A stretch of DNA of 64,000 bases from a candidate division WOR-3 bacterium (GTDB lineage: Bacteria > Hydrothermota > Tepidihabitantia > Tepidihabitantales > CAIPLT01): assembly GCA_039801505.1 (NCBI GenBank), contig JBDRUV010000001.1, positions 1 through 64,000 of the forward strand, written 5' to 3'. This document shows positions 1 to 64,000 of this stretch, one piece after another. The position numbers and the translations under genes are program-made. Position 1 is the first letter of the stretch. Every line of letters begins with the position of its first letter. The notes beneath the pieces are model-generated. The model saw only the letters and a program-made list of their open reading frames with translations. It did no database searches and had not been told where the DNA came from.

Positions 1-1
1 G

Positions 2-772
2 GAAGAACTAAAAAAGACCTATATTACGCAACCGGCTGTGCTGGTGCATTCGTTAGCGGTCTGGGAGATCTTAAAACGTCGCAACATAAAACCTTGTGTG
101 GTGTTAGGTCATAGTTTAGGTGAATATAGTGCGCTTTATTGTGCGAATGTCTTCTCGTTACAGACCGTGCTCCGATTAGTCAAACGGCGTAGCCAGCTGA
201 TGTATGAAGAAGGACTTAAAAAACCGGGCACGATGGCTGCAATTCTGGGTTTAGCCGATACGGTAGTTGAAGAACTTTGCCAGAAGGCGGCGAGTGTTGT
301 CGTGCCGGCTAACTATAATGCCCCAGGCCAGTTGGTGATCTCAGGCACCCCAGAGGGGGTAAGCGAGGTGTGCGAGGAGGCGAAAAGGCGCGGGGCCATA
401 AAATGTGTGCCACTTCCGGTCTCGGGGGCATTCCACTCACCATTACTTGAAGAGTCGGCAACGGAGTTTAGCCAGTATCTCAGTAGCTTTGAGTTTTCTT
501 CCCCAGCCTGCCCGGTAATTCCCAACCGCACCGGTGAAGTTACCGCCGAGTTAAGCCAAATAAAACAAGCCTTAAGGGAACAGCTAATAAATCCGGTGCT
601 CTGGACGAAGTCAATCTTAAGTGCTAAAAACTATGGCATTGAGCTCTTAGTTGAAGTCGGTCCGGGCCGGGTGTTATCGGGTTTAGTCAAAAGAATTGAT
701 AAAGATATCCCCACGATTAATTTAGGTACCGTTGAGGAGATAAATAACTTTATACAAAGCCAATTAACCTAA
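2..772 (+). CDS. fabD: Malonyl-CoA:ACP transacylase, 5' truncated
   Basis: Transfers malonyl from CoA to acyl carrier protein, feeding cytosolic type II fatty-acid synthesis. The reading frame is open from base 2, so the N-terminus lies outside the window. Seen: the nucleophile elbow GHSLGEY near bases 107-127, the catalytic-His motif GAFHSPLL near 427-450, and a GQLVISG segment, in family order. The visible part is 256 residues of a family usually near 300-310, so roughly 50 residues are missing. The gene downstream begins 10 bp after the stop, so both may share a transcript although the functions are unrelated. Confidence 0.95.
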   Translation, partial: EELKKTYITQPAVLVHSLAVWEILKRRNIKPCVVLGHSLGEYSALYCANVFSLQTVLRLVKRRSQLMYEEGLKKPGTMAAILGLADTVVEELCQKAASVVVPANYNAPGQLVISGTPEGVSEVCEEAKRRGAIKCVPLPVSGAFHSPLLEESATEFSQYLSSFEFSSPACPVIPNRTGEVTAELSQIKQALREQLINPVLWTKSILSAKNYGIELLVEVGPGRVLSGLVKRIDKDIPTINLGTVEEINNFIQSQLT

Positions 773-782
773 GAGGGGCTTT

Positions 783-2297
783 ATGGAAAAGTTACTTCCA
801 TTATTTATTATATTATCTTTAGGTGGAGCTTTTCTTATCTATCTTTTAGGTGCGCTCATAAAAAACCGATACGGCCGCGTGGCTGATACGATCGGTAATC
901 TTATCTTTCTTTCGGGTTTTATTTTGGCCTTAAATCTCATCTCTGCGGTTAGGTCGTCATCGCCGCTCTTATATTTTATGGGCAGCTGGAAGCCACCATT
1001 GGGCATTACCTTAGTCGTGGATGGGCTTAGTGTGTTAATGCTGCTTATTATCTGGGGTATTGGACTTCTGTCTGCGGTCTTCTCGATTAACTATATGGAT
1101 AAGTTTACCAGCAAATATAAGTTCTATGCCCTGCTCTTACTGATGACCGGGGGTATGTCTGGGGTCGTGCTCACCGGTGATATCTTTAATATGTATGTGT
1201 TTATTGAAATCTCAGCCATTGCTTCGTATGTGCTGGTGGCTTTTGGGGTTGAAGCTGAAGAGCTCGAGGCTGCCTTTAAGTATATGGTAATCGGGAGTAT
1301 CGGCTCGCTCACAATTCTTTTAGCCATTGCCCTGCTTTATGCCAAGACCGGGACCTTAAATATGGCTGATATCAGTTTGAGTCTGGCGCAAGTACCGCAA
1401 GGCGGCTTTACGGTGTTAATCTCTCTACTCTTTGCGATTGGCTTTCTTATCAAAGGCGCGTTAGTGCCGTTTCACTTCTGGCTACCTGATGCCCATCCCT
1501 CAGCTCCGGCGCCAATCTCGGCGATGCTCTCCGGGGTGGTAATTAAAGTGTTAGGCGTCTATGGCTTGATGCGGATCTTTTATAATGTCTTAGGATTCAC
1601 CGAACCCTTAAAGACCGTGCTTTTGGTCTTAGCCGGCTTATCCATGCTCGTAGGTGTGTTATTACAATTAGGTCAGAAAGATATCAAGCGACTTTTGGCT
1701 TATTGTAGTGTCAGCCAGATCGGCTATGTGCTATTAGGCATTGGCTTAGCGACACCCCTGGGCATCTTTGGGGCGCTCTTCCATTTAGTGAATCATGCGA
1801 TCTTTAAGTCCTTACTGTTTTTAGATTCTGGGGCAATTGAATATATAACCCACACCAGAAATATCGACGAACTCTCCGGCCTTAAAGCCCGGCTGCCAAT
1901 CACCACTTTAGCCTGGTTTACTGGTTCGTTTTCGGCCTCAGGACTGCCACCGTTTAATGGCTTTTTCTCAAAACTTATCTTAATTATTGCCAGTGCCCAG
2001 GCTGGCTATTATATCTTAGCCGTAATCGCCGGGCTCTCAGCCGCACTAACCTTGGCTTCTTTTATTTTAGTACAGCGCAAGGTCTTCTGGGGTGAACTAT
2101 TAAGCCATCTAACTACGATCAAAGAAGCCCCGGTCTTTATGCAAGTTTCCCTTCTCGTGCTTTCCGTGCTCTCAATTGCAAGTGGTAGTTTACTCTTACC
2201 GGCCTTAAGAACAAACTTCTTAGAGTTAGCGCAAAATGCCTTGCTTTTAGGCACCAATTACGCCCAGCAGGTATTTAGCAAGGCTGGCATCTTTTAA
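783..2297 (+). CDS. Proton-conducting antiporter-like membrane subunit (MrpD/NuoN-like)
   Basis: A 504-residue polytopic membrane protein of the complex I / Mrp antiporter-like family. Seen: about 14 hydrophobic segments, a conserved Glu in FIEISAIASY (about residues 140-149), the hallmark IKGALVPFHFWLPDAHPSAP (about 223-242) with its membrane Lys, and the HAIFKSL Lys segment near 340. A GAGG-type ribosome site precedes the ATG. Family knowledge says such subunits move H+ or Na+ as part of Mrp, Nuo or membrane-bound hydrogenase complexes. Only this subunit and its downstream partner are present; no peripheral electron-transfer subunit lies nearby, so the parent complex is undecided. Confidence 0.85.
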   Translation: MEKLLPLFIILSLGGAFLIYLLGALIKNRYGRVADTIGNLIFLSGFILALNLISAVRSSSPLLYFMGSWKPPLGITLVVDGLSVLMLLIIWGIGLLSAVFSINYMDKFTSKYKFYALLLLMTGGMSGVVLTGDIFNMYVFIEISAIASYVLVAFGVEAEELEAAFKYMVIGSIGSLTILLAIALLYAKTGTLNMADISLSLAQVPQGGFTVLISLLFAIGFLIKGALVPFHFWLPDAHPSAPAPISAMLSGVVIKVLGVYGLMRIFYNVLGFTEPLKTVLLVLAGLSMLVGVLLQLGQKDIKRLLAYCSVSQIGYVLLGIGLATPLGIFGALFHLVNHAIFKSLLFLDSGAIEYITHTRNIDELSGLKARLPITTLAWFTGSFSASGLPPFNGFFSKLILIIASAQAGYYILAVIAGLSAALTLASFILVQRKVFWGELLSHLTTIKEAPVFMQVSLLVLSVLSIASGSLLLPALRTNFLELAQNALLLGTNYAQQVFSKAGIF

Positions 2298-2306
2298 GGA
2301 GGGTTT

Positions 2307-4208
2307 ATGCTTTTGCTCTATCAGATTCTTTTGCCATTTGTAGTTGGTCTTATTCTTCTGTTATATCCTAAAAGGGAGTTTCCGAGTTATAAAAACCCGG
2401 TATATCTTCTTAGCCTTCTTACTGGTCTCCTAAATTTCGTCATTAGCATTGCAGTCATAAAACTTAATGAACTTTATTTTAACTTGCCGATAATCCCAAA
2501 AGGGGCTTGGCTCGGCCCAGAACTTTCCCTAAACCTGATCGCCAATAAATTTTCGGCATTATTTCTTTTAGGCCTAAGCTTTTTTGGCCTATTAGTGATC
2601 AGCTTCTCTTATATCTATAAAACCAAAATTTATTTTATCTTGCTCTTATGGACACTTAGCGCCTCATCTTTAGCGGTGCTGGCTGATAATCTTTTTATAA
2701 TGTTTTTAGCCTGGGGCATTGTCGCTGTGCTATTATATTTCTTGATCTTACAAGGCGGTCCTAATGCCACAACTGCAGCTTATAAAACCTTAGTGATGGT
2801 GGCTGGTTCGGATGCCTTAATGTTAGTTGGAGCTGGGATTTTATTTTATCTGACCAAAACTCTTAATATGAGTGAGATCGCCCTAATACCGCATGGACCC
2901 TTAGAGATCTTGGCTTTTGTCTTATTATTAATCGGAGCCCTAACTAAAGCTGGTGCTGTGCCCTTTCATACTTGGATTCCAGATACCGCTGAGGTCGCGC
3001 TCGTAGGCGTAATGGCACTAATGCCTGCGGCTTTTGATAAGCTTTTAGGGATTTATCTTTTGACGCGCCTTACCCATGACCTGTTTCATATTGCCCCGGC
3101 CTCAGGCCTTTCGATCTTGGTAATGGCGATCGGGGCCTTAACCGTAATTATTGGCGTCTCGATGGCCTTAGTTCAAAAAGAGTTAATTAAACTCCTAAGT
3201 TATCATGCGGTCTCCCAGGTCGGCTATATGGTGTTAGGTTTAGGAACTGCCTTGCCAATTGGCGTGGTTGGTGCTCTCTTTCACATGTTTAATAACACGA
3301 TATATAAAACCTGTCTTTTCTTTTGTGGTGGTGCCGTAGGATATCGGACTGGGACGACGAAATTAGAAAAACTAGGCGGACTAATTAGCTACATGCCTTT
3401 GACTTTTCTTGCGGCTTTAATCTCGTCATTAGCGATCTCGGGTATTCCGCCCCTAAATGGCTATGCCTCCAAGTGGCTCATCTATCAGGGAGAAATTTTA
3501 GTCGCGAATATTAATAATCTAAATATCGCATTCCTCGTCTTAGCAATGTTTGGAAGTGTGTTAACTTTGGCGTCGTTCTTAAAAGTGCTCCATTCGGTGT
3601 TTTTAGGTTCTAAACCCGCTGAGCTAACCGAGATTAAAGAAACCGGCATCGGGATGACGATTCCTATGCTTATCTTGTCCGGGCTATGTATTTTCTTGGG
3701 ACTTTATCCCTCAGTGATGATCGATTATCTCAGCCAAGCTATCTACGGGGTAAAGCTAGCCTACCCGGGTATTTATCAACCAGGTCTTTTGGCAGTGCTT
3801 ATTATCATCGGTGTGATCTTAGGCTTTGTCATCTTTATAGCTACCAGACTGATTCGACCCCGGGAAAGTGAACCGTTTATCGGTGGTGAAGTTTTAGCCG
3901 AAACTCCCAAGAGTATAGTTAGTTTTAAGGATACCGAGGCCATAGTCAAGCCAGTTCATCCTAATGAAGTTCATTATCCCGGCAGCTATTTCTATGATGG
4001 GCTTAAGAAAATCTCCTTAGTTAATGAGACCTACGAACTAGCGAATAAAAAATACTTTGACTTGTATGAAGAGCTTAAAAAACTAACCTTTAAACTCATC
4101 TCCGGTTTACGAACTATTCACACTGGGCTGCTTCAATCTTATCTCGGTTGGCTGTTTTTAGGCGGACTAGCAATTATCGTGACATTTCTTATTGCCCTTT
4201 TTAAGTAA
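2307..4208 (+). CDS. Proton-conducting antiporter-like membrane subunit (NuoL/HyfB-like)
   Basis: A 633-residue second antiporter-like subunit, 9 bp after the first, with a strong AGGAGG ribosome site. Seen: the family core TKAGAVPFHTWIPDTAEVAL (about residues 215-234), a conserved Lys in NNTIYKTCLFF (about 331-341), many hydrophobic segments, and a C-terminal extension from about residue 510 made of a soluble stretch plus one last membrane helix, as in NuoL/HyfB-type proteins. With the upstream gene it forms a pair of ion-translocating modules. Whether they serve an Mrp antiporter, a hydrogenase or a reduced complex I cannot be told here. Confidence 0.85.
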   Translation: MLLLYQILLPFVVGLILLLYPKREFPSYKNPVYLLSLLTGLLNFVISIAVIKLNELYFNLPIIPKGAWLGPELSLNLIANKFSALFLLGLSFFGLLVISFSYIYKTKIYFILLLWTLSASSLAVLADNLFIMFLAWGIVAVLLYFLILQGGPNATTAAYKTLVMVAGSDALMLVGAGILFYLTKTLNMSEIALIPHGPLEILAFVLLLIGALTKAGAVPFHTWIPDTAEVALVGVMALMPAAFDKLLGIYLLTRLTHDLFHIAPASGLSILVMAIGALTVIIGVSMALVQKELIKLLSYHAVSQVGYMVLGLGTALPIGVVGALFHMFNNTIYKTCLFFCGGAVGYRTGTTKLEKLGGLISYMPLTFLAALISSLAISGIPPLNGYASKWLIYQGEILVANINNLNIAFLVLAMFGSVLTLASFLKVLHSVFLGSKPAELTEIKETGIGMTIPMLILSGLCIFLGLYPSVMIDYLSQAIYGVKLAYPGIYQPGLLAVLIIIGVILGFVIFIATRLIRPRESEPFIGGEVLAETPKSIVSFKDTEAIVKPVHPNEVHYPGSYFYDGLKKISLVNETYELANKKYFDLYEELKKLTFKLISGLRTIHTGLLQSYLGWLFLGGLAIIVTFLIALFK

Positions 4209-4223
4209 AACTCCGTTAAATTG

Positions 4224-4252
4224 TTGACTTCACCTGAAAGCCTGATTACAAT
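4224..4252 (+). promoter_or_regulatory. Promoter of smpB, near-leaderless
   Basis: TTGACT at 4224-4229 and TACAAT at 4247-4252 are separated by 17 bp. The smpB ATG is at 4262 with no Shine-Dalgarno sequence, so transcription should begin within about 0-3 nt of the start codon. Confidence 0.7.
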
Positions 4253-4261
4253 TATAACTAA

Positions 4262-4714
4262 ATGAAAGTTATTGCCACAAACCGCAAAGCCTATCACGAT
4301 TATGAAATTTACGAGACCTATACGGCTGGTATCGAACTTTTAGGTACCGAGGTAAAATCAGCCCGGGCTGGCCATGTTTCTTTAGATGGTGGCTATGCCA
4401 CGGTGGACGGCGGTGAAGTCTTCTTACATGATATCAATATTGCACCGTATACTCAAGCCAGTGTCTTCAACCATGAACCGAAAAGAAAAAGAAAATTGCT
4501 GTTACGAAAACAAGAGATAAAGCGGCTGTATGGCAAAGTCAAAGAACGGGGTTTTACCCTCATCCCTTTAAAATTTTTCTTCTCGGATCGAGGCTTGGCT
4601 AAAGTAGAGTTGGCCTTAGCTAAGGGTAAAAAATTAGTGGATAAACGCGAAGAACTCAAACGCCGAGCCATCGAGCGTCAAGAACGGATTGAAGCCAAAC
4701 GCCGGAGGCTATAA
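4262..4714 (+). CDS. smpB: SsrA-binding protein
   Basis: Binds tmRNA and brings it to stalled ribosomes for trans-translation. The 150 residues match the family's usual size. Seen: IELLGTEVKSARAG (about residues 24-37), the INIAPYTQ segment, and a basic C-terminal tail ending KRRRL that would enter the empty mRNA channel. The gene has its own promoter and no ribosome site. The next gene's ribosome site lies inside its last codons. No tmRNA gene was found in the window. Confidence 0.97.
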   Translation: MKVIATNRKAYHDYEIYETYTAGIELLGTEVKSARAGHVSLDGGYATVDGGEVFLHDINIAPYTQASVFNHEPKRKRKLLLRKQEIKRLYGKVKERGFTLIPLKFFFSDRGLAKVELALAKGKKLVDKREELKRRAIERQERIEAKRRRL

Positions 4715-4715
4715 G

Positions 4716-5762
4716 TTGCGATTTAATAAATTATTGATAATTGCCCTCTTTTCAATTCTTAATTGTGCTTATCTGTTCTCGGCACCGCAAATCAAAATTT
4801 TGACGGCAAAGGATACGACTATTGTCCGACTAGAGTTTCCTAGCCCAACAAAACCTAAACTAATCTCGGTCTCATCACAGGAGTTTAAGCTAACCCTTCC
4901 TTTCCCAGTTGCTGAACTTGAACTAAATCCCCGAGGTGTCATCAAAGATATTCTGCTTAAAAAAGATAGCACCAGCAGTAACTTGACCTTTCTTTTAAAA
5001 AAACCCTGTGAGTGGTTTGCCCGCAGCATTAACAATGGTTATGAGGTCTGGATTTTTCCGCAAAAAGTCACTAAGATTAAAACTATTGTCTTAGATCCAG
5101 GTCATGGTGGTATCGATCCGGGGGCAATAAGTCGTTCGGGCATTAAAGAAAAAGATGTTAATTTAGCGATTGCTAAGATGTTAAAAAAGCAATTAGAACG
5201 AGCTGGATTGAAAGTCTTTATGACCCGAGAACAAGACGAATTTGTATCTTTAGTTCAACGCACTCAATTTGCCAACAGTAAGAAAGCCGATATTTTTATT
5301 TCGCTGCATTGTAATGCTGCAGCCAGAAACCGATATGCCAGTGGATTTGAAACTTATTTTCTTTCTGAGGCCCGCACGGACTTAGAACGCGCTGCGCTAA
5401 TGCGTGAGAATGCTTCGTTACAATACGAAAAAGATTTTACAAACCAAAACGCCAGTTTAGATTTAATTTTAGCTGACCTCATGCAAGCCGAACAGCTAAA
5501 AGAGTCCTATAATTTAGCCCTAGCAATTCAGACCTCGGCCGTAAAGATCTTAAAGGATACTGACCGTGGTGTAAAACAGGCGGGATTTTTTGTATTACGG
5601 GGATGTTTTATGCCCGCAGTTCTTATAGAATGTGGCTTTCTAACTAACCGCACGCAAGCCCGACAACTTAACGACCCTAAATATCAGAACAAAGTGGCTG
5701 AAGCAATCTATCAGGGCATTATGAATTATATAAAGGATTATGAAGACCGCTACGGATTATAG
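4716..5762 (+). CDS. Secreted N-acetylmuramoyl-L-alanine amidase
   Basis: A zinc amidase that cleaves the lactyl-peptide bond of peptidoglycan in the periplasm. Start chosen: TTG at 4716, because GGAGG at 4704-4708 sits 7 nt upstream and this gives a clean signal peptide (basic residues, then LLIIALFSILNCAYLFSA). Seen: an N-terminal AMIN-like beta region (about residues 25-110), then Amidase_3 with IVLDPGHGG, ISLHCNA and VLIECGFLTN carrying the zinc ligands and catalytic Glu. It begins 1 nt after smpB and overlaps murI by 23 nt, forming a cell-wall pair with it. Confidence 0.93.
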   Translation: MRFNKLLIIALFSILNCAYLFSAPQIKILTAKDTTIVRLEFPSPTKPKLISVSSQEFKLTLPFPVAELELNPRGVIKDILLKKDSTSSNLTFLLKKPCEWFARSINNGYEVWIFPQKVTKIKTIVLDPGHGGIDPGAISRSGIKEKDVNLAIAKMLKKQLERAGLKVFMTREQDEFVSLVQRTQFANSKKADIFISLHCNAAARNRYASGFETYFLSEARTDLERAALMRENASLQYEKDFTNQNASLDLILADLMQAEQLKESYNLALAIQTSAVKILKDTDRGVKQAGFFVLRGCFMPAVLIECGFLTNRTQARQLNDPKYQNKVAEAIYQGIMNYIKDYEDRYGL

Positions 5763-6561
5763 CCGTTTGGCAATCGGGGTTTTTGATTCCGGTTTAGGGG
5801 GACTTTCGGTAGTTAAAGAACTAAGAAAAGTCTTACCGCATGAAGATATTATCTATTTTGGGGATACAGCCCGATTGCCCTATGGTTCAAAGTCCCCGGA
5901 GACAATTCGGAGGTTTTCTAAAGAAAACACTAAATTTCTCCTAGACCGAGGAGTAAAAGCTATCATTGTGGCTTGCCATTCAGCATCCTCGGTAGCATTA
6001 CCAGAATTAGAGCGCGAATTTTCTTTACCGATAATTGGCGTGCTCTATCCAGCCGCTAGTGCTGCGGTCAAAAAGACCCGCAACCGAAAAATTGGAGTTA
6101 TTGGCACTACCTTGACAATTGAAACGGGAACCTACGAAAAGATTATTAAAAGTCTTGATCCGAAAATTGAGATTATTGCCAAGCCTGCGCCACTTTTGGT
6201 GCCCTTGGTTGAAGAAGGTTGGGTCAAAAGTCCTGTGACTTTACAGGTCTTAAAAATTTACTTAGAACCGCTTCTTAAAGAGAAAATTGATACTCTGCTT
6301 TTAGGGTGTACCCACTATCCACTACTGAAACCGGCGATTAGAAAAATTATTAAAGGACGGGTTAATTTAATCGATGCCTCACTAGAAACAGCCGCCGCGA
6401 CCCAAAAGTTGCTTTCCGAAGAGAAGCTTTTAAATCCCCAGAAATGCCCAGGTAGGATCAAATTTTATTTTTCAGACCTTTCGCCACAACTGTATCTGGT
6501 GGCTCAGAGATTTTTAGGTTTTGAACTTAAAGATGTAAATCGAGCCTCACTTTCGGAATGA
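5740..6561 (+). CDS. murI: Glutamate racemase
   Basis: Interconverts L- and D-glutamate to supply D-Glu for peptidoglycan. The 273 residues are a normal length. Seen: the N-terminal IGVFDSGLGGLSV, the substrate motif IYFGDTARLPYG, the first catalytic Cys in VACHSASS (most relatives have ACNTAS) and the second in LLGCTHYPLL. The ATG lies inside the amidase gene behind AAAGGA, and the TGA stop overlaps the ATG of rph. The His-Ser after the first Cys is a minor variation and both catalytic cysteines are kept, so activity is expected. Confidence 0.95.
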   Translation: MKTATDYSRLAIGVFDSGLGGLSVVKELRKVLPHEDIIYFGDTARLPYGSKSPETIRRFSKENTKFLLDRGVKAIIVACHSASSVALPELEREFSLPIIGVLYPAASAAVKKTRNRKIGVIGTTLTIETGTYEKIIKSLDPKIEIIAKPAPLLVPLVEEGWVKSPVTLQVLKIYLEPLLKEKIDTLLLGCTHYPLLKPAIRKIIKGRVNLIDASLETAAATQKLLSEEKLLNPQKCPGRIKFYFSDLSPQLYLVAQRFLGFELKDVNRASLSE

Positions 6562-7310
6562 CGATGCTACAAAGAACGGATGGCCGAAAACCTAATGAGC
6601 TGCGGAAACTGACGTTTATATTGGATTATCTTAAATATCCCTTAGGCTCATGTTTAGCTATTGCTGGCAATACCATGGTGTTATGTTCAGCAACTTATCA
6701 GAAAAAGGTCCCGCCGTTTCTTTTAGGTACAGCTAAAGGCTGGATTACGGCGGAATATAGTCTCTTACCCTCATCAACTTTAGAACGCACGAACCGCGAA
6801 GCGATAACCGGTCGACAATCGGGCCGAACTCAAGAAATTCAACGGTTCTTGGGCCGGGCCTTGCGCGCGGTTTGTGATTTAACCAAGCTTGGCGAATCCC
6901 AAATTATTGTTGATTGCGATGTATTACAAGCTGATGGGGGCACCAGAACCGTGGCTCTAAATGGAGCCTTTTTAGCCTTAGCCCGATGTGTCGAGAAACT
7001 GCTTAACCAAAAGATTATTTTAGAAAGCCCAATTCGGGAACACCTAGGCGCAGTTAGTGTTGGATATGTAGCTGAGCACATTCTTTTAGACTTAAATTAC
7101 GAAGAAGACAGCAAAGCCCAGGTAGATATGAATGTGGTAATGACTGAAAGCGGTCGGCTCATCGAAGTCCAGGCCACAGCTGAGGAAAAACCTATCAGCA
7201 AAACAAAATTCTACGAGATGTTAAAACTGGCCGAAACTGCGATCCAAGAAATAATAAAAACTCAGAAACAAGTTCTTTTTAGGACAAGAAAAGATGCTGA
7301 AAGAATTTAG
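6558..7310 (+). CDS. rph: Ribonuclease PH
   Basis: Phosphorolytic 3'-5' exoribonuclease that trims tRNA 3' ends. The 250 residues match the family. Seen: N-terminal RTDGRKPNELR, GWITAEYSLLPSST, the phosphate-site region TGRQSGRTQEIQRFLGRALR, and CDVLQADGGTRT. It starts in the ATGA overlap with murI and ends 17 nt into rluD, so the murI-rph-rluD block is probably translationally coupled. Confidence 0.96.
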   Translation: MTMLQRTDGRKPNELRKLTFILDYLKYPLGSCLAIAGNTMVLCSATYQKKVPPFLLGTAKGWITAEYSLLPSSTLERTNREAITGRQSGRTQEIQRFLGRALRAVCDLTKLGESQIIVDCDVLQADGGTRTVALNGAFLALARCVEKLLNQKIILESPIREHLGAVSVGYVAEHILLDLNYEEDSKAQVDMNVVMTESGRLIEVQATAEEKPISKTKFYEMLKLAETAIQEIIKTQKQVLFRTRKDAERI

Positions 7311-8265
7311 ACGAGTCGTTTCAGAAAAAATGGCCGGTAAGAGACTCGATCACTACTTAATTCTCTCGGGCATTGGGATTTCCCGAAACCGGGTCTGTAA
7401 GTTAATCGAATGCGGTCAAATTTTAGTGAATGGCAAACGCACCAAGCCAAGTTATTTGGTCAAGGCTCGAGACGAAATTGTAGCGCAATTCGAAGTTGAA
7501 AATGAGTTGCAGATTACGCCAGAAAAAATTCCTTTAGATATTGTGTATGAAGATAGTGATGTTATTATTATAAATAAACCAGCCGGTATGGTAATTCATC
7601 CAGCCCGTGGCCATTCCTCAGGAACTTTAGTTCAAGGGCTCTTATACCATTGCCGGCATCTACCCGAACATCCGGAATCAAAAGTAAGACCCGGGGTAAT
7701 TCATCGCTTAGACAAAGACACCACCGGACTTTTGGTCTTTGCCAAGACTGATGATGCCTTAAGCAAACTCGGTGTTGCGCTAGAGAATCGCCAAATAAAC
7801 CGAGAATATTTAGCGGTAGCTTGGGGCGATTTTCCGCAGGATTCGGGGACAATTGAGGCGCCGATCGGTCGACATTCAATTGACCGCAAGAAAATGGCGG
7901 TCACGCCATTAGGGGCCAAAATGGCTATCACCAATTTTATTGTTTTAGAGCGTTATCGAATTGCTACTTATCTTAAATTGAAATTATTAACAGGTAGAAC
8001 CCATCAAATTCGCGTACATCTATTACATTATGGTCATCCGGTCGTGGGTGATCCCGATTATGGCGGTCGAAGTAAAGCGGTGCTTAAAAATAAAGAGGAT
8101 CTTAAGCACTTTGAAAATATCTTAAAAATTATCAACCGCCAAGCCTTGCACGCGTATAAGCTGGGCTTTCACCATCCAACACTAAATAAATATGTCGAAT
8201 TCACCGCACCACTTCCCGAAGATATGGAAAAATTATTAGAATACCTACGAGGAATTAAGAAATGA
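7294..8265 (+). CDS. rluD: RluD-family 23S rRNA pseudouridine synthase
   Basis: Isomerises uridines of large-subunit rRNA. The 323 residues carry an N-terminal S4 RNA-binding domain (about residues 15-75) followed by the RluA/RluD catalytic domain. Seen: the signature GVIHRLDKDTTGLLVFAK with its catalytic Asp, IINKPAGMVIHPA, and LKLLTGRTHQIRVHL. The start overlaps the rph stop. The exact target position (RluC-type or RluD-type) is assigned only by similarity. Confidence 0.9.
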   Translation: MLKEFRRVVSEKMAGKRLDHYLILSGIGISRNRVCKLIECGQILVNGKRTKPSYLVKARDEIVAQFEVENELQITPEKIPLDIVYEDSDVIIINKPAGMVIHPARGHSSGTLVQGLLYHCRHLPEHPESKVRPGVIHRLDKDTTGLLVFAKTDDALSKLGVALENRQINREYLAVAWGDFPQDSGTIEAPIGRHSIDRKKMAVTPLGAKMAITNFIVLERYRIATYLKLKLLTGRTHQIRVHLLHYGHPVVGDPDYGGRSKAVLKNKEDLKHFENILKIINRQALHAYKLGFHHPTLNKYVEFTAPLPEDMEKLLEYLRGIKK

Positions 8266-8675
8266 TCTGGATAATAATCCACGGGTCCGTGTTACTTATA
8301 GCATTAATAATTGGGGTCCGTAATTTGGCGATTGGTTTTGGAAGGACCCCGCGTCGACCTTTTCCTTTGCTTCTTCATAAGAAATTAGGATTCTGGTTTA
8401 TTATCCTTACCGGAGTCGGAATATTAGCTGGATATTTAATAAAAAAGACCGTAGCAAACAATAACCGTATTTTATTACCGCTTGGCCATAACAAAGTTTT
8501 TGTTTTTATCTTGATCTTTTTAGCTTTACTTATGCTGTCCGGATTCTTGCGCAGCCGACATTTTCACCGGTTACGCTGGTTCCAAAAATTACATGAATGG
8601 TTCGGGCTAATTCTTTTGGCTTTATATTTTGCCCAGTTTTTCGGGGTAATTGGTCGGTTCTTAAAATTAATCTAA
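8262..8675 (+). CDS. Four-helix membrane protein, cytochrome b561-like
   Basis: Not firmly recognised. The 137 residues contain four hydrophobic segments. A histidine lies at or near the start of each (residues about 8, 39, 76 and 112), a layout seen in small b-type cytochromes of the b561/DUF4405-like kind. Each conserved-looking His is followed by a long aliphatic run (HKKLGFWFIILTG, HEWFGLILLALYF). The start overlaps the rluD stop by 4 nt. Haem binding is inference; a non-haem membrane protein is possible. Confidence 0.6.
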   Translation: MIWIIIHGSVLLIALIIGVRNLAIGFGRTPRRPFPLLLHKKLGFWFIILTGVGILAGYLIKKTVANNNRILLPLGHNKVFVFILIFLALLMLSGFLRSRHFHRLRWFQKLHEWFGLILLALYFAQFFGVIGRFLKLI

Positions 8676-8696
8676 CCCCGAATATACCTTTTAACC

Positions 8697-8725
8697 TTGA
8701 CTTTAATTTAAGTCTTAAGTAAAAT
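8697..8725 (+). promoter_or_regulatory. Promoter of hslU, leaderless
   Basis: TTGACT at 8697-8702, 17 bp spacer, TAAAAT at 8720-8725. The ATG at 8731 is 5 nt beyond the -10 element, so the transcript should start at or next to the A of the start codon. No ribosome site is present. Confidence 0.72.
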
Positions 8726-8730
8726 CTTTT

Positions 8731-10134
8731 ATGCCCGATTATTTATCCCAAAAATCGGCGGCAATTCTTAACAGCTCTAAGCCCCCGAGTTATGACCAAG
8801 AAAGCCGCGGGGAATTTCTTACCCCAAAAGAAATTGTCGCCTATTTAGATCGGTTTATTATTGGACAGACCAAAGCTAAAATTGCGGTGGCAATTGCCTT
8901 GCGCAACCGTTGGCGTCGTCAACAGGTCGAGGGAAAATTAAAAGAAGAGATCTACCCAAATAATATTATTCTCATTGGGCCGACTGGTGTTGGTAAAACA
9001 GAAATTGCTCGACGTCTAGCCGGTTTAGTTAAAGCCCCGTTCGTGAAGGTTGAGGCCTCGAAGTTTACCGAAATTGGCTATGTAGGCCGAGATGTTGATT
9101 CCATGATTCGCGATTTAATGGAAATTGGTGTCAATATGGTAAAAAGTGAAAAATCTGAGACAGTAATGGCCAAAGCCGAACAAATCGCTGAAGAAAAGAT
9201 TCTTTCGATTCTTCTGCCGCAGACTAAAAAAACTACATCGTCAAATAGTAGCAGTCGTAGCACTAAAGAAAAACTGCGTCGGATGTTACGAGCTGGAGAG
9301 TTAGACGAACGGGTTATTAAAATTGAGACCAGTAAGCCAATTCTACCATTTATTGAAATTTTTTCTCAAGTTGGTGGTGAAGAACTGTCGATGCGGGTTC
9401 AAGATGTTTTAGACGATTCCTTACCTAAACAGAAAAAGATCCGGGAAATGACTATAAAAGAAGCCAAACGGGTGCTGGCTCAAGAGGAGGCGCCGAAATT
9501 ACTAGATATGGATGAGGTTGTGGCTGAAGCCAAAAGACGCGTGGAAGAGTCAGGAATTGTATTTTTAGATGAAATCGATAAGATTGTCGGGGCACCGTCC
9601 CCCCACGGTCCGGATGTCTCTCGCTCAGGCGTACAGCGTGATCTTTTGCCGTTAGTTGAAGGTTGTAATGTATTTACAAAATATGGTATTGTTCGGACCG
9701 ATCATATTCTCTTTATTGCGGCTGGGGCCTTTCATAATGCCAAGCCTTCAGATTTAATACCAGAACTCCAAGGACGATTCCCGATCCGCGTCGAGTTAAG
9801 CTCGTTAAACAAAGAAGATTTTGAACGAATTCTGACTGAGCCTGAAAATGCTTTAATTAAGCAGTATATAGCAATTTTTAAAACCGAAAATGTCACCTTA
9901 TCATTTACCGACGGGGCTGTTAAGAGAATTGCTGAGATTGCTAGTTATGTGAACGAACAGATGGAAAATATTGGTGCGCGTCGACTTCATACAATAATGA
10001 ACGCCCTTTTAGAAGATTATCTGTTTAATCTGCCCGACCCGCAGATTACGGAAATTACGATCACTGAAGATTATGTAAGTAAAAAGCTCAACTCGATAAT
10101 TGAAAATAAAGATTTAAGTAAATATATCTTATAA
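8731..10134 (+). CDS. hslU: ATP-dependent protease ATPase subunit HslU
   Basis: AAA+ unfoldase that feeds substrates to the HslV peptidase. The 467 residues match the family. Seen: Walker [10 protein letters not shown] (about residues 84-92), the pore loop GYVGRDV, the inserted I-domain (about 130-265), Walker [11 protein letters not shown], and the C-terminal LSKYIL, which in HslU docks into HslV. Unusually, hslV, normally just upstream, is absent from this window. The gene has its own leaderless promoter, so HslV must be encoded elsewhere if the complex exists. Confidence 0.96.
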
Positions 10135-10137
10135 AAT

Positions 10138-11067
10138 ATGCCGAGACACTTATTATCTATTGCTGATTTATCTGGTGAGGAAATCTTAAAAATTTTATAT
10201 AAGGCCTCGGACTTAAAGGAAGAATTAAAATTCGAACCTTGTCTTAATTATCTTTTAGGTAAATCCTGCGCCCTAATCTTTGAAAAGCCATCTCTCCGAA
10301 CCCGGGTAACCTTTGAGTTGGCAATTAATCAGTTAGGTGCCAATGCGATCTATCTCACCCAAGCCGACATTGGTTTAGGCAAACGCGAGGCTATCTCAGA
10401 TATTGCCCGCAATTTAAGCCGTTGGGTCAATGCCATTATTGCCCGAACCTATGCGCATAAAACTTTATTAGAATTAGCTCAATATAGCACGATCCCGGTG
10501 ATCAACGCCTTATCGGATTTAGAACATCCCTGCCAGGCTTTAGCCGACTTTCTGACAATTTATGAAAAACGAGGCCGATTGGCCGGAATCAAATTGGCAT
10601 GGGTTGGTGATGGTAATAATGTCTGCCACTCCCTGATGCTTGGAGCCGGCCTTTTGGGTCTCACAATGAAGATCGCGACCCCCAAAGGCTATGAACCCAA
10701 TAAAGAAATTCTAACCAAAGCCCAAGAATATGCGGCACGAAGTAACGCCAAGATAATAATTACAAATGATCCCAAGGATGCCGTAACCGATAGCGAATTT
10801 ATTTACACAGACACGTGGATTTCTATGGGCCAAGAACAAGAAGCTGAGACACGTCGACGGATCTTTCGGCCGTTTCAAGTAAATAGAGAGCTCTTAGCGT
10901 ATGCGCCCCGGACACATTTTATTATGCATTGCCTACCAGCCCATCGCGGTGAAGAAATCACTGATGAAGTATTAGATGGGCCAAACTCGATCGTATTAGA
11001 ACAAGCCGAAAACCGCCTGCATGTACAACGCGCCATCCTTTACTTAATACTGACCGGGAAATTATAA
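10138..11067 (+). CDS. argF: Ornithine carbamoyltransferase
   Basis: Makes citrulline from ornithine and carbamoyl phosphate. The 309 residues match the family. Seen: the carbamoyl-phosphate motif FEKPSLRTRVTFE, HPCQALAD, and HCLPAHRGEE with the catalytic Cys. It starts 3 nt after hslU with no clear ribosome site. Other arginine genes are not nearby. A carbamate kinase gene near 57.8 kb could run the reverse, ATP-yielding route or draw on the same carbamoyl phosphate pool. Confidence 0.93.
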   Translation: MPRHLLSIADLSGEEILKILYKASDLKEELKFEPCLNYLLGKSCALIFEKPSLRTRVTFELAINQLGANAIYLTQADIGLGKREAISDIARNLSRWVNAIIARTYAHKTLLELAQYSTIPVINALSDLEHPCQALADFLTIYEKRGRLAGIKLAWVGDGNNVCHSLMLGAGLLGLTMKIATPKGYEPNKEILTKAQEYAARSNAKIIITNDPKDAVTDSEFIYTDTWISMGQEQEAETRRRIFRPFQVNRELLAYAPRTHFIMHCLPAHRGEEITDEVLDGPNSIVLEQAENRLHVQRAILYLILTGKL

Positions 11068-11074
11068 AGACCGG

Positions 11075-11332
11075 CTAATTTAACGGATACACCGAGACCT
11101 TCTTTTTATCGCGGGAGATCCGCTCAAATCTTACTACCCCAGCACAGAGCGCAAATAAAGTATCATCTTTACCCCGTCCAACATTTATACCGGGATAAAT
11201 TCGTGTGCCGCGTTGCCGGACAATGATATTGCCCGGTTTTACGATCTGGCCCTCAAAAAGTTTTATGCCTAGTCTTTGACCCGGACTATCTCGACCATTC
11301 CGTGACGAACTTGCGCCTTTTTTATGTGCCAT
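11075..11332 (-). CDS. rpmA: 50S ribosomal protein bL27
   Basis: Large-subunit protein whose N-terminus reaches the peptidyl-transferase centre. The 85 residues begin [16 protein letters not shown] and carry the [10 protein letters not shown] core. No N-terminal pre-sequence is present, so no Prp-type cleavage is expected. It is a single-gene unit convergent with argF. The usual partners rplU (upstream) and obgE (downstream) are absent here. The mRNA is predicted leaderless. Confidence 0.97.
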
Positions 11333-11339
11333 ATGTATA

Positions 11340-11367
11340 ATTATATGTTTTTTAAAGCGTTTGTCAA
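11340..11367 (-). promoter_or_regulatory. Promoter of rpmA, leaderless
   Basis: On the minus strand TTGACA (11367-11362), 16 bp, TATAAT (11345-11340). The ATG at 11332 follows after 7 nt and no ribosome site intervenes. Confidence 0.75.
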
Positions 11368-11440
11368 GATATTTTATCGGACTTTATGGTCCCCAAATCA
11401 GTACTAATTAAGCCCACGGACAAAAAGCTGCTACTTAGTA

Positions 11441-11476
11441 GGGGGTACGGTCCCGGGACGGTCCGGGGATACCCCC
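11441..11476. repeat. Dispersed GC-rich palindromic repeat, copy 1
   Basis: GGGGGTA (11441-11447) pairs with TACCCCC (11470-11476). Inside are the palindrome GTCCCGGGAC (11450-11459) and a second CGGTCC. The core GGTACGGTCC...GGACGGT recurs near 19.95, 34.45 and 59.16 kb, always between genes. Function unknown. It lies in the 301-bp gap between rpmA and the kelch gene, which otherwise holds only the rpmA promoter. Confidence 0.7.
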
Positions 11477-11633
11477 TGATCCCGGGGTGGTGCTTGGAGT
11501 CAAAATAATACAAATCAATGGCACCGGTTCTTTTTCGTAGTGCCTATCTAATCTGATTATGCTCAATGGAGCCGCTATTTTATATCAGAAACTTTTAGGG
11601 TCAAAACAAGCAACCGGTCTCTTTTGTTGTAGG

Positions 11634-14600
11634 TTATTCGGCAATTATAAAATAAATTCCTTTAGACAAGGTAAAGTTTTGAACGTCGGGATTCTTTGCT
11701 TTTATAAGTTGCCCACAGGGATTATAAATTTTCATTGAGTTAACCGAAGACTGATTGTTTCCGTAAATAATTAGTTTTCTAATAGGTAGAATGCTTTTAT
11801 CCGGACAATTGTAAGCTTTATTATTAGTAAAATCAGCCGGGGTTTTAATATCTGTTGGTGCTAATGCCTTATTGTCTTCATACTGCCAAAACTCTAAGGT
11901 TTTATTGCCTTTCAATAACCATATTTTACCTTGAGCAACTACAAGGCCAGCTCCAGCCCCTACATAGCTTTTGGTTTTGTGAAGGCGAGGAATGGTCTCT
12001 TTAGGCAACCAGGAATCATTAAGAATATCATAACACCAAAACTCATTACATCGGCCACCTTTTAGGGCATAGATAAAATTACTGCCATCATAAGCCAGGG
12101 CACCGCCAACTCGGACATGTTTTCTCTTACGGACTTGAGGATGAACCAACGGTAGATTCTGCTTCGCTACCCACTGATTTGTCGCGATCTCATAAACATA
12201 AAATTCGTTTTCTTTATTGCCTTTAAGCGCATAGACCTTACCAGCATTAGCATAAGTGATTGCCGAGCCGGCACGAAATATTCGACTGTTCGGACCTGCG
12301 GGTGCTGAAGCTAATGTGTCCCAACTGTGCTGGTTTACCACATATCGATAAAATTCAAATCGATTGTCGCTACCGATTAAGAGATATACGATCCCGTCAT
12401 GATAAGCCAGGGCTGAACCAGCGCGCAAACTTCTTATCGAGGGAACTTCTGGCCGCCTAATCCAAGTATCATTATCAGTATCGTACTCCCAAAACTCTCG
12501 GCTAAGATTACCTTTGATGAGATATATTTTGTTATCACCACCGGTAATTGCCCCACCGGCTTTTATATTCTTTTTAGGACCATCTGGGAGATGAGGAACC
12601 TGGGACAGCAGATCCCAACCCTTGCTAAGCTCAATATCATATACATAAAAATCCTGCGTGTTATTACCCTTAAGGGCATAAATTTTACTCCCCAGGGCAG
12701 TTAGGGCCCCGCCATCAGCCACTGGTTTATTACTTGGTAACAGGGGAATATTATTTGTTTGGTGCCAGAAAACCACATTAATGTAAAATGTGAAAGCCGA
12801 AGAGTAAGCTGACCAGTTACCGGCTAAATCCTGTGCCCGCAGTTTCCAATAATATCGACCGTTAGAAAGCCTTTCTGTAAAATGATAAACCGTATCGGAT
12901 AAGATTTGAGATAAAATCGTACCACTGAGATTATAAATCACTAGCTCGTAACTCTGAGCCTCGGGCTTTTGGGACCAAATAAATGTTGGACGGGAAATGT
13001 TTAGGGTACAATTATTTGCTGGTGCCAACGGTACCGGAGGTGTAGGTGGAGTTCGGTCAACATAAAAATAATAAGGGGCACTCCACCGACCCCATTTTAC
13101 TAAATTACCGGCCCGTACTCGCCAAATATAACTTCCTTCAGCTAAAGAAACTGGACCTAATTGAGAAACACTGGACACGGTATCTAAATTATTAATCACA
13201 ATATTGTATCTTGTAGCATTACTAACATTGGTCCAATCAAAAAATATATTATTAGCATTAGTAACTAGTCCGTTTTGCGGGCAAAGAAGCATTGGCGCCG
13301 GAAAGGTCACATCGAGTGTTTGATAGCTAGTGTCATTTTGTGAATTGATATCCTCAGGTAGGACCACCCAGGCTTTTTGAACATAAGTGCCAATTTGACT
13401 ACTGGCCCAAGCTCGAAAGCTTATACTTTGAGTTTCGGCTGGCAATAATCCATAGACCCAGCTACTATCCTCATAAAGTGCATTTTGATTTTCGTAAATC
13501 ACAAATTTCACCTTAAAAGTTTCTTCATAAGTTCCAAGATTTTTAACCTGAACCGTTGGAAATACACTCTCATTGACCGCAACCTCAGAAATTAAAATAC
13601 TATCTAGACTCACATCATGACAATTACGATAAAACCGAATTGCCCGGCAGGCTGATAATAAGTTTCCCCGAGGTGTTCCGTTATATAAATACAAAAGACC
13701 GGTACTACCCGTTGGATCCTCAATACCAACTGTGGCTGATTCACCTCGGGCTATTAATTGATTGTTTATTGTCTTGTACTGATAAATTATCTCACCGTTT
13801 TCGTGCAAAATTATCTGAAAAATAACCGTATCTTGAAAGGCACCTTGACGGTACGCACACGCCTTCCATTGGACTACTAAATTGCGATTAGGAAAGGTCC
13901 CAATCCGCTTATAGCGTGCTTCATATGTGTACAAATCATCCCAAAATGGTGCCAAAACGCTATTAGGGAAATTGCCGTTAGGTATTACAGTATTAGTATT
14001 ATGGGACAAGGCGATCTCATCAAAAGTAATAAAGCCATTGGTCGAATACCAAAATTCTTCTTTCAATTCCCCGTAAAAATTAAACGGGAATCCAATAGAT
14101 ATTGGACCAGCAACCATTGCATCGCCCGTGGGAAGCTGCAATCCGTCAAGAGAGATGTCATACCAATTATAAATCGGTCCAGATACAGTGTCAGAATCAA
14201 TCCAAAAATAATATCCGCCGTCTGGCCCACCGGTATATTGTCCTGAAATAACCTCAGTTGTCTGCATTTTAGAATTGTTAGTAGCGTTACTATCACCGAC
14301 TTGATTAACTGTAACTTTAATCAGAAATTGCCCCGCAGTACTCGGGAAGAACGTATCAAAATTCACAGCAATTGAGCTGTCCAGTTTTAAGCTATCAATG
14401 CTTTTATAGCTAAAATATATTAATGTGGTATTAGAAAATATTGAACACACTACTGGAATATTATATTGGGGTCCATTGCTATAATTTCTAATTAATGTTT
14501 GGGGTAGAAAACCACCGCTGATAGGTCTTAAAACATATAGAGTTGGAGCAATTACGGAGTCAACTCCAATATCTCTAATCTCAATTAACTCTGGGCCAGA

Positions 14601-15101
14601 AATGTCATCCAAACAAATTCTAGTGCCATACAAAGCTTTATTAACAAATGCAATATAAATCTCTTGGCCGTCAAAATTATCTAACGGAATTACCTCTTGT
14701 TGGTAACTAGTATTGGTAATTTTCCGCGCCCGAAGTAAAACACTAAAATTACTGATATCGTTACCGGTCGTTGAAAGCCACACCTCTAAACTATCAGGAT
14801 TTCCACCACTGGTCTTTTTATACCAAAATTTTAAGGTGTCCGGTATCCCTACCCGACAGACTAACCGGGATGTAATCAACCAATCATTATTGCGTAAAGT
14901 ATTTGATTCATATCGCGAAGACGTTGCTCCAGGGATACTCCGATAGTTAACACTATCACGGCTCCATGTATGTGCCCCGCCGTCATTATTTATTACCCGC
15001 CAACCTAAGGGTGGAAATCGTCGGCTTGAAAAACTTTCTTCTAAATTTAATGAAAAAAGCAGGCCCAAAAGTGCAAAAATGGAAATTACAATTTTTCTCA
15101 T
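11634..15101 (-). CDS. Large secreted multidomain kelch protein
   Basis: A 1155-residue exported protein. Seen in order: a signal peptide (about residues 1-20); a cleaved-adhesin/choice-of-anchor-like domain (about 25-165) with GWRVINNDGG and TLKFWYKKTSGG; a CARDB-like domain (175-285); a nidogen-like segment (about 290-490) with IGFPFNFYGE and YSTNGFITFDE; a further Ig-like domain; two fibronectin-like domains (about 605-780); kelch repeats (about 790-1090) with recurring YALKGN or YLIKGN; and a C-terminal T9SS-like sorting domain ending GIYFIIAE. The ribosome site GGAGA precedes the ATG. The sorting domain is slightly short at its end. Probably cell-surface or released; ligand unknown. Paralogue of the kelch gene at 29.2-31.0 kb. 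Confidence 0.8.
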   Translation of the reverse strand: MRKIVISIFALLGLLFSLNLEESFSSRRFPPLGWRVINNDGGAHTWSRDSVNYRSIPGATSSRYESNTLRNNDWLITSRLVCRVGIPDTLKFWYKKTSGGNPDSLEVWLSTTGNDISNFSVLLRARKITNTSYQQEVIPLDNFDGQEIYIAFVNKALYGTRICLDDISGPELIEIRDIGVDSVIAPTLYVLRPISGGFLPQTLIRNYSNGPQYNIPVVCSIFSNTTLIYFSYKSIDSLKLDSSIAVNFDTFFPSTAGQFLIKVTVNQVGDSNATNNSKMQTTEVISGQYTGGPDGGYYFWIDSDTVSGPIYNWYDISLDGLQLPTGDAMVAGPISIGFPFNFYGELKEEFWYSTNGFITFDEIALSHNTNTVIPNGNFPNSVLAPFWDDLYTYEARYKRIGTFPNRNLVVQWKACAYRQGAFQDTVIFQIILHENGEIIYQYKTINNQLIARGESATVGIEDPTGSTGLLYLYNGTPRGNLLSACRAIRFYRNCHDVSLDSILISEVAVNESVFPTVQVKNLGTYEETFKVKFVIYENQNALYEDSSWVYGLLPAETQSISFRAWASSQIGTYVQKAWVVLPEDINSQNDTSYQTLDVTFPAPMLLCPQNGLVTNANNIFFDWTNVSNATRYNIVINNLDTVSSVSQLGPVSLAEGSYIWRVRAGNLVKWGRWSAPYYFYVDRTPPTPPVPLAPANNCTLNISRPTFIWSQKPEAQSYELVIYNLSGTILSQILSDTVYHFTERLSNGRYYWKLRAQDLAGNWSAYSSAFTFYINVVFWHQTNNIPLLPSNKPVADGGALTALGSKIYALKGNNTQDFYVYDIELSKGWDLLSQVPHLPDGPKKNIKAGGAITGGDNKIYLIKGNLSREFWEYDTDNDTWIRRPEVPSIRSLRAGSALAYHDGIVYLLIGSDNRFEFYRYVVNQHSWDTLASAPAGPNSRIFRAGSAITYANAGKVYALKGNKENEFYVYEIATNQWVAKQNLPLVHPQVRKRKHVRVGGALAYDGSNFIYALKGGRCNEFWCYDILNDSWLPKETIPRLHKTKSYVGAGAGLVVAQGKIWLLKGNKTLEFWQYEDNKALAPTDIKTPADFTNNKAYNCPDKSILPIRKLIIYGNNQSSVNSMKIYNPCGQLIKAKNPDVQNFTLSKGIYFIIAE

Positions 15102-15178
15102 TGTTCTCCTTTCCCGGAAATAAAAGCAATAATCTAAGGAAAACTGTAGCGCTTAGAGTATGCTCTTATATTCCGTAA

Positions 15179-16255
15179 TTAATCCTCCAACTTTTTAAAT
15201 TCACCTTCTTGTTTAATATTTTCCACACTAGTTAAACGCTGTTCAAAATTAATTAAGCTTTTTTCGGCGTCGCCGAACTTGGCTTGGGCATTTTTAATAT
15301 GCGTACCTAATACTCTAAATTCTTCTTTAAAATTACTAAAATCATTAGTAAGTTTTTGGAGTGTAGCCAAAATCCGCTGGGCGCTCTGTTCAATTTTTAA
15401 TCCGCGTAAACCAAGAATTATTGCCTGAAGATAGGCATAAATACTATTAGGTGAAACCGGAATAACTTTTTTGGCTAAGGCATATTTTTGAATGCTTTCT
15501 TCTTCAGAATCTTCGCGAATTATTATCTCGTAATACACATTTTCAGCTGGTATATACATCATTGCAAAGTCGTATGTACCTTCATTCGGCTGAATATATT
15601 TTAAGGCAATCGCGTCGATGTGATTCTTTACTGTTTTTAAGAATTCCTTACGATGCTTCCGTCGTTCTTCACTGGATTCGGTTTCGCTCATTCGAGTAAA
15701 TTCCTCTAGGGGGAATTTGGCGTCAATTGGTACCAAGTTGGGACCTAATTTTATCACGGCATCTACTTTGTTGCCATTTTTAAATTTATATTGAAGCTCA
15801 TAGTACTCTTGGGGTAGAATTTGTCTTAATAGATCTTCTAAGAAAAATTCGCCCAAGAGGCCTCGTTGCTTAGGAACCCGAAGGATCTCTTGAAGTTTGG
15901 CTAAATCTTTACCTACTTCTAAGATCTGTCTTGAGGCTTCAGATAAACTTCCCAGCCCTTTGCTGACATCAGCAATAACAGTTGCTGCTTTATCTAGCCG
16001 GGCTCCAAGTTGTCCGGTGGTATTAGTTAATTGCTGATTTATAAAATTAAGTTGGTTATTAATTTGACGGGTAATTTCATTAAGCTGCTGATTTACTAGT
16101 TCTTGTTGTCTAAGAAGTGTATCAGTGGTCTGAGCGCGTAGGCTTTGAATGTCCTGTTGCAATAGGATAAAACTATCTTTCCGGCCCCGCTGGATGATAA
16201 GATAAATAACAAGCCCAACAATAATAGCCAAAAGTCCTGCTATTACAAAGCTCAT
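15179..16255 (-). CDS. rmuC: RmuC family protein (putative nuclease)
   Basis: RmuC proteins limit inversions at short inverted repeats and carry a PD-(D/E)xK-like nuclease core. Seen: an N-terminal membrane helix (about residues 3-22), a long coiled coil (about 30-130), then the conserved core with RGLLGEFFLEDLL, NGNKVDAVIKLG, PIDAKFPLEEF and YDFAMMYIPAENVYYEI. The start is taken as ATG 16255: the -10 element ends at 16262, so this codon is at the predicted transcript start. The upstream in-frame ATG at 16261 would probably be left outside the mRNA. Confidence 0.88.
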   Translation of the reverse strand: MSFVIAGLLAIIVGLVIYLIIQRGRKDSFILLQQDIQSLRAQTTDTLLRQQELVNQQLNEITRQINNQLNFINQQLTNTTGQLGARLDKAATVIADVSKGLGSLSEASRQILEVGKDLAKLQEILRVPKQRGLLGEFFLEDLLRQILPQEYYELQYKFKNGNKVDAVIKLGPNLVPIDAKFPLEEFTRMSETESSEERRKHRKEFLKTVKNHIDAIALKYIQPNEGTYDFAMMYIPAENVYYEIIIREDSEEESIQKYALAKKVIPVSPNSIYAYLQAIILGLRGLKIEQSAQRILATLQKLTNDFSNFKEEFRVLGTHIKNAQAKFGDAEKSLINFEQRLTSVENIKQEGEFKKLED

Positions 16256-16261
16256 AGCCAT

Positions 16262-16290
16262 AGATTAACTTAAAAAATATTTTTTGTCAA
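16262..16290 (-). promoter_or_regulatory. Promoter of rmuC, leaderless
   Basis: Minus strand TTGACA (16290-16285), 17 bp, TAATCT (16267-16262). The -10 element touches the upstream ATG at 16261, so the second ATG at 16255 falls at the expected +1. Divergent from the fusA promoter. Confidence 0.65.
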
Positions 16291-16301
16291 TTAATATTAT
16301 G

Positions 16302-16330
16302 TTGACTAACCGAAAGTTGAATGATATTAT
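16302..16330 (+). promoter_or_regulatory. Promoter of fusA, leaderless
   Basis: TTGACT at 16302-16307, 17 bp, TATTAT at 16325-16330. The fusA ATG at 16338 is 7 nt downstream with no ribosome site. Confidence 0.75.
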
Positions 16331-16337
16331 ATAAACT

Positions 16338-18428
16338 ATGGACTTATCAAAAATTCGCAACATTGGGCTTGCCGCGCATATCGATGCCGGGAAAACCACC
16401 ACCACCGAACGGATACTTTATTACACTGGTCGAATTCATCGAATTGGCGAAGTTGACGAAGGCTCGACGACTATGGACTGGATGCAACAAGAACGCGAGC
16501 GCGGCATCACGATTACCGCCGCGGCTACTACCTGCTATTGGCGAGGGCACCGAATTAATATCATTGATACTCCCGGCCACGTCGATTTTACCATCGAAGT
16601 TGAGCGGTCCTTAAAGGTTTTAGACGGCGTAATCATTATCTTTTGTGGTGTTGGCGGAGTAGAACCACAATCGGAAACCGTTTGGCGACAAGCCGACCGG
16701 TATAAAGTCCCACGATTAGCCTTTGTAAATAAACTTGATAGGGTTGGTGCGGATTTTTTCCGGGTGATTAAGATGATGGAGGAAAAGCTCAGCATTCCGC
16801 CGTTACCAATCCAATTGCCATTAGGTACCGAAGATGAGTTTAGGGGTGTAATTGATTTAATCGAAGAACAAGCTATTATTTGGAAAGATGAAACCTTAGG
16901 TGTGGAATATTTTACCACAGAAATTCCCGACAATTTAAAACCAATGGCTCAAGAATACCGAGAAAAGATGATAGATGTTCTAAGCCATTACGATGAAAAT
17001 ATTTTAGAAAAGTATTATCACGGTGAAAAAATTTCCGCCGATGATTTAATAAGGGCAATCCGAAAGGCTACTTTAGAATTAAAGCTGGTCCCAACCTTAT
17101 GTGGCAGTGCCTATCGAAATAAAGGCGTTCAAAAATTAATTGATGCCATCGTCGATTTTTTGCCCTCACCGACCGAAGTGCCACCAATTCAGGGAATTAA
17201 TCCGAAAACAAATTTACCTGAAACTCGACCTCATGATCCTAAAGCACCGTTTGCGGCGTTAATATTTAAAATTGCCAACGACCCGCACCAGGGCTTTCTG
17301 GCTTATATTAGGGTGTATTCGGGAAAAATTGAAAAAGGTAGTCAGGTGTTGGTGGTACCAACCATGGAAAAAACCCGAATTATGAGGCTATATTTAATGC
17401 ATGCCAATCAGAAAGAAGAAGTAGAAAGTCTTTCTGCCGGCGAAATTGGAGCAGTTGTTGGACTAAAAGACATTAAAACCGGCTATTCTCTAAGTAATAT
17501 CTTACACCCAATAGCTTTTGAACCAATAACTTTTCCCGAACCGGTAGTTTTTATGTCGGTGGAACCAAGCACCCGTGCTGATGAAAGTAAACTCTTAGGC
17601 GCCTTAAACGCCTTACAGATTGAAGATCCAACTTTTGTGGTCAAAAATAATCCCGAGACTGGGGAATTAATTGTTGGCGGTATGGGGGAACTCCATTTAG
17701 AAATCATTATTGACCGACTACTCCGAGAATATGGCGTCAAAACTCATACCGGAAAACCTCAAGTCTCTTATCGTGAAACTGTTACAAAGGAAGCTGTGGC
17801 CGAAGGTCGATTTATTAAACAAACCGGCGGGCGAGGCCAATTCGGGGTAGTAACCTTAAAATTACAACCAGCCCACAGTGGCGTATATATAATTGAAAAC
17901 GTTAAAGAAGGAAAAATTCCCAAAGAGTTTATTCCAGCCATAAAGCAGGGGATTCAAGAATGTATCGATACCGGACAGCTGGCTGGTTATCCAATTACTA
18001 ATATTGAAGTGGAAATTATTGACGGTGAGTGGCACGAGGTTGATTCCTCTGATTTAGCCTTCCGCGTCGCGGCCATTACCGCTTTCCGCGAGGCTTTCTT
18101 TAAGGCCGAACCGACCCTATTAGAACCAATTATGGATATTGAAATTGTTTCGCCAGAACAGTATGTTGGAACAATTATTGCTGATTTTAATGCCCGACGG
18201 GGAAAAATAGTAAGGCTGGAGTCTGTCAAAGGACATAAAATTCTCTATGGTTTAATTCCCTTAGCCGAAACTTTCGGTTACGCCACCGTTATTCGTTCGC
18301 TATCTCAAGGTCGGGCTTCGTATTCCATGCAGTTTTCTCGTTATGAAAAAATTCCTCAAGAACTAATTCCCAAATATTTCCCTTACTTATCAATAAAGTT
18401 CAGTCCCGAAACTGGTTCAACCTTATAA
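16338..18428 (+). CDS. fusA: Elongation factor G
   Basis: Translocation GTPase of 696 residues, the family's full length. Seen: G1 AHIDAGKTT (about residues 14-22), the switch-I region [12 protein letters not shown]3 DTPGHVDF, G4 NKLD, domain IV with [12 protein letters not shown], and the C-terminal [15 protein letters not shown]. It stands alone with its own promoter rather than in the usual rpsL-rpsG-fusA-tuf operon, so it may be a second or specialised EF-G copy; the usual locus is not visible here. Its last 46 bp overlap the convergent transporter gene. Confidence 0.95.
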
Positions 18429-19099
18429 TGAAGTACCGCACGTGATAAATACATAAATGGTGTATCAACAATTCCAATTAGACATTTAAGAACAATTTGC
18501 CCCTGAATTAATGGCCATATTGGTACCTGCCCGTAAAAGGCAAGGCTAACAAAAATAATTGAATCTACGGCTAAGCTAGGAACATCACTAAATATATTTC
18601 TAAGCCAAAGATGCTTTCCTTTAGTAAATCTTCGGAGCTGGGCATATAAAATGGCATCAAGATTTTCTGATACGAGGAAGGCAATCCAGCTAGCTAAAGT
18701 AATTCGAGGCACCAAATTAATAATTTCTTGCCACGCACCGGCCCCAGACCAAAATGGTGCTGGTGGTAGGGCGGTCCCTAAATATAAAAACAGAGTCATT
18801 AGCACCTGAGTAATAAAAGCAATCGCAATCATACGATGCACTTCATATCGGCCAAAGGCTTCGTTGACAATATCGGTTATTTGAAAGGTAAAAGGAAAAA
18901 TTAAAACTGCCGCTGGTGCGCTGAACTTAAAAAAGCCCAAATTAAAGTTTGCAATTTTAGACGCAATAATCTGGGAAAGAGCTAAATAAACAACATAAAT
19001 CCCGATCGCTAAATCCGATTTTTGATATTTTCTAATATAATACGGGATGCTAACGCTCGCAATAATGAGTGTCAAAATCCAGATTATAATAATAAACAT
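18383..19099 (-). CDS. Queuosine precursor transporter (YhhQ/VUT family)
   Basis: A 238-residue inner-membrane protein with about six hydrophobic segments. Seen: family-type [25 protein letters not shown] (about residues 75-88), [10 protein letters not shown], and [17 protein letters not shown] followed by [14 protein letters not shown]. The family imports queuine or preQ bases for tRNA modification. Its C-terminal codons run 46 bp into the 3' end of fusA on the other strand. It follows the barrel-like gene by 17 nt and likely shares that promoter. Confidence 0.88.
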
Positions 19100-19116
19100 T
19101 ATTTCCAGGCTTTGCT

Positions 19117-19731
19117 TTACCAGTGGTAGTGAATACCGGTGCCGATATCAATGCCGCTGTAGCGTCTGTGAGGCCAAATAAACCCCAAAGAATAACCGGA
19201 ATTAGAGTCAAAATGTCGCCAGGGTAGATAAAATGCCACAATCTCAATGTTCACAATTAAGGCCTTGGCAAATGGGATATCCAGTCCGGAAAACATTTTA
19301 ATCGGATAAAAAGTTAGTCCGGCTGTTGCGACTGGCCCCCAATATATAGTTTTAGTTGGAATCGGTTTAACAAATACGATGGTGTCATATTCATAATATG
19401 TAGTTAGCCAACTAAGGTCTCTTTTACCCTCAAGTCCGATACCAAGATATGGCTGATACCAGGTATAGTTCTTGAAATGTCGTTCGGCTCGAATACCCCA
19501 ATTAACCCAAGAATAGGGTCGATAAAAATAATACTTAATATCTCTTTGGGTATTTTGATAATAATACGCAGATTCCACTTCTACTTCACCGCTACCAAAA
19601 CTAAAAACCAGATGGGTCCGGATGCCCTCTTTCTTACCGGCAATAAAACTGACCCCATTAACTAAGGGATCTTTAAGAAAACCAATGGCCCCGGTCTCGA
19701 TAAATCCGACTAAAATTAGCGTTAGCAGCAT
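19117..19731 (-). CDS. Outer-membrane beta-barrel-like protein
   Basis: Not assigned to a named family. The 204 residues have a short hydrophobic N-terminus (MLLTLILVGFIETGAIG) that may act as a signal peptide. The rest is rich in alternating aromatic and polar strands such as HLVFSFGSGEVEVESAYYY and WYQPYLGIGLEGK, ending in aromatic His-Tyr-His-Trp. This looks like a small outer-membrane barrel, with the C-terminal aromatic expected for BAM recognition. It leads a two-gene unit with the YhhQ transporter and has a leaderless promoter. Function unknown. Confidence 0.6.
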   Translation of the reverse strand: MLLTLILVGFIETGAIGFLKDPLVNGVSFIAGKKEGIRTHLVFSFGSGEVEVESAYYYQNTQRDIKYYFYRPYSWVNWGIRAERHFKNYTWYQPYLGIGLEGKRDLSWLTTYYEYDTIVFVKPIPTKTIYWGPVATAGLTFYPIKMFSGLDIPFAKALIVNIEIVAFYLPWRHFDSNSGYSLGFIWPHRRYSGIDIGTGIHYHW

Positions 19732-19736
19732 AGAAA

Positions 19737-19765
19737 ATATTACGACCGGCCAAAACCTTTGTCAA
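19737..19765 (-). promoter_or_regulatory. Promoter of the barrel-yhhQ unit, leaderless
   Basis: Minus strand TTGACA (19765-19760), 17 bp, TAATAT (19742-19737). The ATG at 19731 is 5 nt beyond, with no ribosome site. Confidence 0.65.
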
Positions 19766-19927
19766 CAATAAATTTTTACTGCTTAGTTAACTCTTGGAGA
19801 TATTATCTTATACCATAGGCCTGAGGTCTTCATGGTTCCTAAAATCCTAAGTCCGGGATTTATGGGAATAGCTTACCATGGGGGTCAGGTTCTGAAGCTA
19901 ATCAGAGATTCACCTAATAAAGTATCC

Positions 19928-19971
19928 AGGGGTATTATATAGGGTACCGTCCCCCCACGGTCCGGGAGACC
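19928..19971. repeat. Dispersed GC-rich palindromic repeat, copy 2
   Basis: Contains GGGGTATTATATAGGG, then TACCGTCC and ACGGTCCGGG, related to the repeat at 11.44 kb and, in inverse orientation, to the one at 59.15 kb. Apart from this repeat and the flanking promoters I see nothing in the 341-bp gap 19732-20072. Confidence 0.6.
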
Positions 19972-20012
19972 GCAATTGCCACAGTTAAAAATACTATATT
20001 TGTAAAAAAGAC

Positions 20013-20041
20013 TTGACAGCCCTCTATAAAATGGCTATGCT
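20013..20041 (+). promoter_or_regulatory. Promoter of the 20.07 kb gene
   Basis: TTGACA at 20013-20018, 17 bp, TATGCT at 20036-20041. A leader of about 25 nt with a strong AAAGGAGGTG ribosome site follows, unlike the leaderless set. Confidence 0.75.
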
Positions 20042-20072
20042 CTTATAGCTTTAATAGAAAGGAGGTGTAATT

Positions 20073-20561
20073 ATGTTTAAAAAGGCGTTACTTTTGGCTT
20101 TAATAGTTACCTCTTTGTGCTTTGGCTACAAACGACTAATTTTCGGGGTAGAAGTTGGCGCTGGTTATGTGATTAAATCGAACGATAATCATCCGTTCCT
20201 TGATGGCAGTGCGATTTTTAACATCAAAAACAATCTCTATACTCGGTTAGAATTTGCACGAATTGCCTTCCATTCGCATAATACCCACTTATTTTTGGGC
20301 ACTCTGTCACCTATTGATCTAATGCTCTTTTTCCCTCAAGAAACCTTTAACCCCTATGGGATTGGGGGCGTAAGATTTTCTACTGCAACTAATTTAATGG
20401 ATTTAGATCTACGAGTTGGCGCTGGGGTTGAGTTTAAATTTAATCAGGCCCGGCTTTTCCCGTTTGTGGAAGGTGTTTTTGAACTTTATACCTGGGATAT
20501 TGCCGGTAGTTCCGGAACCGATAATATCTTTACCCTAAAGGGCGGTGTTCGAATAAAATAG
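20073..20561 (+). CDS. Small secreted beta-barrel-like protein
   Basis: A 162-residue protein with a clear signal peptide (MFKKALLLALIVTSLCFG) and then glycine- and aromatic-rich alternating strands such as GVEVGAGYVI, YGIGGVRFST and DLRVGAGVEF, ending FTLKGGVRIK. The pattern fits a small eight-strand outer-membrane barrel of the OmpW/OmpX-like kind, without a specific family match. It is a single gene with a strong promoter and ribosome site, suggesting high expression. Confidence 0.65.
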   Translation: MFKKALLLALIVTSLCFGYKRLIFGVEVGAGYVIKSNDNHPFLDGSAIFNIKNNLYTRLEFARIAFHSHNTHLFLGTLSPIDLMLFFPQETFNPYGIGGVRFSTATNLMDLDLRVGAGVEFKFNQARLFPFVEGVFELYTWDIAGSSGTDNIFTLKGGVRIK

Positions 20562-20646
20562 GCTTTTAATTCTCTTTCTCAGATTCTTAAGTTTAGCTGA
20601 TACAAAGAACGAGGGGGTATTTTTTGTAAAAATTGAGCAATAAAAG

Positions 20647-20675
20647 TTGACAAGACAGTAATAATAATTTATACT
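20647..20675 (+). promoter_or_regulatory. Promoter of the M20 peptidase operon
   Basis: TTGACA at 20647-20652, 17 bp, TATACT at 20670-20675, then a short leader with AAAGGAG before the ATG at 20694. Confidence 0.75.
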
Positions 20676-20693
20676 AACTTAAAAAGGAGTCTT

Positions 20694-21977
20694 ATGTGGC
20701 AATTACGAGAATGGCAGAAAATTAACGAAACAATTGAAAATCTTAGAGATTATATGATCCGGCTGCAATCTGAAATAACCGCAATCCCAGCCATTGGACC
20801 GGAAAATGGTGGTGATGGTGAAGCTGAACGCGGTAAATATTTATTAGAGGTCTTAAAAGAACTGACCGCGAATTTGCCCGAGGAACGATATCAGATTTCA
20901 GAGTATAATGCCCCAGATGTAAGGGTCAAAAGTAATTATCGGCCGAATCTTATTGCAACCTTCCGCGGGATCTATTCCAAACCGAAAATTTGGATAATGA
21001 CCCATATGGATATTGTGCCGCCCGGACCATTAAATCTTTGGGAGACCGATCCCTATCAGGCCGTAGTGAAAGACGGTAAGATTTATGGCCGAGGCACTGA
21101 GGATAACCAACAGGAACTAGTGGCCTCACTGGCTGCAGTCAAGGCCATAAAAGCGCTAGGATTTAATCCGGTCTACGATGTCAATTTAATGTTTGTTGCT
21201 GACGAAGAAACCGGCAGCCAATATGGTGCTGGATATGTTCTAAATAATTTCAGCCAACTTTTTTCTTCCGATGACATATACATTATACCGGATGCTGGTA
21301 ATTCTCAAGGAAGTTTGATTGAAATCGCGGAAAAATCAATTCTTTGGCTAAAATTTATCATCAAAGGCAAACAGATCCATGCTGCAGCAGCACCGGAAGG
21401 TATCAATGCCCATCGGGCCGGTGCTTATTTGATTGTCGCCCTAGATAAAATGTTTAAGAAAAAATATAAAAAGCGCAATCGACTTTTTTCGCCGCCAATA
21501 ACTACCGCAGAACCGACTAAAAAAGAAGCCAATGTGCCTAATGTCAATACGGTTCCCGGTGAAGATATCTTTTATTTTGATTGTCGAGTCCTTCCTGATT
21601 ATCAGCTCCCTGAAGTTATTGCTGATATCAAATCCGAGGTTGAGAAAATCGAAAAACGTTTTGGAGTTCAGGTGACGATTGAAAACGCCCAGACTGCCGA
21701 GGCTGCCTCAAGCACTTCACCTGATGCCTTGGTAGTAAAAATGTTAAAAAAGGCAATTAAAGAAGTTTATCGAATAAATGCCAAACCCGGGGGTATTGGT
21801 GGGGGCACAGTAGCGGCACTTTTCCGAAAAAAAGGCCTTCAAGCTTGTGTCTGGTCAAAGGTTAACAATAACGCGCATAAACCTAACGAATTTTCGGTAA
21901 TCGAAAATATGGTCGGGGATGCCAAGGTGTATGCCTATCTTTTAGGCCTGGAACTTTCTAATGGCCAGCTAAAATGA
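20694..21977 (+). CDS. M20-family metallo-hydrolase (ArgE/DapE-like)
   Basis: A 427-residue cytosolic di-zinc deacylase/peptidase. Seen: MTHMDIVPPG with the first metal His, GRGTEDNQQE with the bridging Asp, ADEETGS with the catalytic Glu pair, the dimerisation insert (about residues 215-330), DCRVLPDY, and the late metal His in NAHKPNEFS. Substrate cannot be named from sequence; ArgE, DapE and dipeptidase activities are all found in the family. The stop overlaps the next ATG, starting a run of closely spaced genes. Confidence 0.88.
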   Translation: MWQLREWQKINETIENLRDYMIRLQSEITAIPAIGPENGGDGEAERGKYLLEVLKELTANLPEERYQISEYNAPDVRVKSNYRPNLIATFRGIYSKPKIWIMTHMDIVPPGPLNLWETDPYQAVVKDGKIYGRGTEDNQQELVASLAAVKAIKALGFNPVYDVNLMFVADEETGSQYGAGYVLNNFSQLFSSDDIYIIPDAGNSQGSLIEIAEKSILWLKFIIKGKQIHAAAAPEGINAHRAGAYLIVALDKMFKKKYKKRNRLFSPPITTAEPTKKEANVPNVNTVPGEDIFYFDCRVLPDYQLPEVIADIKSEVEKIEKRFGVQVTIENAQTAEAASSTSPDALVVKMLKKAIKEVYRINAKPGGIGGGTVAALFRKKGLQACVWSKVNNNAHKPNEFSVIENMVGDAKVYAYLLGLELSNGQLK

Positions 21978-22336
21978 AAGAAATTTCTGATTATATTGAT
22001 ATTGAACGTTCCAGCTTAAGAGACGCGCGCAGTACGCAGGGTGAAGCATTGGTATTAATAAAGAGCCCCGCAGTAGTTAGTGAGCACGAAGAGGAAATTT
22101 TACAAACCGTTATCGACCATTTTATAAAATTTGTCAGTAAGGCAATTGGTCGGGCTTATTCTGTTCATCGCGATCCATATTCTAATAGCTACCGAATCTT
22201 CGAACCGGGACGGGAAAGCTACGGCTTTAGAATCTCGGATGAAGGTGATAAAATAATCATTAAACCGATTGCGATCCTTGAAGACCTTACAATATTAAAA
22301 AGATATCTCGGGCACTTAAAACATAAAACCTTATAA
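21974..22336 (+). CDS. Conserved-looking hypothetical protein
   Basis: Not recognised. The 120 soluble residues have mixed alpha/beta character and no signal peptide or membrane helix. Arg-rich GREADY-like surface segments (FEPGRESYGFRI) follow a helical ETVIDHFIKFVSK-like middle. It overlaps the M20 gene by 4 nt and ends 4 nt before the site-2 protease gene, so it is probably co-translated with them. Confidence 0.65.
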   Translation: MKEISDYIDIERSSLRDARSTQGEALVLIKSPAVVSEHEEEILQTVIDHFIKFVSKAIGRAYSVHRDPYSNSYRIFEPGRESYGFRISDEGDKIIIKPIAILEDLTILKRYLGHLKHKTL

Positions 22337-22340
22337 GCTA

Positions 22341-23237
22341 ATGAGTGAAGAATTAAATCAAAATCTCCAAAATTTTGAGCAAAGAGCCGATTTAAAAATT
22401 GTGCCGCGGGAATTAATTACAGCAATCATCTTATTTGTGCTCACGATATTTACAACATTGATTGCTGGGGCTCTTCATTTTGGAGTTAATCCCTTTGCAA
22501 ACCTTAGCAACCTCTGGAAAGGACTGCCATTTTCCCTGACACTTTTAATAATCTTATTAGGACATGAATTAGGCCATTTTTTTATGGCCCGATATTACAA
22601 AATCAGGGTAAGCCTACCTTTTTTTCTGCCGGTTCCCCATCCCTTGATCGGCACGATGGGGGCATTCATTAGAATTCGATCTCAAATCCCCAACCGCCGC
22701 GCTCTAATCAGGGTAGGACTTTCCGGTCCCCTAGTTGGATTTTTGCTAGCTATCCCTGCAATAATTATCGGTTTACGAGCCTCCCGAGTTGTGAGCATTA
22801 CCGAAATTCAAGGTGGGTTAAAGATTGGGAGTTCTCTAATTTTTTATTTGTTCTCGAAAATCTTTTTCCCCAAAATACTAGAAAACTCCGATATTGTTCT
22901 TCATCCAGTAGCCTTCGCTGGTTGGCTTGGACTTTTTGTCACGGCAATAAATCTCTTACCATTAGGTCAACTTGATGGTGGGCATATCTCCTATGGAATT
23001 TTGGGTAAATATTATAAATACCTTAGCTTTGCAGTAATCATTGTCGTCGGCCTTTTAGGATTTCTCTGGCCTGGTTGGTTTTTCTGGCTAATTTTAGTCA
23101 TAGCCTTAGGAATAAACCATCCAGAAAGTATTAATGACAGTGAACCTTTAACTAACATTGACAAATTTCTTGCCGGCATTGGCTTAATAATCTTAATTCT
23201 ATCTTTTATTCCCGTGCCAATAAAAATTCTTTATTAG
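22341..23237 (+). CDS. Site-2 protease family (M50) membrane metalloprotease
   Basis: A 298-residue intramembrane zinc protease. Seen: the zinc motif HELGHFFMARYY (about residues 75-86), LPFFLPVPHPLIGTMGAFI, and the third-ligand motif LLPLGQLDGGH (about 206-216), with about six to seven hydrophobic segments. The family cleaves membrane-anchored regulators or acts in proteolysis at the membrane. No anti-sigma factor lies beside it, so the substrate is unknown. Confidence 0.9.
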   Translation: MSEELNQNLQNFEQRADLKIVPRELITAIILFVLTIFTTLIAGALHFGVNPFANLSNLWKGLPFSLTLLIILLGHELGHFFMARYYKIRVSLPFFLPVPHPLIGTMGAFIRIRSQIPNRRALIRVGLSGPLVGFLLAIPAIIIGLRASRVVSITEIQGGLKIGSSLIFYLFSKIFFPKILENSDIVLHPVAFAGWLGLFVTAINLLPLGQLDGGHISYGILGKYYKYLSFAVIIVVGLLGFLWPGWFFWLILVIALGINHPESINDSEPLTNIDKFLAGIGLIILILSFIPVPIKILY

Positions 23238-23246
23238 GAGCCTAGT

Positions 23247-24008
23247 ATGCATCCAATTCTTATAAGAATTCTGGGAGTTAATATCTATTCTTACGGGTTT
23301 TTTCTTTTTATCTCCTTTTTAGTCGGCATCAAGTTGGTTGAAGCTCGAGCTAAAAGATTTGGAGTTTCAAGCGATGTAGTCAACAATTTAGCCTTAATTG
23401 TTTTAGCTTCAGTAATTGTTGGCGCTCGACTTTTATATGTCGTTTTCCATTGGGACGAATTTCAAAACGATCTTATTGGGGTTATCGCCTTCTGGCGGGG
23501 TGGCCTAGGTGGGCTAATGTTCTTTGGCGGGTTTGTGCTGGCTTTGTTATCAGGGATTCTTTATGTAAAAAAGAAAAAACTACCTTTAGCCCAAATGTTA
23601 GACGCTGTAACACCGGCGATTATCTTAGGAGAAGGTTTTACAAGAATCGGATGTTTTCTTAATGGATGTTGCTTTGGAAAGCCAACTAACCTGCCTTGGG
23701 GCGTAATTTTTCCTAAATATTCACCGGCCGGGGAAATATTTTGTGAAAAAATTCATCCCACGCAACTTTATTCGTCACTAGCTGGATTTAGCTTGTTTGG
23801 ATTAGTATTAATATTAGAACGCAAAAAACTAAAGCCCGGAGTTCTGTTTGGCATTATTCTTAGTTTGTATAACCTATTTAGATTTTTAATAGACTTTATC
23901 AGATACTATGAGAACCAAGAAAATTTTTGGGTCAATCAAATTATTTCTCTTGGCCTTTTTATTTTAGGAATTATATATACAATTATCCGACATCGCACAA
24001 CATCATAA
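23247..24008 (+). CDS. lgt: Prolipoprotein diacylglyceryl transferase
   Basis: Adds diacylglycerol to the lipobox Cys of prolipoproteins at the inner membrane. The 253 residues have about seven membrane segments. Seen: the N-terminal YSYGFFLF, the central WRGGLGGLMFFGG, the signature RIGCFLNGCCFGKPT, and IHPTQLYSS. An AGGAG-type ribosome site precedes the ATG. It supports a lipoprotein system matching the lipoproteins at 31.4 and 58.4 kb. Confidence 0.94.
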   Translation: MHPILIRILGVNIYSYGFFLFISFLVGIKLVEARAKRFGVSSDVVNNLALIVLASVIVGARLLYVVFHWDEFQNDLIGVIAFWRGGLGGLMFFGGFVLALLSGILYVKKKKLPLAQMLDAVTPAIILGEGFTRIGCFLNGCCFGKPTNLPWGVIFPKYSPAGEIFCEKIHPTQLYSSLAGFSLFGLVLILERKKLKPGVLFGIILSLYNLFRFLIDFIRYYENQENFWVNQIISLGLFILGIIYTIIRHRTTS

Positions 24009-24016
24009 TAATTACA

Positions 24017-24763
24017 ATGCAGGGTATAAAACTAATTACGAGATTTTTATCGGAATTAAAAAATTTTGTTTTAGATCTGCTTTTACCTCCTAAGTGTTTA
24101 GGATGCGGCAAAGAGCTTACACATGGGTATATCTGTGATAGGTGTTTTTACTCAGTCACAACCGGTGCCTTAGGGGTTTGCCCGCTTTGCGGCTATCCCA
24201 AAGCGTTCGAAGATAAATGCTATCATCCGTTGAAGACGTTTCCATGTGGTGATAGTGGTCTTATCAGAATTAGGGCCCTTGGTAAATATAATATCCCCTT
24301 TAAAAATCTCTTACACCGGTTTAAATATCAAGAATATACAAAAGTTGGTAAATTGTTAGGATTAGGTCTCGCTAATTTAATCGGTTCCGACCCGGTCTTA
24401 TCCCGGGCTGATTTCATCGTTCCAATACCTCTTCATCCGGCACGTCGCCGGGAACGTGGTTTTAATCAGGCTGAAATTTTAGCTAAAGAGGCTTGCTTTA
24501 ATACGGGGATAGAATTTCTAAATTGTCTTAGTCGCAAGAAAAATACCAAATCTCAAACTATCCTTAACCATAAAGCCCGATTAGAAAACGTTATTGGTGC
24601 TTTTAGTATAAAAGAAGATTTTTTGATAAAAATAAAGGACAGACGAATAATTTTAGTTGACGATGTTATAACTACCGGCGCTACATTACAAGAAGCGGCC
24701 CGAATTTTAACCATCGCTCAAGCTGTTGAAGTCTATGCTGTAGTGGTTGCAGTGGCTGCTTAA
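24017..24763 (+). CDS. comF: ComF-family phosphoribosyltransferase-like protein
   Basis: ComF proteins are linked to DNA uptake and processing in competence. Start chosen: ATG 24017, 8 nt after lgt; upstream in-frame codons lie inside lgt. Seen: zinc-finger pairs CLGCG and CDRC, then CPLCG, followed by the PRTase domain with PIPLHPARRRERGFNQAE (about residues 130-147) and the PRPP loop ILVDDVITTGATL. The 248 residues are usual. With comM at 43 kb it hints at natural transformation capacity, but no pilus genes are visible. Confidence 0.9.
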   Translation: MQGIKLITRFLSELKNFVLDLLLPPKCLGCGKELTHGYICDRCFYSVTTGALGVCPLCGYPKAFEDKCYHPLKTFPCGDSGLIRIRALGKYNIPFKNLLHRFKYQEYTKVGKLLGLGLANLIGSDPVLSRADFIVPIPLHPARRRERGFNQAEILAKEACFNTGIEFLNCLSRKKNTKSQTILNHKARLENVIGAFSIKEDFLIKIKDRRIILVDDVITTGATLQEAARILTIAQAVEVYAVVVAVAA

Positions 24764-24771
24764 ATATCATC

Positions 24772-25491
24772 ATGAAAAAAAATTGTTATGGCCCTTATAT
24801 TTTAATACTAATTATCTTGATTATTGGCGTTCTTTTAATTATTAAACATTTTAATTATTTTACCGCAATTTTTTCTAATCCTACGCGGCTTAAAGAAATT
24901 TTAACGAGTTCTTTTGGAGAAGATTTTAGAATCTATGCACCGTTAGTGCTTATTGGACTACAAACTCTTCAAATCGTTTTTGCCCCTTTTCCCGGACACT
25001 GGATTGGTTTTGTGGCCGGCTTTATTTTCGGCGCAGTTAGAGGGTGTATATATTCTTTAATAGGAATTCTTTTGGGAGCGACAATCGATTTCTGGCTTGC
25101 TCGACTGTTGGGACGTAGATTCTTAATCATGTTTATTTCGCTTGAACAGATGAGAACCTTTGATTTTTATGTATTAAAATACGGAACGATAATAATTTTT
25201 TTGCTACTTTTATTGCCATTTTCGCCTTTAGGTGATATAATTTATTATCTTGCTGGTTTAACTGCAGTACCGTATTTATTTTTCTTGTTTATGGTAATAC
25301 TCGCACGGCTCCCTAATGCTTTGTTTTTTAATCTACTTGGCGCTAACGCGACAAAATTGGACATGTCAATTGTTTTAGTGTTTATGGGGATATTGGCAAT
25401 TATAGGGTTGATTTTTTACATCCGCTTCCGAAATTGCTGGGAAAAATGGCTAAACCGAGTTTCTTACTTAAACCGATGGCAAAAAGATTGA
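24772..25491 (+). CDS. VTT-domain (TVP38/DedA-type) membrane protein
   Basis: A 239-residue protein with about six hydrophobic segments. Seen: the family core GHWIGFVAGFIFGAVRGCIYSLIG (about residues 81-104, abbreviated here) followed by GATIDFWLARLLGRRF, and the re-entrant LLLPFSPLGDIIYYLAGLT. Family members act in membrane homeostasis and lipid scrambling; the specific role here is unknown. It begins 8 nt after comF and its C-terminus runs into the valS promoter. Confidence 0.85.
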   Translation: MKKNCYGPYILILIILIIGVLLIIKHFNYFTAIFSNPTRLKEILTSSFGEDFRIYAPLVLIGLQTLQIVFAPFPGHWIGFVAGFIFGAVRGCIYSLIGILLGATIDFWLARLLGRRFLIMFISLEQMRTFDFYVLKYGTIIIFLLLLLPFSPLGDIIYYLAGLTAVPYLFFLFMVILARLPNALFFNLLGANATKLDMSIVLVFMGILAIIGLIFYIRFRNCWEKWLNRVSYLNRWQKD

Positions 25492-25515
25492 CAGAAAAAG
25501 GAATTTAATTATAAT
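25488..25515 (+). promoter_or_regulatory. Promoter of valS, near-leaderless
   Basis: TTGACA at 25488-25493 overlaps the TGA stop of the upstream gene; 16 bp later comes TATAAT at 25510-25515. The valS ATG at 25525 is 9 nt on with no ribosome site. Confidence 0.72.
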
Positions 25516-25524
25516 GATTAAGTT

Positions 25525-28188
25525 ATGCCAAAACAGAATACAATAACTGATTTTCCGACACAGTATAATCCAAAAGCAATTGAAAAAAAATGGTATAACT
25601 TTTGGTTAGAAAATAAATTTTTTACCCCGGACCTGACGAGCAAGAAACCGCGCTATTGTATTACAATCCCGCCGCCTAATATTACTGGCGTATTACATAT
25701 GGGGCACGCATTAAACTCAACAATACAAGACATAATGATTCGATTTAAAAAGTTACAAGGGTATGAAACCTTATGGGTTCCCGGTACTGATCATGCCAGT
25801 ATCGCTACTCATAATCAAATTGAAAAACAGCTTTTAAAAGAAGGAAAAACCCGTTTTGATATTGGAAGAGAGGAGTTCTTAAGGCTCGCATGGGCGTGGA
25901 AAGAAAAACATGCAAATATTATTCTTGAGCAATTGAAAACTTTGGGCGCGGCATGTGATTGGACCCGAACCCGTTTTACAATGGATCCAGATTTATCTCG
26001 AGCAGTGCGCGAAGCTTTTGTAAGGTATTATGAAAAAGGTTTAATTTATAAAGGATATTATATTGTCAATTGGTGCCCACGCTGCCGAACTTCAATATCT
26101 GATTTAGAGGTAAAATACAAAGACACAAAAACTAAGCTGTGGTATATAAAATATCCCTTAAAAAATAGCAGCGAAGATTATATCGTAGTAGCGACTACCC
26201 GACCGGAAACAATGTTGGGCGATACCGCAGTTGCAGTGAACCCACACGATCCTCGTTATTCAAAACTTATTGGAAAGGTTGCAATCGTCCCGTTGGTTAA
26301 TCGGGAGGTGCCAATAATCGCTGATGTGCGAGTAGATATCGAATTTGGTACTGGTGCTGTAAAAGTTACCCCGGCACATGACCCTGTAGACTTTGAACTC
26401 GCCAAAACTCATAATTTAGCCTTCATAAAAATTCTAAACGAGGAAGCCAAGATTACAAAGGAAGCACCATTAAAATACCAAGGCCTTAGCCGCGAGGAGG
26501 CCAGAGAACAAGTCCTGTTAGATCTCGAAGCGCAGGGACTTCTGTTTAAAAGCGAAGACTACGAGCATCGAGTGGGACGATGTGCACGCTGCGAAACAAT
26601 TACGGAACCGATGGTTTCCCTCCAGTGGTTTCTTAAAACCAAGGGGTTGGCTGAACCGGCAATTAAAAAGGTCGAAGATGGTACAATAAAATTTTATCCT
26701 GAGCGCTGGACTAAGGTTTATCTAGATTGGATGTATAATATACGAGACTGGTGCATTTCTCGCCAACTGTGGTGGGGCCATCGTATTCCCGCATTCTACT
26801 GTAATGATTGCGGAAATATGATGGTCACAAGGGTTGATCCGGTGGAATGCTCAAAATGTCACAGCAAGAATATTCGTCAAGATGAAGATATTTTAGATAC
26901 CTGGTTTTCTTCAGCCCTTTGGCCATTTTCCGTGCTCGGTTGGCCTGAAGAAACTCAGGATCTCAAAGAATTTTATCCTACAAACTTTCTTTCAACTGAT
27001 CCGGATATAATCTTTCTCTGGGTTGCTAGAATGATTATGTCTGGTTTAGAGTTTTTATCGCAGGTGCCGTTTTATGATGTATATATTCACTCAACCATTT
27101 TAGCAGAAACCGGGGAACGCATGAGCCGGTCCAAAGGAATCGGGGTTGATCCTGTGGTACTTATTGATAAATACGGTGCTTGCGCTTTACGATTCACTTT
27201 AGCTTATCTCGAAACCGAAAGCCAAACTTATCGATTTTGGGAACGGCGAGTTGAGTTAGGACGAAATTTCGCTAATAAAATCTGGAATGCTGGACGATTG
27301 GTAAAAATATTGCTTGAGGGTTACGAAGAAAACCTCAAAGAATTTTCTAGCCCACCCCAAGCTTATGATACTTTTTCATTAATTGATAGATGGTTTTTAA
27401 ATAAACATAAAGATTTAGTATTAAAGATAACTTCGGCCTTGGAGCATTATCAATTTTCTGTAGCTGCCCAAGAACTATATGAATTCTTCTGGCATCAATT
27501 CTGTGACTGGTATTTAGAATTTTGCAAAATTCGGAGTCGAAACGGTGATAACTCTTTTGTTAATTATCTTTATAAGGTTTTTAACGAGCTTTTGATCTGC
27601 CTGCATCCTTTTATGCCCTTCCTTACCGAAGAACTTTGGCAAAGGTTTCCTAATCGCGAAAAAAGCATTCTGCTAGCTTCTTGGCCGAAACCACCAGAAA
27701 TATCTCCAATTCCCGAAGAAGAATTTATAGCAACAATGTGCAAAATAATTAGCGCCTTACGAACTATTCGTTCCGAATTTCGCCTTTCGCCTAGTACTCA
27801 AATTAATTGCCTGGTGAACACGCATAATCAAAAACTGCTAACTTTTCTTCTAGCACCCAAAACGGTACTTCTAATTAAAGAATTATCTAAAGTAAACGAA
27901 ATCCGCCACACAAATAAAAAACCCCCTAATTCATCTTCTGTTGTACTAGAAAACCTTGAAATATATGTACCACTTGCTGGTATAATTGACACCCCAAAAG
28001 AAAAAAGCCGAATCTTAAAAGAAATTGCAGAATTAGAAAAACTGCTTACCAAATCTCATGTACTTCTAAATAATCCTCAATTTTTAGAAAAGGCGAAGCT
28101 CGAAGTGATTGAACAAGAAAAAAATCGACAAAAAACGTTTGAAGAAAAACTGTATCGTCTTAAAGAAATTCTCCAGTCACTTGAATAG
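25525..28188 (+). CDS. valS: Valyl-tRNA synthetase
   Basis: Class I synthetase of 887 residues. Seen: PPPNITGVLHMGHALN (HIGH-type), WVPGTDHASIATH, an editing domain with TTRPETMLGDTAV, zinc-ribbon cysteine pairs (CPRC, CARC, CNDC, CSKC), the KMSKS-type loop ERMSRSKG, an anticodon-binding domain, and a C-terminal coiled coil (about residues 810-885) that in ValRS contacts the tRNA elbow. It heads a three-gene unit with the OmpA-like and DUF5683-like genes. Confidence 0.97.
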   Translation: MPKQNTITDFPTQYNPKAIEKKWYNFWLENKFFTPDLTSKKPRYCITIPPPNITGVLHMGHALNSTIQDIMIRFKKLQGYETLWVPGTDHASIATHNQIEKQLLKEGKTRFDIGREEFLRLAWAWKEKHANIILEQLKTLGAACDWTRTRFTMDPDLSRAVREAFVRYYEKGLIYKGYYIVNWCPRCRTSISDLEVKYKDTKTKLWYIKYPLKNSSEDYIVVATTRPETMLGDTAVAVNPHDPRYSKLIGKVAIVPLVNREVPIIADVRVDIEFGTGAVKVTPAHDPVDFELAKTHNLAFIKILNEEAKITKEAPLKYQGLSREEAREQVLLDLEAQGLLFKSEDYEHRVGRCARCETITEPMVSLQWFLKTKGLAEPAIKKVEDGTIKFYPERWTKVYLDWMYNIRDWCISRQLWWGHRIPAFYCNDCGNMMVTRVDPVECSKCHSKNIRQDEDILDTWFSSALWPFSVLGWPEETQDLKEFYPTNFLSTDPDIIFLWVARMIMSGLEFLSQVPFYDVYIHSTILAETGERMSRSKGIGVDPVVLIDKYGACALRFTLAYLETESQTYRFWERRVELGRNFANKIWNAGRLVKILLEGYEENLKEFSSPPQAYDTFSLIDRWFLNKHKDLVLKITSALEHYQFSVAAQELYEFFWHQFCDWYLEFCKIRSRNGDNSFVNYLYKVFNELLICLHPFMPFLTEELWQRFPNREKSILLASWPKPPEISPIPEEEFIATMCKIISALRTIRSEFRLSPSTQINCLVNTHNQKLLTFLLAPKTVLLIKELSKVNEIRHTNKKPPNSSSVVLENLEIYVPLAGIIDTPKEKSRILKEIAELEKLLTKSHVLLNNPQFLEKAKLEVIEQEKNRQKTFEEKLYRLKEILQSLE

Positions 28189-28191
28189 GCT

Positions 28192-28731
28192 GTGAAATAT
28201 TTAGGATGGTTGCTCTTTTTATTTGTAATTATTTGTGCGATTATATGGTATAATACAAAACATCTACCGTTGGCTAAGGAAAGCGAACGAATTAAAAAAG
28301 AAAATCTTATTTGGCAAGAAGAGATTTTGCATTTAAAAGAAAAAGCTAACGTAAAGCATTTAAAATTCTACCGACAATTTTATCTTAATGAAATTTTTAC
28401 CAATGACACTAGTGTTAATTTATCCCCGGTTGGCGAATCTATCTTAAGAGAACTTATACCCACTTTGCAAGAATTCCCGCAAGATAACATAATGCTTGCG
28501 GGCTATAATTGTGGCGAAAGCCTAGAAGATACTTTAAGAAAAAATTTTAAATTAACAGATCAAGAGCTGGCATTAAAACGAGCGTTGAAAGTTGGAGAAT
28601 TATTAAATTCCCTCGGAATAAGAAAACATCGAATTGTAATTTTAGGAGTCGGTAAGTTAGAAAGTATTGCCAAAGACAGCGTTGTAAATCCTGAAGGCCA
28701 AAAAGGATATTTAGAAATTATAATCCAATGA
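28192..28731 (+). CDS. Membrane-anchored OmpA-like domain protein
   Basis: The 179 residues start at GTG. Seen: one N-terminal membrane helix (about residues 3-19), a short coiled coil (about 30-55) and a C-terminal OmpA/MotB-like fold with LSPVGESILRELIPTL, an ALKRALKVGELLNSLG helix and RIVILGVGK, which would bind peptidoglycan in the periplasm. It begins 3 nt after valS and overlaps the next ATG. Role likely envelope tethering; the motility stator alternative is unlikely because no motA is present. Confidence 0.68.
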   Translation: MKYLGWLLFLFVIICAIIWYNTKHLPLAKESERIKKENLIWQEEILHLKEKANVKHLKFYRQFYLNEIFTNDTSVNLSPVGESILRELIPTLQEFPQDNIMLAGYNCGESLEDTLRKNFKLTDQELALKRALKVGELLNSLGIRKHRIVILGVGKLESIAKDSVVNPEGQKGYLEIIIQ

Positions 28732-29144
28732 GAATAGTCTCCGTGGTCCTTTTAGTTTTTTCAAGTATCAATTTATTGGGGACCCCGGTCGAGACAAGGA
28801 ATTATCATCGATCCGCAGAATTATCTATAGTACTGTCCCTCATGTTGCCCGGTGGGGGGCAGTTTTATTGTGAAGAATATTTTAAGGGCACCCTGTTTTT
28901 GGCAACAGAGGGGCTCTTAAGTTACTATACCTACAAAAATCACAAAGCCTACATTCTTACTGCCCACAATGAATATCTAATGCGACGTAATAATTTCCTG
29001 TGGTGGCTGGCAACTGTGAAGGCAATCTCTCTGGCTGACGCCTATATTTCTGCTCAAATGTATAAATTTAATGAACAAATGGAACTCGGTGTCGATTTCG
29101 TTCCGCCCACAAAAACCCGCTTATTTCTCTTGGTTCGATTATAA
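28728..29144 (+). CDS. DUF5683-like secreted or membrane protein
   Basis: The 138 residues have a signal-like N-terminus (MRIVSVVLLVFSSINLLG) and a hydrophobic motif SLMLPGGGQFYCEEYFKGTLFL, here noted as the PGGGQFY core near residues 43-49, typical of DUF5683-type proteins found in outer-membrane bacteria. Function of the family is unknown. It overlaps the OmpA-like gene by 4 nt (ATGA) and ends 6 nt before the convergent kelch gene. Confidence 0.65.
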   Translation: MRIVSVVLLVFSSINLLGTPVETRNYHRSAELSIVLSLMLPGGGQFYCEEYFKGTLFLATEGLLSYYTYKNHKAYILTAHNEYLMRRNNFLWWLATVKAISLADAYISAQMYKFNEQMELGVDFVPPTKTRLFLLVRL

Positions 29145-29149
29145 AAATC

Positions 29150-31021
29150 TTATCTAATAACCAACTTATAGCTTTCAGTAACTGTCTCGGACTGGTATTT
29201 AATGAAGTACACTCCTGAGGCTAAATGTGCTTTAGGAATTAACAACGAATATTCGCCCTCTAAAGAAAATCCGGACTTGAGAGCTTTTATTATTGCACCT
29301 GTAGGAGAAACCAGTAAGATTTTAATTTTAGTATTATAGGGTACAGAATAGTTAAGAATAATGTTATTAGCTTCGATTTTGTAACTTAAAAGGCGTTTTC
29401 GGATTGTAGCCCCTGATTCGCTTCGCTGGGATTGGTCAGTTATTGGTGGAATAACAAGTTTAGCAGATTGTGGAGTATATTTCCAGAATTCGCTTGTGCC
29501 ATTGCCTTTTAAGAGATAGACATTACCCAAAAAGTCACAAGTTAATGCAGCACCGGTTTTAGGAACGCTTTGCTTTGCGTATTTAGCATCATTTATTATA
29601 CGATGCGGTATAGTTTCTTTACCAACCCAAGTATCACTTTCTGGGAGATAGCACCAAAATTCGTTTACTTTGCCACCTTTTATTGCATAAATTACTGAAC
29701 CATCACTTGCGATGGCCGCACCGTCTTTAACCTTAGTTTTTTTCCTGGGGAAAGCCGGATGTATTTCGGGTAAATTACTTTTTCTGACCCAAGTATCGCG
29801 GGAGATGTTATACATCGAGAAATAGTTCTCGTTGGCTCCGCCCATCAAACAATAAATTGAGTTACCAACACATACAATGGCTGAGCCATCTTTGTATGGT
29901 TTACCTGTATAAACTGGTGCTTTGTTGAGTGTATCCCAGGTTGTAGAATTTATATCATATACGAAAAAGTTTTGGGCCATAGGATCGGCTTTTTGTGCTC
30001 CGGCTAATAGATAAATTCGTCCGTCGTAATAAGTCATCGAAGTTCCGCCTTTAAGATCCTTACTAACCGGCACAAAACCTTTAAACAACCAGGTGTCTCG
30101 CTCGATATCGTAAGCCCAAAATTCTTTTGTTCCGTTACCCTTGGTGGTATAAATCATATTATTAAGTGGCGAATAGCAAAGAGCCGCCCCTTTACCTACA
30201 GTTTTTTTATTAACTTGACTGGGTTTAGTCTCTTTAGGCCCATAAAATAGCGTTTCGCAAGCTGACCAACTACCATTATACTTGTAAAATTCGTTGGATT
30301 TATTACCGCGGAAGGCATATAAAATATTGCCGACAGCAACCAAAGCACCGCCATCTTTCACGTTTCTTTTGCTGGCACCAACACGAGAAGGTATAGATTC
30401 TAGTTCCTGCCAGACCGCAGCGACTTGAATTGTGAAAAACCGCGTTTCTGAATCTTCACTGTAATTACCGAAACTGTCCTTGGCTCTAACGCTCCAACCA
30501 TAATCACCTAATTCAAAAAAGTGACGCGGAACAACTACAGTGTCTAAAAGCACGGTATCAATATCTGGCGTTACCGACCCCGAGGGATATACTTTAAGAT
30601 TATATTCAGAGGCACCACGTAAATTATGCCATATAAACTGGACTCGACGGTCGGTAATCTCAGCATCTGGTAGGGGTAAAATTAAATCCGGCCCTTTGGT
30701 TTGAATGTATACCCTGAAAACTTCTGAAGTTTCTGAGGCCGGGTTTTCTATAATCACCCGCCAATAATACAGGGTTTCCGCAAGCGGTTCGGTTATCTGG
30801 CAATAAGAACTAGTTACTGATTGCGAAACAATTGGGGAGGTAAAGTCCTGATCTTCATCGATCTGAATCAAATATTCATTAGCCCCTGAGACATCTTCCC
30901 AATCAAAATTTGGGGTAGCGTCATAAAGACAAGCCCCATTGGGTGGAAATATTAAATTGATTTCAGCAAAAGTCCAGGAAATAATTGCGAATAACATAGT
31001 AAATACGATGTTTTTACTCAT
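29150..31021 (-). CDS. Secreted kelch-repeat protein with T9SS sorting domain
   Basis: Start chosen: ATG 31021, which has AAAGGAGG just upstream and begins a signal peptide (MSKNIVFTMLFAIISWTFA). The product is 623 residues: two fibronectin-like domains (about 25-200) with FDWEDVSGANEYLIQ, kelch repeats (about 205-520) with recurring YAFRGN, YLLAG, YAIKGG and YLLKGN, and a T9SS-type C-terminal domain ending VYFIKYQSETVTESYKLVIR. The architecture matches the second half of the 11.6-15.1 kb protein. A leader hairpin precedes the ribosome site. Likely a surface-attached protein; ligand unknown. Confidence 0.82.
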   Translation of the reverse strand: MSKNIVFTMLFAIISWTFAEINLIFPPNGACLYDATPNFDWEDVSGANEYLIQIDEDQDFTSPIVSQSVTSSYCQITEPLAETLYYWRVIIENPASETSEVFRVYIQTKGPDLILPLPDAEITDRRVQFIWHNLRGASEYNLKVYPSGSVTPDIDTVLLDTVVVPRHFFELGDYGWSVRAKDSFGNYSEDSETRFFTIQVAAVWQELESIPSRVGASKRNVKDGGALVAVGNILYAFRGNKSNEFYKYNGSWSACETLFYGPKETKPSQVNKKTVGKGAALCYSPLNNMIYTTKGNGTKEFWAYDIERDTWLFKGFVPVSKDLKGGTSMTYYDGRIYLLAGAQKADPMAQNFFVYDINSTTWDTLNKAPVYTGKPYKDGSAIVCVGNSIYCLMGGANENYFSMYNISRDTWVRKSNLPEIHPAFPRKKTKVKDGAAIASDGSVIYAIKGGKVNEFWCYLPESDTWVGKETIPHRIINDAKYAKQSVPKTGAALTCDFLGNVYLLKGNGTSEFWKYTPQSAKLVIPPITDQSQRSESGATIRKRLLSYKIEANNIILNYSVPYNTKIKILLVSPTGAIIKALKSGFSLEGEYSLLIPKAHLASGVYFIKYQSETVTESYKLVIR

Positions 31022-31034
31022 ATTGGCCTCCTTT

Positions 31035-31048
31035 GGGTTAATCAACCC
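31035..31048 (-). promoter_or_regulatory. 5'-leader hairpin before the ribosome site
   Basis: GGGTT and AACCC (31035-31039 and 31044-31048) enclose a 4-nt loop directly upstream of AAAGGAGG. It may protect the mRNA 5' end or tune translation, like the hairpin at 35430-35454. Confidence 0.5.
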
Positions 31049-31058
31049 TGTTTTGTAT

Positions 31059-31086
31059 ATTGTATCCAGTCTTGGGGTTTTGTCAA
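31059..31086 (-). promoter_or_regulatory. Promoter of the kelch gene
   Basis: Minus strand TTGACA (31086-31081), 16 bp, TACAAT (31064-31059), then a leader of about 30 nt with hairpin and Shine-Dalgarno. Confidence 0.7.
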
Positions 31087-31090
31087 GCTT

Positions 31091-31717
31091 TTATTCCTCA
31101 ATTACTACTTTTTCCATTATCACTGGAACCACTGGACGGTTATTGGGACCGGTCTTAACCTGGACAATTTTATCTACTACCTCCATCCCATCAACAACTT
31201 GGCCAAATATTGTATAATTCCCGTCTAAATGTGGTGCCGGCTGGTGGCAGATATAAAATTGACTACCACTGGAGGCTTTTTCAGGATTAACCTGATCTGG
31301 CAGCCGGGCGCAGGCAACAGTGCCCCTGATGTGCTTGAGGTTCGGGCTAATTTCGGCTGGAATCGTATAACCCGGGCCACCGGTTCCGTCGCCTTTCGGG
31401 TCGCCACCTTGCACGACAAAACCTGGTATTACCCGATGAAATGTTAACCCGTTATAAAAGCCTTCTTTAGCGAGCTTAATAAAATTTTCACATGTTTTTG
31501 GCGCCTCTTTGGTATATAAAAGAATCTTTATTTTACCTAAGGCTTCGTCACCATGTTTTACATATATTACCGCGAACTTCTCAGCTTTTGGGGTCGTCTG
31601 GGTTAAAGTCTCAGGTGTTGGGCTTGACTTTTTTTCAACCGACGTGGTGACTTTGGGACCTCGACTGCAACTAAATATTACTCCTAACCCTAAAATAATA
31701 GCTAAGATATTTTTCAT
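31091..31717 (-). CDS. Cyclophilin-type peptidyl-prolyl isomerase lipoprotein
   Basis: The 208 residues carry a lipoprotein signal (LGVIFSC, lipidated Cys about residue 17), a Thr/Pro/Lys linker (about 20-48), then a cyclophilin domain. Seen: [31 protein letters not shown] and the final [14 protein letters not shown], the catalytic-face motifs. It would fold proteins in the periplasm or at the outer-membrane face, fitting a cluster of exported proteins. An AAGGAGC ribosome site precedes the ATG, which lies 9 nt after the M14 gene; the two probably form an operon. Confidence 0.92.
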
Positions 31718-31726
31718 TTTTGCTCC

Positions 31727-33754
31727 TTATTTTATAATTAATTTTATGCTGGAATTGGACGTTTTATTAGATAACTGACAAAAATACACACCGGCAGGAA
31801 GTTTTCTTCCTGCAGGGTCTTTTAAATCCCAAATTAGCTCTTGGGTAATTAAAAGTTCAGTGACTAACCTTCCGTCAATATTATATATTTTTATTGACGA
31901 AGCTTCCAAACTTCCATTGAGGACAAATTTCACAAAATTTGTAGCCGGATTAGGCTCTAGATATAGGTTCAAATTCTTAAAGGCCAGCTCAGATTGTAAA
32001 ATACCGCTGCCCATTGGCCGCTGAAGATAGCTTATGCCGTCTAAATCAAAACCGGCGTACGGGTCTGAAGAGGAACCACCACCAGTATTAGTTATTCTTA
32101 TATAACGAGTACTATCTAAGCCGACTGTGGCTAAATCAAAACTTTGGGTGCCTTGGGCTGAACCAACAGTAAAGAAACTACCGCGCCAATCGTTAGAAAC
32201 CGCAACTGAATAGGCTTCTGGGGTTAAGTCACCCTCGTAGATAGTAAAATCCGGACCGGGAAAGTTTCTGATTGGGGGCACGGCCTCAAGCACAATTACG
32301 CCGGAGGGCCCTAAAGAATAAAATTGATTATCTGGGATGCCTAAAGCATCCATGGTGATTGTCCTAAAACTCATATCGGGACGGTCGCGTCGCACCCAAA
32401 CAAGTTTCTGGACATAATAGGGGATGGTACTATCAGGCACCAGTTTTACATCAACAAATACTGCCCCGGTTTCAGGAACCACTACCTCAAAGGTCTTCGG
32501 CACATAGCCGTTAGCCTCAACTTGTAAGGTATAGCTACCCGGGCCAACCATTTTATGAAAGTCACCACAAACTCGATCCGTATAAACTGGCCACCGCTTC
32601 GGATTGATAAACTTTACGATAGCAAAAAGTGGTTCATCGGTTAAAGAGTCTTTGACTACCCCAGAAATTCCCCAGCCGGCCCGAAGAATCATTTTCATAA
32701 GGGCCCGGCGATTAGCGATGCAGATACTATCGACCCGGACCTGGGTCGAAGGCTGTTGGGTCTCGATTGTGGTGCCAATCCCACCCCAGATTCCAAACAT
32801 CGCATCCTGGGCTGAGCCCCGGACATAGTACCAGTCATAACCATTAATTTTTTGCAGCTGGGTGGTCGGCGAACCATAGGTAGAATCTGCGTACTCCTGA
32901 GAAATCATAATAATATAAGCTGAGTCTGGCGGGTCTTGAGGGTGATGGTCCCAAACATAATTCACATACGAAGCTGTGGAGTGGTATTCGTATTCCAATG
33001 TGATATTATTAAGCTCGGCATGCGCTCGGATGGCTCGGGTCTCGGGTTGCGAAAATGGTGCTGGACTGCTGCCTTCACTGGCCCACATATAGCCATAATC
33101 GCGATTAAGATCTACGCCGGCTCCGTTATATCGAGAATTATTCACATGACCATCAGGATTAAGAATCGGTACAATCCAGATCTCACGGTTATTAACTAGA
33201 TTTGCGACCTGGGTATTGAAGGTGTAATTACTTAACAAGTATTGCAGAAAGGCTAATGTGACTTCTGTAGAGATTTTCTCGTTCCCATGATGGGCGCCAA
33301 CTAATCGAACCTCGGGTTCTGGTTCCTCTTGCTCCGGATTATCCGTAACCTTCATGGCTAAAATTGCTCGGCCTCCAGCCGAATAGCCTAGGGTCTCTAA
33401 CTTAGTAATCGCCGGGTATTGGGCCCGTAATGCCACAAGGATACTACAAACCTGCGTATAACTATGATACACCTGCGGCAGATCAACATAAGCCTCCCGG
33501 TAATCCGGATAGATGATTTCCAGTTTATAACCGGCATCTTTAAGTCTCTTGATCATCTGATCATTTGCGAAGGCATAAACCGCTTCGGATTGGGCATCAA
33601 CCACAGTTAGGCCAAATTGGTCCTGGAGCCGATAAACCTCATCATGCGCGGTTATTGTAATTTTAATCAACCGCTCGGGGGTATTACTTACCATGGCAAA
33701 GCCAATACACGCCCAACTAAATACCCCAATTATCAACCACGCCACATAACGCAT
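31727..33754 (-). CDS. Secreted M14 zinc carboxypeptidase with T9SS sorting domain
   Basis: The 675 residues comprise a signal peptide (about 1-20), a propeptide-like region, the M14 peptidase domain (about 110-350), a carboxypeptidase-regulatory-like beta domain (about 355-430), a further beta region, and a T9SS-type C-terminal domain with NPATNFVKFVLNG and GVYFCQLSNK. Seen: zinc motif AHHGNEKIS (HxxE), VDLNRDYGYMW with the substrate Arg-Asp region, and YEYHSTAS with the third zinc His. It removes C-terminal residues from extracellular peptides, probably for nutrition. The mRNA is predicted near-leaderless. Confidence 0.9.
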   Translation of the reverse strand: MRYVAWLIIGVFSWACIGFAMVSNTPERLIKITITAHDEVYRLQDQFGLTVVDAQSEAVYAFANDQMIKRLKDAGYKLEIIYPDYREAYVDLPQVYHSYTQVCSILVALRAQYPAITKLETLGYSAGGRAILAMKVTDNPEQEEPEPEVRLVGAHHGNEKISTEVTLAFLQYLLSNYTFNTQVANLVNNREIWIVPILNPDGHVNNSRYNGAGVDLNRDYGYMWASEGSSPAPFSQPETRAIRAHAELNNITLEYEYHSTASYVNYVWDHHPQDPPDSAYIIMISQEYADSTYGSPTTQLQKINGYDWYYVRGSAQDAMFGIWGGIGTTIETQQPSTQVRVDSICIANRRALMKMILRAGWGISGVVKDSLTDEPLFAIVKFINPKRWPVYTDRVCGDFHKMVGPGSYTLQVEANGYVPKTFEVVVPETGAVFVDVKLVPDSTIPYYVQKLVWVRRDRPDMSFRTITMDALGIPDNQFYSLGPSGVIVLEAVPPIRNFPGPDFTIYEGDLTPEAYSVAVSNDWRGSFFTVGSAQGTQSFDLATVGLDSTRYIRITNTGGGSSSDPYAGFDLDGISYLQRPMGSGILQSELAFKNLNLYLEPNPATNFVKFVLNGSLEASSIKIYNIDGRLVTELLITQELIWDLKDPAGRKLPAGVYFCQLSNKTSNSSIKLIIK

Positions 33755-33762
33755 TAGTTAAT

Positions 33763-33791
33763 AGTGTAAACCATTTGACTGGCAATGTCAA
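33763..33791 (-). promoter_or_regulatory. Promoter of the M14-cyclophilin unit, near-leaderless
   Basis: Minus strand TTGACA (33791-33786), 17 bp, TACACT (33768-33763); ATG at 33754. Its -35 lies only 8 bp from the -35 of the divergent methyltransferase promoter. Confidence 0.7.
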
Positions 33792-33799
33792 TATCATGC

Positions 33800-33827
33800 T
33801 TGACATTACCTAAAAATATTATAAAAT
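33800..33827 (+). promoter_or_regulatory. Promoter of the methyltransferase gene, near-leaderless
   Basis: TTGACA at 33800-33805, 16 bp, TAAAAT at 33822-33827; ATG at 33837 without ribosome site. Confidence 0.68.
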
Positions 33828-33836
33828 GTTTTGGGT

Positions 33837-34412
33837 ATGTGTTTGTGGTCCTGGAAAAGAAAATTAAAACATTTAGAAAAAGTCGCCTCGTCGCCTGAGG
33901 CTAAACCTAAAGAGATCTTAAAGGGTCTAAATTTAAAACCCGGCGATTTAGTAGCAGATATCGGTTCGGGAAGTGGTTATTATGCAATAGAGTTCGCCCG
34001 GCTGGTTGGGGAGACTGGTAAAGTCTATGCCTTAGATACTAACGAGAAATTTTTAGACTATGTCAAAGAACGCGCCGTAAAAGAAGGGGTCGGTAATGTG
34101 TATCCGATAAAAGTCAATGCCTTTGAGTTAAACTTGCCCGAAAATGTTGACCTTTTCTTTTTACGCAATGTGTATCATCACTTACCCGAACCGATAAAAT
34201 ATTTTGTAAATGTAAGAAGATTCCTCAAACCGCACGGTCGAATTGCCATTATTGAACGCACCAAACCGAAGCGCCGACTGTTCTCAAGGCAAACCCATGC
34301 TACCCCTGAGTCGGTAATTGTCGAACATCTAATCCGCAGCGGTTTTGTCATTTCAAACCGGTTTGACTTCCTACAGGACCAGTGCTTTTTAATCTTTAGG
34401 AAAGAGGTCTAA
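33837..34412 (+). CDS. Class I SAM-dependent methyltransferase
   Basis: Start taken as ATG 33837, which lies at the predicted transcript start; a TTG six bases upstream is less likely. About 191 residues. Seen: motif I VADIGSGSGYYAIEFARL, the acidic end of strand 2 VYALDTNE, and LRNVYHHLPEP as in UbiE/arsenite-type methyltransferases. The substrate cannot be named. It is followed by an intergenic region with the GC-rich repeat. Confidence 0.85.
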   Translation: MCLWSWKRKLKHLEKVASSPEAKPKEILKGLNLKPGDLVADIGSGSGYYAIEFARLVGETGKVYALDTNEKFLDYVKERAVKEGVGNVYPIKVNAFELNLPENVDLFFLRNVYHHLPEPIKYFVNVRRFLKPHGRIAIIERTKPKRRLFSRQTHATPESVIVEHLIRSGFVISNRFDFLQDQCFLIFRKEV

Positions 34413-34437
34413 TTAGCACTAGGCGCTAGGGCACAGT

Positions 34438-34460
34438 GGGGGTACGGTCCGGGGGACGGT
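34438..34460. repeat. Dispersed GC-rich palindromic repeat, copy 3
   Basis: GGGGGTACGGTCC followed by GGGGGACGGT, closely matching the left half of copy 1. It lies 26 bp after the methyltransferase stop. Confidence 0.68.
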
Positions 34461-34635
34461 AAGATCTCGCACTTAAAACTCCTCACCGGGTTATAAGAAT
34501 AAGCCAACGCATAAGGGTCAGCCCTGAGCCCAAGGGCTAAAGAATCTTGGATAGTAATCCCTTGCTAATCACACTCCGGACCCTAAATTTGCCGGCCGAC
34601 TATAAACCGCATACCTCTTAGAGTCAATATCGCCC
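34461..34635. other. Intergenic stretch with one hairpin
   Basis: No open frame of note. AGCCCT (34520-34525) and AGGGCT (34533-34538) can form a 6-bp hairpin, but no T-run follows, so it is not a standard terminator. Nothing else is evident. Confidence 0.4.
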
Positions 34636-34664
34636 TTGACAGGGCTACAGACCTTGATTATTTT
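34636..34664 (+). promoter_or_regulatory. Promoter of the DUF72 gene, leaderless
   Basis: TTGACA at 34636-34641, 17 bp, TATTTT at 34659-34664; ATG at 34671, 6 nt on, with no ribosome site. Confidence 0.65.
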
Positions 34665-34670
34665 ATCTTG

Positions 34671-35369
34671 ATGCCTGAGCTCTATGTTGGTACCTCTGGT
34701 TGGTTTTATGCCTGGAATCCCAATCGCAGCTTAGATTGGTATGTAGCACATTCAAAACTTAATGCCGTAGAACTTAACGCCTCGTTTTATCGGTTTCCGT
34801 TTCCAAATCAGATAAAAAGCTGGGCGAAAAAGGCCAGTTCCCTACGCTGGGTCATCAAGGTGACCCGAAGAATTACCCACTTACATAAATTTGGCCCAGA
34901 AAGTTATGAACTTTGGCAAAGTTTTTACGAGCTTTTTAGGCCACTGCGGCCGGTAATCGACTTCTATCTTTTTCAGCTACCACCATCGTTTACCCCTGAT
35001 CAGATAAAGGCTTTAGAGAAGTTTATTAAAAAACTCAAGCTTGAAGAAAAATTTGCCTTAGAACCCAGAAACGCAGCCTGGTTTTCTGGAAAATATTTAG
35101 CGTGGGCTCAGGACCTAAAAATTACCTGGGTCTCAATTTCCGCACCTAAGCTTCCGGATACCGTTTATAATACCAATGGTATTGTCTATCTCCGGTTCCA
35201 TGGCCGTGACCAGTGGTACCAATATTGTTATTCTGCTCGGGAACTAAAAGACTTTGCGCAGCGCGCCTTAAAAACCGAACCGGAAAAAATTTATGCCTTC
35301 TTTAATAACGACCAGGATATGCTTCATAATGCCCAGACATTTAAGAAAGTCTTAGACGAGCTCTGCTGA
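34671..35369 (+). CDS. DUF72 (YecE) family protein
   Basis: The 232 residues start at ATG 34671, at the predicted transcript start. Seen: the N-terminal LYVGTSGWFY, NAVELNASFYRFP, an FQLPPSF strand, the FALEPRNAAWF region, VYLRFHGRDQWY, and IYAFFNNDQDMLHNAQTF, all typical of this TIM-barrel-like family. The biochemical function of the family is unsettled. Single gene with its own promoter. Confidence 0.9.
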   Translation: MPELYVGTSGWFYAWNPNRSLDWYVAHSKLNAVELNASFYRFPFPNQIKSWAKKASSLRWVIKVTRRITHLHKFGPESYELWQSFYELFRPLRPVIDFYLFQLPPSFTPDQIKALEKFIKKLKLEEKFALEPRNAAWFSGKYLAWAQDLKITWVSISAPKLPDTVYNTNGIVYLRFHGRDQWYQYCYSARELKDFAQRALKTEPEKIYAFFNNDQDMLHNAQTFKKVLDELC

Positions 35370-35391
35370 AGGTTCTGTCCAGTCTCAGCTC

Positions 35392-35420
35392 TTGACAAAT
35401 AATTCCAGGGTAGTTAAAAT
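35392..35420 (+). promoter_or_regulatory. Promoter of the YVTN propeller gene
   Basis: TTGACA at 35392-35397, 17 bp, TAAAAT at 35415-35420. Transcription should begin near 35427, giving a leader of about 40 nt. Confidence 0.75.
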
Positions 35421-35429
35421 CTCAAAAGG

Positions 35430-35454
35430 GGGGATTTACTAAAAAATAATCCCC
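35430..35454 (+). promoter_or_regulatory. 5'-leader hairpin abutting the ribosome site
   Basis: GGGGATT (35430-35436) pairs perfectly with AATCCCC (35448-35454) around an 11-nt loop. The ribosome site AAGGAGG (35455-35461) begins at the next base. The hairpin occupies nearly the whole leader and probably stabilises or gates this mRNA. Confidence 0.6.
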
Positions 35455-35466
35455 AAGGAGGTGGGT

Positions 35467-37797
35467 ATGAAGCGACTCTTAGTGCTGCTTATCCCAGTAG
35501 TTCTCTTTGGTCAATGGCTGGAAACGACAATTCCAATCCCGGACTTAGTATATGGGGTTCAAAATCCGGAAGCAATTGTTAAAAATTCCTTAAACAATAG
35601 GATTTACCTCGGCGGCACTGACTGTATCATGGCCATCGATGCCAGTTCTTTTCAAAAAATCGGGCGCATCCCAATTACTGGTAAGATTAAAACCATGTGT
35701 TTTAATCCCGCCAATAATAAAATTTATGCCGGTGATGTCGCCAATAATAGTATTCTAGTCATCGACGGTCAGTCGGATTCTATTATTGCGACAATTGCTA
35801 CCGATAGTTCACCTGAGATTTTAATCTATAATCCAACTACTAACAAAATATATTGCGCGAACATTGAAAGCAATAAAATTACCGTAATTAGCGGTGCCAC
35901 CAATCAAGTAATCGCGACGATTTCTGCAGGTAATCTTCCGGTGGCCTTACTTATAAATCCCGTAACTAATATGCTATATTGTGCAAATTATAATGACAGC
36001 ACCATCTCAGTTATTAATACTCTCAATGACTCGCTTGTAACATTAATTCCGGTCCGAAGTGGCCCGAGGGCTCTGGTTTGTAATTTAACTAATAATAAGA
36101 TTTACTGTGCTAATTTTCATGGTAATTCAGTTTCCGTAATTGATGGTGCAACTAATCAAGTAATTGCCAATGTTGTGGTAAATAGACCTTATTGTTTGGT
36201 CTGGAATTCGCTGAACAATAAAATTTACTGCAGCTCATCCAGCGGAATTACTGTAATCGATGGCGTCACCAACGAAATAACTTCAACTATTATACTCAGC
36301 GCCCGGCCCAATTGTATGGTTCATAACCCGGTTAATAATAAGATCTATGCAATTATCGGTGACGAAGTAATAATTATTGATTGTGCAGCTAATCAAATCA
36401 TTACCAACATCCATTTAGAAAGTTATCTGAGTGCTTTATTATGGGACGAGACTAATAATAAAGTATACTGTGTAAATCAAGCTCGACATAATATAACTAT
36501 TATTGACGGCACAACCAACCAAAAGATTAAAACGATCCAAGTTGGTGATTTTCCGATAGCCCTTGTGTATAACAACGCCAACAATAAAGTTTATTGTGCC
36601 AATTTTTACGCCCGCAGCCTTACTGTTATCGATGGTGCTACTAATAACATTATAACCACAATACCCACAAACCACGAACCAGCTGCTCTGTGTTATAATC
36701 CAATTACCAATGAAATCTATTGTGCAAATTGTGACGCTAATAATCTCACCGTGTATAATGGGGCAACTAATGAGCTGGTCGCGACAATTGCCACCGGAGA
36801 ATGGCCCTGTGCCTTAATTTGTAATCCCTTTAATAATAAGATTTATTGTGCTAATTTTTCTAGTAATAGTGTAAGCATCATCGACGGCCATACCCACATG
36901 CTATCGAAAACCATCAATGTTGGAGCTGGTCCGTATCTTTTCAGTCATAACCTGATTAACAATAAAATCTATTGCGGTAATCGAATTGATTATACCTTAT
37001 CGATTATTGATGCCAATAATGATAGCCTGATGATTAACTATCCAATTTGGTTTGAAGTAAAAGACCTGGCTTATAATTCTGTTAACAATAAAATCTATTG
37101 CGCCGACAATTGCGGTGGCAATGTAATCTTAGTGTTTGACGGCGTTACTAATAATTTGATTAATGTGCTTCCGGCCGGCATATTACCAGTGGCCTTAGTC
37201 TATAATCCAATTAACAATAAACTTTATTGTGCTAATTATACTTCGAATAATATTACGGTTTACGATTGCGCAACTGACGATTTAATAGCAACTATTTGGG
37301 ACGGTGTCGATAAACCCTGTGCCTTATTTTACAATCCAATTAATAATAAAGTATATTGCGCCAATTATGGTAGCAATAACTTAACAGTAATTGATGGCGC
37401 CTCTAATGAAGTTATAGTCGTAATCAATGTTGGTTTAGGTCCAAAGAGATTCGCTTTTAATCTAGCGCAAAACCGAGTCTATGTGGCCAATTATAAAAGT
37501 GGCACAATTTCAGTAATTCGTGACCTAATGGCCGACATTAGAGAAACTACGTCACTAGTCAATAAGCCAGAGCTAAAACTTCAAGTCTTTCCCAATCCGG
37601 CCTCGGACGATTTTGTGGTGCATTTATCTCAAACCCCAACAAAAGTTAGAATATTCGATGTTGCGGGCACATTAATTAAAGAACTCCCAATTACCAGTTC
37701 TCAAATTAAGGTTTCCACTAAGGGAATAAAAAATGGCATCTATTTTATAAAACCCGATCAAAGCCCAGAGGTGATAAAGATTACTATTACAAAGTAA
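35467..37797 (+). CDS. Secreted YVTN-type beta-propeller protein with a cysteine ladder
   Basis: Start at ATG 35467, 5 nt after AAGGAGG; the GTG at 35461 overlaps the ribosome site. The 776 residues have a signal peptide (MKRLLVLLIPVVLFG), about 16 YVTN/NHL-like repeats of about 43 residues (roughly 40-690), and a T9SS-type C-terminal domain (FPNPASDDFVVHL, GIYFIKPDQ). Each repeat follows the pattern NNKIYCANY...ITVIDGATN...IATI. Cys follows the Tyr in 12 of 16 repeats, which is unusual for an exported protein. No CxxCH haem motif is present. Possibly two propellers in tandem, surface-attached; ligand unknown. It lies directly upstream of the two predicted selenoprotein genes. Confidence 0.85.
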   Translation: MKRLLVLLIPVVLFGQWLETTIPIPDLVYGVQNPEAIVKNSLNNRIYLGGTDCIMAIDASSFQKIGRIPITGKIKTMCFNPANNKIYAGDVANNSILVIDGQSDSIIATIATDSSPEILIYNPTTNKIYCANIESNKITVISGATNQVIATISAGNLPVALLINPVTNMLYCANYNDSTISVINTLNDSLVTLIPVRSGPRALVCNLTNNKIYCANFHGNSVSVIDGATNQVIANVVVNRPYCLVWNSLNNKIYCSSSSGITVIDGVTNEITSTIILSARPNCMVHNPVNNKIYAIIGDEVIIIDCAANQIITNIHLESYLSALLWDETNNKVYCVNQARHNITIIDGTTNQKIKTIQVGDFPIALVYNNANNKVYCANFYARSLTVIDGATNNIITTIPTNHEPAALCYNPITNEIYCANCDANNLTVYNGATNELVATIATGEWPCALICNPFNNKIYCANFSSNSVSIIDGHTHMLSKTINVGAGPYLFSHNLINNKIYCGNRIDYTLSIIDANNDSLMINYPIWFEVKDLAYNSVNNKIYCADNCGGNVILVFDGVTNNLINVLPAGILPVALVYNPINNKLYCANYTSNNITVYDCATDDLIATIWDGVDKPCALFYNPINNKVYCANYGSNNLTVIDGASNEVIVVINVGLGPKRFAFNLAQNRVYVANYKSGTISVIRDLMADIRETTSLVNKPELKLQVFPNPASDDFVVHLSQTPTKVRIFDVAGTLIKELPITSSQIKVSTKGIKNGIYFIKPDQSPEVIKITITK

Positions 37798-37803
37798 AAA
37801 CAC

Positions 37804-37832
37804 TTGACATTAGCACATAATTTCCTTATGCT
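37804..37832 (+). promoter_or_regulatory. Promoter of the tandem selenoprotein genes, near-leaderless
   Basis: TTGACA at 37804-37809, 17 bp, TATGCT at 37827-37832. ATG at 37841 with no ribosome site. No other promoter is evident before the second gene, so the two genes are likely co-transcribed. Confidence 0.72.
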
Positions 37833-37840
37833 TTTAGAGT

Positions 37841-38875
37841 ATGAAGCCATTAAAACTCGCGTTTGTTTTAATTTTTAGCAGTGCAATATCTTTAGCCTAT
37901 TGCGCAGCGCGTGTTGCGGTCTGCGAAGAACTTTACCAGGAGGGTTGAAGCTCTTGTAATCCGGCCAGTTGGACACTGGCCCAAATTTCCTATAATTACC
38001 CAGAACAAACCGCCTGTATTGAAATGCATATCTCGTCAGCATATCCATTATATTCGGCTAAAGCTCGTAACCGCATGCTTTATTTAAACCCCGGGACTAA
38101 TTATACCCCATGGCTTTTTCTGGATGGCACTTCGGCTGGCTCTAGTTATTCCAACTGGCAATCACTAATTCTGTCCCGGGCTGCAGTACCAGCCCCGATT
38201 GTTGCTCGGATGTGGGGCAGTTATAATCCCCAAACCCGAACCGGTACCGTCTATGCTTGGTTTTGGTCCGAAACCACTGCTACATTACAAGTTCGCGTGT
38301 TATTTGTTATCACCGAAGATAGCATTTTCTATCAAGCGCCCAATGGCGACAACTTACATAATCATGTCGCCCGAGACTATATTCCCGACCACATTGGAAC
38401 CTTAGTTGAACTTCGACCTGGTGATACGATTACGGTAAGCTATCCGTTTAGTTTGGCCTCAAACTGGGTGATGGAAAAATGCGAGATTGTTGCTATTATT
38501 CAAAACTCGATAGCCATAAATAACGTTCGAGAAATCTTTCAAGGTGCCAAAATTAAGATCCGCGACCTACCAACCGCCGGGGTTGAAGAAGTGGTGGATT
38601 TCTCAAGAAGTTTTGTAAAACCACAATCTTCAATTATCAAATCAAATATTGCAGAGTTTCTGATAAATCTTCCCGCTAACACCAATTACATTTTGCAGGT
38701 AGTGAATGTTTCCGGTCAACCAATTATAAGTCACACAGGAGTTTCCCGGGGCAATGAAGAACTAATCCGATTAAATCTGCCGAAAAACTTAAGCAGCGGT
38801 CTTTATTTTTATCGGCTAGAATTAAATCCCAAATTTCCGCTTGACGTCCAAGGAAAGTTTATTATACTAAATTGA
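37841..38875 (+). CDS. Predicted secreted thioredoxin-like (Omp28-like) selenoprotein
   Basis: One reading frame of 344 residues interrupted by a single TGA at 37946-37948 (residue 36). Seen: ATG behind a promoter, a signal peptide (MKPLKLAFVLIFSSAISLA), then VCEELYQEG-U-SSC, aligning with the EEFTGxWCxxC redox motif of Omp28/thioredoxin-like exported proteins, with Sec in place of the first Cys (U36, C39). The frame stays coding through a PWLFLDG strand, an Omp28-like beta domain (VLFVITEDSI...NHVARDY) and a T9SS-type C-terminal domain (NLSSGLYFYRL). A hairpin with SECIS geometry follows the TGA. Gene callers would start it wrongly at 38024, losing signal and active site. Family knowledge: thiol-disulfide exchange in the envelope; partner unknown. 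Confidence 0.85.
37946..37981 (+). promoter_or_regulatory. In-frame UGA (Sec codon) and SECIS-like hairpin, first gene
   Basis: UGA at 37946-37948. After 14 nt, GGCCAGT (37963-37969) pairs perfectly with ACTGGCC (37975-37981) around the loop TGGAC (37970-37974). The loop starts 21 nt after the UGA and has G as its second base, both within the published bacterial SECIS rules (loop 16-37 nt from UGA; G in the first two loop bases). The stem is coding (ASWTLA). Confidence 0.82.
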
Positions 38876-38887
38876 AGCGGAGGTAGT

Positions 38888-40780
38888 ATGCGAAAAGTTG
38901 TACTACTTTTGGGATGTAGCATTTGGCTGCTTTGGGCTGGAAGACTCCTAACAAACGGTGATTTTGAACAGCCATTAAATATCAGTTGGTATAGTTCGAT
39001 TATCTCAGCCACCTCTTATGATACCATTGACCGACAAGCTTACTTTCATCCGGACCCGGATTATGAGGTGCGCGTAAAAAAATATGACGCAGTCTGTGCC
39101 AAGCTTTATCAGACAGTGCCCATTCCCACGACCGACCTAGACTTTTCGGTAAATGCCAAACTATATGCCTATGAATATAATCCTTCGGCATCCTATTGGG
39201 CAGCCGCGGCTGTTATTCTAAGATATCTTGATAGTAACAATAATCTCCTTGGCGAGACCAGAATTACCTATAAAACTCCTCATTCGCCTTGGATTAATAC
39301 ATCGACCATCCATCTCATCAATGCCCCAGACCCTAATAACTGGTATCAGTACAGTTTCAATCTAAATTCAGAACTCACTAATCTGCCTGGGGTCAATCCT
39401 TCGGCTATCCGGAAGATTCAAGTGGTATTAATGGATACCACAGACGGATGTTGAGCCGGCCATTGTGAGGCGAGGGTCCTCGCCGATGATGTTTCCCTTA
39501 ATTATAACGGTCCGAATCCTTATCTAAGTTTTCTACGGGCCAATGTGTATGATTCTTTAGGCAATAATAATAACCGCTTAGACCCCGGAGAAAGAGCGAA
39601 TCTTACCGTAGTTTTTAGAAATATTGGCGGTGTTAATTTTAATAATCTTTCTGCACAACTGTTCACCTCGGATCCTTATATTACGATAATCGATGGCAGT
39701 GCCAATTACGGGTCTCTGGCGATTGATAGCACCAGGGAAAATCTTTTTGATCCATTTACGGTTCAAGTAAGTCCAAGCTCTCCCTGTGGCCGCGCGGTGT
39801 TGTTTAAAATTATTGCTAGTGATTCTGGTTATTTAGATACCTTCGAATTCTCGTTGACCGTCGGTCCTTATCACTATCTTGTCTGGAATCCAGACCCAAC
39901 TCCTTCCTCTGGGCAGATCATTCATAACACCTTAAGAAATCTAGGCTATACAGGTACAATCACAACCGAGCTCTTAACTGAACCGCTAGATCTTTACCAG
40001 TCGCTGTTTATTACCCTTGGGATTTATCCTAATAATTATCGGATTCCGGCCAATAGTCAAGAAGCTTTAGCAATTGTTAATTACTTAAATAACGGCGGAC
40101 GGGTGTACTTAGAGGGGGGTGATGCCTGGTATTATGACCCCCAGGTCGGTGGTCATAATTTCAATAGCTTATTTGGGCTTACTGGGATAAGCGATGGCAG
40201 TGGTGATTTAGGGCCGGTCCTAGGTTTTGCTAATACCTTTACCCAGAGTATGTATTTTAATTATTCCGGGGAAAACAACTATATCGATCGCATTAATGCC
40301 ACAAATGGTTTTTTAATTTTTCGCGATGGTGATAATAGTTATAATTGCGGGGTTGCGTATAGTCCGGGCAATTACCGAACAGTTGGCCTTTCATTTGAAT
40401 TAGGTGGGTTGGTTGATGCCCAACCGCCCTCAACTAAAGCGGTACTTCTTGATTCTATAATGAGATTTTTTGGTATCACCCTAACCGCACTTACAGAAAC
40501 CCCAGAACCGGGATTTTTACAGACCCTAGAGTTGCTCTGTAGCCCTAATCCTTTTAGCACATTTACAAAAATTAAACTTCCTGATTCTAATATTTTAAGC
40601 CTAAAAATATACGATATCCAAGGTACTTTAGTTAAAGAAATCAGCCCATCTCCAGGAAACGATATCGTATGGACCGGTAAAGATCATAAAGGGAAAAAGC
40701 TTCCTTCTGGCGTCTACTTTATAATACCTACCGGGCCTACAGAATATAAGCCTGTGCGCGTGCTGTTAATCAAATATTAA
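38888..40780 (+). CDS. Predicted secreted selenoprotein with T9SS sorting domain
   Basis: One frame of 630 residues interrupted by a single TGA at 39452-39454 (residue 189). Seen: GGAGG ribosome site, signal peptide (MRKVVLLLGCSIWLLWA), a jelly-roll-like domain (about 20-200: LLTNGDFEQPLN, YWAAAAVILRYLD) that ends DGC-U-AGHC with Sec next to Cys188 and four residues before Cys193, a CARDB/Ig-like domain (about 220-315: NNNNRLDPGERANLTV), a glutaminase-fold-like region (about 320-525: IVNYLNNGGRVYLEGGD) and a T9SS C-terminal domain (LKIYDIQGTLVKE, SGVYFII). Ordinary annotation would report two genes (38888-39454 and 39545-40780). The 3' end overlaps convergent murJ by 11 bp. Confidence 0.85.
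39452..39484 (+). promoter_or_regulatory. In-frame UGA (Sec codon) and SECIS-like hairpin, second gene
   Basis: UGA at 39452-39454. GGCGAG (39469-39474) pairs perfectly with CTCGCC (39479-39484) around the tetraloop GGTC (39475-39478), which starts 20 nt after the UGA. GGUC is the loop of the E. coli fdhF SECIS minimal element bound by SelB. Confidence 0.87.
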
Positions 40781-42302
40781 TTTTACTGATTTTAGCTAAG
40801 CCAAAGAACGCTCCAAGTCCAAAAGTTCCGCTAATACCTAATATTATTAATTGACTAATAAAACTAGTCGATAAAATCTTTTGGGTCAATACCGAAAATA
40901 CACCATAGCTCATTATTGCCGAGATTATTGAAAAACAAAACGAGAAAAACACGATTTTATTAAGTTGTGAAGTACACCAACTGCCAATTTTTTTTCTTAA
41001 TAGGTAACTTAGAAGACCAAAATTAAAAAAGGCACAAAACGAGGTTGCTAAAGGAAAGGTTCGAAAGCCAATTAGTCCCATTAGACTACGATTAATTGCA
41101 AAATTAACCACCACAGTGCTTAAACCTACTAATGCCGGTGTTTTGGTATCCTTAAGGGAGTAAAAACAGGCCGCAATACTTCTGACACCAGCTGAGGCGA
41201 AAATTCCTGGAGCATATAACATAAGGGCTTGGGCAGTATACATAGTATCTAGGGGTGTAAATCTTCCCCGTTCGTAAATAATTCTAGTTATTGGCACGGC
41301 TAAGGCTAAAAAAAGAGCTGAGATCGGCAAGGTAAGAAGGGCGACTAACTTTAGGGCATGCCGCAACTCTTCCTTTAGACCTTCTGTAGTCTTCTGAGCA
41401 ACTTTTGAGGAAAATTCAGCAATCGCCACACTGCCTATCGCAACTCCAAAAAGTCCAGCGGGTAGATGCATAATTCGGTAAGCATAATTAAGGTAGGAAA
41501 TTGAGCGTTCTTCAAGAAAAGTCACAAGAAATGTGTTTACAGCAAAATTTATTTGATAGGAGGCAAGCCCTAAAACTGTAGGAATCCACAAAACCAAAAC
41601 TCGCCTAAGTTCTGGATCTTTAAAATTAATATAAAATGAGTATCGAAATTTTTTATGAAATAGTCGTGGGACCTGAACCAGAAATTGCAAGGCGGCACCT
41701 ATGGTTACACCATAGGCCATACCTAAAATCGGCTCTAAATTATGGGCTACAAAATAACGGTAACTTAATACCGCAACCAAAACTGAACCTAGATTAAACA
41801 GTGCTGGCGCAAAAGCTGGTAGGAAAAATTCCTTAAAAGCATTCAAAATTCCCATTGCCCAACTGGCTAACGCAATGAACAAAAGAAATGGCAGCATAAT
41901 CCGAGTCAAGGTTGTGGTTAGCTCTTGTTTGCCGGAAACTTCTCGAAATCCGTATGCAAGAGCCTTGACTATGGCTGGCGAAAAAACTATGCCCAAAGCA
42001 ACAATTAACCCAACGATAATTACTAGGGTATTAAACACATTGCAAGCAAATTGCCAGACTTGTTTACGGTCCTTATTAGCTAAATTATCAACGAATGTCG
42101 GAACAAATGCTGCCGAAAGGGCGCTTTCCGCAAATAGATCTCGTAACAAATTGGGAATCCGAAAGGCAACTTGAAAGGCATCGGTGGCAAAGCCAGCACC
42201 GAAAAGATATGCAAACACTGATTCTCGAACTAGTCCTAAAATTCTACTTATTAATGTGCCGATTGTGAAACTACCAACCCGCTTAGTAAACTTATTTAGC
42301 AT
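40770..42302 (-). CDS. murJ: Lipid II flippase MurJ
   Basis: Flips lipid II across the inner membrane for peptidoglycan synthesis. The 510 residues have about 14 membrane segments. Seen: the N-terminal GTLISRILGLVRESVFAYLFG, DAFQVAFRIPNLLRDLFAESALSAAFVPTF (cited in part), and YAYRIMHLPAGLFGVAIGSVA, all MviN/MurJ signatures. It lies 37 nt after comM and probably shares its promoter. It complements the murI and amidase genes near 5 kb. Confidence 0.95.
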   Translation of the reverse strand: MLNKFTKRVGSFTIGTLISRILGLVRESVFAYLFGAGFATDAFQVAFRIPNLLRDLFAESALSAAFVPTFVDNLANKDRKQVWQFACNVFNTLVIIVGLIVALGIVFSPAIVKALAYGFREVSGKQELTTTLTRIMLPFLLFIALASWAMGILNAFKEFFLPAFAPALFNLGSVLVAVLSYRYFVAHNLEPILGMAYGVTIGAALQFLVQVPRLFHKKFRYSFYINFKDPELRRVLVLWIPTVLGLASYQINFAVNTFLVTFLEERSISYLNYAYRIMHLPAGLFGVAIGSVAIAEFSSKVAQKTTEGLKEELRHALKLVALLTLPISALFLALAVPITRIIYERGRFTPLDTMYTAQALMLYAPGIFASAGVRSIAACFYSLKDTKTPALVGLSTVVVNFAINRSLMGLIGFRTFPLATSFCAFFNFGLLSYLLRKKIGSWCTSQLNKIVFFSFCFSIISAIMSYGVFSVLTQKILSTSFISQLIILGISGTFGLGAFFGLAKISKINI

Positions 42303-42339
42303 CGATTATCAGATACAAAAGCAATAAGTTTAGCTAAGT

Positions 42340-43881
42340 CTAAATTAAACTTCGGTCAAAGTTTCGATACTGAATGGCTTCTGAGATGTGTTCAGGCTTA
42401 ATTTTAGAACTTTCTTCAAGATCAGCAATTGTTCGGGCAACCTTTAAGATCCGATCGTAAGAACGGGCCGAAAAACCAAACCGTTCGATAGCACTTTTGA
42501 GTAGTCTTTCGCTTATCTCGTCAATCTCACAAAAAAGTCTTAGCTCCTTTGAACCCATTTGACTATTACAATAAATCGGATGGGGCTTTCGAAAATCCTT
42601 AAACCGTGCCAGTTGAATTGCTCTGGCACGATTAACTCGATTTCTAATTACTTCTGAGGGCTCTCCGGGTGCTTTCTGGGACAGTGTCTCGTACCTCATC
42701 GAAGGCACTTCGATATGAACATCAATGCGGTCAAGAAGTGGACCGGATATTCTGGCCCGATATTTTTTTATCATCCCAATTGTGCAACTACACTCCCGAT
42801 GCGGATCAGAAAAGTATCCACAAGGACATGGATTCATGCTGGCCGCAAGCATAAAACGTGCCGGATATGTAATAGTCTGTTTGGCCCGGCCAATGGTTAC
42901 AAAACCATCTTCTAGCGGCTGTCGTAGCGCCTCGAGCACATCACGATGAAACTCCGGAAGCTCGTCAAGAAACAAAACGCCATTATGAGCCAAAGAAACC
43001 TCACCGGGTTTCGGATAGGCACCGCCGCCGATTAGTCCAGCCTCAGAAATCGAATGATGCGGAGCGCGAAACGGTCTGATTGCCATTATTGGATAATTCG
43101 TGGGTAAGGTTCCGGCCACACTGTGAATTTTTGTGGCTTCTAAAGCTTCCTCTAATTCCATCTTAGGCAGAATTGTCCCCAGGCGTCGAGCAAGCATCGT
43201 TTTACCAGTACCTGGTGGTCCGATCATCAAAATGTTATGGCCGCCAGCTACGGCCACCTCAAGGGCACGTTTAGCGTGTTCCTGCCCTTTAACTTCAGAA
43301 AAGTCAACGGAAGCTTCGGACGCAGAATTAAATATCTCTTCAATATTTATCGTGGTTGGTTCGATGCTTCTGGCGCCGGAGAGAAATTGAATAACTTCAA
43401 GCAAGTGTTCTGCCGGATAGACATTAACTCCCTTTACCAAAGCGCCTTCTTGGGCGTTTTCTTTAGGTACTATGATCCCGGAAAATTTATACTGCCGCGT
43501 GGCCATGGCCATGGAGATGGTACCTTTGACTGGTTTTAAGCTTCCATCTAATGATAATTCGCCGACCAGTAAAAACCGCTCAAGAATGTTTGAAGAAAAA
43601 GTGCCAAGAGCTTTAAGCAGTCCGACAGCAATCGGCAAGTCAAAAACAGCACCTTCTTTTTTGATGTCCGCCGGAGCCAAATTAACCGTAATCCGGCGCG
43701 TGGGGATTTTAAATCCCGAATTCTTAATCGCCGTGATTACCCGGTGTTGTGCCTCCTTAACCGCATTGTCCGGTAGGCCGACAATCACAAAGGAACGCAG
43801 CCCTAAACTTAAATCAACCTCTACTTCTACTAAGTAAGCATCGATGCCGTAAACACTAGCCGAACAAATTTTAGCAAACAT
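42340..43881 (-). CDS. comM: YifB/ComM-family Mg-chelatase-like AAA ATPase
   Basis: ComM is a hexameric helicase promoting branch migration during natural transformation. The 513 residues show an N-terminal ribosomal-S5/Lon-like domain (VEVEVDLSLGLRSFVIVGLPD), Walker A GPPGTGKTMLARRL (about residues 218-231), Walker B GVLFLDELPEF, a zinc-like cluster MNPCPCGYFSD...CSC, and the C-terminal Mg-chelatase domain with RSYDRILKVARTIADLE. Its leaderless promoter diverges from that of ttuA. Confidence 0.93.
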   Translation of the reverse strand: MFAKICSASVYGIDAYLVEVEVDLSLGLRSFVIVGLPDNAVKEAQHRVITAIKNSGFKIPTRRITVNLAPADIKKEGAVFDLPIAVGLLKALGTFSSNILERFLLVGELSLDGSLKPVKGTISMAMATRQYKFSGIIVPKENAQEGALVKGVNVYPAEHLLEVIQFLSGARSIEPTTINIEEIFNSASEASVDFSEVKGQEHAKRALEVAVAGGHNILMIGPPGTGKTMLARRLGTILPKMELEEALEATKIHSVAGTLPTNYPIMAIRPFRAPHHSISEAGLIGGGAYPKPGEVSLAHNGVLFLDELPEFHRDVLEALRQPLEDGFVTIGRAKQTITYPARFMLAASMNPCPCGYFSDPHRECSCTIGMIKKYRARISGPLLDRIDVHIEVPSMRYETLSQKAPGEPSEVIRNRVNRARAIQLARFKDFRKPHPIYCNSQMGSKELRLFCEIDEISERLLKSAIERFGFSARSYDRILKVARTIADLEESSKIKPEHISEAIQYRNFDRSLI

Positions 43882-43887
43882 CAGATT

Positions 43888-43915
43888 AGCATATCAATAA
43901 TTATATCTAAGTCAA
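43888..43915 (-). promoter_or_regulatory. Promoter of comM-murJ, leaderless
   Basis: Minus strand TTGACT (43915-43910), 16 bp, TATGCT (43893-43888). ATG at 43881 follows after 6 nt; no ribosome site. Confidence 0.7.
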
Positions 43916-43942
43916 GTAGAAATGTGTTGGTAATAGGATTCA

Positions 43943-43971
43943 TTGACTAACTACCAGTTATCTAATATAAT
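43943..43971 (+). promoter_or_regulatory. Promoter of ttuA, leaderless or near-leaderless
   Basis: TTGACT at 43943-43948, 17 bp, TATAAT at 43966-43971. GTG at 43980 and ATG at 43983 both follow within 12 nt; no ribosome site. Confidence 0.72.
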
Positions 43972-43982
43972 TAAAGCCTGTG

Positions 43983-44939
43983 ATGGAAAATTTCCAGCCA
44001 GTGCCTAAAGTAAATAAACTTCTTGTCCGTTGTCGCATCTGTCAAAAAATCAAAGAAGGGACAAAATTAAAAAGTTATAATCTCAAAATTTGTTATGACT
44101 GCTTTATAGATTTCTTCAGAAAAAGAGTTGAAACAACGATTAAAAAATTCCGAATGTTTAAAAAAACGGATAATATTTTGGTCGCGGTATCTGGCGGTAA
44201 AGATAGTATAGCTTTAGCTAAGGTCTTAAAAGACTTGGGGTATAAAATTACCCTATTTCATGTAAACTGCCGAATCGCGGAAAACGATTATTCTTCTGAA
44301 TCGCAAAAAAAAGTACAAGAACTGGCTGAAAAAGAAACTCTGCCGGTTAAAATTTATGATTTTCAAAACGAACTGCCGGTCGATATCAAACTAGCTGCAA
44401 AAATTTTTAACCGCGAGATTTGTGCGACCTGTGGTATGATTAAACGCTATATTCTTAACCGCGAGAATAAAGAGTTTGATGTGATCTGTACTGGCCATAC
44501 CCTAAATGATGAAGCAGCAAATCTTTTGTCTTCACTTATATTTTGGGACGAATTCCTTGTTCGACAACATCCGGTATTAGAAGAACGTGGCACGCTTAAA
44601 CGTCGCGTTAAACCATTAACTCTAGTCTTTGAACGAGAAACTAAACTTTTTTGCGATATCTTAGGCTTGCCCTATAACCCAAATCCTTGCCCTTTGGTCG
44701 GTGGACCTTATCTGGTTTTTAAGAAAATCATAAGCGAGATTGAAGACCGATTCCCTTCAGCAACAATAAATTTTTATAAAGGTTTTCTTAAAAGAAAGAA
44801 AGCCATGGGCCTGGTTCCTAAACAAGAAATAAAGCTTACGCCCTGTGAAAAATGCGGCTATCTCACTGTCGCTAAACTTTGTAATTTTTGCCGGCTTTTA
44901 GAAAAGATTGCCGAGTATCTTAAAACTAAAGCTCAATGA
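43983..44939 (+). CDS. ttuA: TtuA-type tRNA 2-thiouridine synthetase
   Basis: Installs sulfur at ribothymidine-54 of tRNA in thermophiles. The 318 residues have N-terminal zinc-finger pairs (CRIC and CYDC, about residues 17-40), the PP-loop SGGKDS (about 70-75), the iron-sulfur cysteines in EICATCGMIKR and NPCPLVGG, and C-terminal zinc pairs (CEKC and CNFC). This double zinc-finger layout separates TtuA from plain TtcA. GTG 43980 is an alternative start. The 3' end is 3 bp from convergent yraN. Confidence 0.87.
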   Translation: MENFQPVPKVNKLLVRCRICQKIKEGTKLKSYNLKICYDCFIDFFRKRVETTIKKFRMFKKTDNILVAVSGGKDSIALAKVLKDLGYKITLFHVNCRIAENDYSSESQKKVQELAEKETLPVKIYDFQNELPVDIKLAAKIFNREICATCGMIKRYILNRENKEFDVICTGHTLNDEAANLLSSLIFWDEFLVRQHPVLEERGTLKRRVKPLTLVFERETKLFCDILGLPYNPNPCPLVGGPYLVFKKIISEIEDRFPSATINFYKGFLKRKKAMGLVPKQEIKLTPCEKCGYLTVAKLCNFCRLLEKIAEYLKTKAQ

Positions 44940-44942
44940 AAT

Positions 44943-45287
44943 CTAAAACGCCTCCCTTAGATGTTCAATCTGGTGGGTAGCTCCTCTCATTACAATGCTT
45001 AACACATCGAATCGGATCTCGTGGTTTACTAAATCCTTCTCTTCTAAATAACATTGGGCAACTTCTAAGATCTTTTTTTGTTTGTGCTTACCAACACTCT
45101 CATACGGTGTGGCAATAAAAGTGTTACGACGGGTCTTTACTTCAACAAATACAATGGTATCTTGGTCCTGCGCTATAATGTCGACCTCGCCGACCGAACA
45201 TCGATAATTTTTTTCTAAGATTTTATAGCCCTGGGCTTTTAAATATTCCATAGCTAACCGTTCCCCAATAGTTCCCAGTTCTCTCAT
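44943..45287 (-). CDS. YraN family (UPF0102) nuclease-fold protein
   Basis: The 114 residues have the PD-(D/E)xK-like core GEVDIIAQDQDTIVFVEVKTR preceded by GERLAMEYLKAQGYKILEKNYRC (both quoted in part of the domain), a Holliday-junction-resolvase-like fold. Its cellular role is unproved. It overlaps rnhB by 4 nt, the standard rnhB-yraN arrangement at the end of the rpsP-trmD-rplS operon. Confidence 0.92.
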   Translation of the reverse strand: MRELGTIGERLAMEYLKAQGYKILEKNYRCSVGEVDIIAQDQDTIVFVEVKTRRNTFIATPYESVGKHKQKKILEVAQCYLEEKDLVNHEIRFDVLSIVMRGATHQIEHLREAF

Positions 45288-45880
45288 TTAACCAGTGTAA
45301 AACTTTGTCGATGAATTTTTGATGGCCCAAATTTTACTAAAAGTTCCCGATGACGAGAAGTCGGATAACCTTTGTGGATACTAAACTGGTATTCAGGATA
45401 ATATTGCGCTAAACGCTTCATCAGTTGGTCACGAACTACCTTAGCAATAATCGAGGCACAAGCAATACTAGTACTTTTTTCGTCGCCCTTGATAATCGGC
45501 CAACTCTCTATTTTAAGTTTTGGTGCAACTGATCCGTCAACTAAGGCCAATTTACATTCTGGATATTTTTTAAGAACCTTTCTGGCTGCGCGTTTCATGG
45601 CTAGGAGGGTAGCATTGCGAATGTTGAATCGGTCAATCTCTTGCGGTGAAGCTTTTCCAATGCCGATTGCGAGGGCTTGTTTTTTTATAACTTTATAAAA
45701 ATACTCACGGCGCTGTGGCGAAAGTTTTTTTGAGTCCCTAAGATTTACAAAAAAACTATTTGGAGGAAGAATAAGGGCGCAGGCAATCACCGGGCCAGCT
45801 AATGCGCCACGACCAACTTCGTCAATGCCGCAAAAGATAATGCCTTTCTGCCAAAGTTCTTGATCAATCTTGCCAATCAA
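45284..45880 (-). CDS. rnhB: Ribonuclease HII
   Basis: Removes ribonucleotides misincorporated in DNA and degrades RNA-DNA hybrids. The 198 residues show FCGIDEVGRGALAGPVIA with the catalytic Asp-Glu pair, the LVDGS Asp, IIKGDEKSTSIACASIIAK, and HKGYPTSRHRELL. It starts 6 nt after rplS and overlaps yraN. Confidence 0.96.
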   Translation of the reverse strand: MIGKIDQELWQKGIIFCGIDEVGRGALAGPVIACALILPPNSFFVNLRDSKKLSPQRREYFYKVIKKQALAIGIGKASPQEIDRFNIRNATLLAMKRAARKVLKKYPECKLALVDGSVAPKLKIESWPIIKGDEKSTSIACASIIAKVVRDQLMKRLAQYYPEYQFSIHKGYPTSRHRELLVKFGPSKIHRQSFTLVK

Positions 45881-45886
45881 AGATTC

Positions 45887-46255
45887 TTAGCTTGCGCTTT
45901 CTGTTTTTTCTTCTTTCAGCCGAGCCTCTTGGCCTTTTTTGGTCCGAAGATAATATAACTTGGCCCGCCGGACCTTAGCAAGTTTTTTGATTTCAATCTT
46001 AGTAATGACTGGTGAACTTAAGGGGAAAATACGCTCCACTCCAATGCCCCGGGAAATTTTACGCACGGTGAGCATCTTATTGCCCTTCTCGCCCCGAATA
46101 CTAATTACAGTGCCTTCAAATATCTGAATGCGTTCTTTATCTCCTTCGATCACTTTGTGGTAAACTTTAATGGTGGAACCGGGCCGGATATTTTCCGGTA
46201 TCACGCGTTCCTCGACTTTAGGTTTTTTTTCTTTGGTCTTTTTTTCCTTAGCCAT
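45887..46255 (-). CDS. rplS: 50S ribosomal protein bL19
   Basis: Large-subunit protein at the intersubunit face. The 122 residues include the core RPGSTIKVYHKVIEGDKERIQ (in part), FEGTVISIRG and VERIFPLSSPVI. A Lys/Glu-rich N-terminal extension (about 18 residues) precedes the usual start of the fold, and a Glu/Lys tail follows. AGGAGG precedes the ATG, and the gene overlaps trmD by 8 nt. Confidence 0.96.
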   Translation of the reverse strand: MAKEKKTKEKKPKVEERVIPENIRPGSTIKVYHKVIEGDKERIQIFEGTVISIRGEKGNKMLTVRKISRGIGVERIFPLSSPVITKIEIKKLAKVRRAKLYYLRTKKGQEARLKEEKTESAS

Positions 46256-46955
46256 TTATGCCTCCTTCTTGTGATTTTAGAAATTTCTGGTATAGATCTG
46301 GTCTACGCTCTTTGGTTAATTTTATTGCCTGTTCTTTGCGCCATGCGGCAATTTTTTGATGATTCCCAGAAAGTAGCACCTCCGGGACTCGATAACCGCG
46401 AAAATCTTGCGGTCGGGTATAATATGGGGCATCTAAAAGTCCGTGCATAAACGAATCCGTCGCAACCGATTCGCTACTTCCCACAACACCATCAATCAAC
46501 CGAACCACGGCCTCAAGAATTACTAAAGCTGCAGCTTCCCCACCAGCTAAGATATAATCGCCAATGGAGATTTCGTCGTCAATTAGATACGCCCGGACCC
46601 GCTCATCAACATCTTTGTATCGGCCACAGATCAGAATTAAATGCGGTTTACTGGCCAATTCTAAGGCTAATTCCTGATTAAACAGCCGTCCTTTAGGTGA
46701 CAGTAAAATTACATAGGAATCTTTTTCTCTAACACTTTCTGTGGCCTTAAAAATTGGTTCGGGTTTAAGAATCATGCCCGCACCACCACCAAATGGATAA
46801 TCATCCACCGTGCGGTAAGCGTCATCTGTGAAATCGCGCAGATCAATAGTTGCAATCTTCACCAGTTCTTTCTCTTGGGCAATGCGTAAAACACCAAACT
46901 TGAGGGGGCTTTCGAAATAACTAGGGAAGACTGTGATGATGTGGATGTACATCAT
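46248..46955 (-). CDS. trmD: tRNA (guanine-N1)-methyltransferase
   Basis: Makes m1G37 in tRNA, protecting the reading frame. The 235 residues have the SPOUT knot. Seen: ITVFPSYFESPLKFGVL, VDDYPFGGGAGMIL, SIGDYILAGGEAAALV, and GYRVPEVLLSGNH. The usual upstream neighbour rimM is missing; a 70-nt spacer with an inverted copy of part of rpsP lies there. Two ATGs (46955, 46952) are possible starts. Confidence 0.96.
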   Translation of the reverse strand: MMYIHIITVFPSYFESPLKFGVLRIAQEKELVKIATIDLRDFTDDAYRTVDDYPFGGGAGMILKPEPIFKATESVREKDSYVILLSPKGRLFNQELALELASKPHLILICGRYKDVDERVRAYLIDDEISIGDYILAGGEAAALVILEAVVRLIDGVVGSSESVATDSFMHGLLDAPYYTRPQDFRGYRVPEVLLSGNHQKIAAWRKEQAIKLTKERRPDLYQKFLKSQEGGING

Positions 46956-46978
46956 AAGATTTTATTAATAAAAAATAA

Positions 46979-47013
46979 CGGCACACGCGTGACGGCAAAT
47001 ATTTAGAAACGAT
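46979..47013 (-). repeat. Inverted copy of an rpsP segment in the khpA-trmD spacer
   Basis: Bases 46986-47011 are an exact 26-nt reverse complement of 47450-47475 inside rpsP (codons for bS16 residues 27-36). In the minus-strand transcript, flanking bases extend the pairing to 46979-47013 with 47448-47482: 35 consecutive pairs, 3 of them G-U. Because both arms are in the same operon mRNA, they can form a long-range duplex. Confidence 0.85.
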
Positions 47014-47025
47014 AAAGGTCAGGTG

Positions 47026-47256
47026 TTATTCTAAGATTTCGAGTTGCGCGCGTTTGCCTTGTTTCATGGCCGCGGCAGCAATGATTGTTCTCATTGCTTT
47101 CGCGGTTCGGCCTTCTTTGCCGATAATTTTGCCGAGGTCGCCTTGACCAACACGCAACTCGTAAATCAAAGTTTTTTCCCCGGCGATTTCCTTAATTGAG
47201 ACTTGATCAGGATGATCAACAAGCGCTTTTGCCATATATTCAATCAGTTCCTTCAT
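47026..47256 (-). CDS. khpA: KH-domain RNA-binding protein KhpA
   Basis: A 76-residue single KH domain (YlqC/KhpA family) that binds RNA, usually with KhpB, in cell-envelope regulation. Seen: the GxxG loop in [19 protein letters not shown]. Its GGAGG ribosome site and ATG lie within the last codons of rpsP, a 17-nt overlap indicating coupled translation. Confidence 0.93.
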
Positions 47257-47554
47257 GGTCTCCTCCTTGTTCGTTTTCCGAACGTGCTACGTCCAAGTTG
47301 ACTTGGACGTCTTGGGGTTTAGTTTGTTTTTTGTATCTTGTTATGAGTCGTTTGGTTGTATCGGTAGCTTGTGCACCTTTTGACAACCAGTAATCGACTC
47401 GTTCTAGATTAAGGGTTAGGTGTTTGGTTTTGGGATTATAGTGCCCGACCGTTTCTAAATATTTGCCGTCACGCGCGCGCCGGGAATCAGCCACTACAAT
47501 CCGATAAAGCGGCGCATTTCTTCGCCCAATCCGTTTTAGTCTTATTTTTACCAT
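47240..47554 (-). CDS. rpsP: 30S ribosomal protein bS16
   Basis: Small-subunit assembly protein. The correct start is ATG 47554, giving [12 protein letters not shown]; upstream in-frame codons lie in the promoter. The 104 residues include the bS16 core [13 protein letters not shown] and GRYNPK-like HYNPKTK, with a C-terminal extension of about 20 residues. Codons 25-36 carry the segment complementary to the downstream spacer at 46979-47013. It is first in the operon rpsP-khpA-trmD-rplS-rnhB-yraN; an AAGG ribosome site is present. Confidence 0.96.
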
Positions 47555-47571
47555 AAATCGCCTTAATATTA

Positions 47572-47599
47572 ATAATACCCAAATTATCGGATTTGTCAA
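47572..47599 (-). promoter_or_regulatory. Promoter of the rpsP operon
   Basis: Minus strand TTGACA (47599-47594), 16 bp, TATTAT (47577-47572), leaving a leader of about 11 nt with AAGG before ATG 47554. Confidence 0.7.
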
Positions 47600-47820
47600 G
47601 AGTAATTTGTTTAAAATTTTTTCGCCCTTGAATAATTCTTCAATCTTCTCACAATTTAAACCCGAAATATTTCCCGAACTCGCTGCGCTAAGAAGTTAAC
47701 CAACGCGATTGCGATTTTTTACTTCTCTAATTGACCGTGTAGGGGACTGTACCATATTTAAAGCCCTAAACCTGGTTGCCTTTGGTTTTCATACACTTAG
47801 AAAAATTTTTACCTAATAAA
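47600..47820. other. Intergenic stretch upstream of the rpsP operon
   Basis: AT-rich and without a convincing open frame. GGGGACTGTACC (47742-47753) may be a decayed copy of the GC-rich repeat. ffh, which often precedes rpsP, is absent. Confidence 0.4.
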
Positions 47821-47844
47821 AAACATTAGTTATAAATAATGTTT
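47821..47844 (-). terminator. Intrinsic terminator after lipA
   Basis: AAACATTA and TAATGTTT (47821-47828, 47837-47844) form an 8-bp hairpin with an 8-nt loop. On the minus strand it is followed directly by a run of T residues. The stem is AT-rich, so strength is uncertain. Confidence 0.55.
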
Positions 47845-47874
47845 AAAGGCGGATTATTAAGGGCTTATGGTTGT

Positions 47875-48708
47875 TTATTTGATAAAAGAACTTCTGATGA
47901 GTGGGCCGGATAAGACTTTTTTAAAACCAAGCTGGTAAGCGTAGTTCTCATATGCACGAAACTTTTCTGGTGCGACATATTGCTTAACCGGAAGTAAATT
48001 GGTTGCTGGGGTTAAATATTGGCCAATCGTTAAAATCTTCACACCGGCTTGTTTTAAATCGTAAATTGTCTCTTTTATCTCCGATTCGGTTTCGCCTAGC
48101 CCTAGCATAAAACCACTTTTGATCTCAATATTCGTACTGGTTTGTGCCGCATATTCTAAAACTTGTAACGAGCGCTCATAACTAGCCTTGGGATCGCGAA
48201 CGAGGGGAGTAAGGCGCCGGACGGTTTCCAGATTATGGGCAAAAACATCCGGCGAGGCTTTTAGCACGATATTTATTGCCTCCTGATCACCCTGAAAATC
48301 TGGCACTAAAATCTCAATTTTTACCGAAGAGGCAAATTGCTCACGAATCTTATTTATCACATAGGCAAAATGTCTTGCACCGCCGTCGGGAAGGTCATCG
48401 CGGGTCACCGAGGTGATAATGACATATTTTAAGCCCAATTTTTTTATAACCTCGATAATTTGATAAGCTTCGTTTGGGTTAATTGCCTGCTTAGGATTAC
48501 CGGTCTTGACTGCGCAAAACTTACATTTTCTGGTACATATAGTGCCTAAAATCATAAAGGTCATACCGCGTTTTGACCAGCAGGTCAGACGATTCGGACA
48601 GCGCGCTTCCACACATACCGTAGCCACATTCTCTTGAGCTAAAATTCTTTTTACTTGTTCGTATGAGGAACCTAGGGCTTTAGGAATTTTTAACCACGCT
48701 GGCTTCAT
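47875..48708 (-). CDS. lipA: Lipoyl synthase
   Basis: Radical-SAM enzyme that inserts two sulfurs into protein-bound octanoyl groups. The 277 residues show the auxiliary cluster cysteines (CVEARCPNRLTCW), the radical-SAM motif CTRKCKFC, SVTRDDLPDGGA, HNLETV, and the C-terminal SGPLIRSSF with the auxiliary-cluster Ser. No lipB or lipoylated enzyme gene is nearby. Single gene with a leaderless promoter. Confidence 0.96.
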   Translation of the reverse strand: MKPAWLKIPKALGSSYEQVKRILAQENVATVCVEARCPNRLTCWSKRGMTFMILGTICTRKCKFCAVKTGNPKQAINPNEAYQIIEVIKKLGLKYVIITSVTRDDLPDGGARHFAYVINKIREQFASSVKIEILVPDFQGDQEAINIVLKASPDVFAHNLETVRRLTPLVRDPKASYERSLQVLEYAAQTSTNIEIKSGFMLGLGETESEIKETIYDLKQAGVKILTIGQYLTPATNLLPVKQYVAPEKFRAYENYAYQLGFKKVLSGPLIRSSFIK

Positions 48709-48714
48709 TGATGA

Positions 48715-48743
48715 AGTATATCGGTTAACCGATTAGCTGTCAA
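48715..48743 (-). promoter_or_regulatory. Promoter of lipA, leaderless
   Basis: Minus strand TTGACA (48743-48738), 17 bp, TATACT (48720-48715). ATG at 48708 is 6 nt on. The -35 overlaps the last codons of mfd. Confidence 0.75.
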
Positions 48744-51700
48744 TTATGCGGTTTTAGTTTTTCTAAAGTAGCAATCAAGGTTTTTAAATCGCCTTTAAGG
48801 GAAATTTTTCTCCCTTGGGATATAATATTAATCTCATGGTTTTTAAAAATAATCTTTTCCACCCCGGCTTCTTTAGCATCAAGTCGAATTTTGGCAATTA
48901 TAAAGAGATTTTCCATCGTATGAGGGATTTGACCGTAACGGTCGATAAGCTCATCTCTTAAATCATTGATTTCTTGGGGATGCTCAATTGATAACAAGCG
49001 CTTATAAATTGCCATCCGAGCAAAACTATTAGAAATATACTCTTCTGGAATATAGGCCGAAATATCTAAAGAAAGCACCGGCTCGGGCTTTACCGGTTGA
49101 TTTTTAAGTTGAGCAATGGTTTCTTGTAACATTTTCCGATAGAGCGCAAATCCAATCTTGTTAATATGGCCGTGCTGTTCTGGTCCTAATAAGTTTCCAA
49201 CTCCCCTAATTTCCATATCGCGAATTGCTAGCCGAAAACCAGCTCCTAAACTTGAATAGGCTAAAAGCGCCGAAAGCCGTTTGTGATATGACTCATTAAA
49301 AGAAGTTTCCCGGGGTTTAAATACTTTGTGATCTGAGACAATAAAAAATGCATAGGCCTGCCGTGAGCCTCGGCCGACTCGGCCGCGCAATTGATGAAGC
49401 TCAGCCAGCCCAAAGGTTTCTGCGCGGTTAACAAATATCGTATTAGCGTTTGGTATATCAAGACCGGCCTCCACAATTGCAGTTGATAATAATACATCAT
49501 ACTTTTGAGCGATAAAGTCTAAATAGACCTCGGCTAAAGTTTTTTCAGGAAGCTTACTGTGAGCAACAGCGATGCGCCAGCTGGGATTAAGTTGTTTAAG
49601 CTGTTGGTAAATTTTATCGATTGTTTTAATTTCGTTATGAATAAAAAACACCTGACCACCACGGCCAAGTTCAAAATTTATTTTTTCGAAAATAAAGTCG
49701 TTATCCCAATAAATTACCTGAGTAATAATATCCTGACGACCAGCCGGTGGGGTATTAAGAATTGAAATATTAGAAATTCCAATTAACGCCCGATACAGTG
49801 AGCGGGGAATTGGAGTTGCCGAAAGCATTAAGACATCGACATTAGCTTTTAATTTTTTTATTTGTTCTTTCTGAAGCACACCAAATTTATGTTCTTCGTC
49901 AATAATCAATAGACCTAAATCGTAAAACTCCACCTCAGGTTTAAGTAAACTGTGGGTACCAACTATTAAGTCAATTTTACCTCTTTTTAAATCATTGAGA
50001 ATCTCCTGGGCTTTTTTTCTTGGGGTTAACCGCGAAAGCATTTCAATTCGCACTGGTAGTTCTTTAAGCCGGCTATTAAAGTTCTGATAATGCTGATAAG
50101 CTAAGATGGTGCTCGGAACAAGTACTGCGACCTGCTTCAAGTTACTAAGAACTTTTACAGCGGCACGTAAGGCAACTTCAGTTTTACCGAATCCATTATC
50201 GCCGCACAAAAGGCGTTCCATCGGATGAGGACTTTCAAGATCTTTAAAAACTTCCTCGATTACTGTCAATTGATCTGGAGTTTCTTCGTAGGGAAAACTA
50301 AGCGCTACAAGTGACTGCCATTCGTCATCACCCAAAAAAGGTATTTTCCGAGCTAAATTTCTTTGAGCATAAAGCGTAAGGAGTTCTTTTAGGTATCTTT
50401 CTTGGGCAGCGCGGGCCTTTCTTTTTAGAGTCAACCACCGAGAGGATCCCAAAACACTGAGGGCTGGAGGATCATCAGTCGTACCAATGTATCGTTCGAT
50501 TAAATTCATGTTTTCCACGGGCACATAAAGTCTTTGGTCTTTGGCATACCTAATCTTAATAAAATCTTTTATTGTATTTTGAACTTCAAGTTTAGTAATT
50601 TCTTCAAACTGCCCAATTCCGTAGTCAACATGGACCACATAGTCGCCTTTTTGAAGTCCTAAAAGATCGTCGATTGGTTGGCCGTGAAATTTGCGCGGCT
50701 TAAGTTTTTGAAGATGCTGACCAAAAAGTTCGTTTTCGGTTAAGACACATAAGCCATCGTTACGGGCTTCAAAACCACGATCAAGTTCACCAACCAAATA
50801 AGTCGGTTTGTTACCCAGAAGATCTGCAAGCCGTTCGTATCGGCTTTGTGCTGATAGAATTATAAAGTATTTAGTTTGAACGGTTTCTAGTTCTGACTTA
50901 AGAAGTTTTAAGTTTCCGTAATACTGAGGAGGAGCTTCTAATCCAAAATCAATTTGAGGATTATCGTTTTCAGGTTTTTGTTCTAAAAAAATCGTTTTTA
51001 TATTCGGATTAATTGTGATAAAATAATTAACAGCCGAACTTCGTTTATCTAATGTGGTAACTAAAATAATATCTTTGGAAAGTACCTCTTTTAATGTAAG
51101 AAAAACCTGGGAAGTTTGAGTATTAAGAAAAATTTCTTCGGTATCGAGGAGAAAAATAGATCTTTGGGTAATTGGGTCAAATCTACGTATTGAGATTACT
51201 TTGTTGTCAAAAAATTCGATTCGAACCGGAAAATTTTGACCTTCTGGAAATATATCAACGATGCTTCCGCGTTGAGCATATTCGCCAGGTTCTGAAACAA
51301 AATCGGTTTCTTTGTAATTTGTGTTATTCAGCCAAGCAACTAAAGTTTCTTTTTTTAACTCAATATCTCTAGTAATTTTTATTCGATTGTTTTTCCAATA
51401 TTCGGGCTTTAATACTTTACGCTCTAAATCTTCTTTGGTAAGTAGAAAAATCCTTGGATTTGAATTTTGCAAATACAGCGATTTTTCAGTTGGATGATTT
51501 TCACTAGTTATAAAAACCTTATTTCTTGGTAAAATTTTACTAATGGTGTGATAGTAGCTACTGATGCGCTCCCGAGCGGAATCAATAAAAACTAGATCTT
51601 TATTGGTAAGTTGGAAAACGTTAATAAGAAAAAACGGTTTGGCGCCGGCTAAGTTGTTTACCCAGAAAAATTTTTGCTCGGTTTGAGTTTTAAAGATCGC

Positions 51701-51754
51701 TGATAGCTGAGTGTTTGCCTTAAGAATTAAAAAATTTTCATATACCACGCGCAC
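48740..51754 (-). CDS. mfd: Transcription-repair coupling factor Mfd
   Basis: Removes stalled RNA polymerase and recruits UvrA. The 1004 residues, starting at GTG, are slightly shorter than typical (about 1100-1150), mostly in the N-terminal UvrB-like part. Seen: the RNA-polymerase-binding domain (DYVVHVDYGIGQFEEI, about residues 365-380), helicase motifs GDNGFGKTEVALRAA, IDEEHKFGV, LSATPIPRSLY and QLRGRVGRG, and a C-terminal TRCF domain. It follows the microprotein gene and may share its transcript. Confidence 0.95.
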   Translation of the reverse strand: MRVVYENFLILKANTQLSAIFKTQTEQKFFWVNNLAGAKPFFLINVFQLTNKDLVFIDSARERISSYYHTISKILPRNKVFITSENHPTEKSLYLQNSNPRIFLLTKEDLERKVLKPEYWKNNRIKITRDIELKKETLVAWLNNTNYKETDFVSEPGEYAQRGSIVDIFPEGQNFPVRIEFFDNKVISIRRFDPITQRSIFLLDTEEIFLNTQTSQVFLTLKEVLSKDIILVTTLDKRSSAVNYFITINPNIKTIFLEQKPENDNPQIDFGLEAPPQYYGNLKLLKSELETVQTKYFIILSAQSRYERLADLLGNKPTYLVGELDRGFEARNDGLCVLTENELFGQHLQKLKPRKFHGQPIDDLLGLQKGDYVVHVDYGIGQFEEITKLEVQNTIKDFIKIRYAKDQRLYVPVENMNLIERYIGTTDDPPALSVLGSSRWLTLKRKARAAQERYLKELLTLYAQRNLARKIPFLGDDEWQSLVALSFPYEETPDQLTVIEEVFKDLESPHPMERLLCGDNGFGKTEVALRAAVKVLSNLKQVAVLVPSTILAYQHYQNFNSRLKELPVRIEMLSRLTPRKKAQEILNDLKRGKIDLIVGTHSLLKPEVEFYDLGLLIIDEEHKFGVLQKEQIKKLKANVDVLMLSATPIPRSLYRALIGISNISILNTPPAGRQDIITQVIYWDNDFIFEKINFELGRGGQVFFIHNEIKTIDKIYQQLKQLNPSWRIAVAHSKLPEKTLAEVYLDFIAQKYDVLLSTAIVEAGLDIPNANTIFVNRAETFGLAELHQLRGRVGRGSRQAYAFFIVSDHKVFKPRETSFNESYHKRLSALLAYSSLGAGFRLAIRDMEIRGVGNLLGPEQHGHINKIGFALYRKMLQETIAQLKNQPVKPEPVLSLDISAYIPEEYISNSFARMAIYKRLLSIEHPQEINDLRDELIDRYGQIPHTMENLFIIAKIRLDAKEAGVEKIIFKNHEINIISQGRKISLKGDLKTLIATLEKLKPHN

Positions 51755-51784
51755 TTCGTTTAGGTGGGTGTAATTTTTAACTTC

Positions 51785-51830
51785 CTACTACTAACTATTT
51801 GGTATCGCTATTTACTTTTCTTAGTAGTAG
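51785..51830 (-). repeat. Perfect 10-bp inverted repeat across the microprotein stop codon
   Basis: CTACTACTAA (51785-51794) and TTAGTAGTAG (51821-51830) are exact reverse complements with 26 nt between. The stop codon of the microgene lies in the loop. No T-run follows on the minus strand, so it is not a canonical terminator; it might attenuate read-through into mfd. Confidence 0.6.
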
Positions 51831-51867
51831 TTTTTTTGGTTTTAGTTGTTTTTTTGGCGCAAGGCAT
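51808..51867 (-). CDS. 19-residue Lys/Thr-rich microprotein
   Basis: ATG at 51867 reads MPCAKKTTKTKKTTTKKSK and stops at TAG (51810-51808). Nine of 19 residues are Lys and seven are Thr. GGAG lies 5 nt upstream and a near-consensus promoter precedes it, so translation is credible despite the size. Composition resembles tails of histone-H1-like or small basic ribosomal proteins, suggesting nucleic-acid binding (inference). It sits between dnaA and mfd. Too short for standard gene finding; a leader-peptide role for mfd is an alternative. Confidence 0.55.
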   Translation of the reverse strand: MPCAKKTTKTKKTTTKKSK

Positions 51868-51896
51868 AGTTACTCCTTTATGAGCTTTACATTAAA

Positions 51897-51924
51897 ATTA
51901 TACATTTTATAGCCGGCTTGTCAA
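51897..51924 (-). promoter_or_regulatory. Strong promoter of the microprotein gene
   Basis: Minus strand TTGACA (51924-51919), 16 bp, TATAAT (51902-51897): both hexamers perfect. A leader of about 20 nt carries GGAG. Confidence 0.8.
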
Positions 51925-52245
51925 GTGAAAAAATTGATTCCTTAAACCTTAAGATAAATAGTAATTTAACCCTTAAAAATCACTAATGACAGTTTAATAG
52001 TGCCACGCTGGATCAGCAATAAATTGTAATATTCTTTATTTTAATTGCTATGATTTAAAAGAAATAATAATTATACTTTTTTTATTATAAATGTGGATAA
52101 CTGCGAAAAAGAGACAATAGCAATATAATACCAAGGAAAAATCCGGGAACACGTTTTGTTGCTTTTCAACATTTTAAGGAGCAACAATAAAAATCACAGC
52201 AGAAGGAACTATCATTACAACACGTTCGGTCTTAAAGTAACAATT
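51925..52245. other. AT-rich gap downstream of dnaA with a DnaA box
   Basis: No convincing gene. A long A/T tract (about 52020-52090) is followed by TGTGGATAA (52092-52100), the reverse complement of the DnaA box TTATCCACA. A further box, TTATCCACA at 52257-52265, lies just inside the end of dnaA. The stretch could be an unwinding region paired with the boxes upstream of dnaA. Confidence 0.5.
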
Positions 52246-53580
52246 TTATTCACCAGTTATCCACATCGCAATTTGTTCTAAGTCTTTACTAATTGACTCG
52301 TCTTGTTTTTTTAGGTTAGTGATTTTCTCAATTGCATGAATCACCGTTGAGTGATCCTTACCTCCTAAATATGCGCCAATCTCTTTTAACGAAAGGCCAC
52401 AAACAGACCTAAGAAAATACATTGCAACCTGCCGGGCTAAAGCTAAGTTTTGGGTGCGTTCCTTGGATTGTAATTGTTCAATTGTTACATTATAATGATT
52501 GGCAACAACCTCTAAAATCTTCATAGGTTTTGGTAATGGTCGATGTGAGAAAAGATCGGAAAGTACTTGCCTTGCAACCTCAACTGTTATGGGTGTATTA
52601 GTCAGGGAAGCATAACCACCAAGTCTAATCAATGCACCTTCGAGCTCTCTAATGTTGGTTTTGATGTTTTCAGCAATAAAATAAATCACATCGGGTCCGA
52701 TTTTAATGTTTTCCTGTTTAGCTTTATTATTAAGAATCGCAATTCTGGTTTCTATGTCCGGCGGCTTTAAATCACACACCATACCGGAAAGCAACCGGGA
52801 AACCAACCGTTCTTCCAGGGTTGGAATTTCACGGGGTGGGCGATCAGAGGTAAATACAATTTGTTTGCCCATCATTTGGAGATGATTGAACAGATGAAAA
52901 ACGTCTTCTTGGAGGCGTTCTTTCCCTTTAAGGTAATGAATATCATCGAGTAACAACAGATCTAAATTTCGGTATTTATTATTAAAAATACTGGGATTAC
53001 GGTCTTGAATGGATTGAATTAAGTTTAAGAACATTTCTTCGGCCGGCGTGTAACAAACTTTTAAGTGTGGAAACTTTTGCTTCACGTAATTACCAATTGC
53101 ATGAAGTAGGTGAGTTTTGCCTAAACCTACCCCGCCATAAATAAATAGCGGATTGTATGCTTTAGCTGGGGCATCGGCCACAGCCTTAGCTGCGGCGTAG
53201 CAGAGACGATTGGATTCTCCAACGATAAAGTTTTCGAAAGTATAACGTGGCGAAAGCTTGGAATCGTTAGTGAGACTCAAATTTCGATCTATCAGGCTAG
53301 TTTTGAGAGGAATATTTGGCTCTTTTTTAACGCGAAAATCAATTTGGAGCTCTTTTAAGTTTAATTTTTCTAGCACCACCCGGAGTTGACTCAAATAATA
53401 TTGCGTAATCCATTCGATGAAGAACTGGTTTGGGGCCTCAAGAATTAACTTGTGATCAGTTAGCTCTACAGGAGTTAAAACACCAAACCAGGTGTTTACA
53501 ATTTCTCTTTGTAAAACTTGATGCAAACCATCGATCACCTGTTTCCAAATTAAATTCAACTCTTTTACATCTTTTTCCAC
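52246..53580 (-). CDS. dnaA: Chromosomal replication initiator DnaA
   Basis: Binds DnaA boxes and opens oriC. Start chosen: GTG 53580, because GGGGGTG (53591-53585) just upstream pairs with the anti-Shine-Dalgarno; a TTG at 53595 is the longer alternative. About 444 residues. Seen: N-terminal domain I (IWKQVIDGLHQVLQ), Walker A YGGVGLGKTHLLHAIGN, Walker B LLLDDIHYL, the RLVSRLLSGM arginine region, and the C-terminal DNA-binding domain with ARQVAMYFLR and LGGKDHSTVIHAI. dnaN does not follow it here. Confidence 0.97.
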   Translation of the reverse strand: MEKDVKELNLIWKQVIDGLHQVLQREIVNTWFGVLTPVELTDHKLILEAPNQFFIEWITQYYLSQLRVVLEKLNLKELQIDFRVKKEPNIPLKTSLIDRNLSLTNDSKLSPRYTFENFIVGESNRLCYAAAKAVADAPAKAYNPLFIYGGVGLGKTHLLHAIGNYVKQKFPHLKVCYTPAEEMFLNLIQSIQDRNPSIFNNKYRNLDLLLLDDIHYLKGKERLQEDVFHLFNHLQMMGKQIVFTSDRPPREIPTLEERLVSRLLSGMVCDLKPPDIETRIAILNNKAKQENIKIGPDVIYFIAENIKTNIRELEGALIRLGGYASLTNTPITVEVARQVLSDLFSHRPLPKPMKILEVVANHYNVTIEQLQSKERTQNLALARQVAMYFLRSVCGLSLKEIGAYLGGKDHSTVIHAIEKITNLKKQDESISKDLEQIAMWITGE

Positions 53581-53595
53581 ATCACACCCCCACAA

Positions 53596-53806
53596 TTAAA
53601 CACAGTTTATGTACACAAATTATAAATTTATCCACACAGTTTTCCACATCATAAATACGATGTAAGTTTATGATAACCAATAACTTGTATATTGTGTTAG
53701 TAATTATCCACATTTTCTGTTTTAAGTGCTACTGCAAAATTTGGGTACAAACAGTAGCGAATGCTCACTATAATTTTCTTGGAAGAACAAATTTTGTCAA
53801 GAGAAA
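53596..53806. other. Probable replication origin (DnaA boxes upstream of dnaA)
   Basis: Two perfect DnaA boxes TTATCCACA (53628-53636 and 53704-53712) and two one-mismatch boxes (TTATGTACA 53607-53615; TTTTCCACA 53640-53648) lie in 211 AT-rich bases between hypF and dnaA, the classical place for oriC. Two further boxes lie at the other end of dnaA (52092-52100, 52257-52265). Confidence 0.72.
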
Positions 53807-56077
53807 TTATTTTTCTACAAAGCCGGCAGTTACAGCTTGACCAAACGCAATATTGCCATCATTTATGGGTGTAAGGTGGTTGGTATACACCTTCAAATTC
53901 AATTTTCGTAATTCATCAGCTATCCCGGAAAATATTATTCGATTCTGGAAGACACCGCCACTTATACAGATCGGGGCTGTCTGGTACTTTTGACTGGCCT
54001 TTTTAATAACAAAAATTGCCCAGGTAATGATTAATTTGTGAAACCACCAGGCTATTTCCGATAAAGAATAGCGACGTCTTTTTAATTTTTGTATCGCACC
54101 TAGCACTTTTACCGGATCTAAGTCATTATCTAAACCATTAAACTGCACCATTCGTAAGGTCTTTTCTTCGTACACCTTCAAGGCCAAAGATTCTAAAGCA
54201 ATTGGTGCTTCACCTTCAAAGGTCTGCCTTCGGCAGACCCCTAACAGTGCGGCAACTGCATCGAAAAGCCGCCCCATGCTTGAGGTCTGAATCGAAGAAA
54301 CAGGGAACTCGTTCTTGTTGTTGCCCAAATAAGCATCCAGAATTAATTTTGGGTTAGTAACACTAACATCCCCACCTGCTAACGGCATATATTTAAGGTG
54401 CGCAATCCGTTCGTAACCGGATAGATTAAAAACCATAACCTCAGAACCCCAGATCGCACCGTCCTCTCCATAACCCGTGCCATCAAAAGCCAGGCCTAGC
54501 GCCAGGCCATTTAAATTATGTTCAGCATAGACACTAGCCAAATGGGCGAAATGGTGTTGGATTTTGACTAATTTCAGTTTATTTCTTTTCGCATAAGCCT
54601 CGGCTAATCTCGACGATATGTAATCAGGATGCAAATCACAGGCTACAGTCTCTGGTTTAATACCCGTCCATTTTATGTATTTTTCTAGCATTTCAAAGAA
54701 AAAATCGATATTAGCGCTGTTTATCAGGTCACCAATGTACGGACTTAAATAGATCTTGTTATTAGCGCCTAATACGAAATAGTTTTTTAAGTCTGAACCA
54801 AAACCGACCACCGGACGTAATTTAATGTTCGATAAATGAATTGGTTGTGGAACAAAACCCCTTGAATACCGAATAATTATTGGAGAAGGCCAACTTTTTG
54901 GTTTTTTCGGGAAATTTGGCCAAAAAACGATAGAATCGTCACACCGCGAGGATATTTTCCGATTATGGTCAAGGATAAAATCGACCACATGTCCCAATTT
55001 TTTTATCACCTCTTCTTTTGTGAGAACGATTGGTTCGCCCTTGGGATTGGCACTGGTCATTACTAAAACTTCTGGACACCAGCTAAATGTTTCACGTGAA
55101 ACATTCCTATAGAATAGTAGTTTATGAAGTGGAGTATACGGAAGCATTATCCCCAAATAATTATTATTTGGCGCAATGTATCGCGAGATTGCAGCCCTGG
55201 GTTTTTTGGGTAAAAGGACAATAGGTGCGATATGAGATTTTAAGGTTTCTGCGTCGTGAGGCGAAAGATAAACAAGTTTTCTAGCGGTTTTTAGATCTTT
55301 GACCATTAGTGCTAGGGGTTTTGATGGTCTACTTTTACGTTTGCGCAGTCTTAGAACGGCCCGGTCGTTTTCAGCATCACAGGCTAATTGAAAGCCGCCA
55401 ATGCTTTTTATGGCTACAATTTTTCCGGCTTTTAGCAGTTTTTTTACTTTTTCAATAATAGCCAGGTTATTGTTAGCCATTACAAGCTTACCATTACGAT
55501 TGTATAAACTAAGTTTTGGACCGCATTCGGAACAAGCATTTGGTTGCGCATGGAATCGACGATTTTTAGGATCTTCGTATTCTTTCAGGCATTTTTGGCA
55601 CATTATAAACTCGTTCATGGTAGTGTTTGGTCTATCATAGGGTAGTTCATAGATAATTGAGTATCTAGGGCCACATTGGGTGCAATTGGTAAACGGGTAA
55701 AAGTACCGGCGATTAGATTTGCTGGTAAAATCGCGACAACAATCTTTGCAAACCGCCAGATCGGGTATAATCTCAACGGGTTCATTTTTAATATTTCGAT
55801 CTTCGCTTTTTTCAATGCTGAACTGGCTGAAAGGGGATTTTTTAATTTTAGTGATCGAAATTTCAGTAATTTTAGCCAGTGAGGGTGGCGAAGTCTTAAT
55901 GATTTTTAGTAATTCTTTGGTTTTATTTCCTTGACATTCAATAACAACTCCGGTCTTGGTGTTTTTTACATAACCCTTTAATCCTAATTTACGAGCTAAG
56001 CGATATATAAATGGCCGAAAACCAATACCTTGGACACGTCCTTTGACTGTAATTCTTACAGTAGATATTTTTGGCAC
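53807..56077 (-). CDS. hypF: Carbamoyltransferase HypF ([NiFe]-hydrogenase maturation)
   Basis: Uses carbamoyl phosphate and ATP to make the thiocarbamate on HypE that becomes the cyanide ligands of [NiFe] hydrogenase. The 756 residues are full length. Seen in order: acylphosphatase-like domain (VQGIGFRPFIYRLA), two zinc fingers (CKDC..CTQCG, CQKC..CSECG), a YrdC-like domain (about 200-380), and the Kae1-like domain with HHFAHLASVYAEH and ISGGVFQNRI. It is last in an operon after arcC and the 56.1-57.3 kb gene. Other hyp genes and a hydrogenase are not in the window. Confidence 0.95.
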   Translation of the reverse strand: MPKISTVRITVKGRVQGIGFRPFIYRLARKLGLKGYVKNTKTGVVIECQGNKTKELLKIIKTSPPSLAKITEISITKIKKSPFSQFSIEKSEDRNIKNEPVEIIPDLAVCKDCCRDFTSKSNRRYFYPFTNCTQCGPRYSIIYELPYDRPNTTMNEFIMCQKCLKEYEDPKNRRFHAQPNACSECGPKLSLYNRNGKLVMANNNLAIIEKVKKLLKAGKIVAIKSIGGFQLACDAENDRAVLRLRKRKSRPSKPLALMVKDLKTARKLVYLSPHDAETLKSHIAPIVLLPKKPRAAISRYIAPNNNYLGIMLPYTPLHKLLFYRNVSRETFSWCPEVLVMTSANPKGEPIVLTKEEVIKKLGHVVDFILDHNRKISSRCDDSIVFWPNFPKKPKSWPSPIIIRYSRGFVPQPIHLSNIKLRPVVGFGSDLKNYFVLGANNKIYLSPYIGDLINSANIDFFFEMLEKYIKWTGIKPETVACDLHPDYISSRLAEAYAKRNKLKLVKIQHHFAHLASVYAEHNLNGLALGLAFDGTGYGEDGAIWGSEVMVFNLSGYERIAHLKYMPLAGGDVSVTNPKLILDAYLGNNKNEFPVSSIQTSSMGRLFDAVAALLGVCRRQTFEGEAPIALESLALKVYEEKTLRMVQFNGLDNDLDPVKVLGAIQKLKRRRYSLSEIAWWFHKLIITWAIFVIKKASQKYQTAPICISGGVFQNRIIFSGIADELRKLNLKVYTNHLTPINDGNIAFGQAVTAGFVEK

Positions 56078-56080
56078 CGA

Positions 56081-57343
56081 TTAGGTCTTAAGCGGTTTCT
56101 TTTCAGCGGCTGGGAATAATACATTGTTTAAGATCAACCTGTATCCGGGAGAGTTTTTGTGGAGTTCTAGGTTAGTTGGGGGATCACCGATTCGATGGGC
56201 ATAATCTTCTGGATCATGCCCACCTAAAAACGTAAAAGTGCCTTTTCCAAACTTGCCATGAATGTATTTAACTTCTTCAGTATTAGCAACTTCGCCCAAA
56301 ATTATCACATTTTTTTTGATCTTATCTCGCCGAAATCCGCAATTTTGACCAAGGAACTCTTTTATTAGAGAGACATGGTTCTGAACCAGCATTGTGGGTA
56401 CTGGATCAAATTTGGCTGAAAAGTCAAATAATGAGAAATAAACATTTGGGCCTCGGGCGGTTGCCTCAAGATAGGTGTCGATGTCTGAATGCTCATAGAT
56501 ATACGGGTCAGTAATCGGGGTAAAGTTTTCGAATGCGAGGCATTTAGAGTAATCCAGCTTTGACATATAATTAGGATCCACCGGGTCTCCGTCAAAGATT
56601 TCAGGTACGATATCGGTATGCTCGGCAGCTAACGCAATGTCCGGGGTATCGGTTGCAGAACACATGGCAAAAACCATGCCGCCGGATTCGATGTATCTTT
56701 TAATTTCCTTAATAACCGCGAGTTTTAATTTTGATACTTTACTAAATCCCAAGGTCTTGGCCATTTGAGTGTTAATTCCAACTTCAGCCTGATACCAATC
56801 GGTATTATGATATGAGGCGTAGAACTTGCCATATTGCCCGGTAAAGTCTTCGTGGTGCAGATGTAGCCAGTCGTATTTGTATAGCTTACCCTCTAACACC
56901 TCTTTATCCCATAGTTTATCATATGGTATTTGGGCATAATCTAATGCCAATTGTACCGCATCATCCCAGGGGTCAGCTGTTGGGGATACATAAACCCCAA
57001 TTTTGGGGGCTTTTTCTAGTAAAATAGCGTCCATATTCTCTTGTTCAATGGTTTTTCTTATAGATATCTCTTCGCTCTCGGTAATACTTTCATATCGCAC
57101 ATCACGCAACCGGCACAATTTGATTATTTCTAAATGCTCAGGCAACAAAAACGACCCGCCCCGATAATTTAAGAGCCATTCTACCGGTAACCCCATTTCC
57201 AAGGCCCGATACGCAATTCCATAGGCTTTTAAGTGGTTAGTTTGAGTTAAGTCCATGGGAATCAAAATCTTCGCAAACATGGCCCCCGCTAACAAAAGGC
57301 TTATACTCCAGACCACTAAAAATTGAACGATTCGATATTTCAT
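56081..57343 (-). CDS. Exported protein of unknown function (often labelled asparagine synthetase B)
   Basis: The 420 residues have a signal peptide or anchor (QFLVVWSISLLLAGAMFA) and a glutaminase-like alpha/beta domain: KILIPMDLTQTNHLKAYG, VEWLLNYRGGSFLLP, FTGQYGKFYA, MVFAMCSATDTPDIALAA and FTFLGGHDPEDYAH. Similar proteins in related phyla carry the name asparagine synthetase B, as I recall. This protein lacks an N-terminal catalytic Cys and an asparagine-synthetase ATP site and is exported, so that name is doubtful. It overlaps arcC by 4 nt and ends 3 nt before hypF. Confidence 0.6.
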   Translation of the reverse strand: MKYRIVQFLVVWSISLLLAGAMFAKILIPMDLTQTNHLKAYGIAYRALEMGLPVEWLLNYRGGSFLLPEHLEIIKLCRLRDVRYESITESEEISIRKTIEQENMDAILLEKAPKIGVYVSPTADPWDDAVQLALDYAQIPYDKLWDKEVLEGKLYKYDWLHLHHEDFTGQYGKFYASYHNTDWYQAEVGINTQMAKTLGFSKVSKLKLAVIKEIKRYIESGGMVFAMCSATDTPDIALAAEHTDIVPEIFDGDPVDPNYMSKLDYSKCLAFENFTPITDPYIYEHSDIDTYLEATARGPNVYFSLFDFSAKFDPVPTMLVQNHVSLIKEFLGQNCGFRRDKIKKNVIILGEVANTEEVKYIHGKFGKGTFTFLGGHDPEDYAHRIGDPPTNLELHKNSPGYRLILNNVLFPAAEKKPLKT

Positions 57344-58296
57344 ACAACAACCCTTGTGCCTATGTTTTTGGCCTTCAATGCCTTAACAATGTTTTCCGGG
57401 TTGGTTATTATGGCTTCGCGTGGTTTTGTGTTGTTTGATAAGAAATTAATTATCGCCTCGATCTTTGGTCCCATGCTGCCGGCCGGGAACTGGTTATCTC
57501 TATGATATTGAATAAGTTCTCGTAATTTTACATGATGTAAAGGCTTTTGGTTCGGCTTGTTATAATTTAGATATACGCATTTAACTCCGGTGGAAATAAC
57601 CAAGAGCTCGGCATCGATCAGCGAGGCTAAAAGAGATGAGCTTAAGTCTTTATCGATCACAGCCGGAACTGGTTTAAGTTTTTGATTTTCATATACTACC
57701 GGGATTCCACCACCGCCACAGGCGATCACGATACAGTCGTTATCGATGAGTTGGCGAATTTCATTAATTTCCACGATTTCTTTCGGCTTGGGGGAGCAGA
57801 CAAGTCTTCGAAAACCTCGGCCAGCGTCTTCTTTCATTACCCAGCCAAATTCTTTTTCTAATATGCGCGCCTCTTTTTCGTTGTAGAATGGGCCAATCGG
57901 TTTTGTGTAATTCTTAAATGCTGGGTCATCTTTTGAAACAACCACCTGGGTGATGACTGTTACCACGCCCTTGTTAATATTTAGCTTTTTTAGTTCGTTT
58001 TTTAAGGTTTGTTGAATCATATATCCGATAAGCCCCTGGGTTATCGCATTCGCAAATTCTAGCGAGATTTCTGGCAGGTGTTTTCGGGTATAATAAGAGC
58101 GGATTAAAATATCCCCAACTTGTGGACCATTGCCATGTGTGATCGCTACCTTATAGCCTAATTTTACCAATTGGGCAATATTTTGACACGTTAACTTGAC
58201 GGTTTGGAGTTGTTTTTCATAGCTTGTGTTGTTTTTATTGTCTAAAATAAGCGAATTGCCCCCAATTGCCACAACTACTTTTTTATTCTGAGACAT
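57340..58296 (-). CDS. arcC: Carbamate kinase
   Basis: Reversibly makes ATP and carbamate from carbamoyl phosphate and ADP. The 318 residues match the family. Seen: VVVAIGGNSLI, ITHGNGPQVGD, IACGGGGIPVV, the VIDKDLSSSLLA segment and AGSMGPKIEA. It leads the operon that ends in hypF, a consumer of carbamoyl phosphate, so it could supply that substrate. With argF at 10-11 kb it could also serve citrulline breakdown. Predicted leaderless. Confidence 0.95.
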   Translation of the reverse strand: MSQNKKVVVAIGGNSLILDNKNNTSYEKQLQTVKLTCQNIAQLVKLGYKVAITHGNGPQVGDILIRSYYTRKHLPEISLEFANAITQGLIGYMIQQTLKNELKKLNINKGVVTVITQVVVSKDDPAFKNYTKPIGPFYNEKEARILEKEFGWVMKEDAGRGFRRLVCSPKPKEIVEINEIRQLIDNDCIVIACGGGGIPVVYENQKLKPVPAVIDKDLSSSLLASLIDAELLVISTGVKCVYLNYNKPNQKPLHHVKLRELIQYHRDNQFPAGSMGPKIEAIINFLSNNTKPREAIITNPENIVKALKAKNIGTRVVV

Positions 58297-58304
58297 GTAA
58301 TATA

Positions 58305-58333
58305 ATTTTATCTTAAAACCAACCCAATGTCAA
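58305..58333 (-). promoter_or_regulatory. Promoter of the arcC-hypF operon, leaderless
   Basis: Minus strand TTGACA (58333-58328), 17 bp, TAAAAT (58310-58305). ATG at 58296; no ribosome site. Divergent from the next promoter. Confidence 0.72.
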
Positions 58334-58352
58334 CTTTAAAGAGTATGATTGC

Positions 58353-58380
58353 TTGACAAGTCTTTTTAGGCCATTATAAT
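58353..58380 (+). promoter_or_regulatory. Promoter of the 58.4 kb lipoprotein gene, leaderless
   Basis: TTGACA at 58353-58358, 16 bp, TATAAT at 58375-58380. ATG at 58387 is 6 nt on, with no ribosome site. Confidence 0.77.
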
Positions 58381-58386
58381 TTTACG

Positions 58387-58986
58387 ATGAGGAGCAAACA
58401 AATAATCAGGGTCACTTTTTTGCTATTATTTTTTTTAAGTTGTACACTCCCACCCATTGCATTTAATCATTATATACCGACCAGCGGGCTTTTGCCAACA
58501 TCAGCCGAACTGGGTTTTGCGGTATCCGGTTTTTGGGCCAATATGGATGGCAGTGATGGCACATTGTTTTTAAATATTCCGGTATGGTATCGTAAAAGTA
58601 TCTCCGATTATTTAGAGCTTGGAGCCCGAGGATATTTTTCCTTGCCGCCATGGATATTTCTTGGCCCAGAGTTATCCGTAGGACGTAATGCGATAAGACT
58701 CATTGTGGGTGCTTATCCTGTTCACATCTTAATTTCCGATGAACTACACGTCGTTCCTTTACCTTATTATCAATGGAGTCTTATTTTTGGGGGCGCGAGA
58801 TTTTATACCGGCCTTAAAGGTAGCCCTTTAGCCTTTGGTGGCCTTGTGGGTACTAACATAACTCTTAACCAAAAATGGGATGTGCGAATTGAAGGGTCAT
58901 ACTTAATTCCGCCACCGTGGATCGATGATCAATCGATTCGTGGTCGAGCCATAAATCTTGGTGTGGCATTTGCGAATCGTCGCTAA
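58387..58986 (+). CDS. Outer-membrane barrel-like lipoprotein
   Basis: Not assigned to a named family. The 199 residues have a basic, hydrophobic N-terminus ending FLLLFFLSC, a lipobox-like site (imperfect at -3), then alternating strands such as LGFAVSGFWANMD, YLELGARGYFSL and WDVRIEGSYLI, ending INLGVAFANRR. It looks like a small barrel or surface lipoprotein. Transcribed alone from a near-consensus promoter. Confidence 0.6.
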   Translation: MRSKQIIRVTFLLLFFLSCTLPPIAFNHYIPTSGLLPTSAELGFAVSGFWANMDGSDGTLFLNIPVWYRKSISDYLELGARGYFSLPPWIFLGPELSVGRNAIRLIVGAYPVHILISDELHVVPLPYYQWSLIFGGARFYTGLKGSPLAFGGLVGTNITLNQKWDVRIEGSYLIPPPWIDDQSIRGRAINLGVAFANRR

Positions 58987-59264
58987 ACTTAACACAACCT
59001 AAAATTTTATTTTGTAATGTGCTATTAAACTAACTATTCCGAGGATCGGTAAACATTTTAGAGACTAAAATATTTAATTACAGCTAACGACCCGATACCC
59101 TCTACGAGGTGTTTTTCCAATGCCGCTCTTGGCGTGCTGATGTATTAGCTATACCGTCCCCTATACCGTATAGGGAATAATACCCCCACCAATCACTCAA
59201 GTAGTAGAAACCCCACGAATGAACAATTACTGACAGTATTTAATTTTAATATAGAAAATGGCCA
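58987..59264. other. Intergenic stretch before the restriction-modification genes
   Basis: No gene is seen. The only recognisable structure is the GC-rich palindromic repeat at 59151-59187. The stretch is otherwise AT-rich. Confidence 0.5.
59151..59187. repeat. Dispersed palindromic repeat, copy 4
   Basis: ATACCGTCC, the near-perfect palindrome CCCTATAC-C-GTATAGGG (59159-59175), then AATAATACCCCC. It reads as an inverse, more AT-rich relative of copy 2. Confidence 0.55.
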
Positions 59265-59293
59265 TTGACAGAAGGACTAAATTGATATATGCT
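59265..59293 (+). promoter_or_regulatory. Promoter of the restriction-modification genes
   Basis: TTGACA at 59265-59270, 17 bp, TATGCT at 59288-59293. A TATAAT also occurs at 59293-59298 but with a 22-bp spacer. The first ATG downstream is at 59314. Confidence 0.7.
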
Positions 59294-59313
59294 ATAATGA
59301 CACAAGTACACCA

Positions 59314-60016
59314 ATGACTTTTTCGGACTTAATTAAATTATTATGAAAAGAAGAAACAAATTTATGGAGAAAATACTTATCAACATATAACAGAAATTTT
59401 ACAAGAAGCTAAAACAAAACACTATGAAGATTGGCTAAAGAATCCTACTCGAAACCGCGATCATGAACAATCGTGGCGTGCCTGGAAAGGAAAAAATTTA
59501 GAAAAACTGTTACACTATATCCTTAAAGAAGAAGTAGAAAAGTTGGGTTTAAAAATTGTCACAGGCAATACTTTGGAACGAACTAATACGGCTAATTTAT
59601 CACCAGAGCTGAACAGAGTTAAAAGAAACCTTTTGATTGATTACGGCGAGTATGGAGCACATCTTCCGGATGTTGACATAATAATTTATGATCCCAAGAC
59701 TTGTAATGTGATTGCTGTTATTTCCAGCAAAGTTACTTTACGAGAGCGAATTGCCCAAACTGGATATTGGAAGATTAAACTTATGCAGGATAACATAACC
59801 AAACACATAAAAGTATTTTTCATTACCCCTGATGAAGACAAAACATTAAATGTTAGAAATCCAGCGAAGAAAGGACGCGCTATTATAGAAGTTGATACTG
59901 ACGGCGGTTATGTAATGAATGAAGAAAAAATAGAAGAAAGCAATAAGGTTAAAAAATTCGATAAATTTCTTGACGACCTAAAAGTATTAGTTAATGAAAC
60001 CCCAAAAAACAGATAA
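59314..60016 (+). CDS. BsaWI-like type II restriction endonuclease, frameshifted near the start
   Basis: The body (frame of 59345-60016) resembles BsaWI-type CCGG-family endonucleases. Seen: YGENTYQHI, DHEQSWRAWKGKNLEKLL and the PD-(D/E)xK-type centre PDVDIIIYD followed by AVISSKVTLRERIAQTGYWK. The body frame has no ATG or GTG before homologous-looking sequence begins. The ATG at 59314 behind the promoter is in another frame and meets TGA at 59344-59346. A +1 shift at that UGA joins them (about 233 residues). It could be programmed, as in prfB, an assembly error, or a recent inactivation. A TTG at 59543 would omit conserved sequence. Confidence 0.6.
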
Positions 60017-60053
60017 ATATAAACAATTAATTCTAATCAGCGGAGACGAACCA

Positions 60054-60827
60054 ATGAAAGAAAAAAAGGTTATTATTACCGACAAGAAAGACGAAAAACC
60101 ACCATTAGAGACAACGACACTTTGGGACTATCCCAAACAAAATTATGGCTCTAGACCCCACGGCGACAATAAATTTCAAGGAGTAACTCCTGCTTTTATA
60201 ATATGGAACATGGTTCAAAGATACACCAAACCCGGTGATTTAGTAGTTGACCCAATGTGCGGGAGCGGGACGACTATTGACGTCTGTGAAGAAGAAGGAA
60301 GGAGAGTTATCGGATACGACATTAATCCTCGGCATCCGAAGGTTATTAAAAATGATTCAAGAAAAATTCCTCTTGATGATAATTCGGTTGATATGGTTTT
60401 TATAGATTCCCCATACGGCGATAATGTCAATTATTCTAATGATCCCAACGACATTGGTAAAATTTCCGCTGAAGATCCTCAGTTTTATGAAGAATTAGAA
60501 AAAGTTGCTCGGGAAATATATCGAATATTAAAACCCGGCAAGGTTCTCGGGTGGCTAATTGGAGATCAGTGGGTAAAAAGACGATTTACTCCGGTGGGAT
60601 TTAAGATCTATCAAATGTTAGTGGATAATGTAGGTTTTGAACCAGTAGATATAATTTGTGTTGCAAGAAGGGGACAGAGCTCTAACACTCCAATATGGCA
60701 CTATCGCGCCAAAAAATTTAATTTCTTTTTGCGAGGATTTAAATATCTATTTTTAGTAAAAAAGCCCGAAAGTAAGAAAAACATTAAAAAATCATCCAGA
60801 AAAATCAAGTGGAAAAAATATAAATAG
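60054..60827 (+). CDS. DNA methyltransferase (N4/N6 type) of the RM pair
   Basis: Protects host DNA from the adjacent endonuclease. Start taken as ATG 60054, with GGAG 8 nt upstream; ATG 59994, overlapping the endonuclease gene, is the alternative. About 257 residues. Seen: WDYPKQNYG, SAM motif I LVVDPMCGSGTT, and catalytic motif IV FIDSPYGDN (DSPY in place of the usual SPPY or DPPY). Motif I precedes IV. The Lys-rich tail is unusual. Cytosine-N4 is suggested by the partner family but not proved. Confidence 0.85.
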   Translation: MKEKKVIITDKKDEKPPLETTTLWDYPKQNYGSRPHGDNKFQGVTPAFIIWNMVQRYTKPGDLVVDPMCGSGTTIDVCEEEGRRVIGYDINPRHPKVIKNDSRKIPLDDNSVDMVFIDSPYGDNVNYSNDPNDIGKISAEDPQFYEELEKVAREIYRILKPGKVLGWLIGDQWVKRRFTPVGFKIYQMLVDNVGFEPVDIICVARRGQSSNTPIWHYRAKKFNFFLRGFKYLFLVKKPESKKNIKKSSRKIKWKKYK

Positions 60828-60868
60828 AAAACCGCCTTAAGACCAGGCAAAGTGCCACACCAATCGGC

Positions 60869-60896
60869 TTGAACTTTCAAGAATAATTGTTATAAT
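60869..60896 (+). promoter_or_regulatory. Promoter of the cmk-plsC-ispH-rpsA operon
   Basis: TTGAAC at 60869-60874, 16 bp, TATAAT at 60891-60896, then a leader of about 40 nt with GAGGTG before ATG 60943. Confidence 0.65.
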
Positions 60897-60942
60897 TACA
60901 TTTATCGCTATTTTTGAGATTAAAGGCTTGAGGTGATACGGG

Positions 60943-61635
60943 ATGAAGAAACATTATATTGTGGCTATTGATGGCACCGCCGGTTCAGGAAAAAGCACTA
61001 TTGCTAAAGGTGCGGCTCAAGAACTTAATTGGCTATATTTAGACACCGGGGCGATGTATCGAGCGGTGACCTATAAAATTATTGAAGAAAAACTTAACTA
61101 TCAAGACGAAAAACTTCTTAAAGACCTACTAGACCGCACTGAAATCGATTTTCGCTATCACCCTGAGGAGGCTAACTATCAAATTTATCTTGATGGCAAA
61201 AATGTTACTCGGTTTATAAGGAATCCAAAAGTTGATCAATTGGTCTCTCATATTTCGTTAATCCCCTTAGTTCGGGAACAGATGGTGAAAGAACAAAGGA
61301 AAATTGCCCAAGGGAAAAATACGATTTGTGAGGGTCGAGATATCGGTACTGTTGTCTTTCCCAATGCTGATTTAAAATTTTTTGTCGATTGCGACTTAGA
61401 TGAGCGTGCCCGACGCCGAAAACAAGATCTGGGAGAGAGTGTTGGCTATGAAGAGATCCGAAACAATCTTATCGAGCGTGACTACATTGATTCCACTCGG
61501 GAGATTAGCCCGTTAAAGAGAGATAAAGCAGCGATTTATTTAGACACTACAAATCTTAAAATTAACGAAGAGATTGCCATTGTAGTTTTAATAATAAAAA
61601 TGCGTCTACTTTCCCAAAATAATTATAAAACCTAA
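60943..61635 (+). CDS. cmk: Cytidylate kinase
   Basis: Phosphorylates CMP and dCMP. The 230 residues show the P-loop IDGTAGSGKSTIAKG, YLDTGAMYRAVTY, CEGRDIGTVVFPNADLK, and IERDYIDSTREISPL. It is first in the conserved cmk-plsC-ispH-rpsA order, 4 nt before plsC. Confidence 0.96.
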   Translation: MKKHYIVAIDGTAGSGKSTIAKGAAQELNWLYLDTGAMYRAVTYKIIEEKLNYQDEKLLKDLLDRTEIDFRYHPEEANYQIYLDGKNVTRFIRNPKVDQLVSHISLIPLVREQMVKEQRKIAQGKNTICEGRDIGTVVFPNADLKFFVDCDLDERARRRKQDLGESVGYEEIRNNLIERDYIDSTREISPLKRDKAAIYLDTTNLKINEEIAIVVLIIKMRLLSQNNYKT

Positions 61636-61639
61636 TCTA

Positions 61640-62356
61640 ATGAATTTAGCTAAAAAGCCTCAAAGATGGCGCTGGTCGCTTGGCCGAAAAATCGGTAAGA
61701 TCTTGATAACGCCCTTTGCCCGACTAAAAGTAATCGGTAAAGAAAATTTAGCACTAAACTCGGGGAAACTTATTGCCGCCAATCATACTTCAAATCTTGA
61801 TCCGTTTTTTTTAGGATTAGCTGTCGAGGAAGAATTATATTTTTTAGCTAAAGAAGAACTTTTTAGGCACTCTAAATTTTTTAGTTGGCTTATTAGCTGT
61901 TTTAACGCAGTACCAATTACTCGAAACTTATTTTTAGCTAATAAAATTACATCGAGTTCAGGACAATTTTTTACTTCGATTAGAAAAGCGATTTCCTTAC
62001 TTAAAGCCCGCAAGACACTAGTCGTGTTTCCCGAAGGTACCAGAAACTATCAGAGCGCTCTTTTGGGCTTTAATAAGGGCGGCGCTTTTTTAGCCATGAT
62101 TGCCAATGTTCCGATTATTCCTACGGCAATTTTAGGAATCAAAGATATTTGGTGTGGCCGACTTTACAAACTGATCGACAACTTGCCCATAGCAACTACC
62201 AGTCGGAAATCGCTGATTAGCGAAGTGATTATTAAATTTGGGAAACCGATATATCCAACCGATCAAAAAACCAATCACCGCCAAGCGATAACCGAACTTA
62301 CCCTGGCAACTAAGAAGGCAATTGAAAATTTAATTTATGAACACGCCAAGAGTTAA
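61640..62356 (+). CDS. plsC: 1-acyl-glycerol-3-phosphate acyltransferase
   Basis: Acylates lysophosphatidic acid at the inner membrane. The 238 residues show the catalytic NHTSNLDPFF (HX4D), an acceptor-site region FNAVPITRN, and VFPEGTRN. A basic N-terminus and amphipathic first helix would hold it to the membrane. It overlaps ispH by 20 nt. Confidence 0.93.
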   Translation: MNLAKKPQRWRWSLGRKIGKILITPFARLKVIGKENLALNSGKLIAANHTSNLDPFFLGLAVEEELYFLAKEELFRHSKFFSWLISCFNAVPITRNLFLANKITSSSGQFFTSIRKAISLLKARKTLVVFPEGTRNYQSALLGFNKGGAFLAMIANVPIIPTAILGIKDIWCGRLYKLIDNLPIATTSRKSLISEVIIKFGKPIYPTDQKTNHRQAITELTLATKKAIENLIYEHAKS

Positions 62357-63308
62357 AATTATTATACCGGAACCATACGGATTTTGTTCAGGAGTAAAAA
62401 GAGCCCTAAGGCTAATCCAAAATGCCTTAAAGAAAACGAGCACTGTTCCAATAATTACCCTTGGGGAATTAATTCATAATCCCCAGGTGCTTTTAGAGCT
62501 TAAAAAAGCAAACGTCGTAAGCGTTAAAAGTTTAAATGAACTCACAAAGTATGCTGGCGTCAAAAAAGCATTTGTTGTAATTCGTTCTCACGGCTGCGCT
62601 CCAGAAATAAAAGAAGCAATAAGAAAGATGGGTTTTAAAATCATTGATGCCACATGCCCAACCGTTAATCGGGTTTCGAGGTATGCCCAACAATTGTATA
62701 ACGAAGACTATTTTGTTGTTGTAATAGGTAATAAGGACCATCCGGAAGTAAAAGGTATCTTAGGCCATGTTCCTGATAAAACTCGGATTGCGGTTTACAA
62801 CTCCCAAATTCCCCAGCAGCTTCGTAATAAGGCCAAAAAAATTGCTCTTTTGGCTCAAACCACAATTACTAAAGAAGAATTTCTTTCAGTCATAGCTCGG
62901 TTTAATGTTTTAGATTTTGAAGAGGTTAGAATTGTTAACACTTTATGTAAGGAAGCCCAACTTCGTCAAAGCTCTTGCCAAAACTTAAAAAATTGTGTAG
63001 AATTAATAATCGTTATTGGCGGGCGAAATAGTGCTAATACTAAAAGTCTCTGTAAACTTGCGTCAGGTGCGAGGGCGAAAGTGATTCAGGTCACAAGAAG
63101 TCAAGAGTTACTAAAAAACCGGATAGTGCGAAAAATGTTTTCCAAACCGCGATCAGAAATTACGATCGGAATTATTAGCGGTGCTTCGACACCCAAGAAA
63201 GCAGTTACCCAGGTGGTTGCAACCCTAAAAAGTCTTGCGCAAAACGCCCGGCTGATAACTAAATTTTCGAAATCTCATTTTAAGGAGGTCTTAAATAATA
63301 ATGAGTGA
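62337..63308 (+). CDS. ispH: 4-hydroxy-3-methylbut-2-enyl diphosphate reductase
   Basis: Last step of the MEP isoprenoid pathway, an iron-sulfur enzyme. The 323 residues show all three cluster cysteines (YGFCSGV, DATCPTV, NTLCKEA), the substrate His motifs LGELIHNPQV and RSHGC, GNKDHPEVKGILGH, and ISGASTP. The TGA stop overlaps the rpsA ATG by 8 nt. It indicates use of the MEP rather than the mevalonate route. Confidence 0.95.
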   Translation: MNTPRVKIIIPEPYGFCSGVKRALRLIQNALKKTSTVPIITLGELIHNPQVLLELKKANVVSVKSLNELTKYAGVKKAFVVIRSHGCAPEIKEAIRKMGFKIIDATCPTVNRVSRYAQQLYNEDYFVVVIGNKDHPEVKGILGHVPDKTRIAVYNSQIPQQLRNKAKKIALLAQTTITKEEFLSVIARFNVLDFEEVRIVNTLCKEAQLRQSSCQNLKNCVELIIVIGGRNSANTKSLCKLASGARAKVIQVTRSQELLKNRIVRKMFSKPRSEITIGIISGASTPKKAVTQVVATLKSLAQNARLITKFSKSHFKEVLNNNE

Positions 63309-64000
63309 CATTAATCAAACCAATAATCTTAAATCCCAGAAAGGAGACGAGTATTTAGATTTATATAGTTATACTTTTCGTGAATTAAATCCCGGTGACA
63401 TTGTTAAAGGACGAATTGTTCGATGTCTTGCTAATGGGGTTATTGTAGATATTGGACTTAAGTCCGAGGCTTTCTTACCGCTCGATGAATTTTCCCCAGG
63501 CGAGGAGATCGTTGAAGGCCAAGAAATTTCAGTATTGGTTGAGGAGGTGGAAAACAAAGAAGGGATCCCGGTAATTTCGAAACGTAAAGCCGAAACCAAA
63601 ATCGCTTGGAAAATATTTGAGGAAAAGTTTGCCAACAAGGAAAGTATTCAGGCAAAGGTTATAAATAAAGTTAAAGGCGGTTTAACTGTGGAAATTCACG
63701 GTTTTCCAGCATTTCTTCCTGGCAGTCAAGTTGACTTAAAGCCCGTGATAAATTTTGATGAGCTTATCGGCAAAACATTAGAGGTCCGAATCTTAAACCT
63801 AAATCCTCAAAAACGGAACATTGTTGTTTCCCGCAGAGTAATTTTAGAAGAACGTCTACTGGAGGCTCGTAAACGAGTTTTTTCTCAGGTTAAACCCGGT
63901 GACATTGTTGAGGCCACAGTTACTGGTATTGCTGATTTTGGTGTTTTTGTAGAAATTGATGGTGTGCCAGCCTTACTGCATATTTCCGACTTGTCTTGGG
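63301..64000 (+). CDS. rpsA: 30S ribosomal protein bS1, 3' truncated
   Basis: RNA-binding ribosomal protein that recruits mRNAs with leaders. The ATG at 63301 follows GGAGG (63284-63288) at a long 12-nt spacing. The visible 233 residues contain two full S1 domains (GDIVKGRIVRCLANGVIVDIG; IQAKVINKVKGGLTVEI) and the start of a third (GDIVEATVTGIADFGVFVEIDGVPALLHISDLSW), each cited only in part. The rest lies beyond the window. Its presence matters because many genes here appear leaderless. Confidence 0.95.
   Translation, partial: MSDINQTNNLKSQKGDEYLDLYSYTFRELNPGDIVKGRIVRCLANGVIVDIGLKSEAFLPLDEFSPGEEIVEGQEISVLVEEVENKEGIPVISKRKAETKIAWKIFEEKFANKESIQAKVINKVKGGLTVEIHGFPAFLPGSQVDLKPVINFDELIGKTLEVRILNLNPQKRNIVVSRRVILEERLLEARKRVFSQVKPGDIVEATVTGIADFGVFVEIDGVPALLHISDLSW

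Follow-up and report, generated by a model that had tools for sequence, protein, structure and literature searches.

The question raised by this locus is whether a UGA codon in an otherwise open reading frame of an uncultured WOR-3 bacterium ends a gene or is decoded as selenocysteine (Sec). The whole stretch of DNA analysed, referred to as the window, corresponds to the initial 64 kb of contig C1 in a MAG of 1.94 Mb and 96% completeness. In a preliminary description, a thioredoxin/Omp28-like protein was assigned to a frame extending from 37841 to 38875 through UGA 37946-37948, and this frame as well as its active-site motif, signal peptide, and promoter are indeed present in the sequence. That account stands for gene 1, but it overlooked the adjoining gene 2 with a UGA and a hairpin of its own. 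The locus very probably represents a two-gene operon for exported selenoproteins, in which UGA 37946 and UGA 39452 are both decoded as Sec and gene 1 encodes a thiol/selenol-disulfide oxidoreductase. Its features are as follows, with the evidence in brackets.

37804..37832, + strand: promoter-like site TTGACA-17-TATGCT (10 of 12 consensus matches)
37841..38875, + strand: gene 1, predicted secreted Omp28-like thioredoxin-fold selenoprotein of 344 aa (frame, homologues, Pfam, and predicted fold)
37946..37948, + strand: in-frame UGA of gene 1, very probably read as selenocysteine, U36 (homologues show UGA or Cys at this alignment position)
37963..37981, + strand: bacterial SECIS hairpin of gene 1, GGCCAGU-UGGAC-ACUGGCC (folding and covariation)
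38888..40780, + strand: gene 2, predicted secreted selenoprotein of 630 aa from a family outside Pfam and NCBIfam (frame, homologues, and predicted fold)
39452..39454, + strand: in-frame UGA of gene 2, putative U189, in the motif D-G-C-U-A-G-H-C (aligned homologues)
39469..39484, + strand: SECIS hairpin of gene 2, GGCGAG-GGUC-CUCGCC, loop 20 nt past the UGA (folding and covariation)

The deduced product of gene 1 is composed of a signal peptide (MKPLKLAFVLIFSSAISLAYCA, judged by eye), a Trx domain with U36-x-x-C39, a beta-sandwich, and a T9SS type A C-terminal domain. The active-site motif reads EE-LYQE-G-U-SSC (U36-S-S-C39), and the termination codon is UGA 38873-38875. No Shine-Dalgarno match was detected ahead of gene 1, and the distance from the end of the -10 box to ATG 37841 is 8 nt; thus the transcript may be nearly leaderless. 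The terminal UGA was also considered as a readthrough candidate, since the ATG of gene 2 follows 15 nt later in the same frame. Due to the fact that this arrangement is unconserved, with unrelated intergenic gaps in the homologues, UGA 38873-38875 is regarded as the genuine termination codon of gene 1.

Two UGAs in the 64-kb window, those at 37946 and 39452, are preceded by at least 34 and followed by at least 250 open codons, and composition-matched shuffles of the window yielded zero UGAs passing this test. A further UGA/hairpin candidate at 31776 was discarded, as it lies antisense to a long gene.

Homologues of gene 1 were found in 99 of the 147 genomes of the phylum searched, and UGA-bearing homologues (E<=1e-35) occur in 45 of the 147. 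All 30 UGA short-form copies carry the UGA at a single alignment column, in a U-x-x-C context, and four longer gene 1 paralogues have it at the same column, while this column is occupied by Cys in all 16 UGA-free homologues examined. An unrelated residue was never encountered at this site. C39 is invariant among 27 aligned homologues, and for codons 37-245 a dN/dS of 0.075 was obtained in comparison to the sister genome G096. A contig scan, which detects close relatives only, revealed eight loci related to gene 1, all of them in WOR-3/Stahlbacteria.

These observations bear on the most conventional explanation, namely that the UGA is a true stop and gene 1 a pseudogene, the product of a sequencing error, or a short peptide followed by a separate ORF from 38024. 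Standard table 11 annotation would indeed give the ORF 38024-38875, and the window derives from a MAG. However, dozens of independent genomes share the UGA at this codon position, the codons on either side of it are under purifying selection in one frame, every UGA-free homologue examined possesses Cys at the site, and two such UGAs occur side by side where none is expected by chance. Conservation has already refuted the true-stop explanation, and its remaining probability is negligible. In many WOR-3 genomes both adjacent genes would be misannotated as truncated.

The genome encodes the complete set of selenium genes named in the preliminary description (selA, selB, selC, and selD), all four of which are located on the same contig as genes 1 and 2.

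Contig C1, 118885-118974: tRNA-Sec (selC), 77 bits, ARAGORN anticodon TCA (UCA)
Contig C1, 120004-121884: selB, 347 bits
Contig C1, 121918-123288: selA, 545 bits
Contig C1, 144080-144988: selD, with an in-frame UGA

The UGA of selD (L075:1522-1524) occurs in the context C-P-G-U-A-S-K and is followed by the hairpin GAGCC-AGUU-GGCUC; with its own UGA and hairpin, this selenoprotein SelD is an internal positive control. Across the phylum, selA scored over the cut-off in 41 of the 45 genomes with a UGA form versus 18 of the 102 others (Fisher p=1e-17), and in none of the 21 genomes having only UGA-free homologues of gene 1. The UGA genomes without selA over the cut-off (G071, G073, G076, and G101) are incomplete or hold only a fragment. 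Decoding of the UGA as an amino acid other than Sec, i.e., as Trp by a changed genetic code or as Cys by a suppressor tRNA, is therefore highly improbable. The Cys-bearing homologues taken alone also fit a UGA read as Cys, but gene 1 itself terminates with UGA, Trp would not substitute for Cys in a UxxC motif, tRNA-Sec, selA, selB, and selD are present with selA tracking the UGA forms, and each UGA is accompanied by a covarying SECIS-like hairpin.

The gene 1 hairpin corresponds to the one described previously, with 7 bp, a folding energy of -11.9 kcal/mol, and the loop UGGAC at 21 nt past the UGA. Bacterial SECIS elements are expected as hairpins 16-37 nt after the UGA with a G within the first two loop bases (PMC13188914), and both this spacing and the loop G are found in gene 1. 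Folded as a single sequence, neither the hairpin of gene 1 nor that of gene 2 is better than many shuffles: 19 of 200 shuffles of the 45-nt hairpin region of gene 1 fold equally well, and -7.5 kcal/mol is reached by 41 of 900 codon-shuffled downstream regions. Of the 16 Cys homologues of gene 1, 4 have a chance hairpin at -7 or lower. The hairpin alone is weak evidence, and it is conservation that carries the selenoprotein case. Most of the 30 short-form homologues share the hairpin GCCAGY-NNNNN-RCUGGC, which begins 15 nt past the UGA. The helix is paired in 93.7% of the alignment cells, with 14 cells altered on both sides, and its covariation exceeds that of each of the 500 shuffles and of every slid control. 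Median hairpin energies are -10.6 for the Sec forms versus -1.8 for the Cys forms (p=2e-6). Both the UGA of gene 1 and its base-paired hairpin are kept across the phylum.

The assignment of gene 1 to the thioredoxin/Omp28 type holds, since the Pfam family Omp28 (PF11551) is matched with 44.8 bits, over the gathering cut-off of 34.9, and the predicted fold resembles known structures. The AlphaFold model (pLDDT 90) comprises a thioredoxin domain, a beta-sandwich, and a C-terminal domain, with U36 located just before the first thioredoxin helix. Its best fold match in the PDB is HBP35 of Porphyromonas gingivalis (5y1a, E=4.9e-15), and the DUF1223 structure 2axo is matched as well, with a sequence score for DUF1223 (PF06764) slightly under the cut-off; sequence searches of the PDB returned no match. 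Unlike Omp28 and DUF1223 proteins, gene 1 has Sec at the first active-site position. HBP35 likewise combines a thioredoxin domain with a T9SS C-terminal domain, but contains CxxC in place of UxxC and is 13% identical. It is a T9SS cargo with an insulin reductase activity requiring its two Cys, and it also binds hemin (PMC2907840).

Among known selenoproteins, the nearest relative is the Omp28-related selenoprotein NF045500, which corresponds to the hypothetical protein GOS_C of Zhang and Gladyshev 2008 (PMC2398784) and is likewise an Omp28-type thioredoxin-fold protein with Sec in UxxC. Residues 22-245 of gene 1 align to it with 41.3 bits (E 1.2e-10), which makes gene 1 a relative, though a non-member by the cut-off of 200 bits. 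In contrast to NF045500, the WOR-3 copies carry a T9SS tail and reside in a cluster of several selenoprotein genes. With 41 versus 200 bits, gene 1 is by sequence similarity a divergent branch within an already known type of selenoprotein rather than a new kind. The earlier reading as an exported selenoprotein oxidoreductase is thus supported, with the qualification that gene 1 has a second selenoprotein gene beside it and that its type had been described before. Additional interest comes from gene 2 and from the conserved cluster, whose products appear to be exported. A literature search for selenoproteins in combination with Omp28, Stahlbacteria, WOR-3, or T9SS retrieved no relevant paper.

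The product of gene 2 starts with an N-terminal CBM16-like jelly roll containing U189, which is followed by Ig-like and alpha/beta regions and, at the C-terminus, by a T9SS domain. The N-terminal region is predicted to adopt a jelly-roll fold similar to CBM16 (PDB 3oea and 2zex, TM about 0.6 by target length). The domain differs from CBM16 in having no CBM sequence match and in its near-invariant Sec, placed in a loop between two strands. No family was matched by this domain in Pfam (E<=1) or NCBIfam, and gene 2 founds a selenoprotein family which is absent from the 119 families of the 2026 catalogue. A profile search detected the domain in 50 of the 147 phylum genomes, with exactly one TGA in nearly every full-length copy. 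Altogether 72 distinct UGA forms were read, as opposed to a single Cys form (G105:C1:2500109), which retains a residual hairpin of -7.4 kcal/mol. In an alignment of 59 copies the UGA occupies one column in 53, lies a few columns off in five, and is replaced by Cys in one. In contrast to most selenoprotein families, Cys counterparts of gene 2 are therefore nearly absent from the genomes searched, and this scarcity can be used to ask why Sec has been retained. Cys residues near the UGA vary (GCUxGHC, HTCUGA, SGUGT), and a conserved CxxU or UxxC around the Sec was not found among the aligned copies; thus Sec is the constant element. Synonymous sites of gene 2 are saturated, for which reason no dN/dS figure is given.

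Over the 72 distinct UGA forms of gene 2, the hairpin is located 17-26 nt past the UGA with the loop GGUY (AGUU in four). Merely 3 of 408 scored pairs are non-standard, 4 of the 6 pairs vary on both sides, and the covariation score exceeds all 500 shuffles. The residue pairs flanking the loop are K-F (36), E-S (18), R-L (6), W-Y (1), and Q-C (1), with the G-U intermediates E-F (4) and R-F (2). Given this compensatory substitution, RNA pairing shapes the protein sequence, i.e., the encoded residues beside the loop follow the RNA structure.

In 17 of the 40 genomes having both genes, many of which are fragmented, genes 1 and 2 share a strand and lie no more than 3.5 kb apart, and gene 1 is located upstream of gene 2 in 24 of 28 pairs. 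In 14 genomes, gene 2 is adjoined by a third UGA gene encoding a lipoprotein-like thioredoxin with UxxC.

L102:1173-1889, - strand: third Sec gene, encoding a lipoprotein-like thioredoxin (also at L100, L101, L104, L114, and L115)

Its motif is TNRxVLxEFFTDDxUxFC and its hairpin is GCGCUUGC-GGA-GCAAGCGC. In case of G067, G094, and G085, selA is found 4-9 kb from the cluster. The multi-selenoprotein operons SAO and Tso (PMC13188914) resemble this arrangement in that several selenoprotein genes are kept together, suggesting one pathway, but consist of other families, and the WOR-3 proteins are apparently exported.

Both proteins carry a signal peptide (by eye) and pass the cut-off of 23 bits for the T9SS type A tail (TIGR04183) marginally, with 23.4 bits for gene 1 and 24.1 for gene 2. 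A SprA homologue over the TIGR04189 cut-off is encoded in the genome. Signal peptide and tail together suggest that both proteins are exported and located at the surface. According to the proposed mechanism, SelA, SelB, tRNA-Sec(UCA), and SelD would insert Sec at UGA 37946 and UGA 39452, directed in each case by the hairpin about 20 nt downstream, and export of both proteins from the cell would be mediated by the Sec signal peptide together with the T9SS-type tail. Positioned where the first thioredoxin helix begins, U36 would then attack a disulfide (or a peroxide or polysulfide), after which the Se-S bond would be resolved by C39; the reaction would follow that of HBP35, except that Sec replaces the first Cys. 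For gene 2, whose Sec lies in a loop of the CBM-like jelly roll, a function as partner or substrate within this extracellular redox chain is probable, and in relatives the Sec or Cys thioredoxin-like lipoprotein of the same cluster would be the likely electron link. The role of gene 2, the redox substrate, a cooperation between the two proteins, and a relay involving the lipoprotein are suggested by gene order, linkage, and analogy.

Alternatively, the selenoproteins might function in the periplasm, or have metals or heme as their targets, instead of serving as extracellular disulfide oxidoreductases. The hemin binding of HBP35, the closest fold match, the marginal tail scores, and the position of the gene 2 Sec in a CBM-like fold without conserved CxxU or UxxC would agree with such a function. 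On the other hand, U-x-x-C is placed where the first thioredoxin helix of gene 1 begins, with C39 invariant in 27 homologues, and hemin binding leaves the UxxC unexplained, because hemin is reportedly bound by a truncated form of HBP35 that lacks the thioredoxin region (PMC2907840). We consider this alternative rather unlikely and prefer the extracellular oxidoreductase, in which case the clusters would indicate an extracellular selenium chemistry in this uncultured phylum. Going further, one may speculate, with the chances evenly divided, that a dedicated extracellular selenol relay operates across the outer membrane, composed of the T9SS UxxC thioredoxin, the Sec jelly roll of a new and almost exclusively Sec-containing family, and frequently a Sec lipoprotein, with the SECIS dictating amino-acid pairs near the jelly-roll active site.

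Considering the starts of gene 1 and of the lipoprotein genes at L100, L101, L102, L104, L114, and L115, a -10 box is situated 5-8 nt upstream and a Shine-Dalgarno sequence is lacking; in 5 of the 6 lipoprotein genes TTGACA and TATAAT are spaced about 16 nt apart. This suggests leaderless transcripts for gene 1 as well as for the lipoprotein genes. Directly upstream of gene 1, a YVTN-type beta-propeller with a T9SS tail and no in-frame UGA is encoded at 35461-37797 of the window. On contig C3 of the same genome (L161:2230-4392), a Cys-only pair shares the design of the Sec genes, with a T9SS-tailed thioredoxin (WCxxC) preceding a lipoprotein thioredoxin (RCxxC). Finally, in two genomes of one genus (L105:6529 and L106:5693, both + strand), the selenoprotein cluster contains a gene for a propeller-like repeat protein with an in-frame UGA in NIIYALEGSGUGNAELYKSTDGG, preceded by 413 codons, followed by 348, and accompanied by a hairpin at 32 nt.

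Follow-up and report, generated by a model that had tools for sequence, protein, structure and literature searches.

The gene at 38888-40780 of the 64,000-nucleotide stretch analysed here (the window; contig JBDRUV010000001.1 of a candidate division WOR-3 bacterium) very probably encodes a selenoprotein of a nearly selenocysteine-only and apparently undescribed family, for which we also propose an exported redox function; in this overall judgement the claim to a selenocysteine (Sec) family weighs most. Taken separately, comparison of homologous sequences makes it almost certain that residue 189 is Sec, and we lean, with more reserve, towards an exported redox role.

Reading frame, UGA codon and decoding machinery

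The original prediction described a single frame running from 38888 to 40780, interrupted by one UGA (39452-39454) with no further stop and reading DGC-U-AGHC at the junction, and both the DNA and its translation bear this out. Automatic ORF calling splits the gene at this codon. The homologue in WOR-3 isolate SKYB20 (L016), 74% identical to the window protein in its best segment, shares both the UGA and the stem. UGA is a normal stop here, because ten of the eleven long ORFs of the window that end in TGA reach another stop within 16 codons; the eleventh stops at 38873, and its continuation is the frame of the selenoprotein gene itself. One other in-frame UGA of this kind was found nearby, in the gene directly upstream (37946-37948). 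A reassignment of UGA was considered and rejected, as the codon ends other genes of the window normally. The features of the locus are collected in Table 1.

Table 1. Predicted features of the selenoprotein gene and of the gene upstream of it, in window coordinates
Feature	Positions	Strand	Basis or remark
Omp28/thioredoxin-fold putative selenoprotein, G-U-S-S-C, UGA 37946-37948, T9SS tail	37841..38875	+	Adjoins the selenoprotein gene
SECIS-like stem-loop of the upstream gene, 7 bp: GGCCAGU / UGGAC / ACUGGCC	37963..37981	+	Loop 21 nt after UGA
Candidate Shine-Dalgarno GGAGG of the selenoprotein gene	38879-38883	+	
Predicted selenoprotein coding sequence	38888..40780	+	630 residues, Sec at 189; homologues conserved on both sides of UGA
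Sec-bearing CBM-like jelly-roll domain, residues about 20-213	38945..39526	+	AlphaFold2; Foldseek
In-frame UGA, almost certainly Sec189	39452..39454	+	UGA in 103/104 near-full-length homologous domains; Sec machinery in genome
Bacterial SECIS stem-loop, 6 bp, GGUC loop 39475-39478	39469..39484	+	Comparative tests; covariance model R1
Second region, residues about 225-540	39560..40507	+	Also in other large proteins without the Sec domain
C-terminal T9SS type A sorting domain, residues 553-612	40544..40723	+	TIGR04183 24.1 bits, cut-off 23

A genome without Sec machinery would speak against such a reading, and in this one SelA (546 bits), an adjoining SelB (348 bits), SelD (315 bits) and tRNA-Sec (77 bits) are all present. 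The selD gene (L154, G000:C1:144080-144988) has an in-frame UGA of its own in the motif CPG-U-ASK and seems to encode a selenoprotein itself, with a candidate SECIS that has an AGUU loop. Machinery and family also occur together across the phylum: SelB or tRNA-Sec was detected in 46 of the 50 genomes with the UGA family and in 16 of the 97 without it (147 genomes; p = 1e-19, with no correction for shared ancestry). The four family genomes in which neither was detected are MAGs that are 66-91% complete. In G067, G094 and G095 tRNA-Sec lies within a few kb of a family member, the order in G067 being selA, selB, tRNA-Sec, two jelly-roll members and two selenothioredoxin genes.

The hairpin downstream of the UGA

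The stem proposed originally, GGCGAG (39469-39474) paired with CUCGCC (39479-39484) around a GGUC loop that starts 20 nt after the UGA, is present as described, and its loop is the same as that of the E. coli fdhF SECIS. Folding of the single sequence gave no significance (z-score -0.5 to -0.8), and the SECIS was therefore settled by comparison across homologues. An Rfam search of the window returned no match; the covariance model R1 recovered positions 39469-39484 at 37.3 bits, with an E-value of 7.8e-8 in the whole genome and the next match at E 1.5.

Judged by this comparison of sequences, the hairpin is under selection as RNA. All six stem pairs are formed in 100 of the 103 UGA genes, where synonymous-codon shuffles give a mean of 11.7 and a maximum of 23 genes, and the GGUC loop occurs in 92 of the 103, with 18.9 expected from such shuffles. 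The valine codon that forms the loop is GUC in 93 cases and GUU in 11, whereas other conserved valine positions use all four codons. In the 61 distinct sequences 99.5% of the cells in the stem columns are paired, and pairing falls to 34-47% when the partner is slid by one column. Cells changed on both sides of the stem number 43, against 8.7 in shuffles; such covariation counts are inflated by related sequences, and the synonymous-shuffle and sliding controls depend less on independence. Because the hairpin sits in coding sequence, its compensations alter pairs of amino acids: the pairs forced by the stem are K-F (55), E-S (33), R-L (6), Q-C (1) and W-Y (1), and the peptides across the hairpin read AKVFA (GCGAAGGUCUUCGC), AEVSA (GCGGAGGUCUCCGC), ARVLA (GCGAGGGUCCUCGC), AQVCA and AWVYA. 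The mutual information between the paired amino acids is 0.74, while the permutation null reaches 0.16 at most. We regard this as an unusually clean case of an RNA hairpin within a gene forcing paired amino-acid changes, as in AKVFA, AEVSA and ARVLA.

A nearly Sec-only family, its fold and its neighbours

The homologues were collected from 147 genomes of the candidate division WOR-3 phylum and comprise 104 near-full-length N-terminal Sec domains, of which those aligned are 31-86% identical to the window domain. An alignment of homologues had been suggested as a check for Cys in place of U and for members with neither residue. Instead of the latter, UGA was found in the same loop of 103 domains and Cys in one, so that the column held and Cys replacement proved so rare that the family is nearly Sec-only. 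This sole Cys form (L101, G105:C1:2499902-2500714) has a weakened hairpin of five pairs, one of them G-U, with the loop AGUC. A profile search of the phylum genomes added further partial copies and no group of non-UGA relatives. Many species have several paralogues per genome, with strong expansions in G105 (about nine), G067 and G082 (at least five each). Outside the phylum, no relatives were found in plasmids or in 395 genomes from the phylum to which the Bacteroidetes locus belongs, the one other phylum sampled.

The AlphaFold2 model of the Sec domain is a jelly roll (pLDDT 95.2, pTM 0.91) in which the loop connecting the last two strands bears U189. Foldseek matched the model to CBM16 (2zex, TM 0.59 of target), CBM61 (2xom), CBM4 (1gui) and a phage tail-spike domain. 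At the level of profiles, CBM_4_9 gave weak matches in two of 45 members (best E 7e-4), none above the cut-off, and the window protein, like most members, has no Pfam match in the Sec domain. Members take three forms: long ones include the second region, short ones have the sorting tail but not that region, and in the third form the domain stands alone, at 187-225 residues, several of these proteins carrying lipoprotein-like signal peptides. The second region appears elsewhere without the Sec domain, in proteins of 900-1200 residues within the phylum and in a Bacteroidetes MAG protein (L017) that looks like a C25 peptidase or gingipain. The window protein begins with a signal-like segment, and its tail matches PF18962 at 20.5 bits, under the cut-off of 27 of that model. 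The proposal of an exported, T9SS-sorted jelly-roll selenoprotein finds support in the conserved UGA, the covarying SECIS, the Sec machinery, the jelly-roll model and the TIGR04183 match above its cut-off.

The gene directly upstream matches Pfam Omp28 at 44.8 bits (cut-off 34.9) and NF045500 at 41.3 bits, below the cut-off of 200. Plain ORF calling places its start at 38024, which is too late. The family to which it belongs occurs in 85 of the 147 genomes, in Sec and in Cys forms. An Omp28/thioredoxin-fold gene stands directly upstream of a jelly-roll member in 18 genomes; in the window and in the majority of these genomes its product is a UxxC selenoprotein. A YNCE/lactonase-like beta-propeller with a T9SS tail (window 35461-37797, + strand) adjoins the two selenoprotein genes. 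Downstream of the members in G085, G094 and G095 come genes for a thioredoxin-like lipoprotein, a TlpA-like redoxin and a DUF6029 outer-membrane protein; the lipoprotein has G-U-x-F-C in G085 (L148) and G094 (L147), and a polyferredoxin is encoded close to the cluster in G094 (L147) and G095 (L149). These clusters (L147, L148 and L149), which come with selenothioredoxins, have the appearance of a new exported redox pathway. The TlpA-like/polyferredoxin cluster is not beside the gene in its own genome, where MurJ, on the other strand, comes next.

Possible roles of the selenocysteine and relation to known systems

By the comparative evidence, SelB and Sec-tRNA decode the UGA as Sec189, with the GGUC-loop SECIS directing them. 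In the mechanism that we favour, T9SS would then export the protein and sort it to the cell surface. There, outside the cytoplasm, Sec189 might form a reversible selenenylsulfide with a nearby Cys (C188 or C193) and serve as a redox centre. The product of the adjoining upstream gene, the exported UxxC selenoprotein with the Omp28/thioredoxin fold, would be its likely partner, and in relatives the TlpA-like, outer-membrane and polyferredoxin genes of the cluster could supply electrons. The CUxxxC motif, described originally in this protein, does not hold as a family signature: it is present in 7 of 103 members, and the Sec is the only near-invariant residue. The residue before U is C in 57, G in 29, T in 10 and S in 4 of these members, and the residue after it is G in 74 and S in 16. 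One fixed partner Cys was sought and not found; alignment columns 105 and 136 and the position before U are candidate alternatives. None of the 103 UGA members lacks Cys at all three, where 7.8 would be expected by independence, shared ancestry not being corrected for. Because every UGA member keeps a Cys at one of these columns, a selenenylsulfide between Sec and a nearby Cys seems plausible for the family. Counting strands in the jelly roll did not place the candidate cysteines beside the Sec. Also counting against a redox role, CBM-like folds are to our knowledge binding folds and not known redox folds.

Since there is no fixed partner Cys and the fold is that of binding domains, it might be possible that the Sec, often beside a Cys, binds a soft metal, a metalloid or another ligand, with the jelly roll as the binding fold. 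Several paralogues per genome would fit a family of binders, and a connection with mercury or metals is known for many vicinal-CU selenoproteins (SaoL, HgcA and MbdU; table of PMC13188914). Still, we think this rather unlikely: a role in electron transfer is indicated by the kept adjacency to a UxxC thioredoxin-fold selenoprotein and by the clusters that include TlpA-like and polyferredoxin genes, and just over half of the members have the Cys beside the Sec. More improbable is that UGA and hairpin work mainly as a switch by which selenium determines whether a 188-residue or a full-length protein is made, and that little depends on the residue inserted. UGA recoding is generally inefficient, and a stop at the UGA leaves a nearly complete jelly roll, but this truncation loses the last strand together with the T9SS tail. 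Moreover, one member has Cys (L101), and lone-domain members (L115, L120, L121 and L124), in which little sequence follows and a switch gains little, retain the UGA as well. We give practically no credence to the idea that suppression or reassignment makes UGA read as tryptophan or some other standard residue: nothing specific favours it, although the residues flanking the UGA are atypical of any known Sec motif, and against it UGA ends other genes, no TGG form was seen at the Sec position among the homologues, the SECIS covaries, the family tracks SelB and tRNA-Sec, and the sole non-UGA member has Cys. An ordinary stop, in a pseudogene, a frameshift artefact or two adjacent genes, would agree with the split made by automatic ORF calling and is refuted by the dozens of genomes in which both halves are kept as one protein with the same single UGA.

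Returning to the Sec-dependent redox reading, we might tentatively extend it to a phylum-specific surface system for redox chemistry or capture, a picture that is possible and falls short of being probable. T9SS-exported lectin-like selenoproteins, several per cell in many species, would be kept reduced by co-encoded exported selenothioredoxins and would carry out thiol/selenol chemistry on an external substrate. If this were true, it would be, as far as we know, the first carbohydrate-binding-type fold to make use of Sec, with Cys as almost no substitute. With the family, two questions become testable: the function of Sec outside the cytoplasm, and the reason why Cys is unable to substitute for it.

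The original prediction recognised no described selenoprotein family in this protein, and we likewise found no match in Pfam, in NCBIfam or in the inventory of PMC13188914 (May 2026), whose 119 prokaryotic selenoprotein families and subfamilies include none with a Sec jelly-roll domain. Most of the prokaryotic selenoproteins catalogued so far adopt redox folds, thioredoxin-like or other; nearly all catalogued ones have many Cys relatives, and computational selenoprotein finders depend on such relatives (PMC12013277, PMC13188914). In the present family more than 100 members come from a single phylum; they combine a fold of the binding type with export signals and have hardly any Cys relatives. 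Finders based on Cys would tend to miss the family, and its genes are likely annotated as two truncated ORFs. In the literature searched we found no T9SS-tailed selenoprotein and no paper that treats selenoproteins together with Omp28 or with WOR-3; a groundwater-MAG study (Deng et al. 2026, cited in PMC13188914) could hold unvalidated candidates.

Among known systems, the SelB-dependent selenoproteins of the E. coli FdhF type share with the window protein the in-frame UGA, the stem-loop with its loop about 17-26 nt downstream, and SelA, SelB, SelD and tRNA-Sec. They differ in that no sequence or fold relation of the window protein to FdhF, or to any of the 119 inventoried families and subfamilies, was found and that Cys forms, which are usual though not obligatory for SelB-dependent selenoproteins, are almost absent from the family. 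The fold of the Sec domain is shared with CBM families 4/9, 16 and 61 and with galactose-binding-like jelly rolls, although most members have no Pfam match there, and we know of no CBM that carries Sec. Vicinal Cys-Sec proteins such as thioredoxin reductase with its GCUG tail, SaoL and HgcA likewise have adjacent Cys and Sec, usually followed by Gly, as do more than half of the members; the Sec of our family, however, is not in a C-terminal tail, the fold is another one, and many members have no such Cys. The Omp28-related selenoprotein NF045500 (hypothetical GOS_C) is a distant relative of the upstream gene, sharing UxxC and the thioredoxin/Omp28 fold, and is unrelated to the window protein. 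With T9SS type A cargo the window protein has in common an N-terminal signal-like segment and a C-terminal sorting domain (TIGR04183). In conclusion, the family is a selenoprotein family by mechanism and not a new kind of system; what makes it new among selenoproteins is the fold that it uses, how seldom Cys takes the place of Sec, and the number of its paralogues.
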